Shown: in pieces, positions 1-64,000 of the stretch
Layout: every line of letters begins with the position of its first letter
How positions within the stretch are numbered: the stretch's first letter is position 1
Source: an uncultured Bacteroidia bacterium
Lineage (GTDB): Bacteria > Bacteroidota > Bacteroidia > Bacteroidales > UBA932
DNA length: 64,000 nt
Direction of reading: 5' to 3'
Assembly (NCBI GenBank): GCA_902779765.1
Contig: CACZCQ010000010.1
Coordinates: forward strand, 89,336 to 153,335
Translations under genes and position numbers: made by a program
Notes under the pieces: generated by a model
What the model saw: the letters and a program-made list of their open reading frames with translations, nothing else
Told to the model about the DNA's origin: nothing
Database searches by the model: none

Positions 1-1
1 G

Positions 2-922
2 AACTACGCCGACAACCCCAAGAAATTCCTGGACAAGCTGTACCTGTACAAGCTGGGACAGGCATTCGACTTCGACCTGGACGGACTCAGCGCCCCCGAG
101 CTGCCGAATCCCGAATCCCCCAGGTGGAGCGCGACCGACCTCGGATCGGTCGGAATGGGATATGCCATCAAGGAGACTCCCCTGCACATCCTGACTTTCT
201 ACAACGCGATTGCGAACAAGGGTAAGATGATGAAACCCTACCTGGTCGAAAGCATCGAGAAGGACGGTGTGGTCAAGACCAAGAAAGGACCGAGCGTGCT
301 AAATGCATCAATCTGCTCCAGGGCGACCGCCGACACCCTGCTCAGGGCAATGAAGGCCGTCACATCCGAAGGTACCGCGACCAGGCTGAAGGGTGCCAGA
401 GTACAGGTGGCCGGAAAGACCGGTACTTCCCGACAGGTCCTTTCAGGAGAGGAAATCAAGAAATTCGGCATGCAGAATCCATACGTCACTAAAGACGGAA
501 GCTACCATAACCTTGCGACCTTCGTAGGTTTCTTCCCCGCCGACAACCCCAAGTACAGCGCTATCATCTGCCTCAAGTCCTATCTGATCAGGGGCAGCGT
601 GTACGGAGGAGTCCTCCCCGCAGCGGCAATGAGGGAGATCGTCGACGCTCTCTATGCCCTTGAACCCGACTGGGGACATGAGATAGAGTCCAAGGTCTCG
701 GTTCCCCAGATGGCGCTCGACAGGGAGATGCCGGTACAGGCTGACGCCAAGAATCCCGTAGTCCCCGACGTAAAGGGTCTGGGGCTCAAGGATGCAATGT
801 ATATGATTGAGAACAGCGGACTCAGGTGCATATATTCCGGAACGGGCCATGTCTCCTCGCAGATACCACAGGCGGGACAGAAGGCTCCGAAGGGATCGAC
901 AGTAACCATATCTTTGAAATGA
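2..922 (+). CDS. ftsI: Division penicillin-binding protein (FtsI/PBP3 type), 3' part only
   Basis: The reading frame is open from base 2, so the gene begins before the window; 306 residues are visible. FtsI is the septal peptidoglycan transpeptidase, anchored in the inner membrane and working with FtsW. The third transpeptidase motif (KTG in GKTGTSRQ) is at about residue 138 of the visible part; the SxxK and SxN motifs lie upstream or outside the window. Residues from about 250 to the end form one PASTA domain (PVVPDVKGLGLKDA...), a Bacteroidetes trait for this protein that E. coli FtsI lacks. The stop overlaps the murE start (ATGA), indicating translational coupling. Position at the head of the dcw cluster supports FtsI over other class B PBPs. 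Confidence 0.9.
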   Translation, partial: NYADNPKKFLDKLYLYKLGQAFDFDLDGLSAPELPNPESPRWSATDLGSVGMGYAIKETPLHILTFYNAIANKGKMMKPYLVESIEKDGVVKTKKGPSVLNASICSRATADTLLRAMKAVTSEGTATRLKGARVQVAGKTGTSRQVLSGEEIKKFGMQNPYVTKDGSYHNLATFVGFFPADNPKYSAIICLKSYLIRGSVYGGVLPAAAMREIVDALYALEPDWGHEIESKVSVPQMALDREMPVQADAKNPVVPDVKGLGLKDAMYMIENSGLRCIYSGTGHVSSQIPQAGQKAPKGSTVTISLK

Positions 923-2412
923 GACTGGAAGAAATCATAAGGGACAGCGGAGTGATCGAGATCAAGGGAAATCCTGGCATCTCGATCGGCAATGTCTGCA
1001 ACGACTCGCGCAAGGTAACGCGTGGCGACCTCTTCATAGCCGTCAAGGGGCACGGAACCGACGGGCATGCCTATATAGGCAAGGCCATCGCATCCGGAGC
1101 CGCCGCCATCGTCTATGAAGATGACACGGTCCCTGAACTCACCACCCCGGTCCCGGAGCCTGCCGAAGGGCACGCGGTGACATTCGTCAAGGTCGCTTCG
1201 TCCAGGCATGCGCTGGCCGTGATTGCCGCCAACTATTACGACAATCCTTCCCGGAAACTCTCTCTCGTTGGAATCACCGGCACGAACGGCAAGACCACCA
1301 CTGTCACCCTCCTCTACGACCTGTTCATGGCGCAGGGATACAACTGCGGCCTGCTGTCCACGATAGCGAATTACGTCGGGACGAAGAGGTTCGAGACCGC
1401 CAATACCACCGCCGATCCCCTGGTCATCAATTCCCTGATGGACCAGATGGTCAAGGCAGGCTGCGAATACTGTTTCATGGAAGTCAGTTCCATCGGAGTC
1501 GAGCAGGAAAGGGTCGCCGCCCTGGAATTCAAGGTGGCTATCTTCTCCAACCTGACCCACGACCACCTCGACTACCACGGAACCTTCGCCGAATACATCC
1601 GGTGCAAGAAACTGTTCTTCGACAACCTCGGGCCCGAGGCTACCGCCATAATCAACGTCGACGACCGCCACGGGGAGGTCATGGTGCAGAATACGGCCGC
1701 CAAGGTCATGACCTATTCCTGCAAGGGAATGGCGGACCATACCTGCCGCATCATCGAGGAAAGCTTCGAGGGGATGCTGCTCAGGATTGACGGCCGCGAG
1801 ACCTGGACAAGGCTGATCGGAAGGCATAATGCATATAACATCCTTGCCATTTACAGCGCCGCCATGGCACTCGGAGCGGATGTAGACGAGACCCTGCTGG
1901 CAATCAGCAGGCTGTGTCCGGCCAAAGGCCGGCTGGAGGTCCTCAGGGGACCGAAGGGACTGTCGGTCGTGATAGACTATGCCCATACCCCCGACGCTCT
2001 CGACAATGTGCTGAAGACCCTGAGGGAGATCGACCGTGGCAAGGAACTCATCTGCCTGTTCGGATGCGGAGGCGACCGGGACAGGACCAAGCGTCCCGAG
2101 ATGGCTGCCGTGGCCGAGAAATATTCCGACAGGATAGTCGTCACTTCCGACAATTCCCGTACGGAAAGGACCGAGGACATCATCGAGGAGATAAAGACCG
2201 GTTTCAGTCCAAAGGGACTGGCCAGGACCATCTCCCTTCCGGACAGGAAGGAAGCGATCCGGATGGCCGTCATGACGGCTGCCCCCAATGCCATCATCCT
2301 CCTTGCCGGCAAGGGTCACGAGACCTACCAGATACTCGGGACGGAGAAACGCCATTTCGACGAGAGAGAAGTTGTCGCCGAAGTGTTTAAGCAAATGGAA
2401 ACAACTGAATAA
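919..2412 (+). CDS. murE: UDP-MurNAc-tripeptide synthetase MurE
   Basis: Cytoplasmic ligase adding the third stem-peptide residue (meso-diaminopimelate expected in this phylum) to UDP-MurNAc-L-Ala-D-Glu with ATP. The ATG at 919 overlaps the ftsI stop and gives 497 residues, a normal size; an upstream in-frame start at 826 would lie inside the ftsI PASTA domain and is not used. The ATP loop GTNGKTT is at residues 121-127. The DAP-recognition motif, DNPR in E. coli, reads DNSR at 411-414: the arginine is kept, the proline is not. Residues of about 77-85 (PVPEPAEGH) are encoded by a sequence resembling a mobile palindromic repeat found again in thiN. Second gene of the dcw operon. Confidence 0.95.
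   Translation: MRLEEIIRDSGVIEIKGNPGISIGNVCNDSRKVTRGDLFIAVKGHGTDGHAYIGKAIASGAAAIVYEDDTVPELTTPVPEPAEGHAVTFVKVASSRHALAVIAANYYDNPSRKLSLVGITGTNGKTTTVTLLYDLFMAQGYNCGLLSTIANYVGTKRFETANTTADPLVINSLMDQMVKAGCEYCFMEVSSIGVEQERVAALEFKVAIFSNLTHDHLDYHGTFAEYIRCKKLFFDNLGPEATAIINVDDRHGEVMVQNTAAKVMTYSCKGMADHTCRIIEESFEGMLLRIDGRETWTRLIGRHNAYNILAIYSAAMALGADVDETLLAISRLCPAKGRLEVLRGPKGLSVVIDYAHTPDALDNVLKTLREIDRGKELICLFGCGGDRDRTKRPEMAAVAEKYSDRIVVTSDNSRTERTEDIIEEIKTGFSPKGLARTISLPDRKEAIRMAVMTAAPNAIILLAGKGHETYQILGTEKRHFDEREVVAEVFKQMETTE
1148..1171. repeat. Possible in-frame palindromic repeat relic inside murE
   Basis: This 24-bp stretch matches 21 of 24 positions of the reverse complement of 36731-36754 in the thiN gene. 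It encodes part of a Pro/Glu-rich surface segment (PVPEPAEGH) just ahead of the MurE ATP-binding domain, where an insertion would be tolerated. Diverged copy or chance similarity; the match by eye is suggestive only. Confidence 0.4.
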
Positions 2413-2424
2413 TAGAACAATACA

Positions 2425-3735
2425 ATGATATACCACCTGTTAAGATACCTTCAGAGATTCGACTTCCCAGGAGAGCACCTGATCAACTTCCTCTCCTTCA
2501 GGGCAATGCTCACGAGTGTGACTGCCATGCTGATCGCCTTCTTCATAGGAAGGAGGATCATCACCTGGCTGCAGCGCAAGCAGATTGGCGAAACCATCCG
2601 CGACCTCGGTCTGGAAGGGCAGATGCAGAAGAAAGGTACCCCTACGATGGGTGGAATCATCATCATCATCTCCATAGTCGTTCCGGTCCTTCTTTTCTGC
2701 GACCTGACCAATGTCTATGCCCAGCTTCTTCTCTTCACCACCCTGTGGTGCGGAGCCCTGGGATTCGCCGATGACTATATCAAGGTATTCAAGCATAACA
2801 AGGACGGCCTGAATCCCAAGGCCAAGCTCCTGGCGCAGATGATACTCGGCCTCGTGGTCGGCATGACGGTGTGGCTCAGCAACGACATCGTCGTGAGGGA
2901 GAAAGTGCCCGTGAAGGCGGGTGTCGCCAACATTGTCGCCCAGGGGAACAGCGGTTCGCTCAACGTGGATTCTGAGACCCTCGTGGCACAGGATTCCGGC
3001 TGGAAGATGGAGAACGTGGTCAAGAGTACCAAGACCACCATCCCGTTCGTCAAGAACCACGAGTTCGACTATAAGTGGCTGTCTCCTTTCAAGGGGAAAT
3101 GGGGCTGGTACTGCAAATGGGGAATATACGTCCTGATGATCATCCTGGTCATCACCGGCTGTTCGAACGGAACCAACCTGACAGACGGAATGGACGGGCT
3201 GGCCGCAGGTACAAGCGCCATCGTCGGAGTCGTATTGGGTATACTGGCCTGGCTAGGAGGTAACCTGGTGGATTCCAACTACCTGAATATCATGTATATC
3301 CCGGGCAGCGGCGAGATTGCCATCTTCATGTCCGCATTCGTCGGAGCATTGATGGGATTCCTGTGGTACAATTCATATCCGGCCCAGGTATTCATGGGCG
3401 ATACCGGCAGCCTTACGATCGGAGGAATCATAGGTGTCGGAGCCGTGCTGATGCGCAAGGAACTGCTCCTGCCCATCCTGTGCGGCATATTCCTCGTGGA
3501 GTCACTCTCCGTAATGATGCAGAGAGGTTACTTCAAGTACACGAAGAAGAAATACGGTGAAGGAAGGAGGGTTTTCAAGATGACTCCCCTGCACCACCAT
3601 TACCAGAAGGAAGGCATTCCGGCCATAATCCAGAAGCCGGTCCGTGCTATTCCGGAGGCGAAGATAGTCGCCCGCTTCTGGCTGATCGGAATCATCCTGG
3701 CAGTTGCGACGCTTGCATTGTTGAAGATAAGATAA
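2425..3735 (+). CDS. mraY: Phospho-MurNAc-pentapeptide transferase MraY
   Basis: Polytopic inner-membrane enzyme that transfers phospho-MurNAc-pentapeptide to undecaprenyl phosphate, forming lipid I. Family motifs are intact: the Mg-binding pair D116-D117 (ADDYIKV), the NLTDGMDGL motif at about 251-259, MGDTGSL, and the HHH cluster near 389-391. At 436 residues it is longer than the roughly 360 of E. coli because of an extra loop between about 155 and 230, usual in Bacteroidetes MraY. The start is the ATG 12 bases after the murE stop. Multiple hydrophobic segments span the length. Confidence 0.96.
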   Translation: MIYHLLRYLQRFDFPGEHLINFLSFRAMLTSVTAMLIAFFIGRRIITWLQRKQIGETIRDLGLEGQMQKKGTPTMGGIIIIISIVVPVLLFCDLTNVYAQLLLFTTLWCGALGFADDYIKVFKHNKDGLNPKAKLLAQMILGLVVGMTVWLSNDIVVREKVPVKAGVANIVAQGNSGSLNVDSETLVAQDSGWKMENVVKSTKTTIPFVKNHEFDYKWLSPFKGKWGWYCKWGIYVLMIILVITGCSNGTNLTDGMDGLAAGTSAIVGVVLGILAWLGGNLVDSNYLNIMYIPGSGEIAIFMSAFVGALMGFLWYNSYPAQVFMGDTGSLTIGGIIGVGAVLMRKELLLPILCGIFLVESLSVMMQRGYFKYTKKKYGEGRRVFKMTPLHHHYQKEGIPAIIQKPVRAIPEAKIVARFWLIGIILAVATLALLKIR

Positions 3736-3759
3736 CAAGAAAAATAAAGGAAAGATAAG

Positions 3760-5100
3760 ATGAGCAGGATTGTAGTATTGGGAGGAGGAGAAAGCGGTGT
3801 CGGAGCCGCGGTCCTCGCGAAAGTCAAGGGATTTGACGTATTCCTCTCGGACAGCGGACAGATCGCCGGCCATTATGCCGACGACCTGCGCAAATGGGAC
3901 ATTCCGTTCGAAGAGGGATGTCACAGTGAAGACCTAATCCTGAACGCCGACGAGGTGATCAAGAGCCCTGGCATACCCAGCACCGTCCCGATGGTGAGGA
4001 AACTGGAAGCGCAGGGAACCCCCATACTGTCGGAAATCGAGTTCGCGGGACGCTACGACAGCGCCAAGAAGATATGCATCACGGGAAGCAACGGGAAAAC
4101 CACCACCACTTCCCTGATTTACTACCTTCTCAAGAACGCCGGCTTGAACGTGGGGCTGGGCGGGAATATCGGAAAGAGCTACGCCTATCAGGTCGCAACC
4201 GAGCACTTTGATTATTATGTCCTGGAAATCAGTAGTTTCCAGCTTGACAACTGCTATGACTTCCATCCTGACATAGCCATAATCACGAACATCACCCCCG
4301 ACCACCTGGACCGTTACGGATACCAGCTGGAGAATTATGTGAAGTCGAAGTTCCGGATCACCAGGAACCTGAGCCCTGAAGACTGCTTCATCTTCGATTC
4401 CGATGACGAGATCACCATCGACCACCTCAACAAGATAATCCTGAGCGCCAAGAGGCTTCCTTTCACCCAGAAGGAAGAAGTTCCGCAGGGAGCTTACCTG
4501 AAGGATGACAAGATCATCGTCAAATACGAGGACGAAGAATGTGACATCTACCTCAAGGAACTGGCCCTCGGAGGGAAACACAATATCTACAATTCGATGG
4601 CAGCAGCCCTCGCCGCCAAGGCTTCCGGTATCGACAACCAGGTGATCCGCGAGTCCCTGGCCACTTTCCAGCCCATTGAACACAGGCTGGAACCGGTGCT
4701 GAGCATCAAGGATGTCCTTTACATCAACGATTCCAAGGCCACCAACGTAGACTCCGCCTGGTACGCGCTCGAATGCCAGACCAAGCCCGTCGTGTGGATC
4801 GTCGGCGGAAAGGACAAGGGCAACGACTATGACGTCCTGAAGCCGTTGGTCAAGGAGAAGGTCAAGGCGATAGTCTGCCTGGGAGTCGACAACACCAAGA
4901 TACGCGAAGCCTTTGAAGGGATAGTAGGAAGCGACAGGATAGTGGAGACAAGGTCGGCTGAGGATGCAGTCAAGGAATCCAGCAAGCTGGCCAGCCCCGG
5001 CGACGTGGTCCTGCTGAGTCCCTGCTGCGCAAGTTTCGACCTGTTCACGAGCTACGAGGACAGGGGACGCAAGTTCAAGGAAGCTGTCAGGATGCTTTAA
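3760..5100 (+). CDS. murD: UDP-MurNAc-L-alanine:D-glutamate ligase MurD
   Basis: Cytoplasmic ATP-dependent ligase adding D-glutamate to UDP-MurNAc-L-Ala. The N-terminal Rossmann-like segment (VVLGGGESGVGAAVLA) is followed by the ATP loop GSNGKTTTT starting at residue 109, the central ligase region ending in HNIYN, and the C-terminal domain with the RLEPV and NDSKATN motifs (about 310-330). Length 446 is normal for the family. It lies 24 bp after mraY and 15 bp before ftsW, consistent with one operon. Nothing unusual seen. Confidence 0.95.
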   Translation: MSRIVVLGGGESGVGAAVLAKVKGFDVFLSDSGQIAGHYADDLRKWDIPFEEGCHSEDLILNADEVIKSPGIPSTVPMVRKLEAQGTPILSEIEFAGRYDSAKKICITGSNGKTTTTSLIYYLLKNAGLNVGLGGNIGKSYAYQVATEHFDYYVLEISSFQLDNCYDFHPDIAIITNITPDHLDRYGYQLENYVKSKFRITRNLSPEDCFIFDSDDEITIDHLNKIILSAKRLPFTQKEEVPQGAYLKDDKIIVKYEDEECDIYLKELALGGKHNIYNSMAAALAAKASGIDNQVIRESLATFQPIEHRLEPVLSIKDVLYINDSKATNVDSAWYALECQTKPVVWIVGGKDKGNDYDVLKPLVKEKVKAIVCLGVDNTKIREAFEGIVGSDRIVETRSAEDAVKESSKLASPGDVVLLSPCCASFDLFTSYEDRGRKFKEAVRML

Positions 5101-5115
5101 AGACAAGGACGGGAT

Positions 5116-6555
5116 ATGACTGAAGAGAAGAAAAAGAACAATCTGTGGAACTTCCTCGACAACCTCGAGGGAGACAAGGTCGTGTGGATGATAGTGCTGC
5201 TGCTGATGCTTATCTCCATAGTGGCCATTTTCTCTTCCACATCCCAGCTCGCCCTGCAGAAAGGGACCTCGAGGATGAACATCATCACACAGCAGATGAT
5301 AATCACCCTCTTGAGCCTCGGCCTCATCGTCATATGCTACAACATCAGGAGCATCGGCTTCTTCAGGGTATTCTCCCAGTTCGGATATGCCCTGTCCATG
5401 TTCCTGCTGCTGATACTGGCAAGCCATAAGCCGGTGGGTCCGATCAAGCCGCTGTTCATCAACAGCGCATGGAGGATCGTGAGTATCGGAGGGTTCCAGG
5501 TGCACGTATTCGAGGTGGTCAAGATCGCCATGGTCATGTACCTTGCCTGGGCGGTAAACGCTTACCGCAACGACAAGTTCATGATCGCCAACCTGCTGGC
5601 GAAGAAATACTCCTTCTGGAGCAAACCCCTGACGAAGAAGATCGTCTACATCTACCTGCCGATATTCACAGTCTGCCTCGGAATCATGGTGGGCAGCCTC
5701 TCCAGTACCATATTCATAGGGGGCATAATGTTCATCACCATCCTGATCGGAGGAATAAGCGTCAAGGAGCTCATCCTCCCCGGCCTGATCGCTGTCGGTC
5801 TGCTGCTGGGCTGCATCGGAATCAATTCGGTTTCCAAGAAGCCAAGTGACCAGAAACCCTTCCCCCACCTCGAATCAGCGATGAGGAGGCTCTCTTCCGA
5901 CAGCACGGAGAAACGGATCGAGACCATCAGGACAGCACCGCAGAACAGTGCGGAGTTCCAGGACGCCCTGGACAAGCTGAAGCAGCCCGTCAGCGCCAAG
6001 ATCGCCATCCACGAAGGAGGGCTGATCGGCAAGGGGCCCGGAAGAAGCACTCAGAGGTATGTCGTACCGATCATGTTCGAGGACTACATGTTCAGCTTCA
6101 TCGTGGAGGAATATGGGATCCTAGGCGGAATATTCGTGATAATCCTGTACATCAGCCTGCTGGCCAGGGGCTCGATAATCGTAAGGAACTGCGACAACCA
6201 TTTCGCAAAGACGGCCGTGGCCGGACTGGTAGTCCTGATCACCGGTCAGGCGATGATGCACATCATGATCAACTGCGACATGGGCCCGCTGACCGGACAG
6301 ACGCTCCCTTTGATAAGTCACGGAAACTCTTCATACATAATGTTCAGCATCGCCTTCGGAATCATCCTGTCCATAAGCAAGATGGCGAGGAGGAAGATAG
6401 CCCGTGAAGCGGCGAAGGCCGCTCCCCTGGTGGAGCATGATGGAAAAGACGAGATGGAAAGGACCCTGGACGACCTGGATGTCCTGGAGTCTTCACTTCC
6501 GGTGCACGAAAACGACATTCCCGACTACGGGATAGACGACCATAACAACGAATAG
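5116..6555 (+). CDS. ftsW: Peptidoglycan glycosyltransferase FtsW (SEDS family)
   Basis: SEDS-family lipid II polymerase of the divisome, partner of FtsI. The 479-residue product has a charged cytoplasmic N-terminus, a run of membrane helices, the conserved ISIGGFQV-type segment where E. coli has the SEDS core, a large extracytoplasmic loop, and the C-terminal GQTLPLISHGNSS signature before the last helix. The extended hydrophilic tail (about 430-479) is rich in acidic residues. FtsW rather than RodA is chosen from the dcw position between murD and murG. Confidence 0.93.
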   Translation: MTEEKKKNNLWNFLDNLEGDKVVWMIVLLLMLISIVAIFSSTSQLALQKGTSRMNIITQQMIITLLSLGLIVICYNIRSIGFFRVFSQFGYALSMFLLLILASHKPVGPIKPLFINSAWRIVSIGGFQVHVFEVVKIAMVMYLAWAVNAYRNDKFMIANLLAKKYSFWSKPLTKKIVYIYLPIFTVCLGIMVGSLSSTIFIGGIMFITILIGGISVKELILPGLIAVGLLLGCIGINSVSKKPSDQKPFPHLESAMRRLSSDSTEKRIETIRTAPQNSAEFQDALDKLKQPVSAKIAIHEGGLIGKGPGRSTQRYVVPIMFEDYMFSFIVEEYGILGGIFVIILYISLLARGSIIVRNCDNHFAKTAVAGLVVLITGQAMMHIMINCDMGPLTGQTLPLISHGNSSYIMFSIAFGIILSISKMARRKIAREAAKAAPLVEHDGKDEMERTLDDLDVLESSLPVHENDIPDYGIDDHNNE

Positions 6556-6557
6556 CC

Positions 6558-7700
6558 ATGGAGTACAAAGCCTTGAGGGTAATAATCAGCGGAGGAGGCA
6601 CGGGAGGTCACATCTTCCCGGCCGTTTCAATCGCGAACAAGCTGAAGGAGCTCAATCCGGAGACCGAAATCCTCTTCGTAGGCGCTGAAGGGAAGATGGA
6701 GATGGAGAAAGTGCCAGCCGCCGGCTACAGGATAATCGGACTACCGATCACAGGATTGCAGAGGCAGCTGAACCTGAAGAACATCATCAATGACCTGGGG
6801 GTCCCCTTCAGGGTACTCTCAAGCATCCGCAAGTCCAGACACATCATCAAGGAATTCAAACCGCAGGTAGCGATCGGGGTCGGTGGATATGCCAGCGCTC
6901 CCCTGCTTATGGCGGCCACCCGTATGGGTGTCCCGTCCCTCATCCAGGAACAGAACGGATTCGCCGGCCTGACCAACAAGAAACTCGGGGACAAGGTCCA
7001 GTGCATCTGCGTGGCTTACGAAGGCATGGAGCGTTTCTTCCCTGCCGACAAGATAGTCATGACCGGCAACCCGATCAGAAGCGTATTCGTTCCCTGCACT
7101 CCCGAAATGAAGGAAGAGGGAATCAAGGAATACGGACTCGACCCCGGAAGGAAACATATATTCATTGTCGGAGGCAGCCTGGGAAGCTCGAAATTCAACA
7201 AGAGCATGAGGAAGTGGATCTCTGACGGCTGTCCGGGTGCCGAGGGTGTGGATGTCCTCTGGCAGTGCGGCAAGTACTACAAGGCGGGAATCGACGGGTT
7301 CATGGAAGAGGAAACAGCAAAGAATCCCGGCCTTGGGCAGATAGTGAAGTACTCCGACTTCATAGGAAGGATGGATCTCGCCTACGCCGCTGCGGACGTG
7401 GTCATCTCCCGTTCCGGAGCCAGCAGCGTTTCCGAACTCTGCGCCGCACACAAGGCAGTGATATTCGTACCGTCACCAAACGTGGCTGAAGACCACCAGA
7501 CCCATAATGCCATGGCCCTGGTGAACAAGGACGCCGCACTGATTGTGAAGGATGACGATGCCATGGAAAAGATGATGCCTACTGCCCTCGAGCTGCTGAA
7601 GGATCCGGAAAAGATAGGCCGTCTGGAGGAGAACGCCGGCAGGATGGCATTGCCTGACGCCGCGAAGAAGATAGCGGACGAAGTGTACAAACTTGTTTAA
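6558..7700 (+). CDS. murG: Lipid II synthase MurG (GlcNAc transferase)
   Basis: GT-B glycosyltransferase on the cytoplasmic membrane face that adds GlcNAc to lipid I, making lipid II. The N-terminal SGGGTGGHIFPA loop (about residues 10-21), the IGVGGYASAP segment, and the C-terminal nucleotide-binding stretch with SRSGASSVSEL and the ...PNVAEDHQTHNA motif are all present. 380 residues is normal. The start codon lies 2 bases after the ftsW stop. No irregularities. Confidence 0.96.
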   Translation: MEYKALRVIISGGGTGGHIFPAVSIANKLKELNPETEILFVGAEGKMEMEKVPAAGYRIIGLPITGLQRQLNLKNIINDLGVPFRVLSSIRKSRHIIKEFKPQVAIGVGGYASAPLLMAATRMGVPSLIQEQNGFAGLTNKKLGDKVQCICVAYEGMERFFPADKIVMTGNPIRSVFVPCTPEMKEEGIKEYGLDPGRKHIFIVGGSLGSSKFNKSMRKWISDGCPGAEGVDVLWQCGKYYKAGIDGFMEEETAKNPGLGQIVKYSDFIGRMDLAYAAADVVISRSGASSVSELCAAHKAVIFVPSPNVAEDHQTHNAMALVNKDAALIVKDDDAMEKMMPTALELLKDPEKIGRLEENAGRMALPDAAKKIADEVYKLV

Positions 7701-7707
7701 TGGGAAT

Positions 7708-9072
7708 ATGTCACAGTTTTCAAAAGTATATTTCATAGGTATCGGCGGGATAGGCATGAGCGCCATCGCCAGATACTACAAGTTCAAGGGTTACCCGGTC
7801 GCAGGTTACGACAGGACTCCTTCTGAACTCACCCATGCTCTTGAGAACGAGGGCATCTATGTCCACTATACCGACGACCCCGACTACATCCCCAAGGACG
7901 TGGCATCAACCCTTATCGTGTTCACTCCGGCCATCCCTTCCGACATGAAGGAACTGGTCTATGTGAAGGAGCACGGATATACCGTCGTAAAGAGGTCCCG
8001 GATGCTCGGTGAGCTTTCCAAGGGACAGACCTGCCTCGCCGTGGCAGGAACCCACGGAAAGACCACGACAAGCACCCTTGTCGCCCATATACTGACCGAC
8101 TGCGGAGCGGGATGCTCGGCCTTCCTCGGAGGGATTTCCAAGAACTACGGGACCAATCTCCTGATGAGCCAGACTCCGGTAATGGTCGCCGAGGCGGATG
8201 AATTCGACCGCTCTTTCCTGCAGCTCCACCCCGCAATTGCCGTGATAACCGCGATGGATCCCGACCATCTCGACATCTACGGCACCCCTGAAGAATACCG
8301 CAAGGCTTTCAAGGCCTTTGCATCACAGGTCACCCGTACAGTCATAGCGAAACAAGGCCTGGACATCACGTCTTCGGATACGGAAGCCGTGATACTTCAC
8401 TACAGCTATGACGATCCCGCTGCAGATTACCACGCCAGGAACATACGGACCGACGAACTGGGACACTATATATTCGACCTGGTACATCCAGATGGAATAA
8501 TCGGAGACATACGCTGCGGCATCCCCGGATGGGTCAACGTCGAGAACAGCGTGGCCGCGGCTGCCGTATGCCTCTGCCACGGAATCCGCCCGGCGGACAT
8601 CAAGAAAGGAATCGGCAGTTTCCAGGGAGTGAAACGCAGGCTTGACGTCCACGTCGGAACTCCGGGGCTGACCTACATCGACGATTACGCCCATCACCCG
8701 GAAGAACTCTCCAGCGCAATCTCCTCCATCAAGGCAATGTATCCCGGAAGGAAGCTGACGGCTGTGTTCCAGCCGCACCTGTACACCAGGACCAGGGATT
8801 TCGCAGAAGGGTTCGCCGCAGCCCTGAGCAAGGTGGACAAGCTTATCCTGCTGGACATCTACCCCGCCAGGGAAGAACCTATACCCGGAGTTTCCTCAGA
8901 GATTATCTTCGACAAGGTCACCGCTCCTGAGAAGGTATTGCTGAAAAAAGAGGAATTGATGGATTACCTCAAGGATGAGCCGGTCGATGTCCTGGCCACA
9001 TTCGGGGCGGGCAACATCGACAGGTTCATAGAACCGATAACAGAACTTCTGGAAGAAAGGCTGAAAAGATGA
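7708..9072 (+). CDS. murC: UDP-N-acetylmuramate:L-alanine ligase MurC
   Basis: Cytoplasmic ligase that attaches L-alanine to UDP-MurNAc, the first stem-peptide residue. The FIGIGGIGMSAIA glycine-rich start and the ATP loop GTHGKTTT (from residue 114) are typical, followed by DEFDRSF, the HHPEE motif in YIDDYAHHPEEL and the C-terminal FQPHLYTRT signature. The ATG at 7708 is preferred; the frame also has a TTG at 7693, which would overlap murG, but MSQFSKVYFIG fits the family start. 454 residues. The stop overlaps ftsQ. Confidence 0.95.
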   Translation: MSQFSKVYFIGIGGIGMSAIARYYKFKGYPVAGYDRTPSELTHALENEGIYVHYTDDPDYIPKDVASTLIVFTPAIPSDMKELVYVKEHGYTVVKRSRMLGELSKGQTCLAVAGTHGKTTTSTLVAHILTDCGAGCSAFLGGISKNYGTNLLMSQTPVMVAEADEFDRSFLQLHPAIAVITAMDPDHLDIYGTPEEYRKAFKAFASQVTRTVIAKQGLDITSSDTEAVILHYSYDDPAADYHARNIRTDELGHYIFDLVHPDGIIGDIRCGIPGWVNVENSVAAAAVCLCHGIRPADIKKGIGSFQGVKRRLDVHVGTPGLTYIDDYAHHPEELSSAISSIKAMYPGRKLTAVFQPHLYTRTRDFAEGFAAALSKVDKLILLDIYPAREEPIPGVSSEIIFDKVTAPEKVLLKKEELMDYLKDEPVDVLATFGAGNIDRFIEPITELLEERLKR

Positions 9073-9845
9073 AAAAAGGAATCAGGATAGCCATAGCGGT
9101 AGCTGCAGCAGCCCTGCTGGGACTCGCGATCTTCGTCATTCACGGAATGAACGAAGAGAAGCAGCGTCAGCTCACCTGCGGGGGTGTCAAGGTTGAATTT
9201 GCTGATGACTTCAACTTCGTGACCTCCGAAGATATAGAAGCTTACCTGAAAAACGAATACGGTGCATACATCGGCCAGAGGCTGGACAGCGTGGACCTGA
9301 TCAAGGTCGAGGACATCCTCAACAGGAAGAGTGCGATCCTCAAGGCCGAAGCATTCACCACCCCCGATGGACTCCTCAACGTAAGGATATACCAGAGAGA
9401 GCCCGCAGTCAGGTTCCAGAAAGGCTCCGGAGGATTCTATGCCGACTCGAAGGGGTTCCTGTTCCCTTTGCAGGACAACTATACATCCCATGTACCGATC
9501 ATCGACGGAGATGTACCTCTCTCTTTCGAGAGCGGCTACAAGGGAGAGCCGAAAACGGAGAAGGAGAGGATATGGCTGTCCAGGATCATCGAACTGGTCG
9601 GTTTCATAAGGGACTCGAAGACCTGGTCGGAAAACATCAGCCAGATATCCGCGCTTCCCAACGGAGACCTCATCATGGTTCCAAGGCAGGGGAAGGAACG
9701 GTTCATCTTCGGCCAGCCGGTCGACATCGAGGACAAGTTCTCCCGCATAGGGAAGTACTATACGGCAATAGTCCCTGAAAAGGGAGAAGGTTTCTATTCG
9801 ACCGTCAATGTCAAATATGCAGGACAGATAGTTTGCAGGAAATAA
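9069..9845 (+). CDS. ftsQ: Cell division protein FtsQ-like
   Basis: Bitopic inner-membrane division protein of 258 residues: short basic N-terminus, one membrane helix at about residues 5-25, then a periplasmic region beginning with a POTRA-like segment (FVTSEDIEAYL...) and a beta-rich domain. FtsQ links the FtsB/FtsL complex with the septal synthase in model bacteria. Sequence conservation is low in this family, so the call rests on topology and on position between murC (4-bp ATGA overlap) and ftsA. Confidence 0.85.
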   Translation: MKKGIRIAIAVAAAALLGLAIFVIHGMNEEKQRQLTCGGVKVEFADDFNFVTSEDIEAYLKNEYGAYIGQRLDSVDLIKVEDILNRKSAILKAEAFTTPDGLLNVRIYQREPAVRFQKGSGGFYADSKGFLFPLQDNYTSHVPIIDGDVPLSFESGYKGEPKTEKERIWLSRIIELVGFIRDSKTWSENISQISALPNGDLIMVPRQGKERFIFGQPVDIEDKFSRIGKYYTAIVPEKGEGFYSTVNVKYAGQIVCRK

Positions 9846-9858
9846 GGATAAACGATAT

Positions 9859-11454
9859 ATGGAAGAAAGGTACATAGCATCAGTCGACCTGGGCACGTCA
9901 AAGATGGCAGTCTGCGTGGCCAGGATCCTGGACCAGGATGTCCAGGTGATCTACTACAAGGAGTCTCCTTCCCAGGGCATCCGGTACAGTTACGTCAACA
10001 ACCCTGGAAAGGTTGAAGAAGGACTCAGGAAGGCGATCTCACAGGCCCAGCAGGAATTGAAGATAAAGATCCAGCAGGTGATAGTAGGCCTGCCGCGCTA
10101 CTATGTCCGCCAGGAAAGCGCCTCGGCCAGCATGGTCAGGACGGATCCCGACTCACAGATCGGGGATTCCGAGGTCAGGACACTGAAATCAATGGCCCTG
10201 GAGACCTATCCGCTGGGAGACAGCAAGAACGAAGTCATCTACGGGGCCGTGGCACAGTCATTCTCGACCGAGGACAGCCTTGGCGAACTGGAGAATGACA
10301 TCGTGGGTATGACGGCTGAGAAACTGGAAGGCAATTTCAAGGTATTCATCGGAAGCAGGAGACATTCGATCAACATCGACAATGTCTTCAACAGCATGGG
10401 AATCGCCATTGCCAAGAAGTATTTCACTCCGGGAATCACCGCCAGGGCCGTCCTGAAGGAAGAACAGATGGAGAACGGCGTCGCCCTGATAGACATAGGC
10501 GCCGGTGTCAGTTCCGTCACCATATTCAAGGGCAAGATAATGAGATACTATGCCGCTATACCTTTCGGCGGCAACAGCATCACGAATGACATCAAGTCCG
10601 AATGCAATTTCTCGTTCGCACTCGCGGAGAACATAAAGAAAGCCTACGGCGCCTGCATGCCCAACAAACTTTCTGCGCTTGGCGAAAAATCCATCCAGAT
10701 AGTCGATGAGAACGACGTCCCTACAGCTCAGGTAACGGTGAAATATATTTCCGAGATCATCACGGCCAGGATGAAGGAGATCATCGAAGCCCTGCTGTAT
10801 CACATACAGGTCAGCGGCTACGCTGCCGAAGACATCCTCAGGGCAGGGGTCGTGGTTACCGGCGGAGGCGCCGATGTGGTAAACTGCGCCAACTATATCA
10901 AGGAACTGTCAGGATATTCAGTGAAGATAGGCTACCCGAGGAGGTTCTTCTCATGCGAAGGCTGCCCCGAGGCCGTCGAGACCGGCGCTGCCACTTCAAT
11001 GGGAATGATCCTCGCAGCCAAGGGTGACAAGATGCTCAACTGCATCAACGAGCATCCTGCAAGAAGGGTATGGAGCGCTCCGAAGCCCGCCGTCAAGCAG
11101 GAACCGAAAAAGGAGCAGGAATCCGAGCCTGTCGAAAATGTAGCTGTCCCGGTGGTCGAGGAGGAGAACGTCCAGCCCGAAGAGCAGGACTACAAGCCTG
11201 AGGAAAGCCCGATCGAGGAATCCGTGATCGCCGCCCAGGAAGAGGGACCGACCGTCTTCGACGAACCCACTCCTGAAGAGATCCGGGATTATAACGATCG
11301 CAGGAACAGGAAAGGGACGAAAGAAAACACAAAAGAGTCAAGGACTAAGCGTCCTCGCGAGAAACCGAAGTTCACTTGGATCAAGCACATCCAGAGCAGC
11401 ATAAGCAAGGGAATGGGCGAGATATTCGATGGTATGGAAAACGAAGAAGTATAA
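9859..11454 (+). CDS. ftsA: Cell division protein FtsA
   Basis: Actin-like ATPase that tethers FtsZ filaments to the membrane. Residues 1-395 carry the actin fold: the phosphate-1 motif (SVDLGTSKMAVCV), the phosphate-2 segment LIDIGAGVSSV and the adenosine motif VVTGGGADV. The inserted 1C domain lies in the first third. The protein is 531 residues, about 100 longer than E. coli FtsA, because of an acidic Pro/Glu-rich linker (about 410-490) before a basic C-terminal segment with an amphipathic helix (KHIQSSISKGMGEIFDG), the likely membrane anchor. Lies 12 bp before ftsZ. Confidence 0.94.
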   Translation: MEERYIASVDLGTSKMAVCVARILDQDVQVIYYKESPSQGIRYSYVNNPGKVEEGLRKAISQAQQELKIKIQQVIVGLPRYYVRQESASASMVRTDPDSQIGDSEVRTLKSMALETYPLGDSKNEVIYGAVAQSFSTEDSLGELENDIVGMTAEKLEGNFKVFIGSRRHSINIDNVFNSMGIAIAKKYFTPGITARAVLKEEQMENGVALIDIGAGVSSVTIFKGKIMRYYAAIPFGGNSITNDIKSECNFSFALAENIKKAYGACMPNKLSALGEKSIQIVDENDVPTAQVTVKYISEIITARMKEIIEALLYHIQVSGYAAEDILRAGVVVTGGGADVVNCANYIKELSGYSVKIGYPRRFFSCEGCPEAVETGAATSMGMILAAKGDKMLNCINEHPARRVWSAPKPAVKQEPKKEQESEPVENVAVPVVEEENVQPEEQDYKPEESPIEESVIAAQEEGPTVFDEPTPEEIRDYNDRRNRKGTKENTKESRTKRPREKPKFTWIKHIQSSISKGMGEIFDGMENEEV

Positions 11455-11466
11455 AAAGGCAGAGTC

Positions 11467-12738
11467 ATGGGAGAAATAGATAAGTTCGACATTATCGCTA
11501 CCGACTGGACACCGATCCAGTCAATGATCAAGGTCATCGGTGTCGGTGGCGGAGGCTGCAATGCCGTCAATTACATGTTCCGCGAGAATGTGGAAGGGTG
11601 CAGTTTCATAGTCTGCAATACGGACCGCCAGGCACTGGAGGAGAGTCCCGTCCCTGTCAAGATCCATATCGGACGCAATGCACTGGGAGCCGGGACTGAC
11701 CCGACCAAGGGACGCAACGCCGCCCTCGAGGCCCAGGACCAGATCGAGAAGGTCGTCCTCAACGAGGGTACTCAGATGCTTTTCATAACTGCCGGAATGG
11801 GTGGCGGCACCGGTACAGGCGCCGCGCCTCAGATCGCAAAGATGGCGAAGGATAAAGGCATCCTTACGGTGGCGGTAGTGACGATCCCGTTCGAGAATGA
11901 GGGTGACATGGCTTTGTCAAGGGCCATCGACGGCATCCATGAGCTAGTGAAGAACGTCGACAGCCTGCTGATCATCAACAATGAGAAGCTTTACGATTTC
12001 TTCGGCGGCCACCTTATCCAGGATGCCTTCCCCAAGGCGGACGAGGTCCTTGCGACCGCGGTAAGGGGTATAACCGAGATCATCTCCAAGCCCGGTTACA
12101 TCAACGTGGACTTCGAGGATATCAAGACCATGATGAAGAACAGCGGAATGGCACTCATGGGATGCGGCACGGGCACCGGTGAAAACAGGATCGAAGACGC
12201 AGTGCAGGGTGCGTTGCGTTCTCCCCTGCTCAACGATTTCGATCTCACGACGGCAAAGAACCTCCTGATCAACATAACCTGCGGGAAGAACGAACGCGGC
12301 CTGACGATGGATGAACTCAAGGAGATCAATGCCAAGATCGCCGAATATACGGGCAATGTCAACAAGTTCAAGACAGGACTTGTCTGGGAGACCGATCCCG
12401 AAATAGGCGACCAGGTCAAGATAACCGCAATCGCCACCGGATTCAAGGTCAACGACCTGTCCAAAATCACGAAGACGGACCTGGGGAACCTCATCATCAT
12501 AGGAAAGGACTTCAAGTTCGAGAAGCAGAACATGGTCGGAGCAGAGGAAGTGACTCTGACCGATCTCCCAAGCGGGATGAACATGATCGGTTACAATGCC
12601 GCCGACAATGTCAAGAGATTCCACTTCGACAGCGACAGGAAGCCGGCCCTCGTGGTTGAATACGGCCACAGCATCGGAGAACTGGAAAGCGTCCCGGCGA
12701 TCAAGAGGATGATCCGCCAGGAGAAGGAAAACAATTAA
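11467..12738 (+). CDS. ftsZ: Cell division GTPase FtsZ
   Basis: Tubulin-like GTPase that forms the Z ring. The GGGGCNAVNYM nucleotide loop (about residues 27-37) and the tubulin signature GMGGGTGTG (about 109-117) are intact, as are the T7-loop region and the C-terminal GTPase-activating half. The linker is short for the phylum and ends in a hydrophobic-basic peptide (VPAIKRMIRQ) that presumably contacts FtsA. 423 residues. Ends the canonical dcw series. Confidence 0.97.
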   Translation: MGEIDKFDIIATDWTPIQSMIKVIGVGGGGCNAVNYMFRENVEGCSFIVCNTDRQALEESPVPVKIHIGRNALGAGTDPTKGRNAALEAQDQIEKVVLNEGTQMLFITAGMGGGTGTGAAPQIAKMAKDKGILTVAVVTIPFENEGDMALSRAIDGIHELVKNVDSLLIINNEKLYDFFGGHLIQDAFPKADEVLATAVRGITEIISKPGYINVDFEDIKTMMKNSGMALMGCGTGTGENRIEDAVQGALRSPLLNDFDLTTAKNLLINITCGKNERGLTMDELKEINAKIAEYTGNVNKFKTGLVWETDPEIGDQVKITAIATGFKVNDLSKITKTDLGNLIIIGKDFKFEKQNMVGAEEVTLTDLPSGMNMIGYNAADNVKRFHFDSDRKPALVVEYGHSIGELESVPAIKRMIRQEKENN

Positions 12739-12752
12739 CTTAATGGCAGTCA

Positions 12753-14489
12753 ATGGAAAGAAGGACTAGAGTAAGGTTCGCTCCGAGCCCAACAGGACCT
12801 CTCCATATGGGAGGTGTCCGTACGGCCTTGTACAATTATCTCTATGCAAAGCAGCGCGGAGGGGACTTCATCATAAGGATTGAAGATACCGACTCCCACA
12901 GGTTCGTACCCGGAGCGGAGGAATATATTATCGAAGCATTGAACTGGTGCGGAATCATTCCCGACGAAGGTGTGGATTCCAACGGCAAGGTCGTCGAGAC
13001 GGCTTCCCCAAGGCATCCCCACGCGCCTTACAGGCAGAGCCAGCGCAAGCCCATCTACCGGGCATACGCAGAGCAGCTCATCGCCAACGGGTATGCCTAT
13101 TACGCCTTCGACACATCGGAAGAGCTTGAGAAGGCACGCGCCGATGCTGAAGCATCCAAGGAGACCTTCATATACAACCAGGTCACCAGGATGAAGATGC
13201 GCAACTCCCTGACCCTCCCTGAAGATGAAGTAAAAAGGCTCCTGGAAGAGACTTCCGACTGGACGGTCAGGTTCAAGATGCCGGAGAACACGGTCGTGAA
13301 GATGGACGACCTTATCCGCGGTCATATTGAGGTCAACACCGACACCCTGGACGACAAGGTCCTCTGGAAAAGGGCTGACGAACTTCCGACATACCACCTG
13401 GCCAACATCGTCGACGACCACCTGATGGAGATTTCCGAGGTCATCCGCGGTGAGGAATGGCTCCCTTCCCTGCCCCTGCACTACATGCTTTACAAGGCAT
13501 TCGGATGGGAAGACACCATGCCGCGCTTCGCACACCTTTCCCTGCTTCTCAAGCCCGTCGGTAACGGCAAGTTGAGCAAGAGGGACGGTGACAAGATGGG
13601 ATTCCCGGTATTCCCCCTGAAATGGACCAATGCGGAGGGAGAGACCTCCAGGGGATATCGTGAAGACGGATACTTCCCGGAGGCATTCGTGAACATGCTC
13701 GCCATGCTCGGCTGGAATCCCGGGGATGACAGGGAAATGTTCTCTATGGAAGAACTCGTCGCCGCCTTCTCACTCGACAAGGTGCAGAAGGCCGGAGCCA
13801 AGTTCAATCCCGAGAAAGCCCACTGGTACAACAGGGAATACCTTAGACTGAAGACTGACGAGGAACTCACGGACCTGCTGGTACCGATACTCGAGGAGCA
13901 CGGGATCAACGTAGTCGACTGCCCCAAATGCGCCCTCACCGCCGGAGCGGAGTTCAATGCCGCAGGCGGCGACCTCAGCAAGCATATATTCACAAGGGAC
14001 TATGTCCGCAGCGTCGTCGCCTTCACCAAGGAAAGGGCTACGTTCGTAAAGGACTTCTGGGACATAGCATCCTACCTGTTCGTTTCCCCTGAAGACTTTG
14101 AACGGTTCGGCATCTCCAGGTCGGCTGCCACGGAAGGCGCTCCCAGGCCGGTCGATCCTAGGGCGAAGGTCTATGACGACTCGCTGACAGCTCCGTTCCT
14201 TGCCAAGGACGTCGACAAATTCTGGAAGCCAGAGATCGTGGAGATGGTCGAAAAGGTCGGGGCGTTCGTCAAGGGATATGACGGGATGTGGTCCGTCGAA
14301 GGCGTCGAAGCCGCCCTCGAGGAGTTCATCAAGGGTAACGAATGGCCGATGGGCAAAGTCATGAATGCGACCCGCCTGGCCCTCGCCGGCTCGGCCAGCG
14401 GTCTGGGAATAGCGGACATCGTAGCCCGTATAGGCAAAAAAGAAACCTCAGCCCGCATCGCTTACGCAATCGACAGGCTGAGGCATTAA
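12753..14489 (+). CDS. gltX: Glutamyl-tRNA synthetase
   Basis: Class I aminoacyl-tRNA synthetase charging tRNA-Glu. The HIGH-type motif appears as PLHMGGVRTALYN near residue 15, the KMSKS-type loop as KLSKRDGDKMG at about residue 273. 578 residues, longer than the roughly 480-510 common in the family, with extra sequence around 285-305 and in the anticodon-binding part (about 440-480). It follows ftsZ by 14 bp on the same strand, so it may be read with the dcw operon. Converges with the DUF1080 gene 17 bp away; no terminator hairpin is obvious between them. Confidence 0.95.
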   Translation: MERRTRVRFAPSPTGPLHMGGVRTALYNYLYAKQRGGDFIIRIEDTDSHRFVPGAEEYIIEALNWCGIIPDEGVDSNGKVVETASPRHPHAPYRQSQRKPIYRAYAEQLIANGYAYYAFDTSEELEKARADAEASKETFIYNQVTRMKMRNSLTLPEDEVKRLLEETSDWTVRFKMPENTVVKMDDLIRGHIEVNTDTLDDKVLWKRADELPTYHLANIVDDHLMEISEVIRGEEWLPSLPLHYMLYKAFGWEDTMPRFAHLSLLLKPVGNGKLSKRDGDKMGFPVFPLKWTNAEGETSRGYREDGYFPEAFVNMLAMLGWNPGDDREMFSMEELVAAFSLDKVQKAGAKFNPEKAHWYNREYLRLKTDEELTDLLVPILEEHGINVVDCPKCALTAGAEFNAAGGDLSKHIFTRDYVRSVVAFTKERATFVKDFWDIASYLFVSPEDFERFGISRSAATEGAPRPVDPRAKVYDDSLTAPFLAKDVDKFWKPEIVEMVEKVGAFVKGYDGMWSVEGVEAALEEFIKGNEWPMGKVMNATRLALAGSASGLGIADIVARIGKKETSARIAYAIDRLRH

Positions 14490-14506
14490 TACTTCAAATC
14501 AGACTC

Positions 14507-15295
14507 TTACAGTTTCCTGATCCAGATATTCCGGTAGCTGATTGCCGGGCTGGGATCGCCGTGGCTCTGGAGAAGGATGGGACCGTCTCCATGCTCCTGG
14601 ACCTTCGGGAATCCGATGTACTCGGTGGTTCCGAGGATCTCCGTGTTGTTCTGGACGACTACACCGTTATGGATAACGGTCACGCGGGGACGATAGAGAT
14701 ATGTTCCGTCTGCCTTGAATACGGGTGCTGTGTAGATGATGTCATAGACATTCCACTCACCCGGCGCCCTCATAGCGTTTACGAGCGGAGGGGTCTGCTT
14801 GTAGACAGATCCGGCCTGGCCGTTGACATAGGTCTCGTTCCCGAAGCTGTCGAGAACCTGGATCTCGTACTTGCCCTGCATGTACACACCGCTGTTTCCA
14901 CGCGACTGGCTCTTGAAATTCTCAGGCATCGGGGGTATGCACCACTCGATGTGCAGCTGGTAGCTTCCGAATGATTCCTTCGTACGGATGTCACCGGCCC
15001 TCTTGTTTACGGTAACGATACCATCATGTACGTTCCAATTGGCAGGAGAACCGTCACGGGCGCTCTCCCATGCCGAAAGATCCTTTCCGTCAAAAAGGAT
15101 GATAGCGTCTGAAGGAGCTGAAGAGGTGGCCTGGTCACCGGGGGTGACGATAGCAGGCTGAGGGGTCCAGTACTCGGACATCCCGGGCCTCATCGGTTCT
15201 TGTTTGGGGTACTCTTTCGCCTCCTGTGCAAAGGCAGAGAAGGACACAGCCATAAGGACGGCTGCTGCAAAAAGATGAGAAAATGATTTGGACAT
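14507..15295 (-). CDS. Secreted DUF1080 (3-keto-disaccharide hydrolase-like) protein
   Basis: 262 residues with a signal peptide (MSKSFSHLFAAAVLMAVSFS then AFA/QE) and a DUF1080 concanavalin-like beta-sandwich: IILFDGKDLSAWE, the SFGSYQLHIEWCIP and SRGNSGVYMQGKYEIQVLDS stretches and the C-terminal SYRNIWIRKL. Relatives act on 3-keto sugars or other glycans in the periplasm; the substrate here is unknown. The start at 15295 is chosen because the signal peptide begins there; eight further codons upstream are in frame. The Cys of EWCIP is not conserved in a way I can interpret. Confidence 0.85.
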   Translation of the reverse strand: MSKSFSHLFAAAVLMAVSFSAFAQEAKEYPKQEPMRPGMSEYWTPQPAIVTPGDQATSSAPSDAIILFDGKDLSAWESARDGSPANWNVHDGIVTVNKRAGDIRTKESFGSYQLHIEWCIPPMPENFKSQSRGNSGVYMQGKYEIQVLDSFGNETYVNGQAGSVYKQTPPLVNAMRAPGEWNVYDIIYTAPVFKADGTYLYRPRVTVIHNGVVVQNNTEILGTTEYIGFPKVQEHGDGPILLQSHGDPSPAISYRNIWIRKL

Positions 15296-15337
15296 TTTAC
15301 ACGAATTTATAGTAAACAATTAAAGTGGTTTTAATAA

Positions 15338-16348
15338 CTATTGACCTTCATCCATAACTACCTTGATCGTTATCCAGTCGGTCTGGATAGTACCGAAACC
15401 GTACTTGACCTTGGCCTTAAGGAAGATATTGAAACTCTCGGTCAGGCCTACCGTCGTGAATTTGCACATCAGGAAGCCGTTCCTGTTCGCCGGCAGCGAA
15501 ACCCCTGTTCCGGACTCGGGATCGTTGGCCACCGTGCTTCCCGGCATTGTCTGGACGAGGGTGACACTGTTCTTGGGGAGGGGCTGCCTCTTCCCGTTCA
15601 GGTCACACTCGGCATTGGCGATGTCGAATGTGATCTCCACAGGTCCGTAGTAATCCCAATAGGTTGGATAATCATTGAAATTCCGTCCTCTCCAATCGTA
15701 AAGGGTCACAAGGGAGTCGACGGGAATATAAGAACCCTCTTCCCCGAAATCCACATCATAGATGAAGTGATATTTACTCTCTGGTGATGCCTCTGCCTCT
15801 GTTTCGGTTTCTGCTTCAGCTTCTGTTTCTGTCTCCGTATCAGCTGCTACCTCTGCCGTTGCCGTATCATCCGACCCTTCATCCGTTACGGTCCCAGCTT
15901 CCTCTGCGGCATCCGATCCTGCCTCAGATTCAGCTCCAGTTTCCGTTTCATCTCCGGTTACGGCCTCTACTTCAGCCTCCGACCCTTCATCCGACGGCTC
16001 CGCCGCGATTTCTCCCGAAGACCTTACAGTAACGGTGCAGATTCCACTCGTAACCCCTCCGGCTGACGCCGTGATCAACGCAGTACCTGCCTTGTGGACC
16101 TGAACCCTTCCCTCCGAAACCGTTGCGACGGAAGGATCGCTGCTGATCCATTTGATTGCAGAATAATCCGCGATCGATGGCACTACGGTAGCGACCAGGG
16201 TCGTCGTCTCCCCCATCGCCAGGGATATCGAGGTTTCACTCAGACCGACGGAGGTCACGTCAATGCCCTTTTCGCAACCGGGCAAAAGCACCAGGGCGAG
16301 GAGTGCACTCAACAATAAACGGGTAATACAGAATCCTTTATGAGCCAT
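15338..16348 (-). CDS. Lipoprotein with Big2 domain, acidic linker and an unnamed C-terminal domain
   Basis: 336 residues from the ATG at 16348. The signal ends in a lipobox (VLLPGC), predicting a lipidated, probably surface protein. Residues of about 30-110 look like a bacterial Ig-like Big2 domain (VTSVGLSETSISLAMGETTT, WISSDPSVATV). A low-complexity linker rich in E, A, T and D follows (about 113-195, ETETEAEAE-like). The last 138 residues match the C-terminus of the 993-residue lipoprotein at 59526-62507 (YPTYWDYYGP, ANAECDLNGKRQP, KAKVKYGFG, DWITI, final GQ). Function unknown; adhesion or surface display is a guess. Divergent from the serpin gene. Confidence 0.75.
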   Translation of the reverse strand: MAHKGFCITRLLLSALLALVLLPGCEKGIDVTSVGLSETSISLAMGETTTLVATVVPSIADYSAIKWISSDPSVATVSEGRVQVHKAGTALITASAGGVTSGICTVTVRSSGEIAAEPSDEGSEAEVEAVTGDETETGAESEAGSDAAEEAGTVTDEGSDDTATAEVAADTETETEAEAETETEAEASPESKYHFIYDVDFGEEGSYIPVDSLVTLYDWRGRNFNDYPTYWDYYGPVEITFDIANAECDLNGKRQPLPKNSVTLVQTMPGSTVANDPESGTGVSLPANRNGFLMCKFTTVGLTESFNIFLKAKVKYGFGTIQTDWITIKVVMDEGQ

Positions 16349-16476
16349 TTCGAACATACTGTCTTGAGCCACTGTCATGGCATATACGGTTAAAAATACG
16401 AAAAAATAATAAAAATCAATGCAAGGTTTCACAGGTATTGGATTTAGTAATTAGGAAGAACACGAATAAACTGATT

Positions 16477-17712
16477 ATGAAAAATTGCCTGTTACTTACG
16501 GTGCTCGCCGCTTTCTGCCTGGTTTCATGCGGAAAGGATGTGCCTGTGGTCATCCCTGAAAGGAATGACATAGTACTCACCAGGTCGGAGGCCGAGGTTG
16601 TCTCTGCGGGAACTGATTTCTCATTCGACCTGTTCCGGGAAGTATCCTCCAGGAACGGATACCGCAATATCTTCATCTCCCCGCTCAGCGCCCATATCGC
16701 TACCAGCATGCTGGCGAATGGCGCCTCAGGAGAAACGTATTCCCAGATTGTCAACACCCTCGGATACGATGGTTTCAGCATAGATGACGTAAACTCCACT
16801 TACAAGGCCCTTGTCAACGGACTGCGGAAAGTAGATACATCGACAAGGCTCGAAATCGCCAATGCCATGTGGGTGGACAACAAATTCCCCGTAAGCCAAA
16901 CCTTTTCCAGGGCAATGTCGGATGATTATGACGCATACGTCAAGAATCTGGACTTCGGGTCAAGGGATGCTGTCAAGACCATCAACAAATGGTGCTCGGA
17001 CAAAACGGAAAAGATGATTCCCGATTTTCTCAAGGAACTCACTCCCAACGATATAATGATTTTGATGAACGCCCTTTACTTCAACGGCAAATGGGCGCAG
17101 CAATTCGAACCTGACCAAACATACAAAGCTACCTTCCATGCCCCCGGCAAGGATGTCCAGAAGGATTTCATGCATCTGACAAAAGAATTCATTTATGCCG
17201 AAACTGAAGACGGCAAGATCCGGATGTGCGAACTTCCTTACGGCAACGGAGCGTTCGTGATGGACGTGATCCTCCCCGACAGCGACTTGAATTTCAAGGA
17301 ATTCATCAATGGGATGACGGGGGCGGAATGGAAGGAGATGTTTACCTACAGGGGGCGTCACAAGATTGTCCTGAGCCTGCCGAAATTCAAGATGGAGGCG
17401 GAATATGACCTGAAGGACGCCTTCATGTCGATGGGGATGGAACTTCCATACATCAAAGGCAAAGCCGACCTGACGAAGATGTGTTCAAATGATTCCTGGC
17501 AGCTCTGGGTGGACAGGACCATCCAGAAGGCCGTCATAGAAGTCGATGAGAGCGGGAGCAAGGCCGCAGCGGTCACTGCCCATGTCATCAAAGGAGAAAC
17601 ATCCCCGGGACCTCAGGAGGTAATACAATTCAATTGCGACCATCCCTTCATGTTCATCATCAGGGAGACCACCTCAGGTGCGCTCCTCTTCATGGGAGCC
17701 TTCACTGACTGA
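16477..17712 (+). CDS. Serpin-family protease inhibitor, lipoprotein
   Basis: 411 residues. The signal peptide ends in a lipobox (FCLVSC), so the protein should be lipid-anchored outside the cytoplasm. The serpin core is clear: NIFISPLSAHIATSMLANGA, IMILMNALYFNGKWAQQF, the central ELPYGNGAFVMDVILP, and the C-terminal HPFMFIIRETTSGALLFMG. The reactive-loop hinge reads VDESGSKAAAVTA, with small residues at P15-P9 as in inhibitory serpins; by counting 17 residues the scissile bond would fall near KGETS, but loop length may differ. The start at 16477 fits the signal peptide. Target protease unknown; gut serpins usually inhibit serine proteases. Confidence 0.9.
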   Translation: MKNCLLLTVLAAFCLVSCGKDVPVVIPERNDIVLTRSEAEVVSAGTDFSFDLFREVSSRNGYRNIFISPLSAHIATSMLANGASGETYSQIVNTLGYDGFSIDDVNSTYKALVNGLRKVDTSTRLEIANAMWVDNKFPVSQTFSRAMSDDYDAYVKNLDFGSRDAVKTINKWCSDKTEKMIPDFLKELTPNDIMILMNALYFNGKWAQQFEPDQTYKATFHAPGKDVQKDFMHLTKEFIYAETEDGKIRMCELPYGNGAFVMDVILPDSDLNFKEFINGMTGAEWKEMFTYRGRHKIVLSLPKFKMEAEYDLKDAFMSMGMELPYIKGKADLTKMCSNDSWQLWVDRTIQKAVIEVDESGSKAAAVTAHVIKGETSPGPQEVIQFNCDHPFMFIIRETTSGALLFMGAFTD

Positions 17713-17719
17713 AAGGATC

Positions 17720-18823
17720 CTACCTTCTCTTCAAGGCCTTCTTCAAGGTAGGGAGTACATATTCAGTATATCTTACCATGCCGAGATCGGTGAAGTGCAC
17801 ACCGTCGACGGTAGCTTCCCCGTCCGTTCCCAGCATCCTGTCTCCCTTGATGTAGTAGATTCTCTTCTCCCCCGCCTTTTTCAGCTTTTCGTACACGGCC
17901 TTCATAGAGGCGTTGCGTGCAGCCACGTCCGCCGCCCGAACCTTATCGAACACCAGATGGGGATAGTTCGGGTTCTCTATGAATACCACCGGGACATCGG
18001 GATGGGCGTCACGTATGATCCGGAAGAACCGTTCCTCCCTCTCGTCTATAAGTTCATGCTCACAGTTAGGGACATTGTCCAGGACGAACAATGACGGATC
18101 CTTGACCTGTGCCATGAGCTCTGCAATCTCGTAATCCAGTCTCGCATTGCCGCTGAATCCAAGGTTTACGACTTCCCTGTCTAGTTCGCGGGAAATGATG
18201 TTCGTAAAGGCCATTCCGGGACGGTTGGCGCAGCCCCCCTGAAGGATGCTGGTACCGTACATGACTATCGGGGAGCCTTTTTTCGGACTGTTGATCGCAG
18301 GTCCCTCTATCACGGAGCCTTCATCGACGCCTATCTCGACCTTCTTGACGCCTTCGTAAAGGGACAGGTAGAGGATATACTCCCTCATCACCGGATCCAT
18401 CCCGTCGATGACCAGCTGGTCGTTCAACGTATCCTTCGCCGGCCTGGCACTCTTGACGAAGCGCCACATCCCGTTCACGGGATCCTGGGAATACAGGTCC
18501 AGTCCCCTTGTACCGGTATCGGTCATATGGTTCATCGTATGCAGGCCGAACGATATCCATCTCAGCCTGATGGAAGTGGAATTGGACCTGAAACGGATGG
18601 AAATCCCGGCGGAATGGTGGGCAAGGTCCCATACCGGTTTCCTGATAACACCCTCCAGGGAGGCAGGCAACCTCTCATACAAGGCGGATGTATTCTCGAT
18701 GGCTTTCCCATATACAGGGAATGCTGATGCGTCAACATAAACCGATTGCTGCTGAGCGCAAACATGGCCCGACGGTAAAACCGAAAGGGCCATGGCTAAA
18801 AGGATGATCGCTGTTTTCTTCAT
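17720..18823 (-). CDS. Secreted SGNH/GDSL-family hydrolase
   Basis: 367 residues with a signal peptide (cleavage near VCAQQQ). The N-terminal half is the SGNH-associated beta-sandwich containing the GxDLY-type motif (GLDLYSQ). The catalytic half begins near residue 185: block I GTSI (GDS variant with nucleophile Ser), the NLGFSGN oxyanion block, and C-terminal VDGVHFTDLG giving the Asp and His. Relatives are carbohydrate or lipid esterases; the substrate is unknown. Ends 7 bp from the converging serpin gene; starts 12 bp after the beta-barrel gene, so it may be co-transcribed with it. Confidence 0.85.
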   Translation of the reverse strand: MKKTAIILLAMALSVLPSGHVCAQQQSVYVDASAFPVYGKAIENTSALYERLPASLEGVIRKPVWDLAHHSAGISIRFRSNSTSIRLRWISFGLHTMNHMTDTGTRGLDLYSQDPVNGMWRFVKSARPAKDTLNDQLVIDGMDPVMREYILYLSLYEGVKKVEIGVDEGSVIEGPAINSPKKGSPIVMYGTSILQGGCANRPGMAFTNIISRELDREVVNLGFSGNARLDYEIAELMAQVKDPSLFVLDNVPNCEHELIDEREERFFRIIRDAHPDVPVVFIENPNYPHLVFDKVRAADVAARNASMKAVYEKLKKAGEKRIYYIKGDRMLGTDGEATVDGVHFTDLGMVRYTEYVLPTLKKALKRR

Positions 18824-18835
18824 TGTCTGAACAGA

Positions 18836-19321
18836 TCAGAATACATACCGGACTCCGAGTCCCAGACTGAGCAGTCCGCTGTCGCGGACCTTGCCGTCAC
18901 CGAACATCAGACGGGGACGCAGGCTCATGGACAGTTGCAGGGGAAAATCGAAGATATATTCAATGCCGACATTTCCGAGGATGCCCGCATAGACGATATT
19001 GTCGTCAAGGACCTCCGTCCTTCTGCCCCAGACAGCCACACTGGCTCCCGGACCCGCATAAAAACCCCATTGGCCGGATGCCGACCAGTCAGGATGGGCA
19101 ATCATGATGTTATAGATACCGTCGAAATGGAAAGAGTTGGTACTGAATACCTCGTCAAGGCCAAGCTCGAATTCGAGGAAGTCCGAACCGCTTCCGACAA
19201 AGTTCTCATAGCTGATGTCCAAGCCATAGTTTCCGATACGTCCTCCCAAAGCCTTAGGCTGGGCGGAAGCCACTGCCACGAATGCGAAGACAGCGGCCAG
19301 GATGGTCATAGTCTTTCTCAT
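18836..19321 (-). CDS. Small outer-membrane beta-barrel protein
   Basis: 161 residues from the ATG at 19321: signal peptide (AAVFAFVAVASAQP) followed by alternating hydrophobic strands and a terminal aromatic residue (LGVRYVF), as in 8-strand outer-membrane barrels. Function unknown. Lies 37 bp downstream of rnfA on the same strand. A longer in-frame start upstream would lose the signal peptide at the N-terminus and is not used. Confidence 0.7.
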   Translation of the reverse strand: MRKTMTILAAVFAFVAVASAQPKALGGRIGNYGLDISYENFVGSGSDFLEFELGLDEVFSTNSFHFDGIYNIMIAHPDWSASGQWGFYAGPGASVAVWGRRTEVLDDNIVYAGILGNVGIEYIFDFPLQLSMSLRPRLMFGDGKVRDSGLLSLGLGVRYVF

Positions 19322-19358
19322 GATCTGAATAATTAACCAGAAAACAGATCTGCAAAAA

Positions 19359-19961
19359 CTATACGAGACCGGAGAAACCCATGAATGCCATGGCAAGGAT
19401 TCCGCAGGTGATCAGGGCGATGGGAACACCCTTGAACTGCTTCGGCACATCATTCAACTCAAGATGCTCCCTGAGTCCGGCGAAGAGGATCAAGGCCATT
19501 CCGTAACCGATGGCCGTAGCGAATGCGTAGACCACTGACTCTCCGAGGTTCAGCATATGGGCTGCACCTCCGCCGAATGTAAACTCCTTGGTGACCACGT
19601 TCAGGGCAACGCCGAGCACAGCACAGTTGGTAGTGATCAGCGGAAGGAAGATACCCAGGGCCTGGTAAAGCGAGGGGCTGATCTTCTTGAGCACGATCTC
19701 GACGATCTGGACCAGGGTCGCGATCACGAGGATGAAGGCTATGGTCTGGAGGAACTCCAGTCCGAAGGGAATCAGCAGGAACTTGTTTATCAGGTACGTG
19801 ACAAGGGTCGCAAAGGTGATGACGAAGACCACGGCTCCGGACATGCCGGTAGCTGTCGACAACTTGCTGGAGACTCCGATGAACGGACAGGTGCCCAGGA
19901 ACTGGGCCAGCATGATGTTATTGACGAATATCGCCGAAATTATGATGAGGAAATATTCCAT
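19359..19961 (-). CDS. rnfA: Ion-translocating Rnf complex subunit RnfA
   Basis: 200-residue integral membrane protein with six predicted helices, including the FVNNIMLAQFLGTCPFIG and LITTNCAVLGVAL segments that supply the half-membrane cysteine motifs of the RnfA/NqrE family. RnfA and RnfE form the membrane core that carries electrons across the bilayer while ions are moved. NqrE would be the alternative, but the neighbouring subunits are Rnf-type (RnfB with ferredoxin domains, RnfC). Last gene of rnfBCDGEA. Confidence 0.93.
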   Translation of the reverse strand: MEYFLIIISAIFVNNIMLAQFLGTCPFIGVSSKLSTATGMSGAVVFVITFATLVTYLINKFLLIPFGLEFLQTIAFILVIATLVQIVEIVLKKISPSLYQALGIFLPLITTNCAVLGVALNVVTKEFTFGGGAAHMLNLGESVVYAFATAIGYGMALILFAGLREHLELNDVPKQFKGVPIALITCGILAMAFMGFSGLV

Positions 19962-19964
19962 GAC

Positions 19965-20555
19965 CTAGCTCTTTTTTGCGATTTTGTTGAAAAGTACCAT
20001 AAGATAACCCAGGGCGATGAAAGCGCCGGGGGCCATCACGAATACGAGGAGGCCGTCGCCGGAGATAAACTTCCAGCCGAAGGCGGACCCGCTTCCGAGG
20101 ATCTCACGCACGAGGCCGAGAACGGTAAGGCTCATTGTGAAACCGAAACCGATTCCCAGTCCGTCGAGGGCGGAATCCACGATGCCGTTCTTGCTTGCAA
20201 ATGCCTCAGCGCGTCCAAGCACGATGCAGTTCACAACGATCAGCGGTATGAACAGGCCGAGGGTCTTGTACATATCCGGGGTATAGGCCTGCATGGCGAA
20301 CTGGAGGATTGTCACGAAGGTCGCGATGACGACGATATAGACAGGGATATGAACCTTGTCAGGGACCAGGGGTGCGATGGCCGAGATCACGATATTGGAC
20401 AGCACGAGGACGAAGAGGGTGGCAAGGCCCATGCTGAGGCCGTTGATGGCCGACGTCGTCGTAGCCAGTGTCGGGCAAAGTCCGAGGAGAAGTACGAAAG
20501 TAGGATTCTCCTTGAAGAAGCCTTTGGTGAAGATATTCAGTTTTCTCTTGCTCAT
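19965..20555 (-). CDS. rnfE: Rnf complex subunit RnfE
   Basis: 196 residues, six predicted membrane helices, homologous in plan to RnfA: ENPTFVLLLGLCPTLATTTS near the N-terminus and LIVVNCIVLGRAEAFAS in the middle hold the paired cysteine motifs. Family members (RnfE/NqrD) pair with RnfA in the membrane. Separated from rnfG by 3 bp and from rnfA by 3 bp, so the operon is tightly packed. Confidence 0.93.
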   Translation of the reverse strand: MSKRKLNIFTKGFFKENPTFVLLLGLCPTLATTTSAINGLSMGLATLFVLVLSNIVISAIAPLVPDKVHIPVYIVVIATFVTILQFAMQAYTPDMYKTLGLFIPLIVVNCIVLGRAEAFASKNGIVDSALDGLGIGFGFTMSLTVLGLVREILGSGSAFGWKFISGDGLLVFVMAPGAFIALGYLMVLFNKIAKKS

Positions 20556-20558
20556 AGC

Positions 20559-21122
20559 CTATTCTCCTTTAATGGTCTTGAAAGCCTCGACGGCATTCTT
20601 GACTGCGAGGGAATATGCCCTCGAAGTGATGGTCGAAGCTGTGATTGCATCCACGTCCCCGCCGTCCTTCTTGACTGAAAGGATCTTCTGGGACGGATCG
20701 AATCCCTTGAACTGTGAGTAGAAGTGTTCGTCAGAAGTACACTTGGCTCCGAGTCCGGGGGTTTCGGTATGTGAGAGAACGGAAGTGTTGTACACGTTGC
20801 CGTCAGGAGTTATCCCGACCATCAGGGTCAGAGGACCTCCGAATCCGACGGTAGTGGACTTGATGGCATATGCGACCACTTCATCTCCGTTGCTGCTGAC
20901 GTAATATTCAGAAGGCTGTCCGCCGACCTTTACTTCCCTGGCATCGGAGATATCGCCGCCGTCAGGAAGGACAGCCCCGATAGAGGCTTTGAGGATATCG
21001 GCATTAGCCTTGTCTATGGGTGCCTTGGTCAAAGCGTACATGCAGCCCAGGAGTGCGGAACACACCAGGCAGACAGCCGTAAGACACAGGACCATGTTGG
21101 TCAAATTGGATTTAGCTGCCAT
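20559..21122 (-). CDS. rnfG: Rnf complex subunit RnfG (covalent FMN protein)
   Basis: 187 residues: one N-terminal membrane helix then a periplasmic FMN-binding domain. The flavinylation motif lies near the C-terminus, DAITASTITSRA, with the threonine that would carry FMN in a phosphoester bond. The middle segment VGFGGPLTLMVGI and the HTETPGLGAK motif are diagnostic. A flavin transferase (ApbE) would be needed and is not in this window. Confidence 0.93.
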   Translation of the reverse strand: MAAKSNLTNMVLCLTAVCLVCSALLGCMYALTKAPIDKANADILKASIGAVLPDGGDISDAREVKVGGQPSEYYVSSNGDEVVAYAIKSTTVGFGGPLTLMVGITPDGNVYNTSVLSHTETPGLGAKCTSDEHFYSQFKGFDPSQKILSVKKDGGDVDAITASTITSRAYSLAVKNAVEAFKTIKGE

Positions 21123-21125
21123 AAT

Positions 21126-22109
21126 CTATGCCCTCCCGTATTTTTTCTGATGGAACCAGTTGTTGAGAAGAGGAACCGTCGAGTTCATAATGAGGATCGC
21201 GAAGCTCATTCCTTCGGGATAGGATCCGAAGTACCTGATCATCAATGTTATGAAACCGATCCCTATACCGAATATGATACCGCCCTTCGTAGTCATCGGA
21301 GAGGTCACGTAGTCGGTCGCCATGAAGCAGGAACCGAGGAGCAGACCACCGGTGAGGAGATTGAAGAGAGGATCTGTGAACTGGGCGGGATTGGCCAGCC
21401 AGAAGATGCAGGATACCGCCGCCACGGTGCCGAGGATCGAAAGGGTGATCCAAGGCTTGATGACCTTGCGGGCGACGAGGTAGATGAAGCCCACAAGTAT
21501 CGCTATCGCACATGCCTCTCCGGCAGAACCGCCGATATTGGCGAACAGCATCTGGGAATATGAGTACCCGTGCTGGGCCATGAGTTCCGGTACCGAGGCT
21601 CCCTGCATCAGGCCTTCCTTGATGACACCCAGGGGGGTGGCGCCGGTTATGGCGTCAACTCCGAACAGTCCCTGGGGGATTTCCCAACGGGTCATATATG
21701 TCGGGAAGGAAATGAGCAGGAATACTCGTCCGACGAGAGCCGGGTTGAAAAGATTCTGTCCGAGACCTCCGAAAGTCATCTTCGCCACACCTATGGCGAC
21801 GATGGCTCCGATGAACACGACCCACCACGGGGTGGTCGTGGGAAGGTTCAGGGCCAGCAGGATACCAGTAACGATTGCCGACCAGTCCCCTGTCGTAGAA
21901 GCCTTCTTGAGGCAATATCTCGTGATGAGGTATTCAACAAGCACGCAGGAAAGTACGCTGACTGCCAGTACCAGGAGTTCCTTCCATCCGTAGAATACCA
22001 CGGAAACGACAACCGCAGGCAGCAAGGCAATAACGACATCACGCATCAGGACCTTGGTCGTGGTCTTGGAATGCAGGTGCGGATTAGGTGAAACCAATAT
22101 CTTATCCAT
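21126..22109 (-). CDS. rnfD: Rnf complex subunit RnfD
   Basis: 327-residue membrane protein of the RnfD/NqrB family. The covalent FMN threonine motif is seen in VDAITGATPLG. The start (SPNPHLHSKTTTKVLMRDVVIALLP) and the late segment GSCFMATDYVTSPMTTKG are characteristic. Forms the membrane part with RnfA, E and G. Gaps to the neighbouring genes are 3 bp each. Confidence 0.94.
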   Translation of the reverse strand: MDKILVSPNPHLHSKTTTKVLMRDVVIALLPAVVVSVVFYGWKELLVLAVSVLSCVLVEYLITRYCLKKASTTGDWSAIVTGILLALNLPTTTPWWVVFIGAIVAIGVAKMTFGGLGQNLFNPALVGRVFLLISFPTYMTRWEIPQGLFGVDAITGATPLGVIKEGLMQGASVPELMAQHGYSYSQMLFANIGGSAGEACAIAILVGFIYLVARKVIKPWITLSILGTVAAVSCIFWLANPAQFTDPLFNLLTGGLLLGSCFMATDYVTSPMTTKGGIIFGIGIGFITLMIRYFGSYPEGMSFAILIMNSTVPLLNNWFHQKKYGRA

Positions 22110-22112
22110 ACG

Positions 22113-23510
22113 CTATTCAGTTTTCGGTTTTGCGGCCTCCGCAGCTGCCTTGGCAGCGGCGGCGCGGGCCTTCATTATTCCCATGACCTGGCCTCTGGCC
22201 TGGCTTATGACATCCAGGAGCGGGATCCCTGCAGGGCAGGAATACAGGCAGCATCCGCACATGATGCAATCCTGGACGGCATTCTCTTCGAGAGCATCTG
22301 TGTTGCCGGCTTTGGCAAGCCGGTTGAGCAGGAACGGTTCCAGGCCCATCGGGCAGGCATCAGCGCATTTGCCGCAACGGATGCAATTGCTCTCGGGCAT
22401 CCTCTTGGTCTGCTCCCTGGTAAGGAACAGGAGACCTCCGGTACCCTTCATGGTGGCAGCCTCGAGGTTAGCGATGGACTTGCCCATCATGGGACCGCCG
22501 CTGATTACCTTGGCAGCATCTTCAGGAACTCCGCCGAGGAAGTCGATGATATAGTTGATCGGAGTACCTACCCTCACAAGGAGGTTCGCCTGACGTGGGA
22601 AGCATTCTCCGGTGACAGTCACCGAATTATCCACCAGGGGCTTGTTCTTCTGGACAGCCTCATAGACAGCAAGGGCTGTGCAGACATTGTCCACCACGGC
22701 CCCGACATCGATCGGAAGACCGCCGGACTTGACCTGACGGTGCATAACTGCGTCGATCAGCTGCTTCTCGCCGCCCTCCGGATACTTTTTCATCAGGGAC
22801 ATGACCTCGATTCCGGCATAGTCGGTGGACTTAGCCTTCATCTCGGCTACGACCTTTTCGATATGGTCGATGGCCTCAGGCTTGTTGTCTTCGATAGCGA
22901 TGGTCGCCTTGTCGACTCCAAGGGCTTTCTTGATGATGGCGGTACCGACAACCACCTGTTCTCCTTTTTCCAGCAGGGTGCGGAAATCGGACGTAAGATA
23001 AGGCTCACATTCGCAGCCGTTGATTATCAGCATCTCGCAAGTCTTTCCAGGAGGAGGGCTGAGCTTTACGTGGGTCGGGAAGGTTGCACCTCCGAGTCCG
23101 ACTACACCGCCGAGCTTGATCTTCTCGATTATGGCTTTGGGATCCTGCGGTATTTCCGTGATGAGGGTGTCGGTCCTGTCTATGCCTTCCATCCACTCGT
23201 CTCCCTCGACTGCGATTTCAACGACCATCTGGTTGTTTCCGGAAAGATCCTTGCGGGGACCGATCGACTTGACCGTACCGGAGACGGATGAATGGATGTA
23301 TGCCGACATGAATCCGCCCGGCTCGGCTATCACCTGGCCCGCCTTGACCTTGTCACCCACGGCGACCACCGGCTTGGCCGGAGCCCCGATATGCTGTGCG
23401 ACGGCGATGTACACGGTAGGAGGAGTCGGCAGGACTTCTATCTTGCAGTCGCGCGAGATCTTGGCGTCGTTCGGATGGACGCCTCCGATAGAGAATGTTC
23501 TTCTAGCCAT
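22113..23510 (-). CDS. rnfC: Rnf complex subunit RnfC (NADH-side Fe-S/flavin subunit)
   Basis: 465 residues. RnfC is the peripheral cytoplasmic subunit that exchanges electrons with NAD(H). The GGVVGLGGATFPTHVKL nucleotide/FMN-binding segment is near residue 130; two 4Fe-4S motifs lie at the C-terminus (CIRCGKCADACP and CIMCGCCLYSCP). The tail is short and Ala/Lys-rich, lacking the long extension of some proteobacterial RnfC. Its start overlaps the rnfB stop by 8 bp. Confidence 0.95.
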   Translation of the reverse strand: MARRTFSIGGVHPNDAKISRDCKIEVLPTPPTVYIAVAQHIGAPAKPVVAVGDKVKAGQVIAEPGGFMSAYIHSSVSGTVKSIGPRKDLSGNNQMVVEIAVEGDEWMEGIDRTDTLITEIPQDPKAIIEKIKLGGVVGLGGATFPTHVKLSPPPGKTCEMLIINGCECEPYLTSDFRTLLEKGEQVVVGTAIIKKALGVDKATIAIEDNKPEAIDHIEKVVAEMKAKSTDYAGIEVMSLMKKYPEGGEKQLIDAVMHRQVKSGGLPIDVGAVVDNVCTALAVYEAVQKNKPLVDNSVTVTGECFPRQANLLVRVGTPINYIIDFLGGVPEDAAKVISGGPMMGKSIANLEAATMKGTGGLLFLTREQTKRMPESNCIRCGKCADACPMGLEPFLLNRLAKAGNTDALEENAVQDCIMCGCCLYSCPAGIPLLDVISQARGQVMGIMKARAAAAKAAAEAAKPKTE

Positions 23511-24432
23511 TGTTTTCCTCCTTCTTTATTTCATTGGCGGCCGCGGCAGCGGCTTCGCGGGCTTTCTTCTGACGCTCCTGCACCCTTGCCTTCACCGCCT
23601 CCTTGTCGAGCGGTTTGGGGAAGTTGACACCATGGATCGCCCCGGTAGGACACATGGCCTCGCATTCACGGCAAAGCTTGCACTTTTCGGGATCGATATA
23701 GGCCACGTTATTGTCCAGGACGATGGCTCCGTGGGTACAGGTCTTGACACATATCCCGCAACCGATGCAAGCAGCGGCGCAAGCTTTCTTGACAGAGGGT
23801 CCCTTGTCCTTGTTGACGCAGGACACGAATTCCCTCATGCCCCTGGGTCCTTTCTTCCTCAACTCGATAATACCCTTCGGACAAGCCTTCGTACAGGCAC
23901 CGCAGGCAGTACATTTGTTCTCGTCCACGACAGGGAGACCCGTCTCGGGATCCATCGAAAGGGCACCGAACTTACAGGCTTCCACACAGTCGCCGCAACC
24001 GAGGCAGCCGAAAGCGCAACCGGTGTCGCCCGAGTAAAGGGAAGCCTTCACCTTGCAGGAAACGGAACCGTCGTACTCATTGACCTTGGGCCTGTTCGCA
24101 CAGGAACCGTTGCAGCGCACCACGGCCACCATCGGGGCCTTCTCCTGGATCTCATATCCAAGGATATCGGCGACTGCCTTCATTGTCTCATTGCCACCTA
24201 CCGGACAGAAATGGTTGTCCAGGTTCGGGGCCTTCACAGCCGACTCGGCGAATGCATGGCATCCGGCAAAGCCGCACCCTCCGCAATTAGCCCCGGGCAT
24301 GGCCTTTTCGACCAGCTCGATGCGAGGATCCTCGACCACCTTGAAACGCTGCGCGACAAGGTAGAGGGTCAACGCAAGCAGCAGGCCTAGTCCTGAGATG
24401 ATTGCGATGGTCCAGATAATAGTTGTTGTCAT
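23503..24432 (-). CDS. rnfB: Rnf complex subunit RnfB (polyferredoxin)
   Basis: 309 residues: an N-terminal membrane helix, the RnfB Fe-S domain (ANCGGCGFAGCHAFAE), then a series of ferredoxin-type clusters (CLGCGDCVEACKFG, CTACGACTKACPKG, CIGCGICVKTCTHG, CKLCRECEAMCPTG). Takes electrons from reduced ferredoxin. More clusters than the single-ferredoxin gammaproteobacterial RnfB, as usual for anaerobe-type Rnf. First of the six rnf genes, 15 bp downstream of the RseC-like gene. Confidence 0.95.
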   Translation of the reverse strand: MTTTIIWTIAIISGLGLLLALTLYLVAQRFKVVEDPRIELVEKAMPGANCGGCGFAGCHAFAESAVKAPNLDNHFCPVGGNETMKAVADILGYEIQEKAPMVAVVRCNGSCANRPKVNEYDGSVSCKVKASLYSGDTGCAFGCLGCGDCVEACKFGALSMDPETGLPVVDENKCTACGACTKACPKGIIELRKKGPRGMREFVSCVNKDKGPSVKKACAAACIGCGICVKTCTHGAIVLDNNVAYIDPEKCKLCRECEAMCPTGAIHGVNFPKPLDKEAVKARVQERQKKAREAAAAAANEIKKEENNG

Positions 24433-24447
24433 AAAAATTGTTTGGAT

Positions 24448-24861
24448 TTATCTCCTGATAAAAAACTCATATCCCTCCGCGAGTCGGTCCTTGAAGAGAT
24501 ACAGTATAAGATAGTACAAAGCGACGCCCAGGATCGAAATGACACCGGCAGCAAGTTCACCCAGCCCTATCAAAGACAAAGATAATATTAAAATCAGTAA
24601 AAACATCACGGGCAGCACATAAGAAAGCAGAACTGCCTTAAGTCCGGTCTTCGGGGCCAGGCATACCTCGACTTCCTGTCCGGAAACATATTCCATCCCG
24701 GCCGGGGCAGGTACTTCGACGATCTTCTTACGGGATTCCGACATGCCGCATAGACCGGCGGCATGACAGGCTGCACAGGCAGATTCCGAGACGATCTCCA
24801 CACTGACCTTCTTGCTGTCCGCGGAGACCACTCTGCCTTTATGGGAAATCAGTTCGGCCAT
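24448..24861 (-). CDS. RseC/MucC-like protein (SoxR-reducing system family)
   Basis: 137 residues. A short N-terminal beta domain has four cysteines (CAACHAAGLCG) fitting a small Fe-S or zinc site, followed by two membrane helices (about 75-120) and a short tail. The family includes RseC of the Rsx/Rnf-linked SoxR-reducing system; immediate position upstream of rnfB supports a link with Rnf. The ATG at 24861 overlaps the DUF3108 stop (TGATG); a TTG one codon earlier is also in frame. Confidence 0.85.
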   Translation of the reverse strand: MAELISHKGRVVSADSKKVSVEIVSESACAACHAAGLCGMSESRKKIVEVPAPAGMEYVSGQEVEVCLAPKTGLKAVLLSYVLPVMFLLILILSLSLIGLGELAAGVISILGVALYYLILYLFKDRLAEGYEFFIRR

Positions 24862-25697
24862 CAATCGACGACGCAGGACATCTGGTGCCTCAGGCCGGTG
24901 TAACTGTTCAGGCGGCCACGGACCTGACCTATCTTGAGGGGGGCGATGAAGAATACCGGAATCTTGTTTTCATCGTCCGAAAACCAGGCGTAAAGGGAGC
25001 TGTCCCCTTCGAAAGACTCGCCCTTGGGAACCTCGAAGCCGAACTTCAGGCACCTCATGGTCTTCCCGGAAATCTTCCGGTTCTCCTTGCCTAGATAAAC
25101 GAAATGGATGTTGTGGACATGATGGTCGCAGGCATAGGACATGGGATAACGTCCGCCTTCCTTGAGCTTGGACACATCCATGTTGCGGATCATGAAGAAC
25201 AGCATAGCCACATCGTACGTACAGGCGTCCTTGGGAAGGGTGACATTGAATTCACCTCTCTTGGAACTGTTGATCTGCGCATCGATATGGTCAGACTTGT
25301 ATGCGTACAGGTTCTTACACCAATAGTTTCCCTCGACGCAGTCGCGGGTGAACTTCAAGGGCTTGAAATCTCCGGTCGTGAACCAGCAGTCGAAGTCCTC
25401 CTTGAGCTTGAATACCTTTTCGTATGTCTTCTGGATGTTGCCTCTCAGGGAGCCGTGATAACAACTCCTGCCATTCAGGACAGTGGAATCCAACTTGAGG
25501 GTAGCCTGGGCGACATCAGCATTGATCAGGCCCCATTTGTAATGGACCGTATATACCAGTTTTTCCCCACCCTTGAAAGCGATCTTGTCCTTGCTCAGGT
25601 CCAGTGGCAGGCATTTGCTGCCGTCACCGGCCATAAGCGACAGACTGGCTGCCAGGAACATCGCAGCGACAGTAAGGCAAAGTCTTGTAGGTTTCAT
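24861..25697 (-). CDS. Secreted DUF3108 protein
   Basis: 278 residues with a signal peptide (LSLMAG) and a beta-rich DUF3108 domain (GEKLVYTVHYKWGLINADVAQATL near the start, GQVRGRLNSYTGLR at the end). Family function is not settled. Overlaps dnaB by one base upstream and rseC by one base downstream, both TGATG, so it sits in a coupled gene string. Confidence 0.8.
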   Translation of the reverse strand: MKPTRLCLTVAAMFLAASLSLMAGDGSKCLPLDLSKDKIAFKGGEKLVYTVHYKWGLINADVAQATLKLDSTVLNGRSCYHGSLRGNIQKTYEKVFKLKEDFDCWFTTGDFKPLKFTRDCVEGNYWCKNLYAYKSDHIDAQINSSKRGEFNVTLPKDACTYDVAMLFFMIRNMDVSKLKEGGRYPMSYACDHHVHNIHFVYLGKENRKISGKTMRCLKFGFEVPKGESFEGDSSLYAWFSDDENKIPVFFIAPLKIGQVRGRLNSYTGLRHQMSCVVD

Positions 25698-27169
25698 CAG
25701 AAATCAGGATTATTGTCAAACTCACTGTTCATTGCAGATTCCGTGCCCATCGATTCCGCCCTGGCGGCGAGGGAGTCCCCCGGCTCGACGAATTTGACCT
25801 GCTCCGCCTTGAACAGCATGTCAAGATCCCTGACTTCGCCGTTACGATGCTTGGCGATGATGATCTGTGTCGTTTCCTTCCCATCCGGGGACTCACCCAG
25901 TCCAAGATAGTCCGGACGATGGATGAATATGACCATGTCGGCATCCTGCTCGATCGCACCGGATTCACGCAGGTCGGAAAGCTGGGGCTTGCCCGTTCCA
26001 CCGGTCCTCTGGACGGCGTTCCTGGACAACTGGGAAAGGGCTATGATCGGAATGTTCAACTCCTTTGCCGTAGCCTTGAGGGTCCTGGAGATCGCCGCCA
26101 CCTCCTGCTCACGCAGGCCACGCAGTTCGACAGGTCCCTGCATAAGCTGCAGATAGTCAACTATCACCAGCCTGACTCCCTTGGTATTGACGAGTCTCTT
26201 GACCTTGGTACGGAACTCCATGAGCGGGATACTCGGAGTATCATCGATATACAGAGGAGCCTTGGAAAGCGCTGCCAGCCTGGTCTCCAACTGCTGCCAG
26301 TCCCACGGGTCGAGTTTGGCACCACCCTTGAGCTTGTCAGCGGAAAGGCCGGACTCCGTGGTCATGAGCCTCATGACAAGCTGGAGCGCAGACATCTCGA
26401 GTGAGAATACGGCCACGGGCATATGAGAGTCCACGGCGGCATTCCTTGCAAGGTTGAGTGCGAAGGCGGTCTTTCCGACAGACGGCCGTGCGGCAAGGAT
26501 GATAAGGTCCGAATTCTGCCAGCCCCTGGTAACCCTGTCCAGTGAAGGGAATCCGGACGGAACCCCGCTGAAACCACCTTTTTCCTGGTTCCTCTCAACC
26601 GCCTTCATGGCTTCGTTGATGATGGAACTGATCTCCTGGACATCCTTCTTCAGATTGTCCTGGATGGCATTGTAGAGTTTGGACTGTGCCTCGTCGATCA
26701 GCTTGTCGACATTGATCGAGTCATCGTATGAATCCTTGAGGATCTCATAGGAAGCCTTGATCAGATCCCTCTGGATGCTTTTCTGCTTCAGTATCTTGAC
26801 ATAGTATTCAAGATGGGCGGCGGCGCCGACCTTCTCCGACAGTCCGACGATTGCGACCGGGCCACCGACAGCCTCAAGGTTCCCCTGCTCCCTGAGCTTG
26901 GTGCTGACCGTCACGATATCCACGGAAGTATGTTCGGTGACCAGGGAGGACATGGCCTCGTAGATCATCCTGTGGCGGGGATCGTAGAAACAAGACGGGG
27001 ACAACTCCTCAATCGCCGTGTCGACGGATGAGGGTTCTATGAGCATGGCACCGAGGACAGCCTCTTCGACATCAAGAGCTTGAGGCGGTTTGTTTCCCAT
27101 CTCAAGCCCGAGTGTGTCCAGATTGACTGCCTGGGCCCTTTTCCTTGTGGATTTAGGGTTATCAGGCAT
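25697..27169 (-). CDS. dnaB: Replicative DNA helicase DnaB
   Basis: 490 residues. Hexameric helicase of the replication fork. The N-terminal primase-interacting domain (PQALDVEEAVLGAML) is followed by the RecA-like core: Walker A ARPSVGKTAFALN, Walker B-like LVIVDYLQLM, and the IALSQLSRNAVQR and RESGAIEQDADMV motifs. Tail is Asn/Glu-rich. No intein. The stop overlaps the next start (TGATG). Confidence 0.96.
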   Translation of the reverse strand: MPDNPKSTRKRAQAVNLDTLGLEMGNKPPQALDVEEAVLGAMLIEPSSVDTAIEELSPSCFYDPRHRMIYEAMSSLVTEHTSVDIVTVSTKLREQGNLEAVGGPVAIVGLSEKVGAAAHLEYYVKILKQKSIQRDLIKASYEILKDSYDDSINVDKLIDEAQSKLYNAIQDNLKKDVQEISSIINEAMKAVERNQEKGGFSGVPSGFPSLDRVTRGWQNSDLIILAARPSVGKTAFALNLARNAAVDSHMPVAVFSLEMSALQLVMRLMTTESGLSADKLKGGAKLDPWDWQQLETRLAALSKAPLYIDDTPSIPLMEFRTKVKRLVNTKGVRLVIVDYLQLMQGPVELRGLREQEVAAISRTLKATAKELNIPIIALSQLSRNAVQRTGGTGKPQLSDLRESGAIEQDADMVIFIHRPDYLGLGESPDGKETTQIIIAKHRNGEVRDLDMLFKAEQVKFVEPGDSLAARAESMGTESAMNSEFDNNPDF

Positions 27170-27183
27170 ATTGTGGTTGAAGT

Positions 27184-27996
27184 CTATTCGAAATCAGGGT
27201 TGACTATGATACGGCCGCAGTGCTCGCAGATAATGAGCTTCTTGTTGGAAGCGATCTCCACAAGGCGCTGAGGAGTGATGGTGTTGAAGCAACCTCCGCA
27301 GGAATCTCCATTGTAAACGGAAACGACTGCAAGGTGGTTGTGGACACTGGCGCGGATGCGCTCGTATGCGCTCATTGTCCTGGCGTCGATCTTGGAAGCG
27401 CACTCCTCCCTCACTGCCATGAGCCTCTTCTCATCCTTGGCTGTGGACTCGACGATGTTTGCGAGCTCTTCCTTCTTGGCCTTGAGGTCCTCATTCCTTA
27501 CGGAGATGTAATCCTTCAGGCTCTCGATATCCTCCTTCTTCTCAGCGATGGCAGTCTTGGTATCGTTGATGGTTTTCATCGCGATCTGGCGCAGAAGTCC
27601 CTGGTTCTCTATCTCCTTGTTGATGGAGTCGAACTCACGGCTGTTGGAAATCTCTTCCAGCTGCTTCTGGTACTTCTCTATCTGAAGGTCACAGTCTATG
27701 ATGTTCTGCTTGTTGTCGGCTATGGTCTGGTTATAAGCGTCGATGACCGCGTTGTCCTGGGCCTGGCGGGCCTTCAGGTCAGCAATCTCGTTCTCAAGGG
27801 TCTCGACCTCGGAAGGAAGTTCACCACGGAGCTGGACGATCTTGTCGATAGCTGAATCAGCCTCCTGGAGGGCGTATAGGGTCTTGAGTTTTTCCTCGAC
27901 GCTGATCTCGGAGTCTGCAAAATTCTTCTGAAGGGAGACGAAGGTTTCCCTCTGGTCTATCGGGGTCTCGACTTTCTTGATTTTCTTGGTTGCCAT
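27184..27996 (-). CDS. Coiled-coil protein with C4 zinc ribbon (DUF164/CdsZ type)
   Basis: 270 residues: a long coiled coil (about residues 45-200) and a C-terminal zinc ribbon with CGGC and CEHCG pairs. Found in Bacteroidetes, Chlamydiae and others; proposed roles involve scaffolding or nucleic acid contact, none proven for this clade. 14 bp upstream of dnaB on the same strand. Confidence 0.82.
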   Translation of the reverse strand: MATKKIKKVETPIDQRETFVSLQKNFADSEISVEEKLKTLYALQEADSAIDKIVQLRGELPSEVETLENEIADLKARQAQDNAVIDAYNQTIADNKQNIIDCDLQIEKYQKQLEEISNSREFDSINKEIENQGLLRQIAMKTINDTKTAIAEKKEDIESLKDYISVRNEDLKAKKEELANIVESTAKDEKRLMAVREECASKIDARTMSAYERIRASVHNHLAVVSVYNGDSCGGCFNTITPQRLVEIASNKKLIICEHCGRIIVNPDFE

Positions 27997-28015
27997 AATA
28001 GCTGTTTATGTCTGA

Positions 28016-28795
28016 CTAATAATAAAAAACCGGATTGGCCGAATCCAGCTTCGCGCTGGTACGGACTGCAAAGGTAGGAAAATTTTTCCTTAACAGAGTA
28101 AATAATACCTGGCAAATTTCCACTTCCCCTTCGAAATGGCCTATATCAATGAGCATAAAGTCCTTAGGGGTGAAGAAATGATGGTAGGAGATATCCCCGC
28201 AGATGTATGCCTGGGCGCCCGATTCCATAGCCTTCCCGATCAGGGAGGACCCGGAACCTCCGCACATCGCGACACGGCTCACAGGGATATCCAGGGGACG
28301 GGAACAACGGGCGACGGACAGTCCGAAACAGGATTTGACATAGTCGATGAATTCCCCGCTTGACATCGGCCTAGGGAGATTGCCAACCGCACCCAGTCCG
28401 ATCCCATCTCCTTCCTCGTCGAGAACTTTGATATCCTCAAGGTGAAGGCGTCTTGCCATGGCGCCGCTCACTCCCGCCAGAACCTTGTCCGCAGTGGTAT
28501 GTGCAGCATAGACCGCTATCCCAGCCGACACCGCCTTGATGATGGCGAGCCCGGTCGGGGCGTCCGGAGAGATCCTCTTTACGCCGCCGAATATCAGGGG
28601 ATGATGCGTCACAACAAGGTCCGCTCCGCAGGAAACCGCCTCATCGATCAGTTCAGGAGTACAATCGAAACCAATCAATACTCCGTGGACCTCCTGTTCA
28701 GGGGATCCTATCACCAAGCCGCTGTTGTCCCACCCTTCCTGGATGGACAAGGGGGCGAAATCCTCGATCACCGAGGTGATGTCCCTGACTGTCAT
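28016..28795 (-). CDS. Nif3-like dinuclear metal-binding protein
   Basis: 259 residues of the NIF3/YbgI family. Metal ligands are visible in VVTHHPLIFGG, AAHTTAD, and the C-terminal IDIGHFEGEVE. Many Bacteroidetes homologs are about 365 residues because of an inserted PII-like domain; this one has the short single-domain form. The third-motif position usually reads AHTNLD; here it is AHTTADK. Function in the family is debated. Start overlaps the MerR stop (ATGA). Confidence 0.87.
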   Translation of the reverse strand: MTVRDITSVIEDFAPLSIQEGWDNSGLVIGSPEQEVHGVLIGFDCTPELIDEAVSCGADLVVTHHPLIFGGVKRISPDAPTGLAIIKAVSAGIAVYAAHTTADKVLAGVSGAMARRLHLEDIKVLDEEGDGIGLGAVGNLPRPMSSGEFIDYVKSCFGLSVARCSRPLDIPVSRVAMCGGSGSSLIGKAMESGAQAYICGDISYHHFFTPKDFMLIDIGHFEGEVEICQVLFTLLRKNFPTFAVRTSAKLDSANPVFYY

Positions 28796-29109
28796 AGCGA
28801 CTTCCTGACCTCCACCAGCTGACTGCGGATCTCCTTGAGGCTGTCAAGTGCCTTTACCCTTCCGTCGACCTTCTTTCTCTCAGCCGCGAGTTTCTTGGAG
28901 GCACCCTCCAGGGTCAGGCCCTGCTCCTTGACGAGCAGATGGATCTGCTTGAGGCAGTCCATGTCTTCCTGGGTAAAAAGACGGTTGCCTTTGGCATTCC
29001 TCTTCGGCTTGATGTACTTGGGGAACGAATTCGACCAGAATCTCACGAGGGATGTGCTTTCCCCGAGGATTTCGGCGGCTTCTCCGATGGTATAGTATAA
29101 TTTGTCCAT
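28792..29109 (-). CDS. MerR-family transcriptional regulator, small
   Basis: 105 residues with an N-terminal MerR winged helix (YYTIGEAAEILGESTSLVRFWSN) and a short coiled coil; no effector domain. Common in Bacteroidetes between M23 peptidase and Nif3 genes. DNA target unknown. Start is the only good ATG. Confidence 0.88.
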   Translation of the reverse strand: MDKLYYTIGEAAEILGESTSLVRFWSNSFPKYIKPKRNAKGNRLFTQEDMDCLKQIHLLVKEQGLTLEGASKKLAAERKKVDGRVKALDSLKEIRSQLVEVRKSL

Positions 29110-29123
29110 TTGAATATGTGGTA

Positions 29124-30068
29124 TTAATCCATTGACTGGCCTGTGTTGAATGACATGAAGAGCATCGCCATGTATTCCTCCGGACTCACTGAAGCGAACA
29201 TGAAGTTGAGCGGGTCCAGCCTGGTGGTGTCCTTCATGACTTCATAGTGGAGATGGGGTGCGAATGAATTGCCGGACATACCGACCTGACCTATCTGCTT
29301 CCCCTTGGTCACCTTCTGTCCACGGCTCACACGGGTATTCTCGAGATGGGCATATCTCGTAAGATAACCGTTGCCGTGGTCGATGGTCACCACGTTGCCC
29401 AGCCCCTTGGATGAATGGTCGACATCCTTGACGGTTCCGTTCGCTACGGCATATACGGGCTCACCTTGCTGCGAAATCAGGTCAAGCCCGCCGTGAGGGA
29501 CAGCCACCTTGTAGAAAGGATTTATCTTCTCGCCGGTGGAAGCTCCTGTCCTGGCGTATGAGAAATCATTGAGAGGAGTTGTCATGGGAGGCAGCTGCCG
29601 TCCGCTCTCCATAACTTCCATGACATGCCGGAAATTGTCCTCAACCTTGCCGGAAGCATCCTCAAGCAGGTCCAGCTTCTTTCCGACATATTCCAGGATA
29701 TCGTTGTCGTCCACGGAATCTATCATCGACAGGAAACCTTCCGGATACATTATTCCCAGATCGGGAGCATCCGAATTGAACAACTGGCGGAATATCCTGT
29801 CGTCCTTGACCTTCAGACCCTCGATGACCTCCCCGACAAGTTCCTCCTTCCTGGAGAGCTCATCGAACATCCTGGCATACATCTGGTTTTCCCTCTTGAG
29901 GACACGCTCGGAATCGGTATTCACCAACAGGGCGAATATCAGATAATAGACGACTGCAAGGGATGCAGTGATCAGGAAATAATTCAAGCCCTTTCCGAGA
30001 ATGTTCCACACCGTACGGGTGGTCTTCCGGAATACCATCTTGTTCTTGTCGTACTCGTACCTGTCCAT
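29124..30068 (-). CDS. M23-family cell-wall endopeptidase with membrane anchor (second of pair)
   Basis: 314 residues: a membrane helix at about 22-46, coiled coil, then a LytM/M23 domain. Zinc and catalytic residues are in place: HGGLD for the first His/Asp and HLHYEV for the HxH. Acts in the periplasm on peptidoglycan cross-links. The ATG at 30068 lies 4 bases after the upstream gene's stop; an earlier GTG (30089) would overlap it. Confidence 0.88.
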   Translation of the reverse strand: MDRYEYDKNKMVFRKTTRTVWNILGKGLNYFLITASLAVVYYLIFALLVNTDSERVLKRENQMYARMFDELSRKEELVGEVIEGLKVKDDRIFRQLFNSDAPDLGIMYPEGFLSMIDSVDDNDILEYVGKKLDLLEDASGKVEDNFRHVMEVMESGRQLPPMTTPLNDFSYARTGASTGEKINPFYKVAVPHGGLDLISQQGEPVYAVANGTVKDVDHSSKGLGNVVTIDHGNGYLTRYAHLENTRVSRGQKVTKGKQIGQVGMSGNSFAPHLHYEVMKDTTRLDPLNFMFASVSPEEYMAMLFMSFNTGQSMD

Positions 30069-30072
30069 CCCG

Positions 30073-31077
30073 CTATCTTCTTGTGACACTGAAGGGACGC
30101 CTGGTCAGGACGGCTTCGGATTCATTCTGGCGTTTTTCCACCATGGCCTGGTATTCCTGCTTGGACATCGAGAGGTCGAAATAATTGGCAGGATTCACCC
30201 TCTCACCCTTGTATATCACTTCGTAATGGAGGTGGGGTCCGCTTGCCCTTCCGGACTGGCCGACATCACCTATCCGGTCTCCCCTCTTTACTTTCATTCC
30301 CTCGATCACGCTGACCGAATTGAGATGGGCGTAACGTGTCTTGTAACCGAAACCATGGTCCAGGAGGACCGAATTGCCGTATCCGAAGAAATCGAATTCG
30401 ATTGTCTCAACCACCGCATCGCCGGTCGCATACACCGGATTGCCGACTTTCATCGCTAGGTCTACTCCGGTATGCATCTTTGCATCCGTCGTAAACGGAT
30501 CCGACCTGTACCCGAAGGGACTCGACAGGGTATACTTCGAAGGATCCGGCACGATCGGGGGTATTGCAGGGATGCAGGAAGCCATGTCTCCGGCCGTCTT
30601 GGATATCGAGGCCACCTCATCGAACGACTTGCTCTGTACATAGGCCCTCCTGGTCAGGCGGTCTATCCGGATCGCCGTATTCTTCAAGGCATTGTCCGGC
30701 TCGAGGCCGTCCAGATATGCATACTTGTCGACACCGCCGATTCCGGCCGCCCTGACCGCCGCAGGGATTTCGTTCATTCCGAATATGGACCTGTATATGT
30801 CGTCATCCCTGATCTGCAGGGCTTCTAGGTTGCTCTCGTATCTGTCCAGGCGGGTGTTGAGGACGTCTAGCTTGGCATCCCAGCGGGCCTTCTCGGCCTT
30901 CAGGAACGCCGTCTTCGGGAGGTCCAGTCCGAGTACGGAGGTAAAGAACCACAGGTAAAGGACCGCCAGCGCGATGCTGCCGACCAACAACATAAGACCC
31001 TTGAAGAGTTTGGATTTCAAGGAAGCGTCCTTGATCTCGTACATCAGGGTCTCAGGATTGAGAATATACTTTCTCAT
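30073..31077 (-). CDS. M23-family cell-wall endopeptidase with membrane anchor (first of pair)
   Basis: 334 residues: cytoplasmic start, membrane helix at about 30-52, coiled-coil segment and a C-terminal M23 domain with the HTGVD and HLHYEV metal motifs. Paralog of the next gene; together they form a tandem pair often seen in this phylum. The ATG at 31077 is preferred to a TTG three codons earlier. A TATATTTG promoter box ends 7 bases from the start codon. Confidence 0.88.
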   Translation of the reverse strand: MRKYILNPETLMYEIKDASLKSKLFKGLMLLVGSIALAVLYLWFFTSVLGLDLPKTAFLKAEKARWDAKLDVLNTRLDRYESNLEALQIRDDDIYRSIFGMNEIPAAVRAAGIGGVDKYAYLDGLEPDNALKNTAIRIDRLTRRAYVQSKSFDEVASISKTAGDMASCIPAIPPIVPDPSKYTLSSPFGYRSDPFTTDAKMHTGVDLAMKVGNPVYATGDAVVETIEFDFFGYGNSVLLDHGFGYKTRYAHLNSVSVIEGMKVKRGDRIGDVGQSGRASGPHLHYEVIYKGERVNPANYFDLSMSKQEYQAMVEKRQNESEAVLTRRPFSVTRR

Positions 31078-31083
31078 AGCTCG

Positions 31084-31091
31084 CAAATATA
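31084..31091 (-). promoter_or_regulatory. Bacteroidetes -7 promoter box for the leftward M23 run
   Basis: On the minus strand this reads TATATTTG, a perfect TAnnTTTG box. The start codon at 31077 begins only 6 bases after it, so the transcript would be leaderless or nearly so. Confidence 0.6.
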
Positions 31092-31123
31092 CCCTTTTTT
31101 GCTATAAATCGCTAAATTTGTTA

Positions 31124-31131
31124 TAATTTTG
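31124..31131 (+). promoter_or_regulatory. Bacteroidetes -7 promoter box for alaS
   Basis: TAATTTTG fits TAnnTTTG, 28 bp before the alaS ATG, in the AT-rich divergent gap between alaS and the M23 gene; a TTTTTTG run upstream could serve as -33 element. Confidence 0.55.
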
Positions 31132-31159
31132 CCATTTCCGTGCCATTTTATAAAATGAT

Positions 31160-33778
<2,619 letters not shown>

Positions 33779-33793
33779 TACAATCCCCCGGGG

Positions 33794-36337
33794 ATGAAGA
33801 AACTCGACAGATTCATATTGACTTCGTTCGTAGGACCATTCGTACTGATCCTGCTTGTCGTGATCTTCATCCTCGTGATGCAGACCCTCTGGGTCTATAT
33901 CGACGAGCTGGTCGGCAAGGGACTGGACTTCCGGATCATCGCCGAGTTCCTGTTCTGGGGAAGCTGCATGGTGCTGCCGCTTGCATTACCCCTGGCCACC
34001 CTGCTGGCATCCATGATGACCATCGGAAGCATGGGAGAGAACAACGAGCTGATTGCACTGAAGGCTGCCGGAGTATCGGTATTCCGGGTGATGGCTCCGG
34101 TCATGATAGCATCCCTGATCATTTCCGTCGGAACATATTTCGTCATCAACAAACTCGTTCCCGTTGCATACAACGAGATGTTCACCCTGAGGGATGACAT
34201 CAAGAATACCAAGAACGAGATCAAGATTCCCGACGGGGTCTTCTATGACGGAGTGGACGGGTATGTGCTCAGGGTGGAATCCACCTCTCCCGAAGGCATG
34301 ATGAACGGAGTCATGCTCTATGACCATCACGGAAATGGCAATACCAGGCTCACCCTCGCCGATTCCGCACAGATAAAGATGTCCAAGGACAAGTCGTACC
34401 TGACCATCCATATGTACCAGGGCACCAATTACCAGGAGACCAACAAGATGGCTTACAGGGATACTTCCCTGCAACTGCAGAAGATCGACTTCTCCAGGCA
34501 GGAGATGGTGGTCGCCCTCGAGAATTATGCCTTCCAGAAATCCGACAGCGTGAGGTTCGGAGACCAGGCCAAGACAATGCCACTGAGGAAACTGCGTGAA
34601 GTCAAGGACACCCTGAGGGCAGAAAGGGACAGCACCAAGTCGTCACAGCTGATGTCCACTGCAGCTTCCTACCTGTTCTCGCTCAACAAGCAGCTGGATA
34701 CGATTCCCTCCGGGATCTACAGTAATTTCGAGGACCCTGACTTCCTGAATTTCGCCGACGAGAGTGCCACCGCTTCCGCGATGTCCAGGGCTGCAACGGT
34801 CGCCGCACAGATGCAGTCCAATCTCCAGACATATGAATTCGGGGCATTCGATTATACCGTAAGGCTCCGATGGACCATGGTCGAGTTCCTGAGACGGTAT
34901 TCCCAGGCGCTCGCCTGTTTCATAATGTTCTTCATCGGTGCGCCGCTGGGAGCCCTCATCCGCAAAGGCGGGCTGGGTGTTTCAGCCATCGTGGCCATCC
35001 TGTTCTTCGTCCTGTACTGGATCGTCGACATAACCTCCGTCAAACTCTCGAGGGATGGCAGCGTAAGCCCCTGGGTCGGAGCCTTCGCTTCAGCCGCCGT
35101 GATGCTGGTGATCGGCGTCTACCTGACATTCAGGGCCATACACGACACCGACCTGTCCAATACTGATTCCGTCAAGAATCAATGGAAGAAACTCAAGAGC
35201 AAGGTCATCGGGTTCTTCCGCAAGACGAGGATTGTGTTCATGGGTACTCCCGAATTTGCGGTTGCCTCACTCAAGGCCCTGCTCGACAACAACTACAATG
35301 TCGTAGGTGTCGTGACAGTTGCAGACAAACCAAGCGGACGCGGTCAGAAAGTCAACGAAAGCGCAGTCAAGCAGTTCGCTGCCGAGCGCGGCATCCCTGT
35401 CCTGCAGCCGGTCAAGCTCAAGGATCCCGTATTCCTTGAACAACTCGCCGCCTTGAAGGCCGACCTGTTCGTGGTGGTAGCGTTCAGGATGCTGCCTGAA
35501 GATGTATGGATGATGCCCAAGCTGGGTACATTCAACCTCCACGCCGCCCTTCTGCCGCAATATCGCGGTGCGGCCCCTATCAACTGGGCGGTGATAAACG
35601 GTGAGACGAGGACGGGAGCGACGACCTTCATGATCGACAAGAATATCGATACCGGAGGAATAATCCTGCGCCAGGACATCAACATATCCGAGACTGACAC
35701 CGCCGGCGATGTCCATGACAAACTCATGGAAATCGGAGCCGAAATGGTGGTACAAACCACTCAGGGTCTTATCGAGAGAACGGTGGAGACCAGGATCCAG
35801 AGGAGTTTCATCCAAGGTTCCGAGGTCCTCAAGCCGGCTCCCAAGCTGACCAGGGAACTCTGCCATATCGACTGGAACGATAACACCGTCCAGGTCTATA
35901 ACCTTATCCGGGGTCTGAGTCCCTACCCTGCCGCCTTCACCGAACTGGTCAAGGAAGGCTCATCCCCTCTCCAGCTCAAGGTCTACTCCGCCGAGAAGGT
36001 TGATCCTCGGTTCGAAGGGAACGGCAGTTCGGACGCCTCGCTCCGCTCGGCCCCACCGCTCGCTTCACTTCGTTCCGCTCCGGTTCCCCCTCTAGTGCCG
36101 AGGGTGGCATTGTCCTCACCTGCCGTTCCCTCCGAACCTGGAAGAATCATCTCCGACGGGAAGACGTATCTGTGGATAACGACTGCGGACGGAGCCATTT
36201 CACTTAAGGAGGTACAGCTTGCCGGCAAGAAGCGGATGGGCATCGAAGCATTCCTCCTCGGCTTCCGCGACCCTGAATCATACTCCACAACGACCGGCAC
36301 CTCCAAGGCCGAGATAGCCAAGACCAGACAGGCGTGA
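33794..36337 (+). CDS. Fusion: LptF/LptG-family permease + methionyl-tRNA formyltransferase
   Basis: A single open frame of 847 residues. Residues 1 to about 470 are a YjgP/YjgQ (LptF/LptG) permease: three N-terminal helices, a periplasmic beta domain, three C-terminal helices, ending in a basic cytoplasmic tail. From R479 the sequence is Fmt: RIVFMGTPEFAV, the formyl-transfer residues in FNLHAALLPQYRGAAP (His near 583) and NIDTGGI, then the C-terminal tRNA-binding domain. No Fmt start exists at the joint: only a GTG and the ATG of MGTPEF, both inside the first beta strand. LptG-type C-termini face the cytosol, so a tethered Fmt is topologically possible. Residues 739-782 come from a 130-bp inverted-repeat insertion. 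The stop overlaps the thiN GTG. lptG and fmt symbols apply to the halves. Confidence 0.85.
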   Translation: MKKLDRFILTSFVGPFVLILLVVIFILVMQTLWVYIDELVGKGLDFRIIAEFLFWGSCMVLPLALPLATLLASMMTIGSMGENNELIALKAAGVSVFRVMAPVMIASLIISVGTYFVINKLVPVAYNEMFTLRDDIKNTKNEIKIPDGVFYDGVDGYVLRVESTSPEGMMNGVMLYDHHGNGNTRLTLADSAQIKMSKDKSYLTIHMYQGTNYQETNKMAYRDTSLQLQKIDFSRQEMVVALENYAFQKSDSVRFGDQAKTMPLRKLREVKDTLRAERDSTKSSQLMSTAASYLFSLNKQLDTIPSGIYSNFEDPDFLNFADESATASAMSRAATVAAQMQSNLQTYEFGAFDYTVRLRWTMVEFLRRYSQALACFIMFFIGAPLGALIRKGGLGVSAIVAILFFVLYWIVDITSVKLSRDGSVSPWVGAFASAAVMLVIGVYLTFRAIHDTDLSNTDSVKNQWKKLKSKVIGFFRKTRIVFMGTPEFAVASLKALLDNNYNVVGVVTVADKPSGRGQKVNESAVKQFAAERGIPVLQPVKLKDPVFLEQLAALKADLFVVVAFRMLPEDVWMMPKLGTFNLHAALLPQYRGAAPINWAVINGETRTGATTFMIDKNIDTGGIILRQDINISETDTAGDVHDKLMEIGAEMVVQTTQGLIERTVETRIQRSFIQGSEVLKPAPKLTRELCHIDWNDNTVQVYNLIRGLSPYPAAFTELVKEGSSPLQLKVYSAEKVDPRFEGNGSSDASLRSAPPLASLRSAPVPPLVPRVALSSPAVPSEPGRIISDGKTYLWITTADGAISLKEVQLAGKKRMGIEAFLLGFRDPESYSTTTGTSKAEIAKTRQA
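36009..36138. repeat. 130-bp inverted-repeat (MITE-like) insertion in the formyltransferase part
   Basis: The ends, 36009-36026 and 36121-36138, are 18-bp inverted repeats matching at 17 positions (left end GGTTCGAAGGGAACGGCA). Between them the sequence is C/T-rich with repeated CGCTCCGCTC-like words. It is read through in frame, giving a Ser/Pro/Ala-rich low-complexity stretch inside the Fmt C-terminal domain. No clear target-site duplication is visible. Confidence 0.65.
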
Positions 36338-37020
36338 GCACGGCAGTCATCATAGGAGGAGGAGAATTCCCAAGGAAAGAATATCCCCGTGAACTGATAC
36401 GACGGGCCGACAGGATCGTCTGCTGCGACGGAAATGCCTTGAAAGCTTTTCTCCGGAACCGTGCAGGCATATTCGGAAACGATGCCAGGGAACCTGATGC
36501 GGTCGTAGGCGATATGGACTCCATGACGAAAAGTCTCGCTGAAAGGTATTCCCACCTGATGGTCAAGGTCGAAGAACAGGACGACAACGACCAGACAAAA
36601 GCCCTGCATTTCGTCCTGTCCAACTATCCGGAAGTTGATACTGTCCATTTCATCGCCGCTACCGGGAAACGCGAGGACCACACGGTCGGCAATCTCGGAC
36701 TCCTGATGGAATATGCTCGCCCTTCGACAGGCCCTTCGACAAGCTCAGGGACCGGAAGGAGCGTTGCATTGGACATGGTTTCGGACTATTCTACCGCATT
36801 CACCATCACCGGGAGCTGCGAATTATATCTTGGGAAGGGAAGGAGAATATCGATATTCAGTCCCGACAACAGCCTCAGGATAAAGTCCAAGGGTCTTGAA
36901 TGGCCTGTTGACAACGTCGTTTTCAACAACTGGTGGCAAGCCACCCTCAACCGCACCTGTGAAGATTCTGTCAGCCTGGAATTAAATCATGATTCCTTGG
37001 TACTGATTGTGGTTGATTAA
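36334..37020 (+). CDS. thiN: Thiamine pyrophosphokinase
   Basis: 228 residues; converts thiamine to thiamine diphosphate with ATP. Motifs: VIIGGGEFP at the N-terminus, CCDGNALKAF, the Mg-binding GDMDSM, DDNDQTKAL and the FIAATGKREDHTVGNL signature. A GTG at 36334 overlaps the preceding stop (GTGA), and no better ATG is available. Residues of about 131-145 (RPSTGPSTSSGTGRS) are encoded by a palindromic repeat and look like an in-frame insertion between two family-conserved segments. Confidence 0.88.
   Translation: MSTAVIIGGGEFPRKEYPRELIRRADRIVCCDGNALKAFLRNRAGIFGNDAREPDAVVGDMDSMTKSLAERYSHLMVKVEEQDDNDQTKALHFVLSNYPEVDTVHFIAATGKREDHTVGNLGLLMEYARPSTGPSTSSGTGRSVALDMVSDYSTAFTITGSCELYLGKGRRISIFSPDNSLRIKSKGLEWPVDNVVFNNWWQATLNRTCEDSVSLELNHDSLVLIVVD
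36719..36754. repeat. Palindromic repeat inserted in thiN
   Basis: Contains CCCTTCGACA twice and then CCCTTCGACAAGCTCAGGG, whose CCCT/AGGG ends are complementary. This CTTCGACAAGCTCAGG-type word is a known dispersed repeat in diverse bacterial genomes, often read through in genes as STGPSTSSG. A diverged reverse copy lies in murE. Confidence 0.65.
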
Positions 37021-37031
37021 TCATTTTTAGC

Positions 37032-37039
37032 TATATTTG
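37032..37039 (+). promoter_or_regulatory. Bacteroidetes -7 promoter box for the polyferredoxin gene
   Basis: TATATTTG in the 49-bp gap between thiN and the next gene, with TTG about 16 bp upstream and the start codon 30 bp downstream. Confidence 0.6.
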
Positions 37040-37069
37040 TTCAATACGGACAAATAATCTATCAACAAG

Positions 37070-38593
37070 ATGCTTAAGAAAATAAGAGTCATCCTGGCGG
37101 CCTTGTGTTTCGTGGCCGTCACCCTGCTCTTCCTGGACTTTTCCGGGACCCTGCACCACTGGCTGGGCTGGCTTGCAAAAATCCAGTTCCTGCCCGCAGT
37201 GCTGGCACTGAACCTTGCAGTCATAATCGCACTCCTGGTTCTGACGGTACTGTTCGGAAGGATCTACTGTTCGGTGATCTGCCCTCTCGGAGTCTTCCAG
37301 GACGGAGTGGCTAACCTCAGCAAGAAAGGGAAGAAAGGCAAGTACACCTATTCAAAGGAAGTCAAATGGCTCCGTTATGGCGTATGGGTACTTTTCGTAG
37401 TCGCCCTGATCGCCGGAATCAATGCCTTGGTAGCACTTCTGGCACCTTATAGCGCATGGGGAAGGATCGTACAGAACCTCCTTGCTCCTGTATGGCAGTG
37501 GGGCAACAACCTGCTTGCCAAGATTGCTGAGCATCGCGAGAGCTATGCCTTCTACACCAAGGATGTCTGGCTGAAGAGCCTGCCTACGTTCCTGGTTGCG
37601 GTCGCCACCCTCGTTGCGGTGGTGATACTGGCATGGAAGAACGGAAGGACATACTGCAATACCATCTGCCCTGTAGGAACGACGCTCAGCTTCTTCTCGC
37701 GCTTTGCGATGTTCCGCCCGGTCATCGATGCTTCCAAGTGCAAGAGCTGCCACCTTTGCGAGCACAAGTGCAAGGCGGCTTGCATCGATATTGACGGAGG
37801 CAAGAAGATCGACTACTCCCGATGCGTGGATTGCTTCAACTGCATCGACAACTGCAAGTTCGGCGCTCTGAAGTACCGTTTTGCATGGGGAGCTACTAAA
37901 AGCCCGGCTGCCGAACCTGCAGTCCCCGAGGACAATACCCGCAGGGCATTCCTGGTCGGAAGCGCGCTGGCCCTTGGCGGTGCCGCCCTTTCCGGAATAA
38001 AGGCCAAGGCGCAGACCGATACCGAAGAAGTAGAGATACAGGGTGAGGGCGGCTTCGCCGACATCATCCCCAAGATCAAGCCTGAGCGCTCGGTCGCAAT
38101 AACTCCCTTCGGTTCAGAAAGCGTCGAAAAGTTCTACAAGCACTGCACGGCCTGCCAGCTATGCGTTTCGGTATGTCCGAACGATGTCCTGAGGCCGTCC
38201 GCAAGCCTCAAGCACCTCATGCAGCCCGAGATGTCCTTCGAGAGAGGCTACTGCCGTCCCGAGTGCGTAAAGTGCTCCGAGATCTGCCCCGCCGGTGCTA
38301 TCCTTAAGATTACTCCCGAAGAGAAAACACAGTGGAAAGTCGGTACCGCCCACATCAACTACGTCCTCTGCCTCGTGGACAACGGAGAGGTCGAAGAGTG
38401 CGGTAACTGCGCCCGCCACTGCCCCGCCGGAGCGATCCAGCTCGTCAAGAAACAAGTCAATGGCATCGACGTACGGATACCATCCGTCGATGAAGAGAAG
38501 TGCATTGGTTGCGGCGCCTGCGAGAACCTGTGCCCCGCCCGCCCGCTCAGCGCCATTACAGTCGATGGTTACCAGATTCACCATAAAGCCTGA
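37070..38593 (+). CDS. Membrane polyferredoxin (NapH-like N-terminus, periplasmic-type Fe-S C-terminus)
   Basis: 507 residues. The N-terminal half has about five membrane helices with the two NapH-type CxxxCP motifs (YCSVICPLG, YCNTICPVG) and two ferredoxin clusters (CKSCHLCEHKC, CVDCFNCIDNC). An internal twin-arginine-like hydrophobic segment (TRRAFLVGSALALGGAALS, near 293-311) leads to a second half with four more cysteine groups (CTACQLCVSVCP, CVKCSEICP, CGNCARHCP, CIGCGACENLCP). It probably moves electrons between the quinone pool or cytoplasm and a periplasmic acceptor. The next gene, 7 bp on, encodes a Tat-exported Fe-S aldo/keto reductase, a candidate partner. Confidence 0.82.
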   Translation: MLKKIRVILAALCFVAVTLLFLDFSGTLHHWLGWLAKIQFLPAVLALNLAVIIALLVLTVLFGRIYCSVICPLGVFQDGVANLSKKGKKGKYTYSKEVKWLRYGVWVLFVVALIAGINALVALLAPYSAWGRIVQNLLAPVWQWGNNLLAKIAEHRESYAFYTKDVWLKSLPTFLVAVATLVAVVILAWKNGRTYCNTICPVGTTLSFFSRFAMFRPVIDASKCKSCHLCEHKCKAACIDIDGGKKIDYSRCVDCFNCIDNCKFGALKYRFAWGATKSPAAEPAVPEDNTRRAFLVGSALALGGAALSGIKAKAQTDTEEVEIQGEGGFADIIPKIKPERSVAITPFGSESVEKFYKHCTACQLCVSVCPNDVLRPSASLKHLMQPEMSFERGYCRPECVKCSEICPAGAILKITPEEKTQWKVGTAHINYVLCLVDNGEVEECGNCARHCPAGAIQLVKKQVNGIDVRIPSVDEEKCIGCGACENLCPARPLSAITVDGYQIHHKA

Positions 38594-38600
38594 TCACGCC

Positions 38601-40007
38601 ATGAAGAAGAATATTGACAGAAGAGAATTCCTCAAGCAGACCGGTGAAGGGGTCGCAATGGCCGGAGCCGTCGCCCTGGCCGGAGCCTGCGCCCCAAAGA
38701 AAACCGCCGAAGCGGTGGTCAGATCCTCAACCAAATCCGGAGAAGACCCTCTGGAGACCGGCAAGATGGAGATGCGCACCAACAATGTAAATGGTGACAA
38801 GGTATCCCTGCTAGGCTACGGCTGCATGAGGTTCACGATGAAGAAGGATGAGAACGGCAAGGACATCGTCGACCAGGAGAATGTCAACAATCTGGTGGAC
38901 TATGCACTCGCGCATGGTGTGAACTATTTCGACACGGCACCGGTCTACCTCCAGGGCCAGTCGGAGAAAGCCGTGGGAATAGCCCTGAAGAGGCATCCCA
39001 GGGACAGCTATTTCATCGCCACCAAGATGTCCAACTTCCAGAGCACTGACCGCAAGGTGGCCATGCAGCTTTATGACAATGCCTTCAAGAACCTGCAGAC
39101 CGACTACCTCGACTACTATCTCCTCCACTCCCTGGGATCCGGCGGAGCGGCGGGATTCAGGTCAAGGTTCGAGGATAACGGGGTGATCGATTTCCTCCTC
39201 GGTGAGCGTGAGAAGGGCAAGATCCGCCAGCTGGGCCTTTCGTTCCACGGCAACAAGGAAGCCTTCGACGACATGATGAAGTTCCACGACAAGTACCACT
39301 GGGACTTCGTCCAGATCCAGATGAACTATTTCGACTGGAAGCACGCTGACGGTCGGAGGAATGTCAATGCCGAATACCTCTACGACGAACTCGACAAGAG
39401 GGAGATTCCCATCGTCATCATGGAACCCCTCCAGGGCGGCCGTCTCGCCAGGGTTGCAGACAGTGTCGCGAATCTCCTGAAAGAGCGCGATCCGGAGGCT
39501 TCGCTGGCTTCCTGGGCATTCAGGTTTGTCGGTTCCTATCCCAGGGTCCTCACCGTCCTGAGCGGAATGGTCTATCTGGAGCACCTCCAGGACAACCTCC
39601 GTACTTTCATGGACTTCCAGCCCCTGACGGACGAGGAAAAGATCTTCCTTGACACCGAAGTCGCCGGCCTGATGGCCAATTATCCTACTGTGAACTGCAA
39701 TGACTGCAAGTACTGCATGCCATGCCCTTACGGAATTGACATCCCCGGCATATTCATGCATTACAATGAAGCAGTGAACCATGCAAAGGTCGCCCAAAGC
39801 GTGGAGCAGGAGAACTACAGGGAACTGAAGAGAGCCTATCTGGTCAGCTATGACAGGGCCGTCCCTACCCTGCGCCAGGCCAGCCACTGCGTGGGTTGCA
39901 AGCAATGCATACCCAAGTGCCCTCAAAGCATCCAGATCCCCCGCGAACTGCGCAGGATCGATGCCTATGTCGAGAAACTGAAGCAGAATACGCTCTCGTC
40001 AGAATAG
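38601..40007 (+). CDS. Tat-exported aldo/keto reductase with 4Fe-4S motifs
   Basis: 468 residues. The N-terminus has a Tat motif (DRREFLKQ) and hydrophobic stretch ending in a lipobox-like LAGAC. The TIM-barrel aldo/keto reductase domain runs from about 60 to 345 (LLGYGCMRFTM, NYFDTAPVY, DYYLLHSLG), followed by a C-terminal domain with CNDCKYCMPCPYG and CVGCKQCIPKCPQ clusters. The start at 38601 is chosen for the Tat signal; the frame is open further upstream within the preceding gene but in its wrong frame. The 3' end overlaps the converging beta-helix gene by 9 bp. Electron partner probably the preceding polyferredoxin. Confidence 0.86.
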   Translation: MKKNIDRREFLKQTGEGVAMAGAVALAGACAPKKTAEAVVRSSTKSGEDPLETGKMEMRTNNVNGDKVSLLGYGCMRFTMKKDENGKDIVDQENVNNLVDYALAHGVNYFDTAPVYLQGQSEKAVGIALKRHPRDSYFIATKMSNFQSTDRKVAMQLYDNAFKNLQTDYLDYYLLHSLGSGGAAGFRSRFEDNGVIDFLLGEREKGKIRQLGLSFHGNKEAFDDMMKFHDKYHWDFVQIQMNYFDWKHADGRRNVNAEYLYDELDKREIPIVIMEPLQGGRLARVADSVANLLKERDPEASLASWAFRFVGSYPRVLTVLSGMVYLEHLQDNLRTFMDFQPLTDEEKIFLDTEVAGLMANYPTVNCNDCKYCMPCPYGIDIPGIFMHYNEAVNHAKVAQSVEQENYRELKRAYLVSYDRAVPTLRQASHCVGCKQCIPKCPQSIQIPRELRRIDAYVEKLKQNTLSSE

Positions 40008-41945
40008 ACGGCTTCCTTCCGGCCCGATCTCCTTGTACGGTATGGGCTTCAGGCCGAAACCGGCCAGGACCTCGGGAGAAAGGTAATATTCAAGAGATTC
40101 AGTCACGGGATCCTCGCCTATCGAGATCCCGTGATTGTTTTGCAGATAATTCTGTCCTTTGTCGTCGTAAAGCATCCTGCCGCAGCCGACCATGAGATTG
40201 TTCCTTACGATATTGCGGTCGACATTCGCATGTATGTCAACCTTCAGTTCGGGATAATGCTCCTTGTAAAGAGCGGAATCGATGTCCACTTCCTCATGTA
40301 GCTTTCTCTTGACCTCTTCCCTCTCCAGGGCCCCATCCCATCCCGCCTGTCCCCAGGGGGAGAAACTCACACCCATGTTGCAGTCGAAGATCACGTTGTT
40401 CTCCACCAGGTTATCCTTTCCACCATGGATCTGAACGGCGCCGAAATGGACACCGCCGACGTTCCTGAATATATTGCCGTAAATGACCTGGCCTGAGATC
40501 ATGTCGTCGAGCCTGACTCCGGCAGAGCCATGGAGCGACCCTCCCAGGATATTCTCCCAGAGGTTGTAACGTATGACATTACCCCTATATCCATAGTTAT
40601 AGAACATGTCAATGGCTCCTTGGTCGTCACTCTCCTTCACAAGGTCATGGAAGTGGCTGTATTCGATGATTACATCATTGCCTTCTATGCGCATGGCGGA
40701 TGAGGGTGAGTCGGAGAATTCACAACGGGTGACCAGGAGACCGCATCCCTCGAAATACAATGCCGGCTCGTAGGTATGCCGGAAAAGGGAGATGTCCTTG
40801 ACAACCGTATTCCTTACCTCATAGCCGGAATGTGCCAGTGTCCGCCTGTCCCCTCCGTATAGTTTCATCCCGGAATGGCCGAGGGTCCCGAAACGGCAGC
40901 CCTCTATCCTGACCCCCTCGGAGGCGGTAACATGAAGAGCATCCACCCCGAAACGGAATATTCCCACATCCTCGATCAGCACATCCTTCGAACAAGTGAT
41001 GGAAACGGCGTTGGTCCGTCCTCCCGCAAACGACAAGCCCCGTATGGTAACATCTTCACAATCCGATACTTCCAGCATTGCATCGGCATTGAATACGGAA
41101 AGGCTTACCTCATCCCCTTTCCCGTAGCCTTCCGGCGGGAGCCAGTACAGTTTCCCCTTCTCCCTGTCAATATAATACTCTCCGGGGGAATCCAACGCAC
41201 AGAAGAGGTTGACTCCACGGAATTTTAATCCTGACTTGTAGCCGTAATTATGCCAGGGCTCACCCAGGGTTATCGTCTTTGCAGCAGTATCGATCGACAC
41301 GATCTTTCCGTAATCATCCCTCCAGTCCCAACGGAAATATCCATATATCCATGCATCCTTTTCATCCGCCCATTCCGATATTACGTCCTCCTCATATCTG
41401 AATATGCCCTCCTTGTGGCTTATATCGTCCAACTTGGTCTCGCCCAGGGCCTCGGATGCGGTCAGGAAACCATCATCGGGATAGCTCGCAATCGACTGGC
41501 GCATTCCTTTCCAATACAGGTCCGCGAGATTGGCCTTATTGCAGGCGTCTCCATAATCCCGTATTCCCGAACCGGCAAGGTCTGCCTCTAGCAAATTCCC
41601 TTTCTTCCTGAACCTCAAGATCTTCCTGTCTCCCCTTATTACCGGTTCCTCTCCAGGAGCCGCCTCGACAGAAACGTTCTGGCCCTTTATTCCGTTGAGA
41701 ACCAGCTTCCCGGAAGGATAGTACTCCCCTCCCATTACCACCAGACGGAAATCCCTTTCCCCAGCCATGATCCGGGAGAAAGCATGCTCAAGGGTTCTCC
41801 ACGGTCTCTCTGAAGTTCCGGGCCAGCTGTCATTGCCTTTCGGGGAAACATAACGCTCAATTTCTTCAGCCTTTATGGGTAGAATGGTGACAACTGAGAG
41901 GAAAAACAGGGACAGGATCCGGCAGAATCTCATGGAGACAATCAT
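39999..41945 (-). CDS. Secreted right-handed parallel beta-helix protein
   Basis: 648 residues with a signal peptide (LSLFFLSVVTILPIKAEE). The start YVSPKGNDSWPGTSERPWRT is the typical opening of Bacteroidetes pectate-lyase-like beta-helix proteins; the middle (about 290-540) holds repeated short beta coils with Asn and Val/Ile ladders (VTIRGLSF, VLIEDVGIFRFG, VIIEYSHFHDL). Likely a polysaccharide lyase or hydrolase; substrate and catalytic residues are not clear to me. An ATG four codons downstream is an equal start. Converges on the aldo/keto reductase gene with a 9-bp overlap. Confidence 0.8.
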   Translation of the reverse strand: MIVSMRFCRILSLFFLSVVTILPIKAEEIERYVSPKGNDSWPGTSERPWRTLEHAFSRIMAGERDFRLVVMGGEYYPSGKLVLNGIKGQNVSVEAAPGEEPVIRGDRKILRFRKKGNLLEADLAGSGIRDYGDACNKANLADLYWKGMRQSIASYPDDGFLTASEALGETKLDDISHKEGIFRYEEDVISEWADEKDAWIYGYFRWDWRDDYGKIVSIDTAAKTITLGEPWHNYGYKSGLKFRGVNLFCALDSPGEYYIDREKGKLYWLPPEGYGKGDEVSLSVFNADAMLEVSDCEDVTIRGLSFAGGRTNAVSITCSKDVLIEDVGIFRFGVDALHVTASEGVRIEGCRFGTLGHSGMKLYGGDRRTLAHSGYEVRNTVVKDISLFRHTYEPALYFEGCGLLVTRCEFSDSPSSAMRIEGNDVIIEYSHFHDLVKESDDQGAIDMFYNYGYRGNVIRYNLWENILGGSLHGSAGVRLDDMISGQVIYGNIFRNVGGVHFGAVQIHGGKDNLVENNVIFDCNMGVSFSPWGQAGWDGALEREEVKRKLHEEVDIDSALYKEHYPELKVDIHANVDRNIVRNNLMVGCGRMLYDDKGQNYLQNNHGISIGEDPVTESLEYYLSPEVLAGFGLKPIPYKEIGPEGSRLF

Positions 41946-41982
41946 TTTTTAGGTTTTATACCACAAGATAGGATTTTTTTCT

Positions 41983-41990
41983 TATATTTG
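41983..41990 (+). promoter_or_regulatory. Bacteroidetes -7 promoter box for tRNA-Ser
   Basis: TATATTTG, preceded by a T-rich stretch, 27 bp before the mature tRNA start; a perfect match to TAnnTTTG. Confidence 0.65.
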
Positions 41991-42017
41991 CAGTCCCGTT
42001 TGACGGGATAAAGCCTT

Positions 42018-42105
42018 GGAGAGATGCTCGAGTGGCTGAAGAGGCACGCCTGGAAAGCGTGTGTACCCCAAAAGGGTATCGCGAGTTCGAATCTCGCTCT
42101 CTCCG
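42018..42105 (+). tRNA. tRNA-Ser (anticodon GGA)
   Basis: 88 nt with acceptor pair GGAGAGA/TCTCTCC, anticodon stem CACGC/GCGTG enclosing loop CTGGAAA (anticodon GGA), a long variable arm (GTACCCCAAAAGGGTATC) as in class II tRNAs, and a T arm with GTTCGAATC. CCA is not fully encoded. The 3' end is the target of an integrative element and is rebuilt by it, so the gene stays whole. Confidence 0.95.
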
Positions 42106-42107
42106 CA
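42090..42107. other. Attachment site, tRNA side (attL)
   Basis: 18 bp, AATCTCGCTCTCTCCGCA, the tRNA-Ser 3' end, repeated exactly at 48202-48219. The match stops at both sides, so this is the crossover segment of a tyrosine-recombinase element. Confidence 0.85.
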
Positions 42108-42140
42108 TTTTGCATTGAACATCAATGCTTTATAAAAATT

Positions 42141-42187
42141 ACGCACGGTTTTACGCTCATTTTTTGGCGAATTCCGTGCGTTTTTTG
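42141..42187 (+). terminator. Terminator after tRNA-Ser, supplied by the element
   Basis: ACGCACGG (42141-42148) pairs with CCGTGCGT (42174-42181), followed by a T run. It lies inside the element, 36 bp after the tRNA, and would end the tRNA transcript. Confidence 0.65.
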
Positions 42188-42206
42188 TGCCAGTTCTGAC
42201 AATTAA

Positions 42207-42237
42207 AAGCCTGGGGTTCCCAGATTACCCCAGGCTT
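42207..42237. terminator. Perfect 10-bp inverted repeat, probable terminator
   Basis: AAGCCTGGGG (42207-42216) and CCCCAGGCTT (42228-42237) pair perfectly around an 11-nt loop. No long T run, so it may insulate or be a protein-binding site. Confidence 0.45.
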
Positions 42238-42337
42238 AACAAAGATTACTTTGATGCACTATTTATCACTCTTGATTCGTAGAGAGTAATAAAAGTGAGA
42301 CACGAACCTGCATGTAACCAGTAATCGGCTCAATGTA

Positions 42338-42354
42338 CCGCTGAACATCAGCGG
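42338..42354. repeat. Tight 7-bp hairpin in the element's left non-coding region
   Basis: CCGCTGA and TCAGCGG flank a 3-nt loop. The surrounding 42238-42367 has no coding sequence; role unknown. Confidence 0.35.
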
Positions 42355-42367
42355 CAAAACAAAGATA

Positions 42368-42401
42368 GAAAAAACCGGGCGAATCTACAAGGATCACCCG
42401 G
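42368..42401 (-). terminator. Terminator for the element's leftmost gene
   Basis: On the minus strand CCGGGTG pairs with CGCCCGG and is followed by six T residues. Lies 22 bp beyond the stop of the gene ending at 42424. Confidence 0.75.
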
Positions 42402-42423
42402 CGTGCAAATGGGTGGGCCGCTC

Positions 42424-42717
42424 TTACATATGTTCACGAGCAGCGGCCCTTAACTTTGCAATAGTTTCGGCCATTGTTTCGGCCAGTCCACGAAGGTATT
42501 CTATTTCTTCATCCCTCGTTTCGGCCAGGGCCTTCAATCTCACAACTTCTAAGCGGACTGCCTTCAATTCGTCTTCAAGTTTCGGGATTTGTTCCCGTGC
42601 GGCTTGTACTTGTTTGGCTAGATTCCAGGCATCGGCTCGCCAATCGTCACGGCATTCTTTCAGCATTGCCCGTGTTTCATAGTTCGGGAAGATACGACAT
42701 AATAATGACCCAAACAT
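42424..42717 (-). CDS. Small coiled-coil protein, unrecognised
   Basis: 97 residues from the ATG at 42717 (a GTG ten codons earlier is also open). After a short hydrophobic start (FGSLLCRIF) it is almost entirely heptad-like, charged helix (about 30-95, with ELKAVRLEVVRLKALAETRD). No family recognised. It is a separate transcription unit: terminators lie on both sides (42368-42401 and 42853-42882). The AT-rich gap 42718-42852 must hold its promoter. Confidence 0.55.
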   Translation of the reverse strand: MFGSLLCRIFPNYETRAMLKECRDDWRADAWNLAKQVQAAREQIPKLEDELKAVRLEVVRLKALAETRDEEIEYLRGLAETMAETIAKLRAAAREHM

Positions 42718-42852
42718 GATAATTGATCTTAAAAAGGTGGTACTCACTTACAAAAACCGAGGTTTTTACCCTGCGAAACTAAGAACAATATTCTATTTCT
42801 CCAAATATTTAACTTATTAATTATCAAAGCGTTGCATATTGAAACGGTTCGA

Positions 42853-42882
42853 CGAAAAAAGCGTTGCATTTTGCAACGCTTT
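42853..42882 (-). terminator. Terminator after the 63-residue gene, with a repeated arm
   Basis: AAAGCGTTGCA (42858-42868) and TGCAACGCTTT (42872-42882) form a perfect 11-bp stem with a 3-nt loop, followed on the minus strand by a T run. The arm AAAGCGTTGCA recurs at 42826-42836. Confidence 0.75.
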
Positions 42883-42883
42883 G

Positions 42884-43075
42884 TCACTCGGCTGACTTCT
42901 GATCAAGTCCTCGGATTGGAGGCTGATAGTCGCAATCTTTTGTGATAGCATTTCTTTTGCTCCAACGCAAGGCTATATGATCTATAACAGCAGCGTTGAC
43001 TCCTTGCTCCTTGTATGCAGCGAGCTTTTTTTTCTGGATCTCTGAGAGATCCGACTTTATGGGTATTGTATTCAT
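42884..43075 (-). CDS. Hypothetical 63-residue element protein
   Basis: Begins MNTIPIKSDLSEIQKKKLAAY, mostly helical and charged; no family recognised. Starts 6 bp after the stop of the preceding gene and ends 1 bp before a strong terminator, which supports it as the last gene of the leftward unit. Confidence 0.55.
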   Translation of the reverse strand: MNTIPIKSDLSEIQKKKLAAYKEQGVNAAVIDHIALRWSKRNAITKDCDYQPPIRGLDQKSAE

Positions 43076-43081
43076 AATGAG

Positions 43082-43663
43082 CTATTCTTTTGTGTTTGCG
43101 GCTATCTCTGGATAGGGATTGATAAAAGGATTAGGTAGTATTTCTTCTTTGTTGACATCGACCTGAAAAAGGCTGTCAAACTGCCAGGGCCAGACACCAG
43201 CTCTTCGACAAAAGTCCTCAAGGGCCTTACACAACTGCTCATGCTCACGCCTTGCGGCAATCTCTTTGGGATCTGTAAGCCAGACTGTCGATATGTCTTC
43301 AAGTTTTTCCTTATTGACCTCAACTATCTCCCCGTTGAGGTGACAACAACTAATATGCTCCCCTGCGACATTCTGTCTTTTTGCAGACTGTTTGAAGGCA
43401 GCGAACACTCTTTCAAACTCTTTAGCTATCTGCTCTTTCAGGGCCGCTTTTTCGTACTTTGTGCCTCTTAATTGAAGTTCCAGGTAATAGCGTGGGTGCT
43501 CTGGGTGTCGGCATGTGGAAAGCACGTTCTCCCACGTTACAGGCACGTCCATAGCCTTTAACAAGGGAATGGCAACAGAGTTCGCATATTTGGCCAAGTC
43601 TGTTGCTTTATCAGACAGCCGTTCATGTTTTGACCAATCAAAATACAGTTTTATTTTTTCCAT
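43082..43663 (-). CDS. Hypothetical 193-residue element protein
   Basis: Unrecognised. Soluble, mixed helical; contains KLYFDWSKHERLSDKATDLAKYANS at its start in divided segments, a Trp-rich stretch (AGVWPWQFDSLF) near 160-171 and Cys/His residues (CRHPEHPRYY, CCHLNG) that do not make a clear zinc motif. Ends 6 bp before the next start. Phage-like by context. Confidence 0.6.
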   Translation of the reverse strand: MEKIKLYFDWSKHERLSDKATDLAKYANSVAIPLLKAMDVPVTWENVLSTCRHPEHPRYYLELQLRGTKYEKAALKEQIAKEFERVFAAFKQSAKRQNVAGEHISCCHLNGEIVEVNKEKLEDISTVWLTDPKEIAARREHEQLCKALEDFCRRAGVWPWQFDSLFQVDVNKEEILPNPFINPYPEIAANTKE

Positions 43664-43684
43664 TTTTATCTGTTTTAGAAATTA

Positions 43685-43843
43685 TTATTCGGGATTGTCG
43701 GGTAAGGTTTTCATCAACTCTTCGAAAGCATTAACGCCTTGCAACTCTTTAATGAGCCCTGGGAACTCATCGGTATCGAGGTAGCCTTTGGTAACTGCTA
43801 CCAACAAGGCTCTTTTTTCGTCATTATTGAGCCAGTATTTCAT
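43685..43843 (-). CDS. Small 52-residue element protein
   Basis: Starts MKYWLNNDEKRALLVAVTKG and ends LPDNPE. Acidic, helical; no family recognised. Supported by a 4-bp ATGA overlap with the upstream gene's stop and by its place 21 bp before the next gene in the same direction. Confidence 0.6.
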   Translation of the reverse strand: MKYWLNNDEKRALLVAVTKGYLDTDEFPGLIKELQGVNAFEELMKTLPDNPE

Positions 43844-44259
43844 AATTCACGGTCGTTATTGTGGACTGGGTCATCTTTCATAAGATATTGGCTTAAATCG
43901 CCTTCTTTTTCGTTCTTGTCTTGTAATTCAAGGATCTTCTCAGCAATGAGGGTGGCCCCTTCTGCCGGAACATCTCGCAAAAGCTTCTGCAATTGCTTGA
44001 ATTCGGCTTCGACCTGGGCCTCAACAGTTATCGCCTGTTGTTTCGGAACTATGTACCCTATCAGCCTGGAGAAAGCGAAGATCCTCTCATCCGGTTTCAG
44101 TGCTGCGAAGTCTTTCTCAATTTGCTCCCGGTTCCCATTGAGGAAACCGTCAAGCCATCCTCGCAAGTCTCCGGTGATCTTGTTCGGTGTGCCTTTCTTC
44201 CGGCCTCCTGTCTTCGGCTGTCCTCTAGGACGGCCACGGCTTCTCTTTTCCTGGTCCAT
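43840..44259 (-). CDS. Basic phage-like protein (DUF5681-type N-terminus)
   Basis: 139 residues from the ATG at 44259 (a TTG two codons earlier is open). The N-terminus is an Arg/Gly/Pro-rich, AT-hook-like segment (RSRGRPRGQPKTGGRKKGTP) resembling proteins encoded next to phage terminases and in mobile elements; the rest is helical and acidic at the end. DNA binding is a reasonable inference. Followed by the 52-residue gene with overlap. Confidence 0.6.
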   Translation of the reverse strand: MDQEKRSRGRPRGQPKTGGRKKGTPNKITGDLRGWLDGFLNGNREQIEKDFAALKPDERIFAFSRLIGYIVPKQQAITVEAQVEAEFKQLQKLLRDVPAEGATLIAEKILELQDKNEKEGDLSQYLMKDDPVHNNDREL

Positions 44260-44391
44260 ATTCAAGAAATCAATAATCCTCGTGCGTTGATTGTAGTGAG
44301 TTAATTTATTAACGAACGTTTAAGTAGTGCAATGCAATGAAATGTAATGTAGTGTTGTTTTCTGCTTGAATATTGGTTGTTTTCTGGTTGT

Positions 44392-44715
44392 TTAGAATGA
44401 AAGTGGACCATCATTTTTCAGAGACTTATCTTTGAACCTTAAAGCATTGGTATTGCCTTTGGGTGCGCCTCCTAACTTTCCGGCGTTGTATTTCATCCAA
44501 CCGTAATTAAGACCTGTTATAACCTGCTTCCAGATTATACGAGACAACTTGTCTGTAAAACATGGTTCCTTGAGATCGAAGGCATATTCAACTATCGCCA
44601 ATAACATTTGCTTGGCCGCTTCTGGTTCAAGATCTTGTATTACATCATACCATTGGCGTAAAAAGGTAAAATGTGGGCGTGGCTCAGGGTCTTGCGGTAA
44701 CTTTTTCTTACTCAT
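44392..44715 (-). CDS. DUF6291-like element protein
   Basis: 107 residues. HFTFLRQWYDVIQDLEPEAAKQMLLAIVEYA and the late KYNAGKLGGAPKGNTNA segment resemble DUF6291 proteins, common in Bacteroidetes phages and integrative elements near replication genes. Function unknown. Starts with an 8-bp overlap of the winged-helix gene. The 132 bp beyond its stop are non-coding, with short AATG repeats (44325-44355), and probably carry the promoter of the next genes. Confidence 0.6.
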   Translation of the reverse strand: MSKKKLPQDPEPRPHFTFLRQWYDVIQDLEPEAAKQMLLAIVEYAFDLKEPCFTDKLSRIIWKQVITGLNYGWMKYNAGKLGGAPKGNTNALRFKDKSLKNDGPLSF

Positions 44716-44962
44716 CGCTCAATAACTCTATTAGATAATACTCTTTGCACCTGGTTCCCCACTCTGGAGATTTAATCCAGGTATCAGCTATGGCTATACC
44801 CTTATTTCTCAACGCTGCGATATGTCCTCTTGGATCAGTAACGCAAGCACGCTTGGCAATCTGAAGAGCCGTTAATCGTTCGCCACTCTTGAGAACGGCA
44901 AGCACCCGGCCTTGAACTCTAGCTATCGGACGGCTTTTCGCTGTCGCTGTTCCTGTGTCCAT
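44708..44962 (-). CDS. Winged-helix DNA-binding protein, small
   Basis: 84 residues with a winged-helix fold: VLAVLKSGERLTALQIAKRA, then DPRGHIAALRNKGI as recognition helix. Similar small proteins regulate or help replicate mobile elements. Its start lies 40 bp inside the end of the DUF3853 gene, and it overlaps the DUF6291 gene by 8 bp. Confidence 0.65.
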   Translation of the reverse strand: MDTGTATAKSRPIARVQGRVLAVLKSGERLTALQIAKRACVTDPRGHIAALRNKGIAIADTWIKSPEWGTRCKEYYLIELLSDE

Positions 44963-45279
44963 TGCTCTAAGAGTTTGTCTGCCTTTTCTGTGTCCACAAT
45001 GATTTTACGACCGTCTCGGAGTACCGCCGGAGCTAATAGTCCAGAAGCCCATGTACAGGCAGTATTTAGACCCACACCATACCGATTACGGATTCCTCTG
45101 AGACCATATACGAATTTGCTTGGGACTGGCCTTGGTTCCAGTCTGGCCGCTCCCTGGTTCTTGCGGTCCGTGTCCTGATCGGCTTCGACCGCCGTGCCCG
45201 GCTTGCCTTTGATATATGCTGAAAGCTGTCCTACTGTCAGCATAACGATCGGGGTGTCTTTTGTAATTTCTTTATTCAT
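44923..45279 (-). CDS. DUF3853-family protein
   Basis: 118 residues. The C-terminal half (FVYGLRGIRNRYGVGLNTACTW, then GRKIIVDTEKADKLLEQW) matches DUF3853, a helix-turn-helix family resembling excisionases in Bacteroidetes mobile elements. A role in excision or early gene control is an inference. First gene of the overlapping set 45279-44392. Confidence 0.7.
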   Translation of the reverse strand: MNKEITKDTPIVMLTVGQLSAYIKGKPGTAVEADQDTDRKNQGAARLEPRPVPSKFVYGLRGIRNRYGVGLNTACTWASGLLAPAVLRDGRKIIVDTEKADKLLEQWTQEQRQRKAVR

Positions 45280-45574
45280 ATTGTTTGTTATTTTAAGGAT
45301 GTTTTAACATACCACCAGCAAATATAGATACTATTTTTAATACATAACAAATTGATATTCAATTATTTATGTCATAAGAACTTTAGACAATATTAGAAAT
45401 TATTAGACATCTTTCAAAAAGACCGTGAAAGTACGGCGCATCTATAGCGCCGAACCCCCACAATTAAACCGCTTAATATCAGTTAGTTACGCTGATAAAA
45501 AGCGGCTTGGAGTACCAAATGGAGTACCAAATGAAATTATTTCAAATCCTTAGACACATTTTCTTATCTGCTCG
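45280..45574. other. Structured non-coding region of the element
   Basis: No gene. The left part (45280-45420) is AT-rich and likely holds the DUF3853 promoter. The right part has a perfect CGGCGC/GCGCCG stem (45434-45452), a nested stem CCGCTT-TATCAG/CTGATA-AAGCGG (45469-45505) with symmetric AA internal loops, and a perfect tandem 12-bp repeat GGAGTACCAAAT (45509-45520, 45521-45532). Layout resembles an origin, a transfer site or a regulatory RNA; none is proven. Confidence 0.5.
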
Positions 45575-46501
45575 CTATCGGCAATAAGGAGGCAGTTGTA
45601 TAGATTCCTCATTTTCGTATTCTTCCTTAGTTACCCAGGTTCCTTTTGATGTATCCCAGAATCCTGTACTTTGGAACAACCTCAAAGATGGATAATCCCT
45701 TAAAAAGACTTCGTTATTTATTCTTCGGTATTCGGATATGACTTTCAGGATTTCAGGAACTTTAATCTCTCTATCTGTTTTCCGTTCTCTAAATTTCAAC
45801 TGTTGTTTGATAACGAATCTTTTTCCATCTTTCCTCTGGAATACCCTGTTCAACCTATCGTTTGAACCAGGCCCCCATACTGCTAAGGCAAATCGACATG
45901 CATCGGCCAGAGATCCGATCCATTCTATTGGGGTTATTGGCGTGTATGTCTTTCCAAAGATAGCCTCTACTTGTTCATCGTCTCGTGCATTAAACCAGTT
46001 CTTAAAGTCTGCAGCCGATCCTTTGAATTTTTCCAAGCGTCCAACCTTGCGACTGGATTCGGTTGTTAATCGCTTCCATTCATTCAAGGCTAAGGCATAG
46101 TCGCTCCGGTTCTCTTTGGGAATGTCTATTGTCTGGTTCAATAGGTCTTCGACGGTCATCTTCAATACGCCTTCTTCCGTAGTGTATCCAAAAAGATCCC
46201 GAATAAGATCCCGAACGGTCATATTCAATACATCTTCTTCCGGAGTGTCTCCTATAAGATCCCGAACAGTCATGTTCAATACATCTTCTTCTGGAGCTCC
46301 TATAAGAGCCCGAACGGTCAACCCTAATACGCCTTTAATGGTTGAGCCTCTCAGCCCTCCGATTTCAAGCAGTTCAGACTCGTATTCTTTGAGCATTTCA
46401 AGCCGTTCTCTATGATCCTGGACACGGGCCACGCCTTTCAACTCGTAGTATATTTGTTTAGCTCTGCTTATCTGTTCCATTGTCTTATGATTAAAAGCCA
46501 T
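45575..46501 (-). CDS. Unrecognised 308-residue protein with tandem 17-residue repeats
   Basis: Residues of about 55-124 hold four copies of a unit of the form EEDVLNMTVRDLIGDTP; the second and third are nearly identical in DNA as well. The rest is unrecognised: a helical N-terminus, and a C-terminal half with DFKNWFNARDDEQVEAIFGK and IEWIGSLADACRFALAVWG, a pattern I have a weak impression of from Bacteroidetes element proteins. Starts within the end of the 78-residue gene (11-bp overlap). Candidate cargo of the element. Confidence 0.65.
   Translation of the reverse strand: MAFNHKTMEQISRAKQIYYELKGVARVQDHRERLEMLKEYESELLEIGGLRGSTIKGVLGLTVRALIGAPEEDVLNMTVRDLIGDTPEEDVLNMTVRDLIRDLFGYTTEEGVLKMTVEDLLNQTIDIPKENRSDYALALNEWKRLTTESSRKVGRLEKFKGSAADFKNWFNARDDEQVEAIFGKTYTPITPIEWIGSLADACRFALAVWGPGSNDRLNRVFQRKDGKRFVIKQQLKFRERKTDREIKVPEILKVISEYRRINNEVFLRDYPSLRLFQSTGFWDTSKGTWVTKEEYENEESIQLPPYCR
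46130..46339 (-). repeat. Four tandem coding repeats, 48-63 bp units
   Basis: Encodes residues 55-124 of the 308-residue protein. The word for VLNMTVRDLI occurs twice almost unchanged; the outer copies are diverged. Confidence 0.7.
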
Positions 46502-46727
46502 TGACTGAGTTCAAGAAATCCATCCTCTGCTGAGGATCAAGCTTAGAAAGATAGTATTTGGCCTTCCGCTTTTGGCCTCGAATCCAAAGAAGATAGGCTA
46601 CATCGATGTATAGCGATTCCTGTGTCATCCCTTGAAGATACTCTTCCTTGCTCTGGTTTGTTAGCAAAGGAGAGAATATCTGCATCAGCTCCGTTTGAGT
46701 CGGATTGAAGTCATAGATTGAGACCAT
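46491..46727 (-). CDS. Hypothetical 78-residue element protein
   Basis: Unrecognised, helical (SLYIDVAYLLWIRGQKRKAK resembles a TPR-like helix pair). Lies 3 bp after the integrase stop and overlaps the 308-residue gene by 11 bp, so the three form one unit. Confidence 0.6.
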   Translation of the reverse strand: MVSIYDFNPTQTELMQIFSPLLTNQSKEEYLQGMTQESLYIDVAYLLWIRGQKRKAKYYLSKLDPQQRMDFLNSVNGF

Positions 46728-46730
46728 ACT

Positions 46731-48047
46731 TTATAGCTTGTTAAATTTGTCCATTTCCTTAGCCTTCACACTATCTGCAATGTCAATATAAGGCTTCATC
46801 GCCTTGTAGTCATTGTGACCAGTCCATTTCATTACCACTTGCGGAGGGATTCCCAACATAAGAGCGTTGCAAATGAAAGTGCGGCGGGCCGTGTGCGTTC
46901 CGATGCATTCATACTTTGGCCGGGTCACTTCAATACGCTCTTGTCCTTTGAAATAAGTTTGGGTTACAGGTGTGTTAATCTCGCATAGTTCCATCAGATC
47001 TTTCAAGTATTCGTTCATCCGCTGATTGCTCAGCACAGGAAGAGCCTTATTGCCCAGGATCTCAACATCTGCGTACTTATCCAGAATAGCCTTAGCACGG
47101 TCTGTTAATTCGATGTTCAAAAGGTCTTGAGTCTTTATGCTTGTGACAGAAATATAGCCGTCTCTTACATCGGACTTCTTGAGGTTGAAGGCATCGGAAT
47201 ACCTCAACGAAGTGAAGGCGCAGAAGCAGAAGACATCACGCACTTTTTCGAGCGTTCCGGCGTGCTCGACTGTCTTCTCGTACTCCTCCCCGGCGGCATT
47301 AATTAGCTTGACAGTTGCCCCCTCTTCTGGGACCTGATAGGAATAGACTTTCATCAACTCAGACCATTCCAGAAATACCACCTTCTTTTCAGCCTGTTTC
47401 AACTTCGGGCTAAATGACTGGTAATCAATTCTAGTGTTAAAGCCTTTGGCAGTGGCCCAATTCAAAAACCATTTCAAATACCCAAGTTGTTTACCTATCG
47501 TACTATTCTTCATATCCAGGTCATTTCTACAGAAGTCCACGAATTTAAGCAAGCCGGACTCAGTGAAAGTGTCAAAGGTGGTACGGTGGTCGAACTCCTG
47601 CAAATGATTCTTGAGAGCATCGAATTTTTGATAAGTAGCCTTTGTCCAATCGTTTTGCCTCCCTCGCTCTCTACAGAACATAGAGAAGTAGTCCCAGAAG
47701 GTCAGTATTTGCACCTTCTCTGTTGAGGATGATCCGTTGGTCGGTCTGCCAAATTGAGAGAGAAACAAGGCTTTTATATCCACGTTTTCGGGCCGGGTGG
47801 GAGCTCCCTCGATTGCTTCGAAATATGAAGCGATCTTGCCTAACTTCGAATTGATGGTATTATAATTGACCTTCTTTGCATTGGTGGCCCCCTGCTTTAC
47901 TCTCATAGTATCAGTATTCCACTTAGCCGGATTGATAGCATATCCGGTTGAGGTGACGAAGCGATCTCCGAACAGAGAGATAGAAACCCTTATCGGAGCA
48001 TCGCCGGACTTTCCTGGTCTATTGTCAAGGTAGAATTTAACAGGCAT
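46731..48047 (-). CDS. int: Tyrosine recombinase (element integrase)
   Basis: 438 residues from the ATG at 48047 (a GTG three codons earlier is open). N-terminal arm-binding domain of the Bacteroidetes type, SAM-like core-binding domain (about 110-200), and the catalytic domain with R282 (TSLRYSDAF), H385 and R388 (HTARRTF), H411 (GHNDY) and nucleophile Y420 (KPYIDIA). All catalytic residues are present, so it should be active. Located next to the right attachment site and oriented toward the element interior. Confidence 0.93.
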   Translation of the reverse strand: MPVKFYLDNRPGKSGDAPIRVSISLFGDRFVTSTGYAINPAKWNTDTMRVKQGATNAKKVNYNTINSKLGKIASYFEAIEGAPTRPENVDIKALFLSQFGRPTNGSSSTEKVQILTFWDYFSMFCRERGRQNDWTKATYQKFDALKNHLQEFDHRTTFDTFTESGLLKFVDFCRNDLDMKNSTIGKQLGYLKWFLNWATAKGFNTRIDYQSFSPKLKQAEKKVVFLEWSELMKVYSYQVPEEGATVKLINAAGEEYEKTVEHAGTLEKVRDVFCFCAFTSLRYSDAFNLKKSDVRDGYISVTSIKTQDLLNIELTDRAKAILDKYADVEILGNKALPVLSNQRMNEYLKDLMELCEINTPVTQTYFKGQERIEVTRPKYECIGTHTARRTFICNALMLGIPPQVVMKWTGHNDYKAMKPYIDIADSVKAKEMDKFNKL

Positions 48048-48065
48048 ATTGCGCACGGTTATAAA

Positions 48066-48086
48066 TTACGCACGCAATTTACGCAC
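48066..48086. repeat. Candidate integrase arm sites, TTACGCAC x2
   Basis: TTACGCAC at 48066-48073 and 48079-48086, with a third copy at the other end of the element (42139-42146). Repeated words near both ends suit arm-type recombinase sites. Confidence 0.45.
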
Positions 48087-48201
48087 ACTTATTGACAAAA
48101 CAAAATAAAACGCAATAAAAAGCAACAAACAATAAATGGCCTACAATGTCATACAAAGAAGGTTTTCCGATATGCTTCAAAATGTGCGAAAACCTCTGGA
48201 C

Positions 48202-48219
48202 AATCTCGCTCTCTCCGCA
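48202..48219. other. Attachment site, far side (attR)
   Basis: Exact copy of the tRNA-Ser 3' end at 42090-42107. 48087-48201 is non-coding element DNA. Confidence 0.85.
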
Positions 48220-48226
48220 AAAAGAT

Positions 48227-48261
48227 AACGGCGCCCATTCAGGACGCCGTTTTTCTTTTTT
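48227..48261 (+). terminator. Probable original terminator of tRNA-Ser, now 6 kb away
   Basis: AACGGCG pairs with CGCCGTT, followed by a T-rich run. It lies 7 bp beyond the right attachment site, where the tRNA gene would have ended before integration. It also faces the Gfo/Idh gene end. Confidence 0.75.
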
Positions 48262-48275
48262 TACCCGGAGGGATG

Positions 48276-49622
48276 CTATACATCCAGGGCGTGCTTGTAA
48301 GCCGGACGGTACTCGTAGTGCATCAGCTTGGTAGCCTCCGGATCATGCATGAACTTCTGGACGATAGGATTCCATACGACCGGACGTCCGAGTTCCATGG
48401 CGATGTTACCCAGGTTGCAGACCGTGCAGGAAGAATGGCCGACCTCGACGGGAACGTTAGGATCGATCCTGGACTTGATGGCCTCGATGAACTTCCTGTG
48501 GTGGCCGACCTTGGTCTCGTAAGGCACATCGTCGTCGGCGGCGGCCTTCTTCATGTCGAACTTCTTGTCGGAAGCCGAGAATTTGCCACGGGAAACCTGG
48601 ATCCAGCCGTCTTCGCCGTAGATCTTCACGCCGGGAGTCGTACCGTCGAACGGTTCCTCGGACACGATCACACCGTTGTCATACTTGTAGGTGAGGCTGT
48701 CGTAGAAACTGTATCCCGGAGGTATGATCTCGACAGGGCCGCTGCCATCCTTTCCGAGAGCCCACTGGGCGATGTCGAACATATGTGCGCCCCAGTCAGT
48801 CATGAGACCGCCACCGGTAACCTTGTACCAGCGCCATGCACCCCAAAGCTTCTCGTTCTCCTCATTGGAAACGATAGGATCAAGGTCAGAATGATAATAG
48901 ACCGAAGTCGGGAGAGGTCCGAGCCACTTGTCCCAGTTCAGTCCGGCGGGAACCTCCATATGAGGAAGCTTGCACGGCATCGGGGCTCCGGTGACAGGAT
49001 TGACATCGTTCCTTCCGACGAAGACCTTGACCTTCTGGATCTTTCCGAGCTCACCTTCACGGGCGAGGGTCGCCGCATGGAAGAACTCGTCGCTGGAACG
49101 CTGCTGGCTTCCGACCTGGAGGATCCTGTTGTACTTGCGGACAGCCTTAACTAGCTGCTGGCCTTCATATATTGTAAGGGTGAGAGGTTTCTCCAGATAT
49201 ACATCCTTTCCGGCCTTGCAGGCAGCGATCGCGATGATGGCATGCTGGTGGTCGGGAACTGCGATAACGACGGCATCGATGTCGGGACGTGCCAGGACAT
49301 CCTGATAGTCCTCATAGACATCGACCTTTACCTTCTTCTCTCCCTTTCCTTGATAATACTTGGTCACCCTGTTGACGAAACGGTCCCTCTTGATGTCATA
49401 TACATCGCAGCCCGCGACGACACGCACATCATCCATGGACATGAATCCGCTGAGAAGATACATGGCCTGCTGGCCGAGGCCGATAAAGCCCATATTGATC
49501 TTGTCGTTGGGTGTTTTCTTCTTGGCGGCAGCCGGGGCGGCCGACGCGCTGATAATACCTGCAGGCATCATGATGCCCGCTGCTCCGATAGCAGAAGCCT
49601 TCAGGAAATCTCTACGTACCAT
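48276..49622 (-). CDS. Tat-exported Gfo/Idh/MocA oxidoreductase
   Basis: 448 residues with a Tat signal (VRRDFLKASAIGAAGIMMPA). NAD-binding segment KINMGFIGLGQQAMYLL (about 42-58), the EKPLTLTIYEG motif, and a C-terminal sandwich with GGGLMTDWGAHMFDIAQWA. Family members oxidise or rearrange sugars; some Bacteroidetes ones act in the periplasm on glycans with bound NAD. Substrate unknown. A near-consensus TATATTTA box lies about 20 bp upstream. Confidence 0.88.
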   Translation of the reverse strand: MVRRDFLKASAIGAAGIMMPAGIISASAAPAAAKKKTPNDKINMGFIGLGQQAMYLLSGFMSMDDVRVVAGCDVYDIKRDRFVNRVTKYYQGKGEKKVKVDVYEDYQDVLARPDIDAVVIAVPDHQHAIIAIAACKAGKDVYLEKPLTLTIYEGQQLVKAVRKYNRILQVGSQQRSSDEFFHAATLAREGELGKIQKVKVFVGRNDVNPVTGAPMPCKLPHMEVPAGLNWDKWLGPLPTSVYYHSDLDPIVSNEENEKLWGAWRWYKVTGGGLMTDWGAHMFDIAQWALGKDGSGPVEIIPPGYSFYDSLTYKYDNGVIVSEEPFDGTTPGVKIYGEDGWIQVSRGKFSASDKKFDMKKAAADDDVPYETKVGHHRKFIEAIKSRIDPNVPVEVGHSSCTVCNLGNIAMELGRPVVWNPIVQKFMHDPEATKLMHYEYRPAYKHALDV

Positions 49623-49793
49623 GTTTTAGTGTTTAATCTTTGATATGGTAAATATACTAAAAAAATCAAAAAATTAATATTGGTGGCAAGGCGTTTTGGC
49701 ACGGAAATGGTATTATTGAATAACGACACAATAATTTTTTACTCATAAACCAAAAACTGACTCAATAGTTATTTCATAAGTATTGAACAATAA

Positions 49794-49825
49794 AACGGAA
49801 GCCGGTCGTGAGACACGCTTCCGTT
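49794..49825 (-). terminator. Terminator downstream of the DUF1343/ATP synthase unit
   Basis: AACGGAAGC (49794-49802) pairs with GCTTCCGTT (49817-49825); on the minus strand the stem is followed by TTTATTG. It lies 29 bp past the DUF1343 stop. The remaining 49626-49793 is AT-rich with no gene. Confidence 0.65.
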
Positions 49826-49854
49826 ATACTTTTATATTCAGGCCGACGGTCCGG

Positions 49855-51060
49855 TTACTCCGGATACAGGAGATAAGGCCTGCGAAGGACCTTGAAGGCC
49901 TCGACATCGTCCTTCCAACGGGCTTTGATCTCGGCGGCAGAAGCACCTGAAAGGATCATTTCCTTGATATAGCCCACGCCGGCCAGCTTGTCGAAGAAAT
50001 TGCCGGTGCCGAAGAATGCTTCTCCCATATCCAGATCCTTGAAGGCCGTGATCACATATTCAAGATTGATCCCTTCTTCCCAGATCTCCTCGAGAGGTTT
50101 CTCATGAAGGTCCACTCCGTGGCAGGTCCGGTCCTTCAGGGGAGGATTTTTCGCTCCGGGCACGCTTCTGGGGGTAAAGGTGAACTCTCCGGTCATGTCC
50201 GGATGGCCGAACATCTCGAACGGATAGTCGGTTCCCCTTCCTAGGGAAACCACCGTACCCTCGAAATAACAGGTTGAAGCATAGAGATACACGGCTCTCA
50301 TATCCTTCAGGTTCGGAGAAGGCGGGACGATAAGCGAGGTCTTCATGGGATGTGAATAACCAAGGCAGGGTACGACTTCCAGGTCACATTTCAGCCCGTC
50401 CTCAAGCCAGCCTTCCCCATTGATCATCAAGGCAAGTTCCCCGAGAGTCATTCCGTGTACCGTAGGGACGGGCAGCCACCCGACTCCGGAACGGTATTTC
50501 AGGTCCAGAATCGGTCCGTCCACATAAAAACCGTTCGGATTGGGACGGTCCAGGATGATCACCTTCTTCCCAAGCCTGGCACAGTGCTCCATAAGGTGAT
50601 GCATCGTAACATAGTAGGTATAATACCTCAGGCCTACGTCCTGGATGTCCACCAGGAGCACATCATACTTATCCTTGTTGTCAACCGCAGCATCCTTGTT
50701 ACCTCCATAGAGGGATGCTATCTCGACCCCGGTTTCCGGATCGATACTGCTGGAGACCTTCTCCCCGGCATCCGCAGTCCCCCTGAACCCATGTTCAGGC
50801 GAGAAGATGATCCTTACGTCCACTCCCTTTTCCAGGAGGACATCCACCAGATGGGGACCGTAGTCGGATCCGTTCATCACGTTTCCGACTATCCCGCTGT
50901 GATTGCTGAATACCGCGACTTTCTTCCCTTCGAGAGCAGGTACGTACTCCTCGAACCGCTCGTCTCCCAGGATCACCCTGTCAGGGGTCTTATCCTGTGC
51001 ACAGGAGGAGAAGCACCAGGTCAATACTACCAGGCTGTATAGCAATGGATTGCAAATCAT
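49855..51060 (-). CDS. DUF1343 lipoprotein (NamZ-like exo-beta-N-acetylmuramidase family)
   Basis: 401 residues with a lipobox (CFSSC). Core motifs: VAVFSNHSGIVG, FSPEHGFRGTADAGE, DVLLVDIQDVGLRYYTY and LDRPNPNG. NamZ in this family removes MurNAc from peptidoglycan chain ends, so a cell-wall recycling or turnover role is likely. Starts 8 bp after atpG, so it is probably read with the ATP synthase operon. Confidence 0.87.
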   Translation of the reverse strand: MICNPLLYSLVVLTWCFSSCAQDKTPDRVILGDERFEEYVPALEGKKVAVFSNHSGIVGNVMNGSDYGPHLVDVLLEKGVDVRIIFSPEHGFRGTADAGEKVSSSIDPETGVEIASLYGGNKDAAVDNKDKYDVLLVDIQDVGLRYYTYYVTMHHLMEHCARLGKKVIILDRPNPNGFYVDGPILDLKYRSGVGWLPVPTVHGMTLGELALMINGEGWLEDGLKCDLEVVPCLGYSHPMKTSLIVPPSPNLKDMRAVYLYASTCYFEGTVVSLGRGTDYPFEMFGHPDMTGEFTFTPRSVPGAKNPPLKDRTCHGVDLHEKPLEEIWEEGINLEYVITAFKDLDMGEAFFGTGNFFDKLAGVGYIKEMILSGASAAEIKARWKDDVEAFKVLRRPYLLYPE

Positions 51061-51068
51061 GATCCTAT

Positions 51069-52001
51069 TTATTTTTGAAGGGAGCCTCCGACGATGTCGA
51101 GAATCTCTGACGTTATCTTCTGCTGGCGTCCCTTGTTGTATTCTAGGGTCAGTTCCTGAAGCAGGTCTTCCGCATTGTCGGTAGCGGTCTGCATGGCAAC
51201 GGTCCTGGCAGCATGCTCGGCCGCACTGCTGTCCAGTAAGGTCGTGAATATCCTGAGACGGACGACCTTGGGCATCAGCACCTCCAGCAACTCCGAAGGG
51301 GAAGGCTCGATAATCAAGTCTTCCGGGTTCCTGGGCCTGGGCATCTCTTCCTCCAGGACCTCCGGCTTCTTGCCGGCATTGAGACCGGGTGCCTCGACGG
51401 AAAGGGTCAGAGGCAGGAAAACCTGCCTGGTTGTCGGTTGGGAAGCGGTGGACTTGAAGTGGTTGTAGACGAGTTCCACCTTGTCATAGCTTCCGTCCAG
51501 GAATCTGTCCATCAACTCCTGGGCAAGCTTTGATGCAGCCTCGTAATTCGGAGACTCCATCATCCGGGAATAATCCTGCCCGCAGATGAAACCGGCTTTC
51601 TTCAGCGAATCGGAAATCTTCCGGCCAATCGGATAGACGGTAATATCCGAATCCTTCAGTCCGGAGGAACGATAATCCCTTATCAAGGACATCGTCTCGC
51701 GAGCCACATTGGAGTTGAATGCTCCGCAGAGTGAGGAATTCGAGGAAAAGGCCACGATAGCCACCTTCTTTACCGGCCTTGCCACCATGATACCGTTCTC
51801 CGACCGGTCACTGACCTCCACGTCGGAAGAAAGGATATCGACAAGGATCCGGTGCAGCTGCCTCTCGTAAGGCAGCATGTTACCGATAGCCTGCTGGGCC
51901 TTGCGGAGTTTTGCGGATGCTACCAGCTTCATCGCCGAAGTGATCTTCAGCGTACTGCTTACGGAAGCGATCCTGCTCTTTATTTCCTTGAGGGAAGCCA
52001 T
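51069..52001 (-). CDS. atpG: ATP synthase gamma subunit
   Basis: 310 residues. The rotor shaft of F1: N-terminal helix SLKEIKSRIASVSSTLKITSAM in two parts and C-terminal helix MQTATDNAEDLLQELTLEYN match the family. A middle insert (about 195-225) is longer than in E. coli. Overlaps the atpA stop by one base. Confidence 0.94.
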   Translation of the reverse strand: MASLKEIKSRIASVSSTLKITSAMKLVASAKLRKAQQAIGNMLPYERQLHRILVDILSSDVEVSDRSENGIMVARPVKKVAIVAFSSNSSLCGAFNSNVARETMSLIRDYRSSGLKDSDITVYPIGRKISDSLKKAGFICGQDYSRMMESPNYEAASKLAQELMDRFLDGSYDKVELVYNHFKSTASQPTTRQVFLPLTLSVEAPGLNAGKKPEVLEEEMPRPRNPEDLIIEPSPSELLEVLMPKVVRLRIFTTLLDSSAAEHAARTVAMQTATDNAEDLLQELTLEYNKGRQQKITSEILDIVGGSLQK

Positions 52002-53587
52002 CAGGCCAGAATGGATTTAACGACGGATTCAGCGGTTTCTTCTATTACCTTGGATATGCCCTCATCTATCTTTCCGGCACCAAGGGTATCGATAACATCC
52101 TGATGGACAGCCCTCATACGGTCCAGGAACATGGATTGGAACTCGGTTACCTGGTCTGTCCGGATCTCGCTCATCAGGGCGTGCGTACCACAATACAGGA
52201 TTGCAACCTGCTCTCCTACAGGCATTGGAGAATACTGCGCCTGGACCAGAAGCTTGTTGTTCTTGCGACCTTTGTCAAGGGCCATCGCAGTGACCTTGTC
52301 CATGTCGGAAGAGAACTTGGAGAACGATTCCAACTCATTGTACTGTGCCTGGTCGATCTTCAATGTGCCGGCGACTTTCTTCATCGACTTGACCTGGGCG
52401 GAACCTCCCACCCTGGAAACAGAGATACCGACATTGATCGCAGGTCTCTGCCCCTGGTTGAACAATCCGGACTCGAGATAGATCTGTCCGTCGGTGATGG
52501 AGATCACGTTGGTAGGGATATATGCGGAGACATCACCCGCCTGGGTCTCGATTATAGGAAGAGCGGTCAGGGAACCGCCGGCTTTTACCTTTCCCCTCAA
52601 CGACTCGGGAAGATCGTTCATCTGCTCAGCGACTTCCTGCTGGTCAATAATCTTGGCAGCCCTCTCGAGAAGTCTTGAATGCAGATAGAACACGTCTCCG
52701 GGATAGGCTTCACGGCCCGATGGACGGTGCAGGATCAAGGAGACCTCGCGATATGCTACCGCCTGCTTGGAAAGGTCGTCATATACGACCAGTGCAGAAC
52801 GTCCGGTATCGCGGAAATATTCACCTATCGCAGCTCCTGCGAATGGAGCGAAATACTGCAGTGCCGCCGGATCGGCAGCGGTGGCCGCTACTACGATGGT
52901 ATAGTCCATAGCCCCTTTGGCGCGAAGGGTCTCGACTATGTTCGCCACCGTCGATCCTTTCTGGCCGACCGCCACATAGATGCAGAATACCGGCTTCCCG
53001 GCGAGGAAGCAGGACCGCTGGTTGATGATAGTATCGATGGCGATCGCAGTCTTTCCGGTCTGACGGTCGCCGATGATGAGTTCCCTCTGTCCCCTTCCTA
53101 TCGGAATCATGGCATCGATAGCCTTGAGACCGGTCTGAAGCGGTTCTGTCACTGGCTGGCGGTATACCACTCCGGGAGCCTTGCGTTCCAGCGGCATCTC
53201 GGTGAGTTCGCCGTCTATGCTGCCCAGGCCATCCAGAGGGACTCCGAGAGGATCGACGACGCGGCCTAGCATGGACTCGCCTACCTTGATGGAAGCGATA
53301 CGGCCTGTACGGCGGACGGTCATTCCCTCCTTCACTTCATCGGTAGGGCCGAGAAGGACCGCACCGACATTATCCTGCTCCAGATTCATCACGACACCCA
53401 TCACCCCGCTTTCGAATTCCAGGAGCTCTCCGGCCTCGGCATTGGTAAGACCATACATCCTGGCCACGCCGTCGCTTACCTGAAGAACCTTGCCTATCTC
53501 TTCGAAATGGAGCGAGGTATCGATGTCCTTCAATTGCTGAAGGAGGACCTGTGAGACCTCACTTGGTTTTATGTTGTTTTGCGCCAT
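52001..53587 (-). CDS. atpA: ATP synthase alpha subunit
   Basis: 528 residues, full length. Non-catalytic nucleotide-binding subunit of F1: Walker [11 protein letters not shown], the [17 protein letters not shown] signature and the [12 protein letters not shown] segment. 6 bp after atpH, coupled to atpG. Confidence 0.97.
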
Positions 53588-53593
53588 ATGATA

Positions 53594-54184
53594 CTATACT
53601 ATTCTACGGTTACGTTCTATGAACTGTTTGCGTATGAGATCCAGTTGATGCGATACAGAAGCATCTAGGAGTTGGTCCTCAACCTCCAGAAGGAATCCGC
53701 CGATCAAGGACTCGTCGACCTCGGTCTTCAGCAGGAGCTTCTTGCCGCTCCTTGATTCTATCATGTCCCGGATCCTTTCTTCCAAGGCCTTTCCGTCCCT
53801 TGTCGCCCCTTCCTCGGAAGGGAAAACCAAACGGCCGCGTACGATACCGCGGGACTTGTAATACTCGGATATGAAACTGTTGAATATGAGTCTGATCTCG
53901 CCGATACGTCCGTTCCTGCCAAGCAGACCGATGAAACTCCGGAGTTCAGGAGCCATTATCCCGGAGGATGTGTCGCCTCCGGAAAGGACAGTCTCGAAAA
54001 GAGCTGTCTTCTGGTCTGGAGTCACAGCCTGAAGGTCATCCACCGCACGCCGCAATTCCGGCACCGCGCCCAAGGCGTCCTGCAACACCTGGACCTGCTG
54101 CACCACACGCTCTCCATTGCCGGTCTCATCGACCAGTTTCAGGAGCGCCTTTGCATAGCGCGAGGCGATCAAACCCATGCTCAT
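53594..54184 (-). CDS. atpH: ATP synthase delta subunit
   Basis: 196 residues; connects F1 to the peripheral stalk. N-terminal helical domain (ASRYAKALLKLVDETG) and C-terminal domain (KKLLLKTEVDESLIGGFLLEVEDQLLDAS in parts). ATG at 54184 overlaps the atpF stop (ATGA); a second ATG two codons later is equally possible. Confidence 0.93.
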   Translation of the reverse strand: MSMGLIASRYAKALLKLVDETGNGERVVQQVQVLQDALGAVPELRRAVDDLQAVTPDQKTALFETVLSGGDTSSGIMAPELRSFIGLLGRNGRIGEIRLIFNSFISEYYKSRGIVRGRLVFPSEEGATRDGKALEERIRDMIESRSGKKLLLKTEVDESLIGGFLLEVEDQLLDASVSHQLDLIRKQFIERNRRIV

Positions 54185-54672
54185 GACCTCAGTTCATCAA
54201 TCATCCGGCCTACAAGTTCATCCTTGTTGACTCCGGAATCCAGTTCTTTTCGCAAGACTTTCTCAGCTACGCTTACGGAAAGCAGCGCGACCTCCTTCCG
54301 GATATCCCGCATGGCACTTTCCTTCTCGGCAGCGATCTGCACCCTTGCCTGTTCCAATATCTTGGAAGCCTCGTCACCGGCCTGGACCTTGGCCTGCTCG
54401 ACCATCTTGTCCCGTGCAAGTGCAGCTTCCTTGAGTATGCGGCTCTGCTCCTTCCTGGTTTCTTCTATCATCATAGCCTGCTCAGAGGCAAGGTTGCGGA
54501 GCTTTTCCTCCGCTTCCTTGGCCTGCCTTATCGAATCATTGATCCGGTCGGCCCTCTTCTGGACTGAGTCGATGATCATCGGGAAACCCCACTTCGCAAG
54601 CACGAAGAAGACGATGCCGAAAATCAGCGTCATCCATACGAGCAACCCGAAATCAGGAGTGATTAGAGACAT
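54181..54672 (-). CDS. atpF: ATP synthase b subunit
   Basis: 163 residues: membrane helix (LLVWMTLIFGIVFFVLAKWGF), then a long charged coiled coil (about 40-160). Forms the peripheral stalk. One base separates it from atpE. Confidence 0.94.
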   Translation of the reverse strand: MSLITPDFGLLVWMTLIFGIVFFVLAKWGFPMIIDSVQKRADRINDSIRQAKEAEEKLRNLASEQAMMIEETRKEQSRILKEAALARDKMVEQAKVQAGDEASKILEQARVQIAAEKESAMRDIRKEVALLSVSVAEKVLRKELDSGVNKDELVGRMIDELRS

Positions 54673-54673
54673 C

Positions 54674-54919
54674 TTACTTGGCTATGAGACAGACTACTAT
54701 GGCGAAGAGACAAGCTCCCTCGATAAGGGCGCTGACGATGATTGCGGTCATACGGTAATGTCCTGCCTGCTCGGGCTGGCGGGCACCTGCCTCCAGGGAA
54801 GCCTGGCCGATCTTACCGATACCGAAGGCTGCGGCAAAAGCAGCGAAACCGGCTCCTATGGCCTTGCCCAGGACACCCAGGGACATACCCGCTTGAAGTA
54901 AAACTGCTAAAGGTAACAT
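54674..54919 (-). CDS. atpE: ATP synthase c subunit
   Basis: 81 residues, two membrane helices joined by the ARQPE loop. The ion-binding glutamate is in helix 2 (ALIEGACLF). The residues that make a Na+ site in Ilyobacter-type rings (Gln in helix 1, Ser-Thr after the Glu) are Ile and Gly-Ala here, so a proton ring is predicted. Confidence 0.95.
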   Translation of the reverse strand: MLPLAVLLQAGMSLGVLGKAIGAGFAAFAAAFGIGKIGQASLEAGARQPEQAGHYRMTAIIVSALIEGACLFAIVVCLIAK

Positions 54920-54938
54920 AATGATATTGTTTTAATAA

Positions 54939-55993
54939 TTAATGAGTTTTCGCTTTCTGCCTCGACAGCCCTATGAAGACGGCCGAGAGCATGGTGAATA
55001 CATATGCCTGGATGAACGCCACGAGCAATTCGAGGCAGTCCATGAATACACCGAGAACGACTGCAACCGCACTGAGTCCTCCGTTGACCGCTGCACCCAT
55101 CTTTGCCGTGAGGAAGACTACGGCCACTACTCCGAGGATCATGAAATGACCCGCCAGGATATTGGCGAAAAGCCTGACCATGAGGCTGAAAGGCTTGGTG
55201 AACATGCCGATGATCTCTATCGCCGGCATCAATGGGACAGGTACTTTCAACCAGGTCGGCACATCGGGCCAGAGGATTTCCTTCCAATAGTGTTTGTTGC
55301 CGAACAGGTTGACGGTAAAGAAGGTGAACAGGGCCAGGACCAGCGTCACGGCAATGTTTCCGGTAATGTTGGCGCCTCCCGGGAAGAAGGGCACTATACC
55401 CATCAGGTTGTTGATGAAAATGAAGAAGAATGCGGTCAGGAGATATGGCGAGTACCTCCTGTAATCCTCCCCTACACAGTCCTTGATGATGTCATCTTCG
55501 ACCATGGTCACCATCATCTCCATAATTCCGACACCACCTTTGGGCGCTTCCTCGGTGGCATCATGCCTACGGTACCAGTTCGCGGTTCCCAGGACGATGA
55601 ACAGCAGCAAGGCGCTGTTGATCAGAAGTCCCAGGACATTCTTGGTGATTGAAAAATCCCACGGGCGTATCTCAGAACCGCCCGGGCCCTTTTCAACTAT
55701 CTTGTTCTCGTACTTGCCTGATGATGCTATGCTGAACCCTTGATACTCACCTTCTTCCAAATGTCTGGAGGAGAAGACATGGGTGCCGTTCCCGTTCCGG
55801 CTTATAACGATAACCGGCAGGGGGATGCTTACAGGCTTTCCGTTAATGGTGGTGATATGCCATTCATAGGAATCACGGACATGGCCGTAAAGGTACTCAT
55901 CCATATCCAGGTCGACATCGGTATCCGAAGCGCCCGCGGCCACGGCCTGGAACGGCAGCATAAAGACAAGGACAAGAATATACCTCAACCACC

Positions 55994-55997
<4 letters not shown>
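54939..55997 (-). CDS. atpB: ATP synthase a subunit
   Basis: 352 residues from the ATG at 55997, which overlaps the atpC stop. A signal-like hydrophobic start and an acidic extracytoplasmic domain of about 90 residues precede the membrane part, as in Bacteroidetes. The essential arginine is in MVRLFANILAGH. An earlier in-frame start (56030) would run into atpC. Confidence 0.94.
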
Positions 55998-57756
<1,759 letters not shown>

Positions 57757-57800
57757 TTATTTCTGAAATTTACCACAAGTTAGTCATTATTTTCCAAATA

Positions 57801-57837
57801 AGAAAAAAGGCAGGCCGATTTACATCGGTCTGCCTTT
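57801..57837 (-). terminator. Terminator downstream of the OmpA-like gene
   Basis: A long stem: AAAGGCAGGCCGAT (57806-57819) pairs with ATCGGTCTGCCTTT (57824-57837) with one wobble, followed on the minus strand by six T. Separates ompA from the ATP synthase operon. Confidence 0.85.
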
Positions 57838-57855
57838 GGACTCTGTTTGCCAGCC

Positions 57856-58935
57856 TTACTTAACGAGGCAGACAGCAACACGGTTGAGCTCAGGAGTCTC
57901 GAAAGGATTGACGGTGTCGCCGAAGTACTCGGTGATGATCCTATCCTTGTCGATTCCGGCGTCAATGATTGCCTGGGCGACGATCTCAGACCTCTTTTCG
58001 GAGAGGAACTGGTTCCTCTTGGCGGTACCGGTAGCCTTGTCAGCGTAACCGGAGATGCGGACCTTGGTTCCAGGGTTCTCCTTGAGGGCAGCGACGACCT
58101 CGTCGATCTTGAGCTGCTCGCTAGGACGGATATCCCACTTGTTGATGATGAAGAGGATATTGCGCTGGAGAGACTCGAATGCAGGCTCGACGATGACGGG
58201 CTCTTCCTTCTTCACGACCGGTGCAGGTGCCGGTTCCGGTGCAGGTGCGGGTGCCGGCGGGGGAACCACGACAGGTGCGGGTGCGGGCTTTGCCTTACCG
58301 AAGCTGAAGGTCAGACCGGCGAGGGCCTTGATCTGGAAGTCAGCCTTGGAACCGACCTTTGAGTTGAAGTGGTCGTTGATGAAGCTGGTGTTGCCTTCGA
58401 GGTTGAGGGCGACTGCGTCAGAAAGCCTGATGTTGAAACCGAGACCAGCCCTGAGTGCAGGAGAGATGCTCTTGCCTTCCCAGAGATAGTTGTTGGCCGG
58501 GAAATTGGCCTTGAGAGCGTTAGCCTCGTCATTGTTGAAAGCATAATTTACACCGACACCACCGAAGATGTAAGGATTGATGGTACGGTCAAACTTGTAG
58601 CCTCCGAAGAGGGAAGCGAGATCGGCCATGAGGTCGAGGGCGCCTTCTACATAGTTGTACTTGTAAACCTCTGCCTGTCCGACGTTGATAGCGCCCTTAC
58701 CCTGCCAAGCATTGGCGTTGAGCCTAGCTGCAAAGACAGGTGAGAACTGGTAACCGAGGGACAGTGCACCGGACGGGGAGAGAAGGTCTACCCAATTCGT
58801 CTCACCGATGGTCTCGGCGGCGCCACCCTGGATCTGAAGGAACCAGTAAGGATCAAAGTCCTTCTTCTGAGCGTTGGCAACAGAAAGCGAAGCGACGAGT
58901 GCGACGCTTGCAAGAATAGTTATTATACGTTTCAT
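57856..58935 (-). CDS. OmpA-family outer-membrane protein
   Basis: 359 residues: signal peptide (ASVALVASLSVANAQ), a beta-barrel of about 185 residues, a Pro/Ala linker (PAPAPVVVPPPAPAP), and a C-terminal OmpA peptidoglycan-binding domain (FIINKWDIRPSEQLKIDEV, RISGYADKATGTAKRNQ). The linker and domain hold the outer membrane to the wall. Likely abundant. Confidence 0.92.
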   Translation of the reverse strand: MKRIITILASVALVASLSVANAQKKDFDPYWFLQIQGGAAETIGETNWVDLLSPSGALSLGYQFSPVFAARLNANAWQGKGAINVGQAEVYKYNYVEGALDLMADLASLFGGYKFDRTINPYIFGGVGVNYAFNNDEANALKANFPANNYLWEGKSISPALRAGLGFNIRLSDAVALNLEGNTSFINDHFNSKVGSKADFQIKALAGLTFSFGKAKPAPAPVVVPPPAPAPAPEPAPAPVVKKEEPVIVEPAFESLQRNILFIINKWDIRPSEQLKIDEVVAALKENPGTKVRISGYADKATGTAKRNQFLSEKRSEIVAQAIIDAGIDKDRIITEYFGDTVNPFETPELNRVAVCLVK

Positions 58936-59009
58936 GACAATAATGAATATAAATTGCGCATTTAGTGTCGCTAAATTAGTACATTTTTTTTAAACACGCA
59001 AGATATAAT

Positions 59010-59411
59010 CTATTTTTCAGTCATCACAAAGCGAAGTCTGAGCTGAAAATATGCAGGGCTGCCGCTGCATGCGAAGTTGATCTTGTGATTATACCGCCCA
59101 GGTCTCTTGTACAAACCCTTGTAATGGACTACGATCTTACCCACTTTCCCCGGTTTGACCGGTTTCTCCGGCAGGTCCACTGTGATGCATCCACAGTCCG
59201 GTTTTGCATCGTAGAACACAAGCTTGTCATTGCCGACATTCTTGAATGTATATACCACTGTCTTGCTGCTCGCGCTTTTCGGGAAAGTGCCGATATTGGC
59301 CGTCGTCGAATCGAGCTGGATAGAAGCCTTCTTCTCCTTGGTCTGGGAAAAGGACAGGGAGGAGAATGCCAGGAGCAAGACCAGGCTTGCAAATAAGAAA
59401 CGCTTCGTCAT
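59010..59411 (-). CDS. Secreted DUF1573 protein
   Basis: 133 residues: signal peptide (VLLLAFSSLSFSQ), then an Ig-like DUF1573 domain with TFKNVGNDKLVFYDAKPDCGC and YKGLYKRPGRYNHKI. Family function is not established. The ATG at 59411 fits the signal peptide; the frame continues 17 codons upstream. Promoter box at 59460-59467. Confidence 0.85.
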   Translation of the reverse strand: MTKRFLFASLVLLLAFSSLSFSQTKEKKASIQLDSTTANIGTFPKSASSKTVVYTFKNVGNDKLVFYDAKPDCGCITVDLPEKPVKPGKVGKIVVHYKGLYKRPGRYNHKINFACSGSPAYFQLRLRFVMTEK

Positions 59412-59459
59412 CACAAAATCTGTTAGCAGGAAGAACTTGAACAAATTCCGTTCCAACTG

Positions 59460-59467
59460 CAAATATA
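59460..59467 (-). promoter_or_regulatory. Bacteroidetes -7 promoter box for the DUF1573 gene
   Basis: TATATTTG on the minus strand, directly behind the upstream gene's terminator T run and about 48 bp before the start codon. Confidence 0.65.
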
Positions 59468-59502
59468 CAAAAAAGGAGGGGCGCTCCTATGAGCGTCCCT
59501 CC
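59468..59502 (-). terminator. Terminator of the 993-residue lipoprotein gene
   Basis: GGAGGGGCGCTC (59475-59486) pairs with GAGCGTCCCTCC (59491-59502) with one mismatch, followed on the minus strand by seven T. Strong intrinsic terminator. Confidence 0.88.
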
Positions 59503-59525
59503 AGTGATCTGTTGAATCTTGTGGA

Positions 59526-62507
59526 TTACTGTCCGATGGTCTTGTCGACAGGGATGGTGATCCAGTCAGAATCGATGTAGCCGAAGCCGTAAGCAACCTT
59601 AGCCTTAACGAAGATGTTGAAGTCGGAGGTTACGTTGGTACCATTGTTCTTGTAGGTCAGGTAACCGGCGTCATTTGCAGGGAGGGTAACCTCTACGCCG
59701 CTCACAGGATCCTTAACCTTGGTTGCACCAACCTCGGTCTGGGTCAGGACGATGGTAGCAGGAACGGGCTGACGGACACCATTGAGGTCGCACTGTGCGT
59801 TCGCAGCGTCGATGACAACCTCGAACGGTCCGTAGTACTTCCAGTAAGTAGGATACTTGCTGAACTCACGTGCACGCCAATCGAACGGATCAAGGAGATC
59901 CTCGATCTTGATGTAGGAGCCCTTCTCACCGAAGTCAACAGCGTCGATGAACTTGTCAGCGGACTTGGTGTTGACGAAGACCGGCTGCAGGACGTTGGCC
60001 CTGAAGTGATCGTTGCCGTCGAAGGTGACCTTCAGAGGCTCAGCCTCGAAGTCCTCATTGCTGGTGCAGATGTAAGCATTTGCTCCGATGTAGGTGTACA
60101 TGTCGTTGGTGTTGAGCAGGGTGTCAGCGACAGTCTTGCCCTTGACCCACTTGAACATGTTCCATACCTTGGTCTCACCCTTCATTGCAGGGACGTTGGA
60201 GATGGTAGCGACAGTGTCGGTAACATCCTTGCCGTCGATCTTGATGGTAGCGGTGAGGATGGTATCCTCGACTACCTTGAAGGTAACTGCAATGGTCTGC
60301 TCGTTGCCGTCCTCATCGAGGATAGGCTCGTGCTTCTGGTTCTTGTAGGTGAGAGACGTGATGGTAGCGACATCCTTGCAGAAGAAGTAAGCGACAGAGT
60401 CGACATTCTCAACAAGAAGCTTACCGGCGTTGGCGGTTCCCTTAGGATAGGTCACGAAGGAAGCATTGATGTCGTTCTCGAACTGGCAGTTGTCAGCGAT
60501 GGTATCCTTGTCAGCAGGAACGTTGACGTTGTACTTGGTGGCCTCGAAGTTATCGGTCCAGTACTCCTTGATGTAGTCACCCTTAGCGGATGAGAGAGCA
60601 ACGGCGTCAGCGACATCCTCGACAGTAGCGGTGAGCTTGACATCGACATAGACATCCGGGTTCTTGGAGCTGTAGTACCTGGCAACGATAGCAACCTCCT
60701 CACCAGCGTACTCCCACATGTCGTTTGCATCGAGCTTCCAGCTGATGACATGGGTACCCTGTACAGGATCGATAACAACGTCAGCGACAGTACCGATGGT
60801 ATCCTCCTGAGGAGCGATCTTCAGGCTGTCATACAGAGCGTGGAACTGATCCTTGCTCATGTTCATGCCGTTGTAGATGATCTGGTTCATATCCTTGACA
60901 GTGGTCATCAGGGAATCAACGTCGCAGCTGAAGCGGAAGATGTTCTCACCGTCATCCTTGGCATCCCTTCTAGGGATAAGCTCGTAGGAAGGATTAGGAC
61001 CAACCTCGCCGGCGGCGATGTAGACCTTGATGTAAGCAACCTCGACAACATTCTCACCGTCCATGATCTTGACACGGATGATAGGAGTACGGCCGATAGC
61101 GGCAGTTCCTTCAGTGTCATAGGTAACAGGCTTGAAGACACCGGTCTTGATCTTCTCAGCATCGACAAAGTTCTTCTGGTCGGTCTTAGGCTCACCAGCG
61201 ATGTAGTTCTGGACAACCTCGAAGGTGAAGGTAAGGCCATAGTCCTCAAGATCCTTTGCAGTCATTTCGAAGCAAGCAGCCTCGGTGGTATCCTCTTCAG
61301 CGACAGGCAGGGTGTAGTGAGCGATGGTGATGGTCTTGAGATCAAGCTCGCCAGTGTAAGCAACAGCGGTATCGCAGTAGCTGTGGGCCTCCTCGAGGGA
61401 GTTGTTCATGATCCAGACCTCCTTGTCAGGAAGATAAGCATCCTCCTCGTCAGGGTTGGAGATACCAACGGTTCCCCTTCTGTAGTGCTCGTCCTCAATA
61501 TTCTTGCACTTGGTGGAGACAGCCTTAGGATCTGCAATGCGGAGATTCTCGATCACACCGGAAAGGAGGGTGAAGTAGTCGGAAACGACAGACTTGCCAT
61601 CCTTGGTGACCTTGAGGGCCATGGTGGTGATGAGCTCCTCGGTAGCTTCCTTGCCGACGACCTCGACATCAAGAGTAAGAACACCGTTCTCGTAGCTCTT
61701 GAAGGTAGGGATAACGGCGAAGTCCTCGCTCTGAGGGCCACGGGTCTTGATGTAAGGCTTGTCATCCTTGTTGATGAACTCATAGGTGAAAGTGTCATCA
61801 AGCTCGAAGTCGGAGACGTTCACGTGGAACTGGACACCCTTTGCAGGGCTGATCTGTGCAGGATCAGCACCCTCTTTGCCAGCCCAGATCTCATCCTTGG
61901 AATCCTGAGCAGTAACGAAGAGAGGATCATAGAAGAATGAAACAGCCTGGAAACCCTCGACACCGTCGATGTAGCACTGAGGGATGAAAACGAGAGCGGT
62001 CTCACCGGTAGGAGTGAGGTTGACCTCGTAGCTGTCTTCACCAACAGTGATGGTGAGGACGTTGGCTTCGGGATCATAAGTAAGGGTGGTTCCGTTCTTG
62101 GGCAGATAGCTCTGCTTGGTGTCGGTCACTTCCCACTTACCGTTCTTGTACTCATGGAGATCCCAGCAACCGGTCTCCTCGTTAGGAGTGTAGTAGCTAC
62201 CAGGAGTACCGTCGTTACCCTTGGCACCGTTGGAAACCTGGTACTTCTTACCATCAGAGAGGGTGAATTCCCATCCACCGGGCTCTCCTGAAAGAGCGCT
62301 GACATTGGTAATCACAGCACCGGCATTGATAGCGTTCTGGAGAGTCTGGACCTGCTGAGACAGGGTCTGGACAGTACCATTAACGTTATCAATGTCCTTC
62401 TTGAGATTGTTGATGTCAGAATCGTAGTCCGTACAGGATACGGCTACCCCTGCGAGACCCAGGACAAGGGCCCCAGCAAGGAACAGATTTTTGAATTTTT
62501 TGTTCAT
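59526..62507 (-). CDS. Large surface lipoprotein with coiled coil and shared C-terminal domain
   Basis: 993 residues. Signal ends in a lipobox (VAVSC); residues of about 30-62 are a coiled coil (INNLKKDIDNVNGTVQTLSQ) as in DUF4988-type proteins; then a GKKYQV...GTPGSYYTPNEETG segment and several beta domains. The last 138 residues match the C-terminus of the Big2 lipoprotein at 15338-16348. Codon choice is uniform and C/G-ending for Lys, Asn and Ile (AAG, AAC, ATC), suggesting high expression. Surface-layer or matrix role is a guess. Ends at a strong terminator. Confidence 0.75.
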   Translation of the reverse strand: MNKKFKNLFLAGALVLGLAGVAVSCTDYDSDINNLKKDIDNVNGTVQTLSQQVQTLQNAINAGAVITNVSALSGEPGGWEFTLSDGKKYQVSNGAKGNDGTPGSYYTPNEETGCWDLHEYKNGKWEVTDTKQSYLPKNGTTLTYDPEANVLTITVGEDSYEVNLTPTGETALVFIPQCYIDGVEGFQAVSFFYDPLFVTAQDSKDEIWAGKEGADPAQISPAKGVQFHVNVSDFELDDTFTYEFINKDDKPYIKTRGPQSEDFAVIPTFKSYENGVLTLDVEVVGKEATEELITTMALKVTKDGKSVVSDYFTLLSGVIENLRIADPKAVSTKCKNIEDEHYRRGTVGISNPDEEDAYLPDKEVWIMNNSLEEAHSYCDTAVAYTGELDLKTITIAHYTLPVAEEDTTEAACFEMTAKDLEDYGLTFTFEVVQNYIAGEPKTDQKNFVDAEKIKTGVFKPVTYDTEGTAAIGRTPIIRVKIMDGENVVEVAYIKVYIAAGEVGPNPSYELIPRRDAKDDGENIFRFSCDVDSLMTTVKDMNQIIYNGMNMSKDQFHALYDSLKIAPQEDTIGTVADVVIDPVQGTHVISWKLDANDMWEYAGEEVAIVARYYSSKNPDVYVDVKLTATVEDVADAVALSSAKGDYIKEYWTDNFEATKYNVNVPADKDTIADNCQFENDINASFVTYPKGTANAGKLLVENVDSVAYFFCKDVATITSLTYKNQKHEPILDEDGNEQTIAVTFKVVEDTILTATIKIDGKDVTDTVATISNVPAMKGETKVWNMFKWVKGKTVADTLLNTNDMYTYIGANAYICTSNEDFEAEPLKVTFDGNDHFRANVLQPVFVNTKSADKFIDAVDFGEKGSYIKIEDLLDPFDWRAREFSKYPTYWKYYGPFEVVIDAANAQCDLNGVRQPVPATIVLTQTEVGATKVKDPVSGVEVTLPANDAGYLTYKNNGTNVTSDFNIFVKAKVAYGFGYIDSDWITIPVDKTIGQ

Positions 62508-63345
62508 AGTACTAAAAACAAAATTGATAAAGTTGATAATACATAATTCTCAATCAGTAATTCTTTCCTCTTGCGAATGAATATTTTTGATTAATTGCAC
62601 AATCAATAAAGCCACCAAAAAGCTGACTTGACCTTGCAAAGATAACACGAATATTTAAATAAACAATATTTTTCCAACTTTTTTCGCGTTTGGGGCTATC
62701 TCAAAGCCATTTTTACTCATTTTCAGATCAAACCATAGTTTCGATTCGGAACCTCATAAACCACCTGAAAATTCTTCACTATCCTAAATGCTCATATTCC
62801 GAAATCTTGCATCAAAAAATTGAAAAAATTCATAAAAAATTCACGGGCCCTCTGCATCGCTTTCTGAATAAAGAGCTTACACGGTTCTATCCGGGACTTC
62901 GGCATACGTCAGGTTTTGTCAGACTTTTATGGACATCGACTGTGGCTAATCGGGTCTGCACACCCTATCCACTGCTTCCCCTGGAGGGGTCGCAGCCCAC
63001 GTCAAACTCCGTTACCTGGAGTCCCGCGCAATCCGCCTCGAGCGGCTTAACCACCACTATCTCAATAAGTTCCCGGAGAAGGAAGCCAGCGAATAAAGCA
63101 TCCCTGCCAAACAGCCGCACGGAGATATACTCCGGTGGCACCTGCATTCAATTCTACTGTGCGCCACAGCCCGTTTTCGGGTGCCCGGGCACGGCCAACG
63201 ATACTGAACAAGTCCGGATGACAGTCTCCTGTGCGCCTTTTGGAGATAATCTCCTTTGGCTGAGCGATATCCTGGGAAATACCTGTTCACCCCTATTCGC
63301 CATTCTAGACCGGCATACGAGTATAAGAAGAGATCCGAGGTACGA

Positions 63346-63353
63346 CAAATATA
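63346..63353 (-). promoter_or_regulatory. Isolated promoter-like box in the spacer
   Basis: TATATTTG on the minus strand with no recognised gene downstream; may drive an untranslated or unknown transcript, or be chance. Confidence 0.3.
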
Positions 63354-63739
63354 AGATAATGCCCGAGGAACGTGGCCGGCACAGGATATTATTAACGGTA
63401 TGTCATCCAATCGCACAAATAGAGTCTGGGTAGTTAGAAAAGGACAACCTGAAGTTGTCCAACGGGTGCATCCCAGGAATGATTCAAGCATTCGGAGGAG
63501 AGCAACCGTAAAAGACTGTGGAAAACCACTCTGCTAATGTTGCTTTCGGAACCTTTTCAACCAGGGAATCTTAATATAAAGGGATATCTCATTGCCATGA
63601 AAAGGGCAGCATTACGGTGGCGCTTTTGCTTCCCAAGTCCATCCAGGCGGGTCTCCGGCAGCATATCAGGGGTGGTTTTGCTTCCGTCAGGGCGATCCTG
63701 AGGCTTCGGGCAACAATCAGGTACCCGAAATGACGCCCG

Positions 63740-63835
63740 ACCGTCAATGACGCCATTCGGAGCGAAGCGACCCGGGGAGTCTGAGGGAACGCCCCTCAGT
63801 CCCCCATCGGGGGTGCAGGGGGGTGGACTGACGGA
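63740..63835. repeat. GC-rich nested inverted repeats downstream of the rRNA operon
   Basis: CTGAGGG/CCCTCAG (63781-63799), CCCCC/GGGGG (63801-63813) and outer TCAGTCC/GGACTGA arms overlap each other, and CCGTCA/TGACGG mark the approximate ends. Looks like a dispersed palindromic element. Confidence 0.45.
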
Positions 63836-63874
63836 CAACGGCAGTTGTCTGAGGGGAGCACCACACGCCCTGGA

Positions 63875-63918
63875 TAAAAAAGAAGAAGTCCCCGACAGGT
63901 TTATCCTGTCAGGGACTT
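63875..63918 (-). terminator. rRNA operon terminator
   Basis: AAGTCCCCGACAGG (63886-63899) pairs with CCTGTCAGGGACTT (63905-63918), one mismatch, with a T-rich run on the minus strand. Confidence 0.88.
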
Positions 63919-63925
63919 CCGAATA

Positions 63926-64000
63926 ACGGCGGCGACCTACTCTCCCAACTGGTGGGTCAGTACCATCGGCGCGGATGAGCTTAACGGCTCTGTTCGGGAT
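63926..64000 (-). rRNA. rrf: 5S ribosomal RNA, 3' part
   Basis: On the minus strand the sequence ends TGGGAGAGTAGGTCGCCGCC, the usual 5S 3' end, and upstream bases include the conserved ATCCCGAACAG. The 5' part is beyond the window, so a leftward rRNA operon continues to the right. The exact 3' base is uncertain by a few positions. Confidence 0.93.

Follow-up and report, generated by a model that had tools for sequence, protein, structure and literature searches.

In the window (the whole stretch of DNA that was analysed, 64,000 nucleotides of contig CACZCQ010000010.1 from an uncultured Bacteroidia bacterium), an lptF::fmt fusion gene is located on the forward strand at 33794–36337, with an ATG start and a TGA stop, encoding 847 aa before the stop with a predicted mass of 93.66 kDa. 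The two remaining forward frames across the same interval contain 46 and 18 stops, indicating that this open frame is not a product of chance. The LptF/LptG-family permease domain (33809–35128, forward strand, residues 6–445) matched the Pfam family LptF_LptG (PF03739) with 229.7 bits against a cut-off of 27.9 and is whole, covering profile positions 1–351 of 353, and a profile of the fused proteins matched the LptF structure 6mit_F in the PDB (E 2.2e-11). The permease half scored 149.7 bits with the LptF equivalog TIGR04407, under the cut-off of 230, and 108.6 bits with the LptG model, also under its cut-off; the LptF model is preferred over LptG, and the permease can safely be assigned to the LptF/LptG family, with the narrower LptF equivalog cut-off missed.

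The Fmt part (35228–36265, forward strand) is composed of Formyl_trans_N (residues 479–655, 119.5 bits) and Formyl_trans_C (residues 684–824, 71 bits) according to Pfam, and it passes the TIGR00460 equivalog cut-off (234.4 vs. 201.5 bits). It can be aligned from its first residue to solved Fmt structures (PDB matches 1fmt and 4iqf), and its NLHAALLP and IDTGG motifs, the latter as NIDTGG, align with NVHGSLLP and GLDTGD of 1fmt; the Asn-His and Asp motifs of Fmt are catalytic. The initial annotation had described a single uninterrupted frame with a complete permease of the LptF/LptG family and a complete Fmt, which was borne out by the reading of the frame, Pfam (229.7 bits for PF03739) and TIGR00460. 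Between the two parts lies the junction (35129–35227, forward strand, residues 446–478), a basic LptF tail acting as linker and holding no in-frame ATG, GTG or TTG; the 34-residue tail counted at this junction has a net charge of +6.

The fusion gene is preceded by alaS (alanyl-tRNA synthetase; 31160–33778, forward strand; Pfam tRNA-synt_2c, tRNA_SAD and DHHA1), which ends 15 nt upstream, and followed by a gene for thiamine pyrophosphokinase (36334–37020, forward strand; TIGR01378 with 100.1 bits, PF04263), whose GTG start overlaps the fusion stop in the letters GTGA. Because of this spacing and overlap, alaS, lptF::fmt and the kinase gene are likely to form one operon. Among the best 80 loci from named genomes, 35 are fused, and alaS lies upstream in 34 of these 35, the remaining locus being cut off inside lptF, while thiamine pyrophosphokinase follows the fusion, on the same strand, in 19 of the 35. 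A low-complexity TGPSTSSGTG stretch was seen in the neighbouring thiamine pyrophosphokinase at about 36715–36765, perhaps another in-frame repeat insert.

The Fmt C-terminal domain contains an in-frame insert (36025–36135, forward strand) made of a dispersed genomic repeat of about 100 nt. This repeat has 19 matches in its own genome, itself included, with 81–100% identity, and the 77%-identical relative L012 is without the insert at this place. Of the eight repeat copies fetched, 36025–36135 among them, seven are contained in an open frame of 150 aa or more on one strand or the other, suggesting that the repeat may be an element tolerated within proteins. Elsewhere in the window (46140–46344), a 43-nt unit recurs in four imperfect direct copies, with spacings of 63, 51 and 48 nt.

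The same domain pair, which had been proposed for a search in other genomes, was found in 102 fused loci of the family. In the genus of the window (g1), 65 of the 66 loci with Fmt (64 genomes) carry LptF and Fmt in one frame, and the other is a piece at a contig edge. The genus sample comprised 61 genomes; in 56 of them fmt was matched above the cut-off, each time in an open frame of 601–862 aa. The remaining five contain a short piece (G010 and G004), nothing but a weak match in a frame of 192 aa (G046), or no match at all (G014 and G045). Of the 41 genus genomes that are at least 90% complete, 39 have a frame of 800 aa or longer matching LptF/LptG, the Fmt end of these frames being read for only part of the 39, and 38 of the 41 have a stand-alone LptF/LptG match in addition. 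One genus assembly (G058) contains two fused lptF::fmt loci, L186 and L187, which are 81% identical and represent either two strains in the bin or a duplication.

For the family, which GTDB names UBA932, loci were hand-picked from genome-search matches of which part were fetched; of 177 loci with Fmt, selected from a sample of 149 genomes and including the genus, 102 are fused, and these come from 101 genomes of different species. In 48 loci (46 genomes), fmt is immediately preceded by a separate lptF of the same strand, and no lptF was present in the stretch examined for 27 loci, some of these stretches being short. The 37 fused loci beyond the genus belong to g2, g3, g5, g6, g15, g16, g17 and g23; the fusion is found in all loci examined of g3 (1), g5 (1), g6 (10), g15 (10), g16 (10) and g17 (3), in one of three loci of g2 and in one of two of g23. 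A separate fmt with lptF upstream was observed in g2, g4, g10, g11, g12, g14, g18, g19, g21, g22, g23 and g25, and the fetched stretches of g7, g8, g9, g20 and g24 contained no lptF.

Outside the family, none of the 140 genomes of the order with a match (146 sampled) is fused, the longest Fmt frame there being 392 aa, and none of the 146 genomes of the phylum with a match (147 sampled) is fused. The two longest Fmt frames among these phylum genomes (G419, 523 aa; G442, 457 aa) were rejected as fusions, with no lptF in the fetched stretch, and a 996-aa frame in G502 that resembled a triple fusion merely extends upstream of the lptF start. Viral contigs yielded four relatives, and in the stretches examined their two halves never share a frame. 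The 35 fused loci among the best 80 named ones carry the titles Bacteroidales, Bacteroidia or Candidatus Cryptobacteroides, and all are titled as MAGs or uncultured bacteria, with no cultured strain among them. The fused locus L262 of Candidatus Cryptobacteroides faecigallinarum encodes a protein 76.6% identical to the g1 protein L222, compared with at most 61.7% (g17) for other genera, so judging from this similarity the genus of the window is probably Candidatus Cryptobacteroides. No report of an LptF-Fmt fusion was found in the titles and opening parts of abstracts of the open-licence papers listed for this fusion and, more broadly, for gene overlap, domain fusion and membrane-bound formyltransferase, and LptF together with Fmt is a domain pair new to us.

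The number of changes between the fused and unfused states was determined on LptF and Fmt trees, a quick one with 99 of the 147 rows having both proteins and a careful one with 54 of those 99. The quick tree required four changes of the fused label, three of them forced by well supported branches; the careful tree also required four, all of them forced, and none of 200 bootstrap trees was compatible with one change. The fused rows fell into four groups, namely g1 with g17; g6 with G061 of g2; g3, g5, g15 and g16; and G119 of g23. A common origin of the main fused clades was rejected, as constraining them to one clade (25 rows) cost 90.3 log-likelihood units (p-AU 1.3e-5), in a test whose group was named after the tree had been seen and which left the fused row L040 (G119) out on both sides. 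These are trees of the two proteins themselves and not of species, and the four changes may mix gains and losses. With at least four changes and one origin rejected, the fusion apparently arose repeatedly, in several lineages, the direction of the changes being one that we infer.

In 46 of 46 unfused genomes with lptF directly upstream, a start codon is present within 20 codons before the Fmt core (ATG in 43, only GTG or TTG in 3). With the nearest ATG taken as the start, the lptF stop overlaps fmt by 1–31 nt in 30 of the 43 pairs and lies 1–74 nt before it in the remaining 13; Bacteroidales bacterium CF (CP006772.1) carries such an unfused overlapping pair. In more distant Bacteroidales (L310, L321, L326, L327, L329 and L330), one gene lies between lptF and fmt, which in L310 is ribBA (DHBP synthase and GTP cyclohydrolase II domains), the five others being alike by eye. 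Adjacent but unfused lptF and fmt were also seen in records titled Odoribacter and Prevotellaceae (L285, L322, L296 and L304).

An origin of the fusion from an overlapping lptF-fmt pair is well supported. The ancestral order in the family is likely to have been alaS-lptF-fmt-thiamine pyrophosphokinase, and the ancestral lptF stop and fmt start would have overlapped or lain a few nucleotides apart, so that the pair was probably translationally coupled already. Translational coupling between close or overlapping genes is described in PMC10666635 and PMC12548453, and fits the unfused state. The frames would then have merged when the lptF stop was lost or the overlap underwent a small shift of frame, after which the fmt start would be free to decay, making the merger hard to undo. 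Given the ribBA-like gene in distant Bacteroidales, the likely path leads from lptF-ribBA-fmt through adjacency and overlap to fusion, where we infer the order of the first two steps. The simplest cause would be a ratchet starting from the tight overlap, without new function and with no selected benefit required.

Thus lptF::fmt is a real and conserved gene fusion, apparently a recurrent one. On the reading preferred here, with a probability of roughly 0.82, this fusion from an overlapping pair would be made as one membrane-anchored chain of about 94 kDa; judged from sequence, a single polypeptide is likely, and Fmt would most likely be a membrane-tethered domain. The LptF part would be located in the inner membrane, where it would take part in lipopolysaccharide export together with LptB and an LptG-like protein encoded separately. 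The C-terminus of LptF is cytosolic in LptB2FG, and the basic LptF tail would carry the complete Fmt there, formylating Met-tRNA in the cytosol beside the membrane. Both halves would be expected to be active in the cell, with Fmt tethered.

A sequencing or assembly error in the form of a missed stop or frameshift, which the initial annotation had named as grounds for refutation, or a chance open frame, has practically negligible probability. The window's genome is a draft of 2.48 Mb in 31 contigs (97.75% complete), but the junction is open in 102 loci from 101 genomes, a recurrence that excludes a sequencing slip, and the stops in the other two forward frames speak against chance. It is also highly improbable that one half is degenerate and replaced by a working copy elsewhere, as might be imagined from the repeat inserted in the Fmt C-domain and from a genome that is not closed. 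No second fmt, the other point on which the annotation could have failed, was found in the 97.75% complete genome, where the only other formyltransferase match is PurN-like (192 aa), and both halves of the fused relatives are under purifying selection. Among 31 pairs sharing no row (drawn from 159 pairs of at least 72% identity, the window-L012 pair included), the median Nei-Gojobori dN/dS was 0.088 for LptF (30 usable) and 0.079 for Fmt (31 usable), with no pair above 1 in either half, and 0.159 across the last 30 residues before Fmt (23 usable pairs). Of 101 fused rows, 100 show the pattern NLHxxLLP, the exception reading NLHTALLP, and all 101 have DTG. Alignment A2 consists of 16 of the 18 rows of alignment A1, with L108 and L120 excluded for unread bases. 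A second lptG had been considered as well, and a stand-alone LptG-like permease is indeed present (C4:109883-110935, 369-aa frame), with 169.1 bits under the LptG cut-off of 240. With one LptB over its cut-off (353.7 vs. 240 bits), both the partner permease, though under the LptG cut-off, and the ATPase of an LptB2FG exporter are encoded in the genome, together with two peptide deformylase matches above their cut-offs.

Alternatively, the gene could be fused and Fmt nevertheless be free, through a protease cut in the basic, probably exposed linker or through an internal start (an unusual codon, for instance ATT/ATC, here; ATG in some relatives). The earlier statement that no usable internal start precedes Fmt stands for the window, where the in-frame codon scan found no ATG, GTG or TTG between residues 440 and 480; the nearest upstream candidates (GTG 35099, ATG 35102 and GTG 35108) lie in the last predicted LptF membrane stretch, at least 41 codons before the Fmt core, and the next ones (GTG 35234 and ATG 35240) are inside the first Fmt strand. 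It does not extend to all relatives, since in 43 of 101 fused loci an ATG occurs in frame among the 15 codons preceding the Fmt core, so that a separate Fmt could be made in some of them. L229, at a contig edge, and L114, in which the pattern search detected no strand motif, are not part of these junction counts. The commonest ATG site is codon -8, in 25 of 65 genus loci, but in relatives M is exchanged there for I, F, V, L and other residues, a pattern more in keeping with a hydrophobic site in a helix than with a kept start. As 39 of the 101 loci, including the window, are without ATG, GTG or TTG within these 15 codons, a membrane-tethered Fmt is favoured and a free Fmt appears unlikely.

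Another explanation concerns the cause and overlaps with the preferred reading: an advantage of having Fmt tethered to the LPS exporter would have led to selection of the fusion, for example by coupling the level or location of initiator-tRNA formylation to biogenesis of the inner membrane or envelope. It would fit the repeated changes of state on the trees, the fusion throughout the sampled genus and the linker, which is 33–49 aa long (median 34), basic in 101 of 101 fused rows and amphipathic above shuffles in three of four genera (median z 1.73 in g1, 2.72 in g15 and 2.34 in g16; rows with X excluded, 64 of 65 genus rows used). However, overlapping genes can fuse repeatedly without benefit, the g6 linkers have no amphipathic signal (median z -0.02), and other genera of the family live without the fusion. 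Constant length as a sign of a structured linker found no support, 67 among 166 windows of equal variability being as constant. In unfused relatives the free LptF tail measures 30–174 aa (median 38.5) and is basic in 43 of 46, indicating that the linker is mostly LptF's own tail. A selected benefit is doubtful, and a ratchet from the overlap is the simplest cause.

Across whole genera of gut bacteria, proteins of two unrelated core pathways are apparently joined in one chain, which offers a natural experiment on the passage from gene overlap to gene fusion, apparently made several times. The preferred reading predicts that the enzyme formylating the initiator tRNA would be found at the inner membrane in the fused bacteria. 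For annotation, naming such a gene only LptF permease or only Fmt could lose one half. It is a bolder and rather improbable idea that several lineages independently made Fmt a permanent module of the LPS exporter, with formylation stoichiometrically and spatially tied to envelope building; to our knowledge, a link between envelope biogenesis and translation of the LptF::Fmt kind is known from no other bacterium.

Compared with known systems, the Fmt half shares with stand-alone Fmt (TIGR00460; PDB 1fmt and 4iqf) the same two domains, the NLH..LLP and DTG motifs and a score over the equivalog cut-off, but it has no start of its own, sits on the C-terminal tail of a permease and carries a repeat-derived insert in its C-domain. 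The permease half resembles LptF/LptG of LptB2FG (PDB 6mit and 5x5y) in its whole PF03739 domain and in the second LptG-like permease and LptB of the genome, whereas it bears a translation-initiation enzyme at its cytosolic C-terminus and scores below the LptF cut-off. Bacteroidales bacterium CF (CP006772.1) has the same order alaS-lptF-fmt-thiamine pyrophosphokinase with overlapping frames, although there each gene of the pair keeps a frame to itself, with separate stop and start. ArnA and ALDH1L1 (10-formyltetrahydrofolate dehydrogenase), which were among the PDB matches of the Fmt half, also have a formyl-transferase domain joined to another protein. In these enzymes both parts belong to one pathway, and Met-tRNA is not the acceptor of the formyl group, while in LptF::Fmt the partner and its pathway are unrelated.
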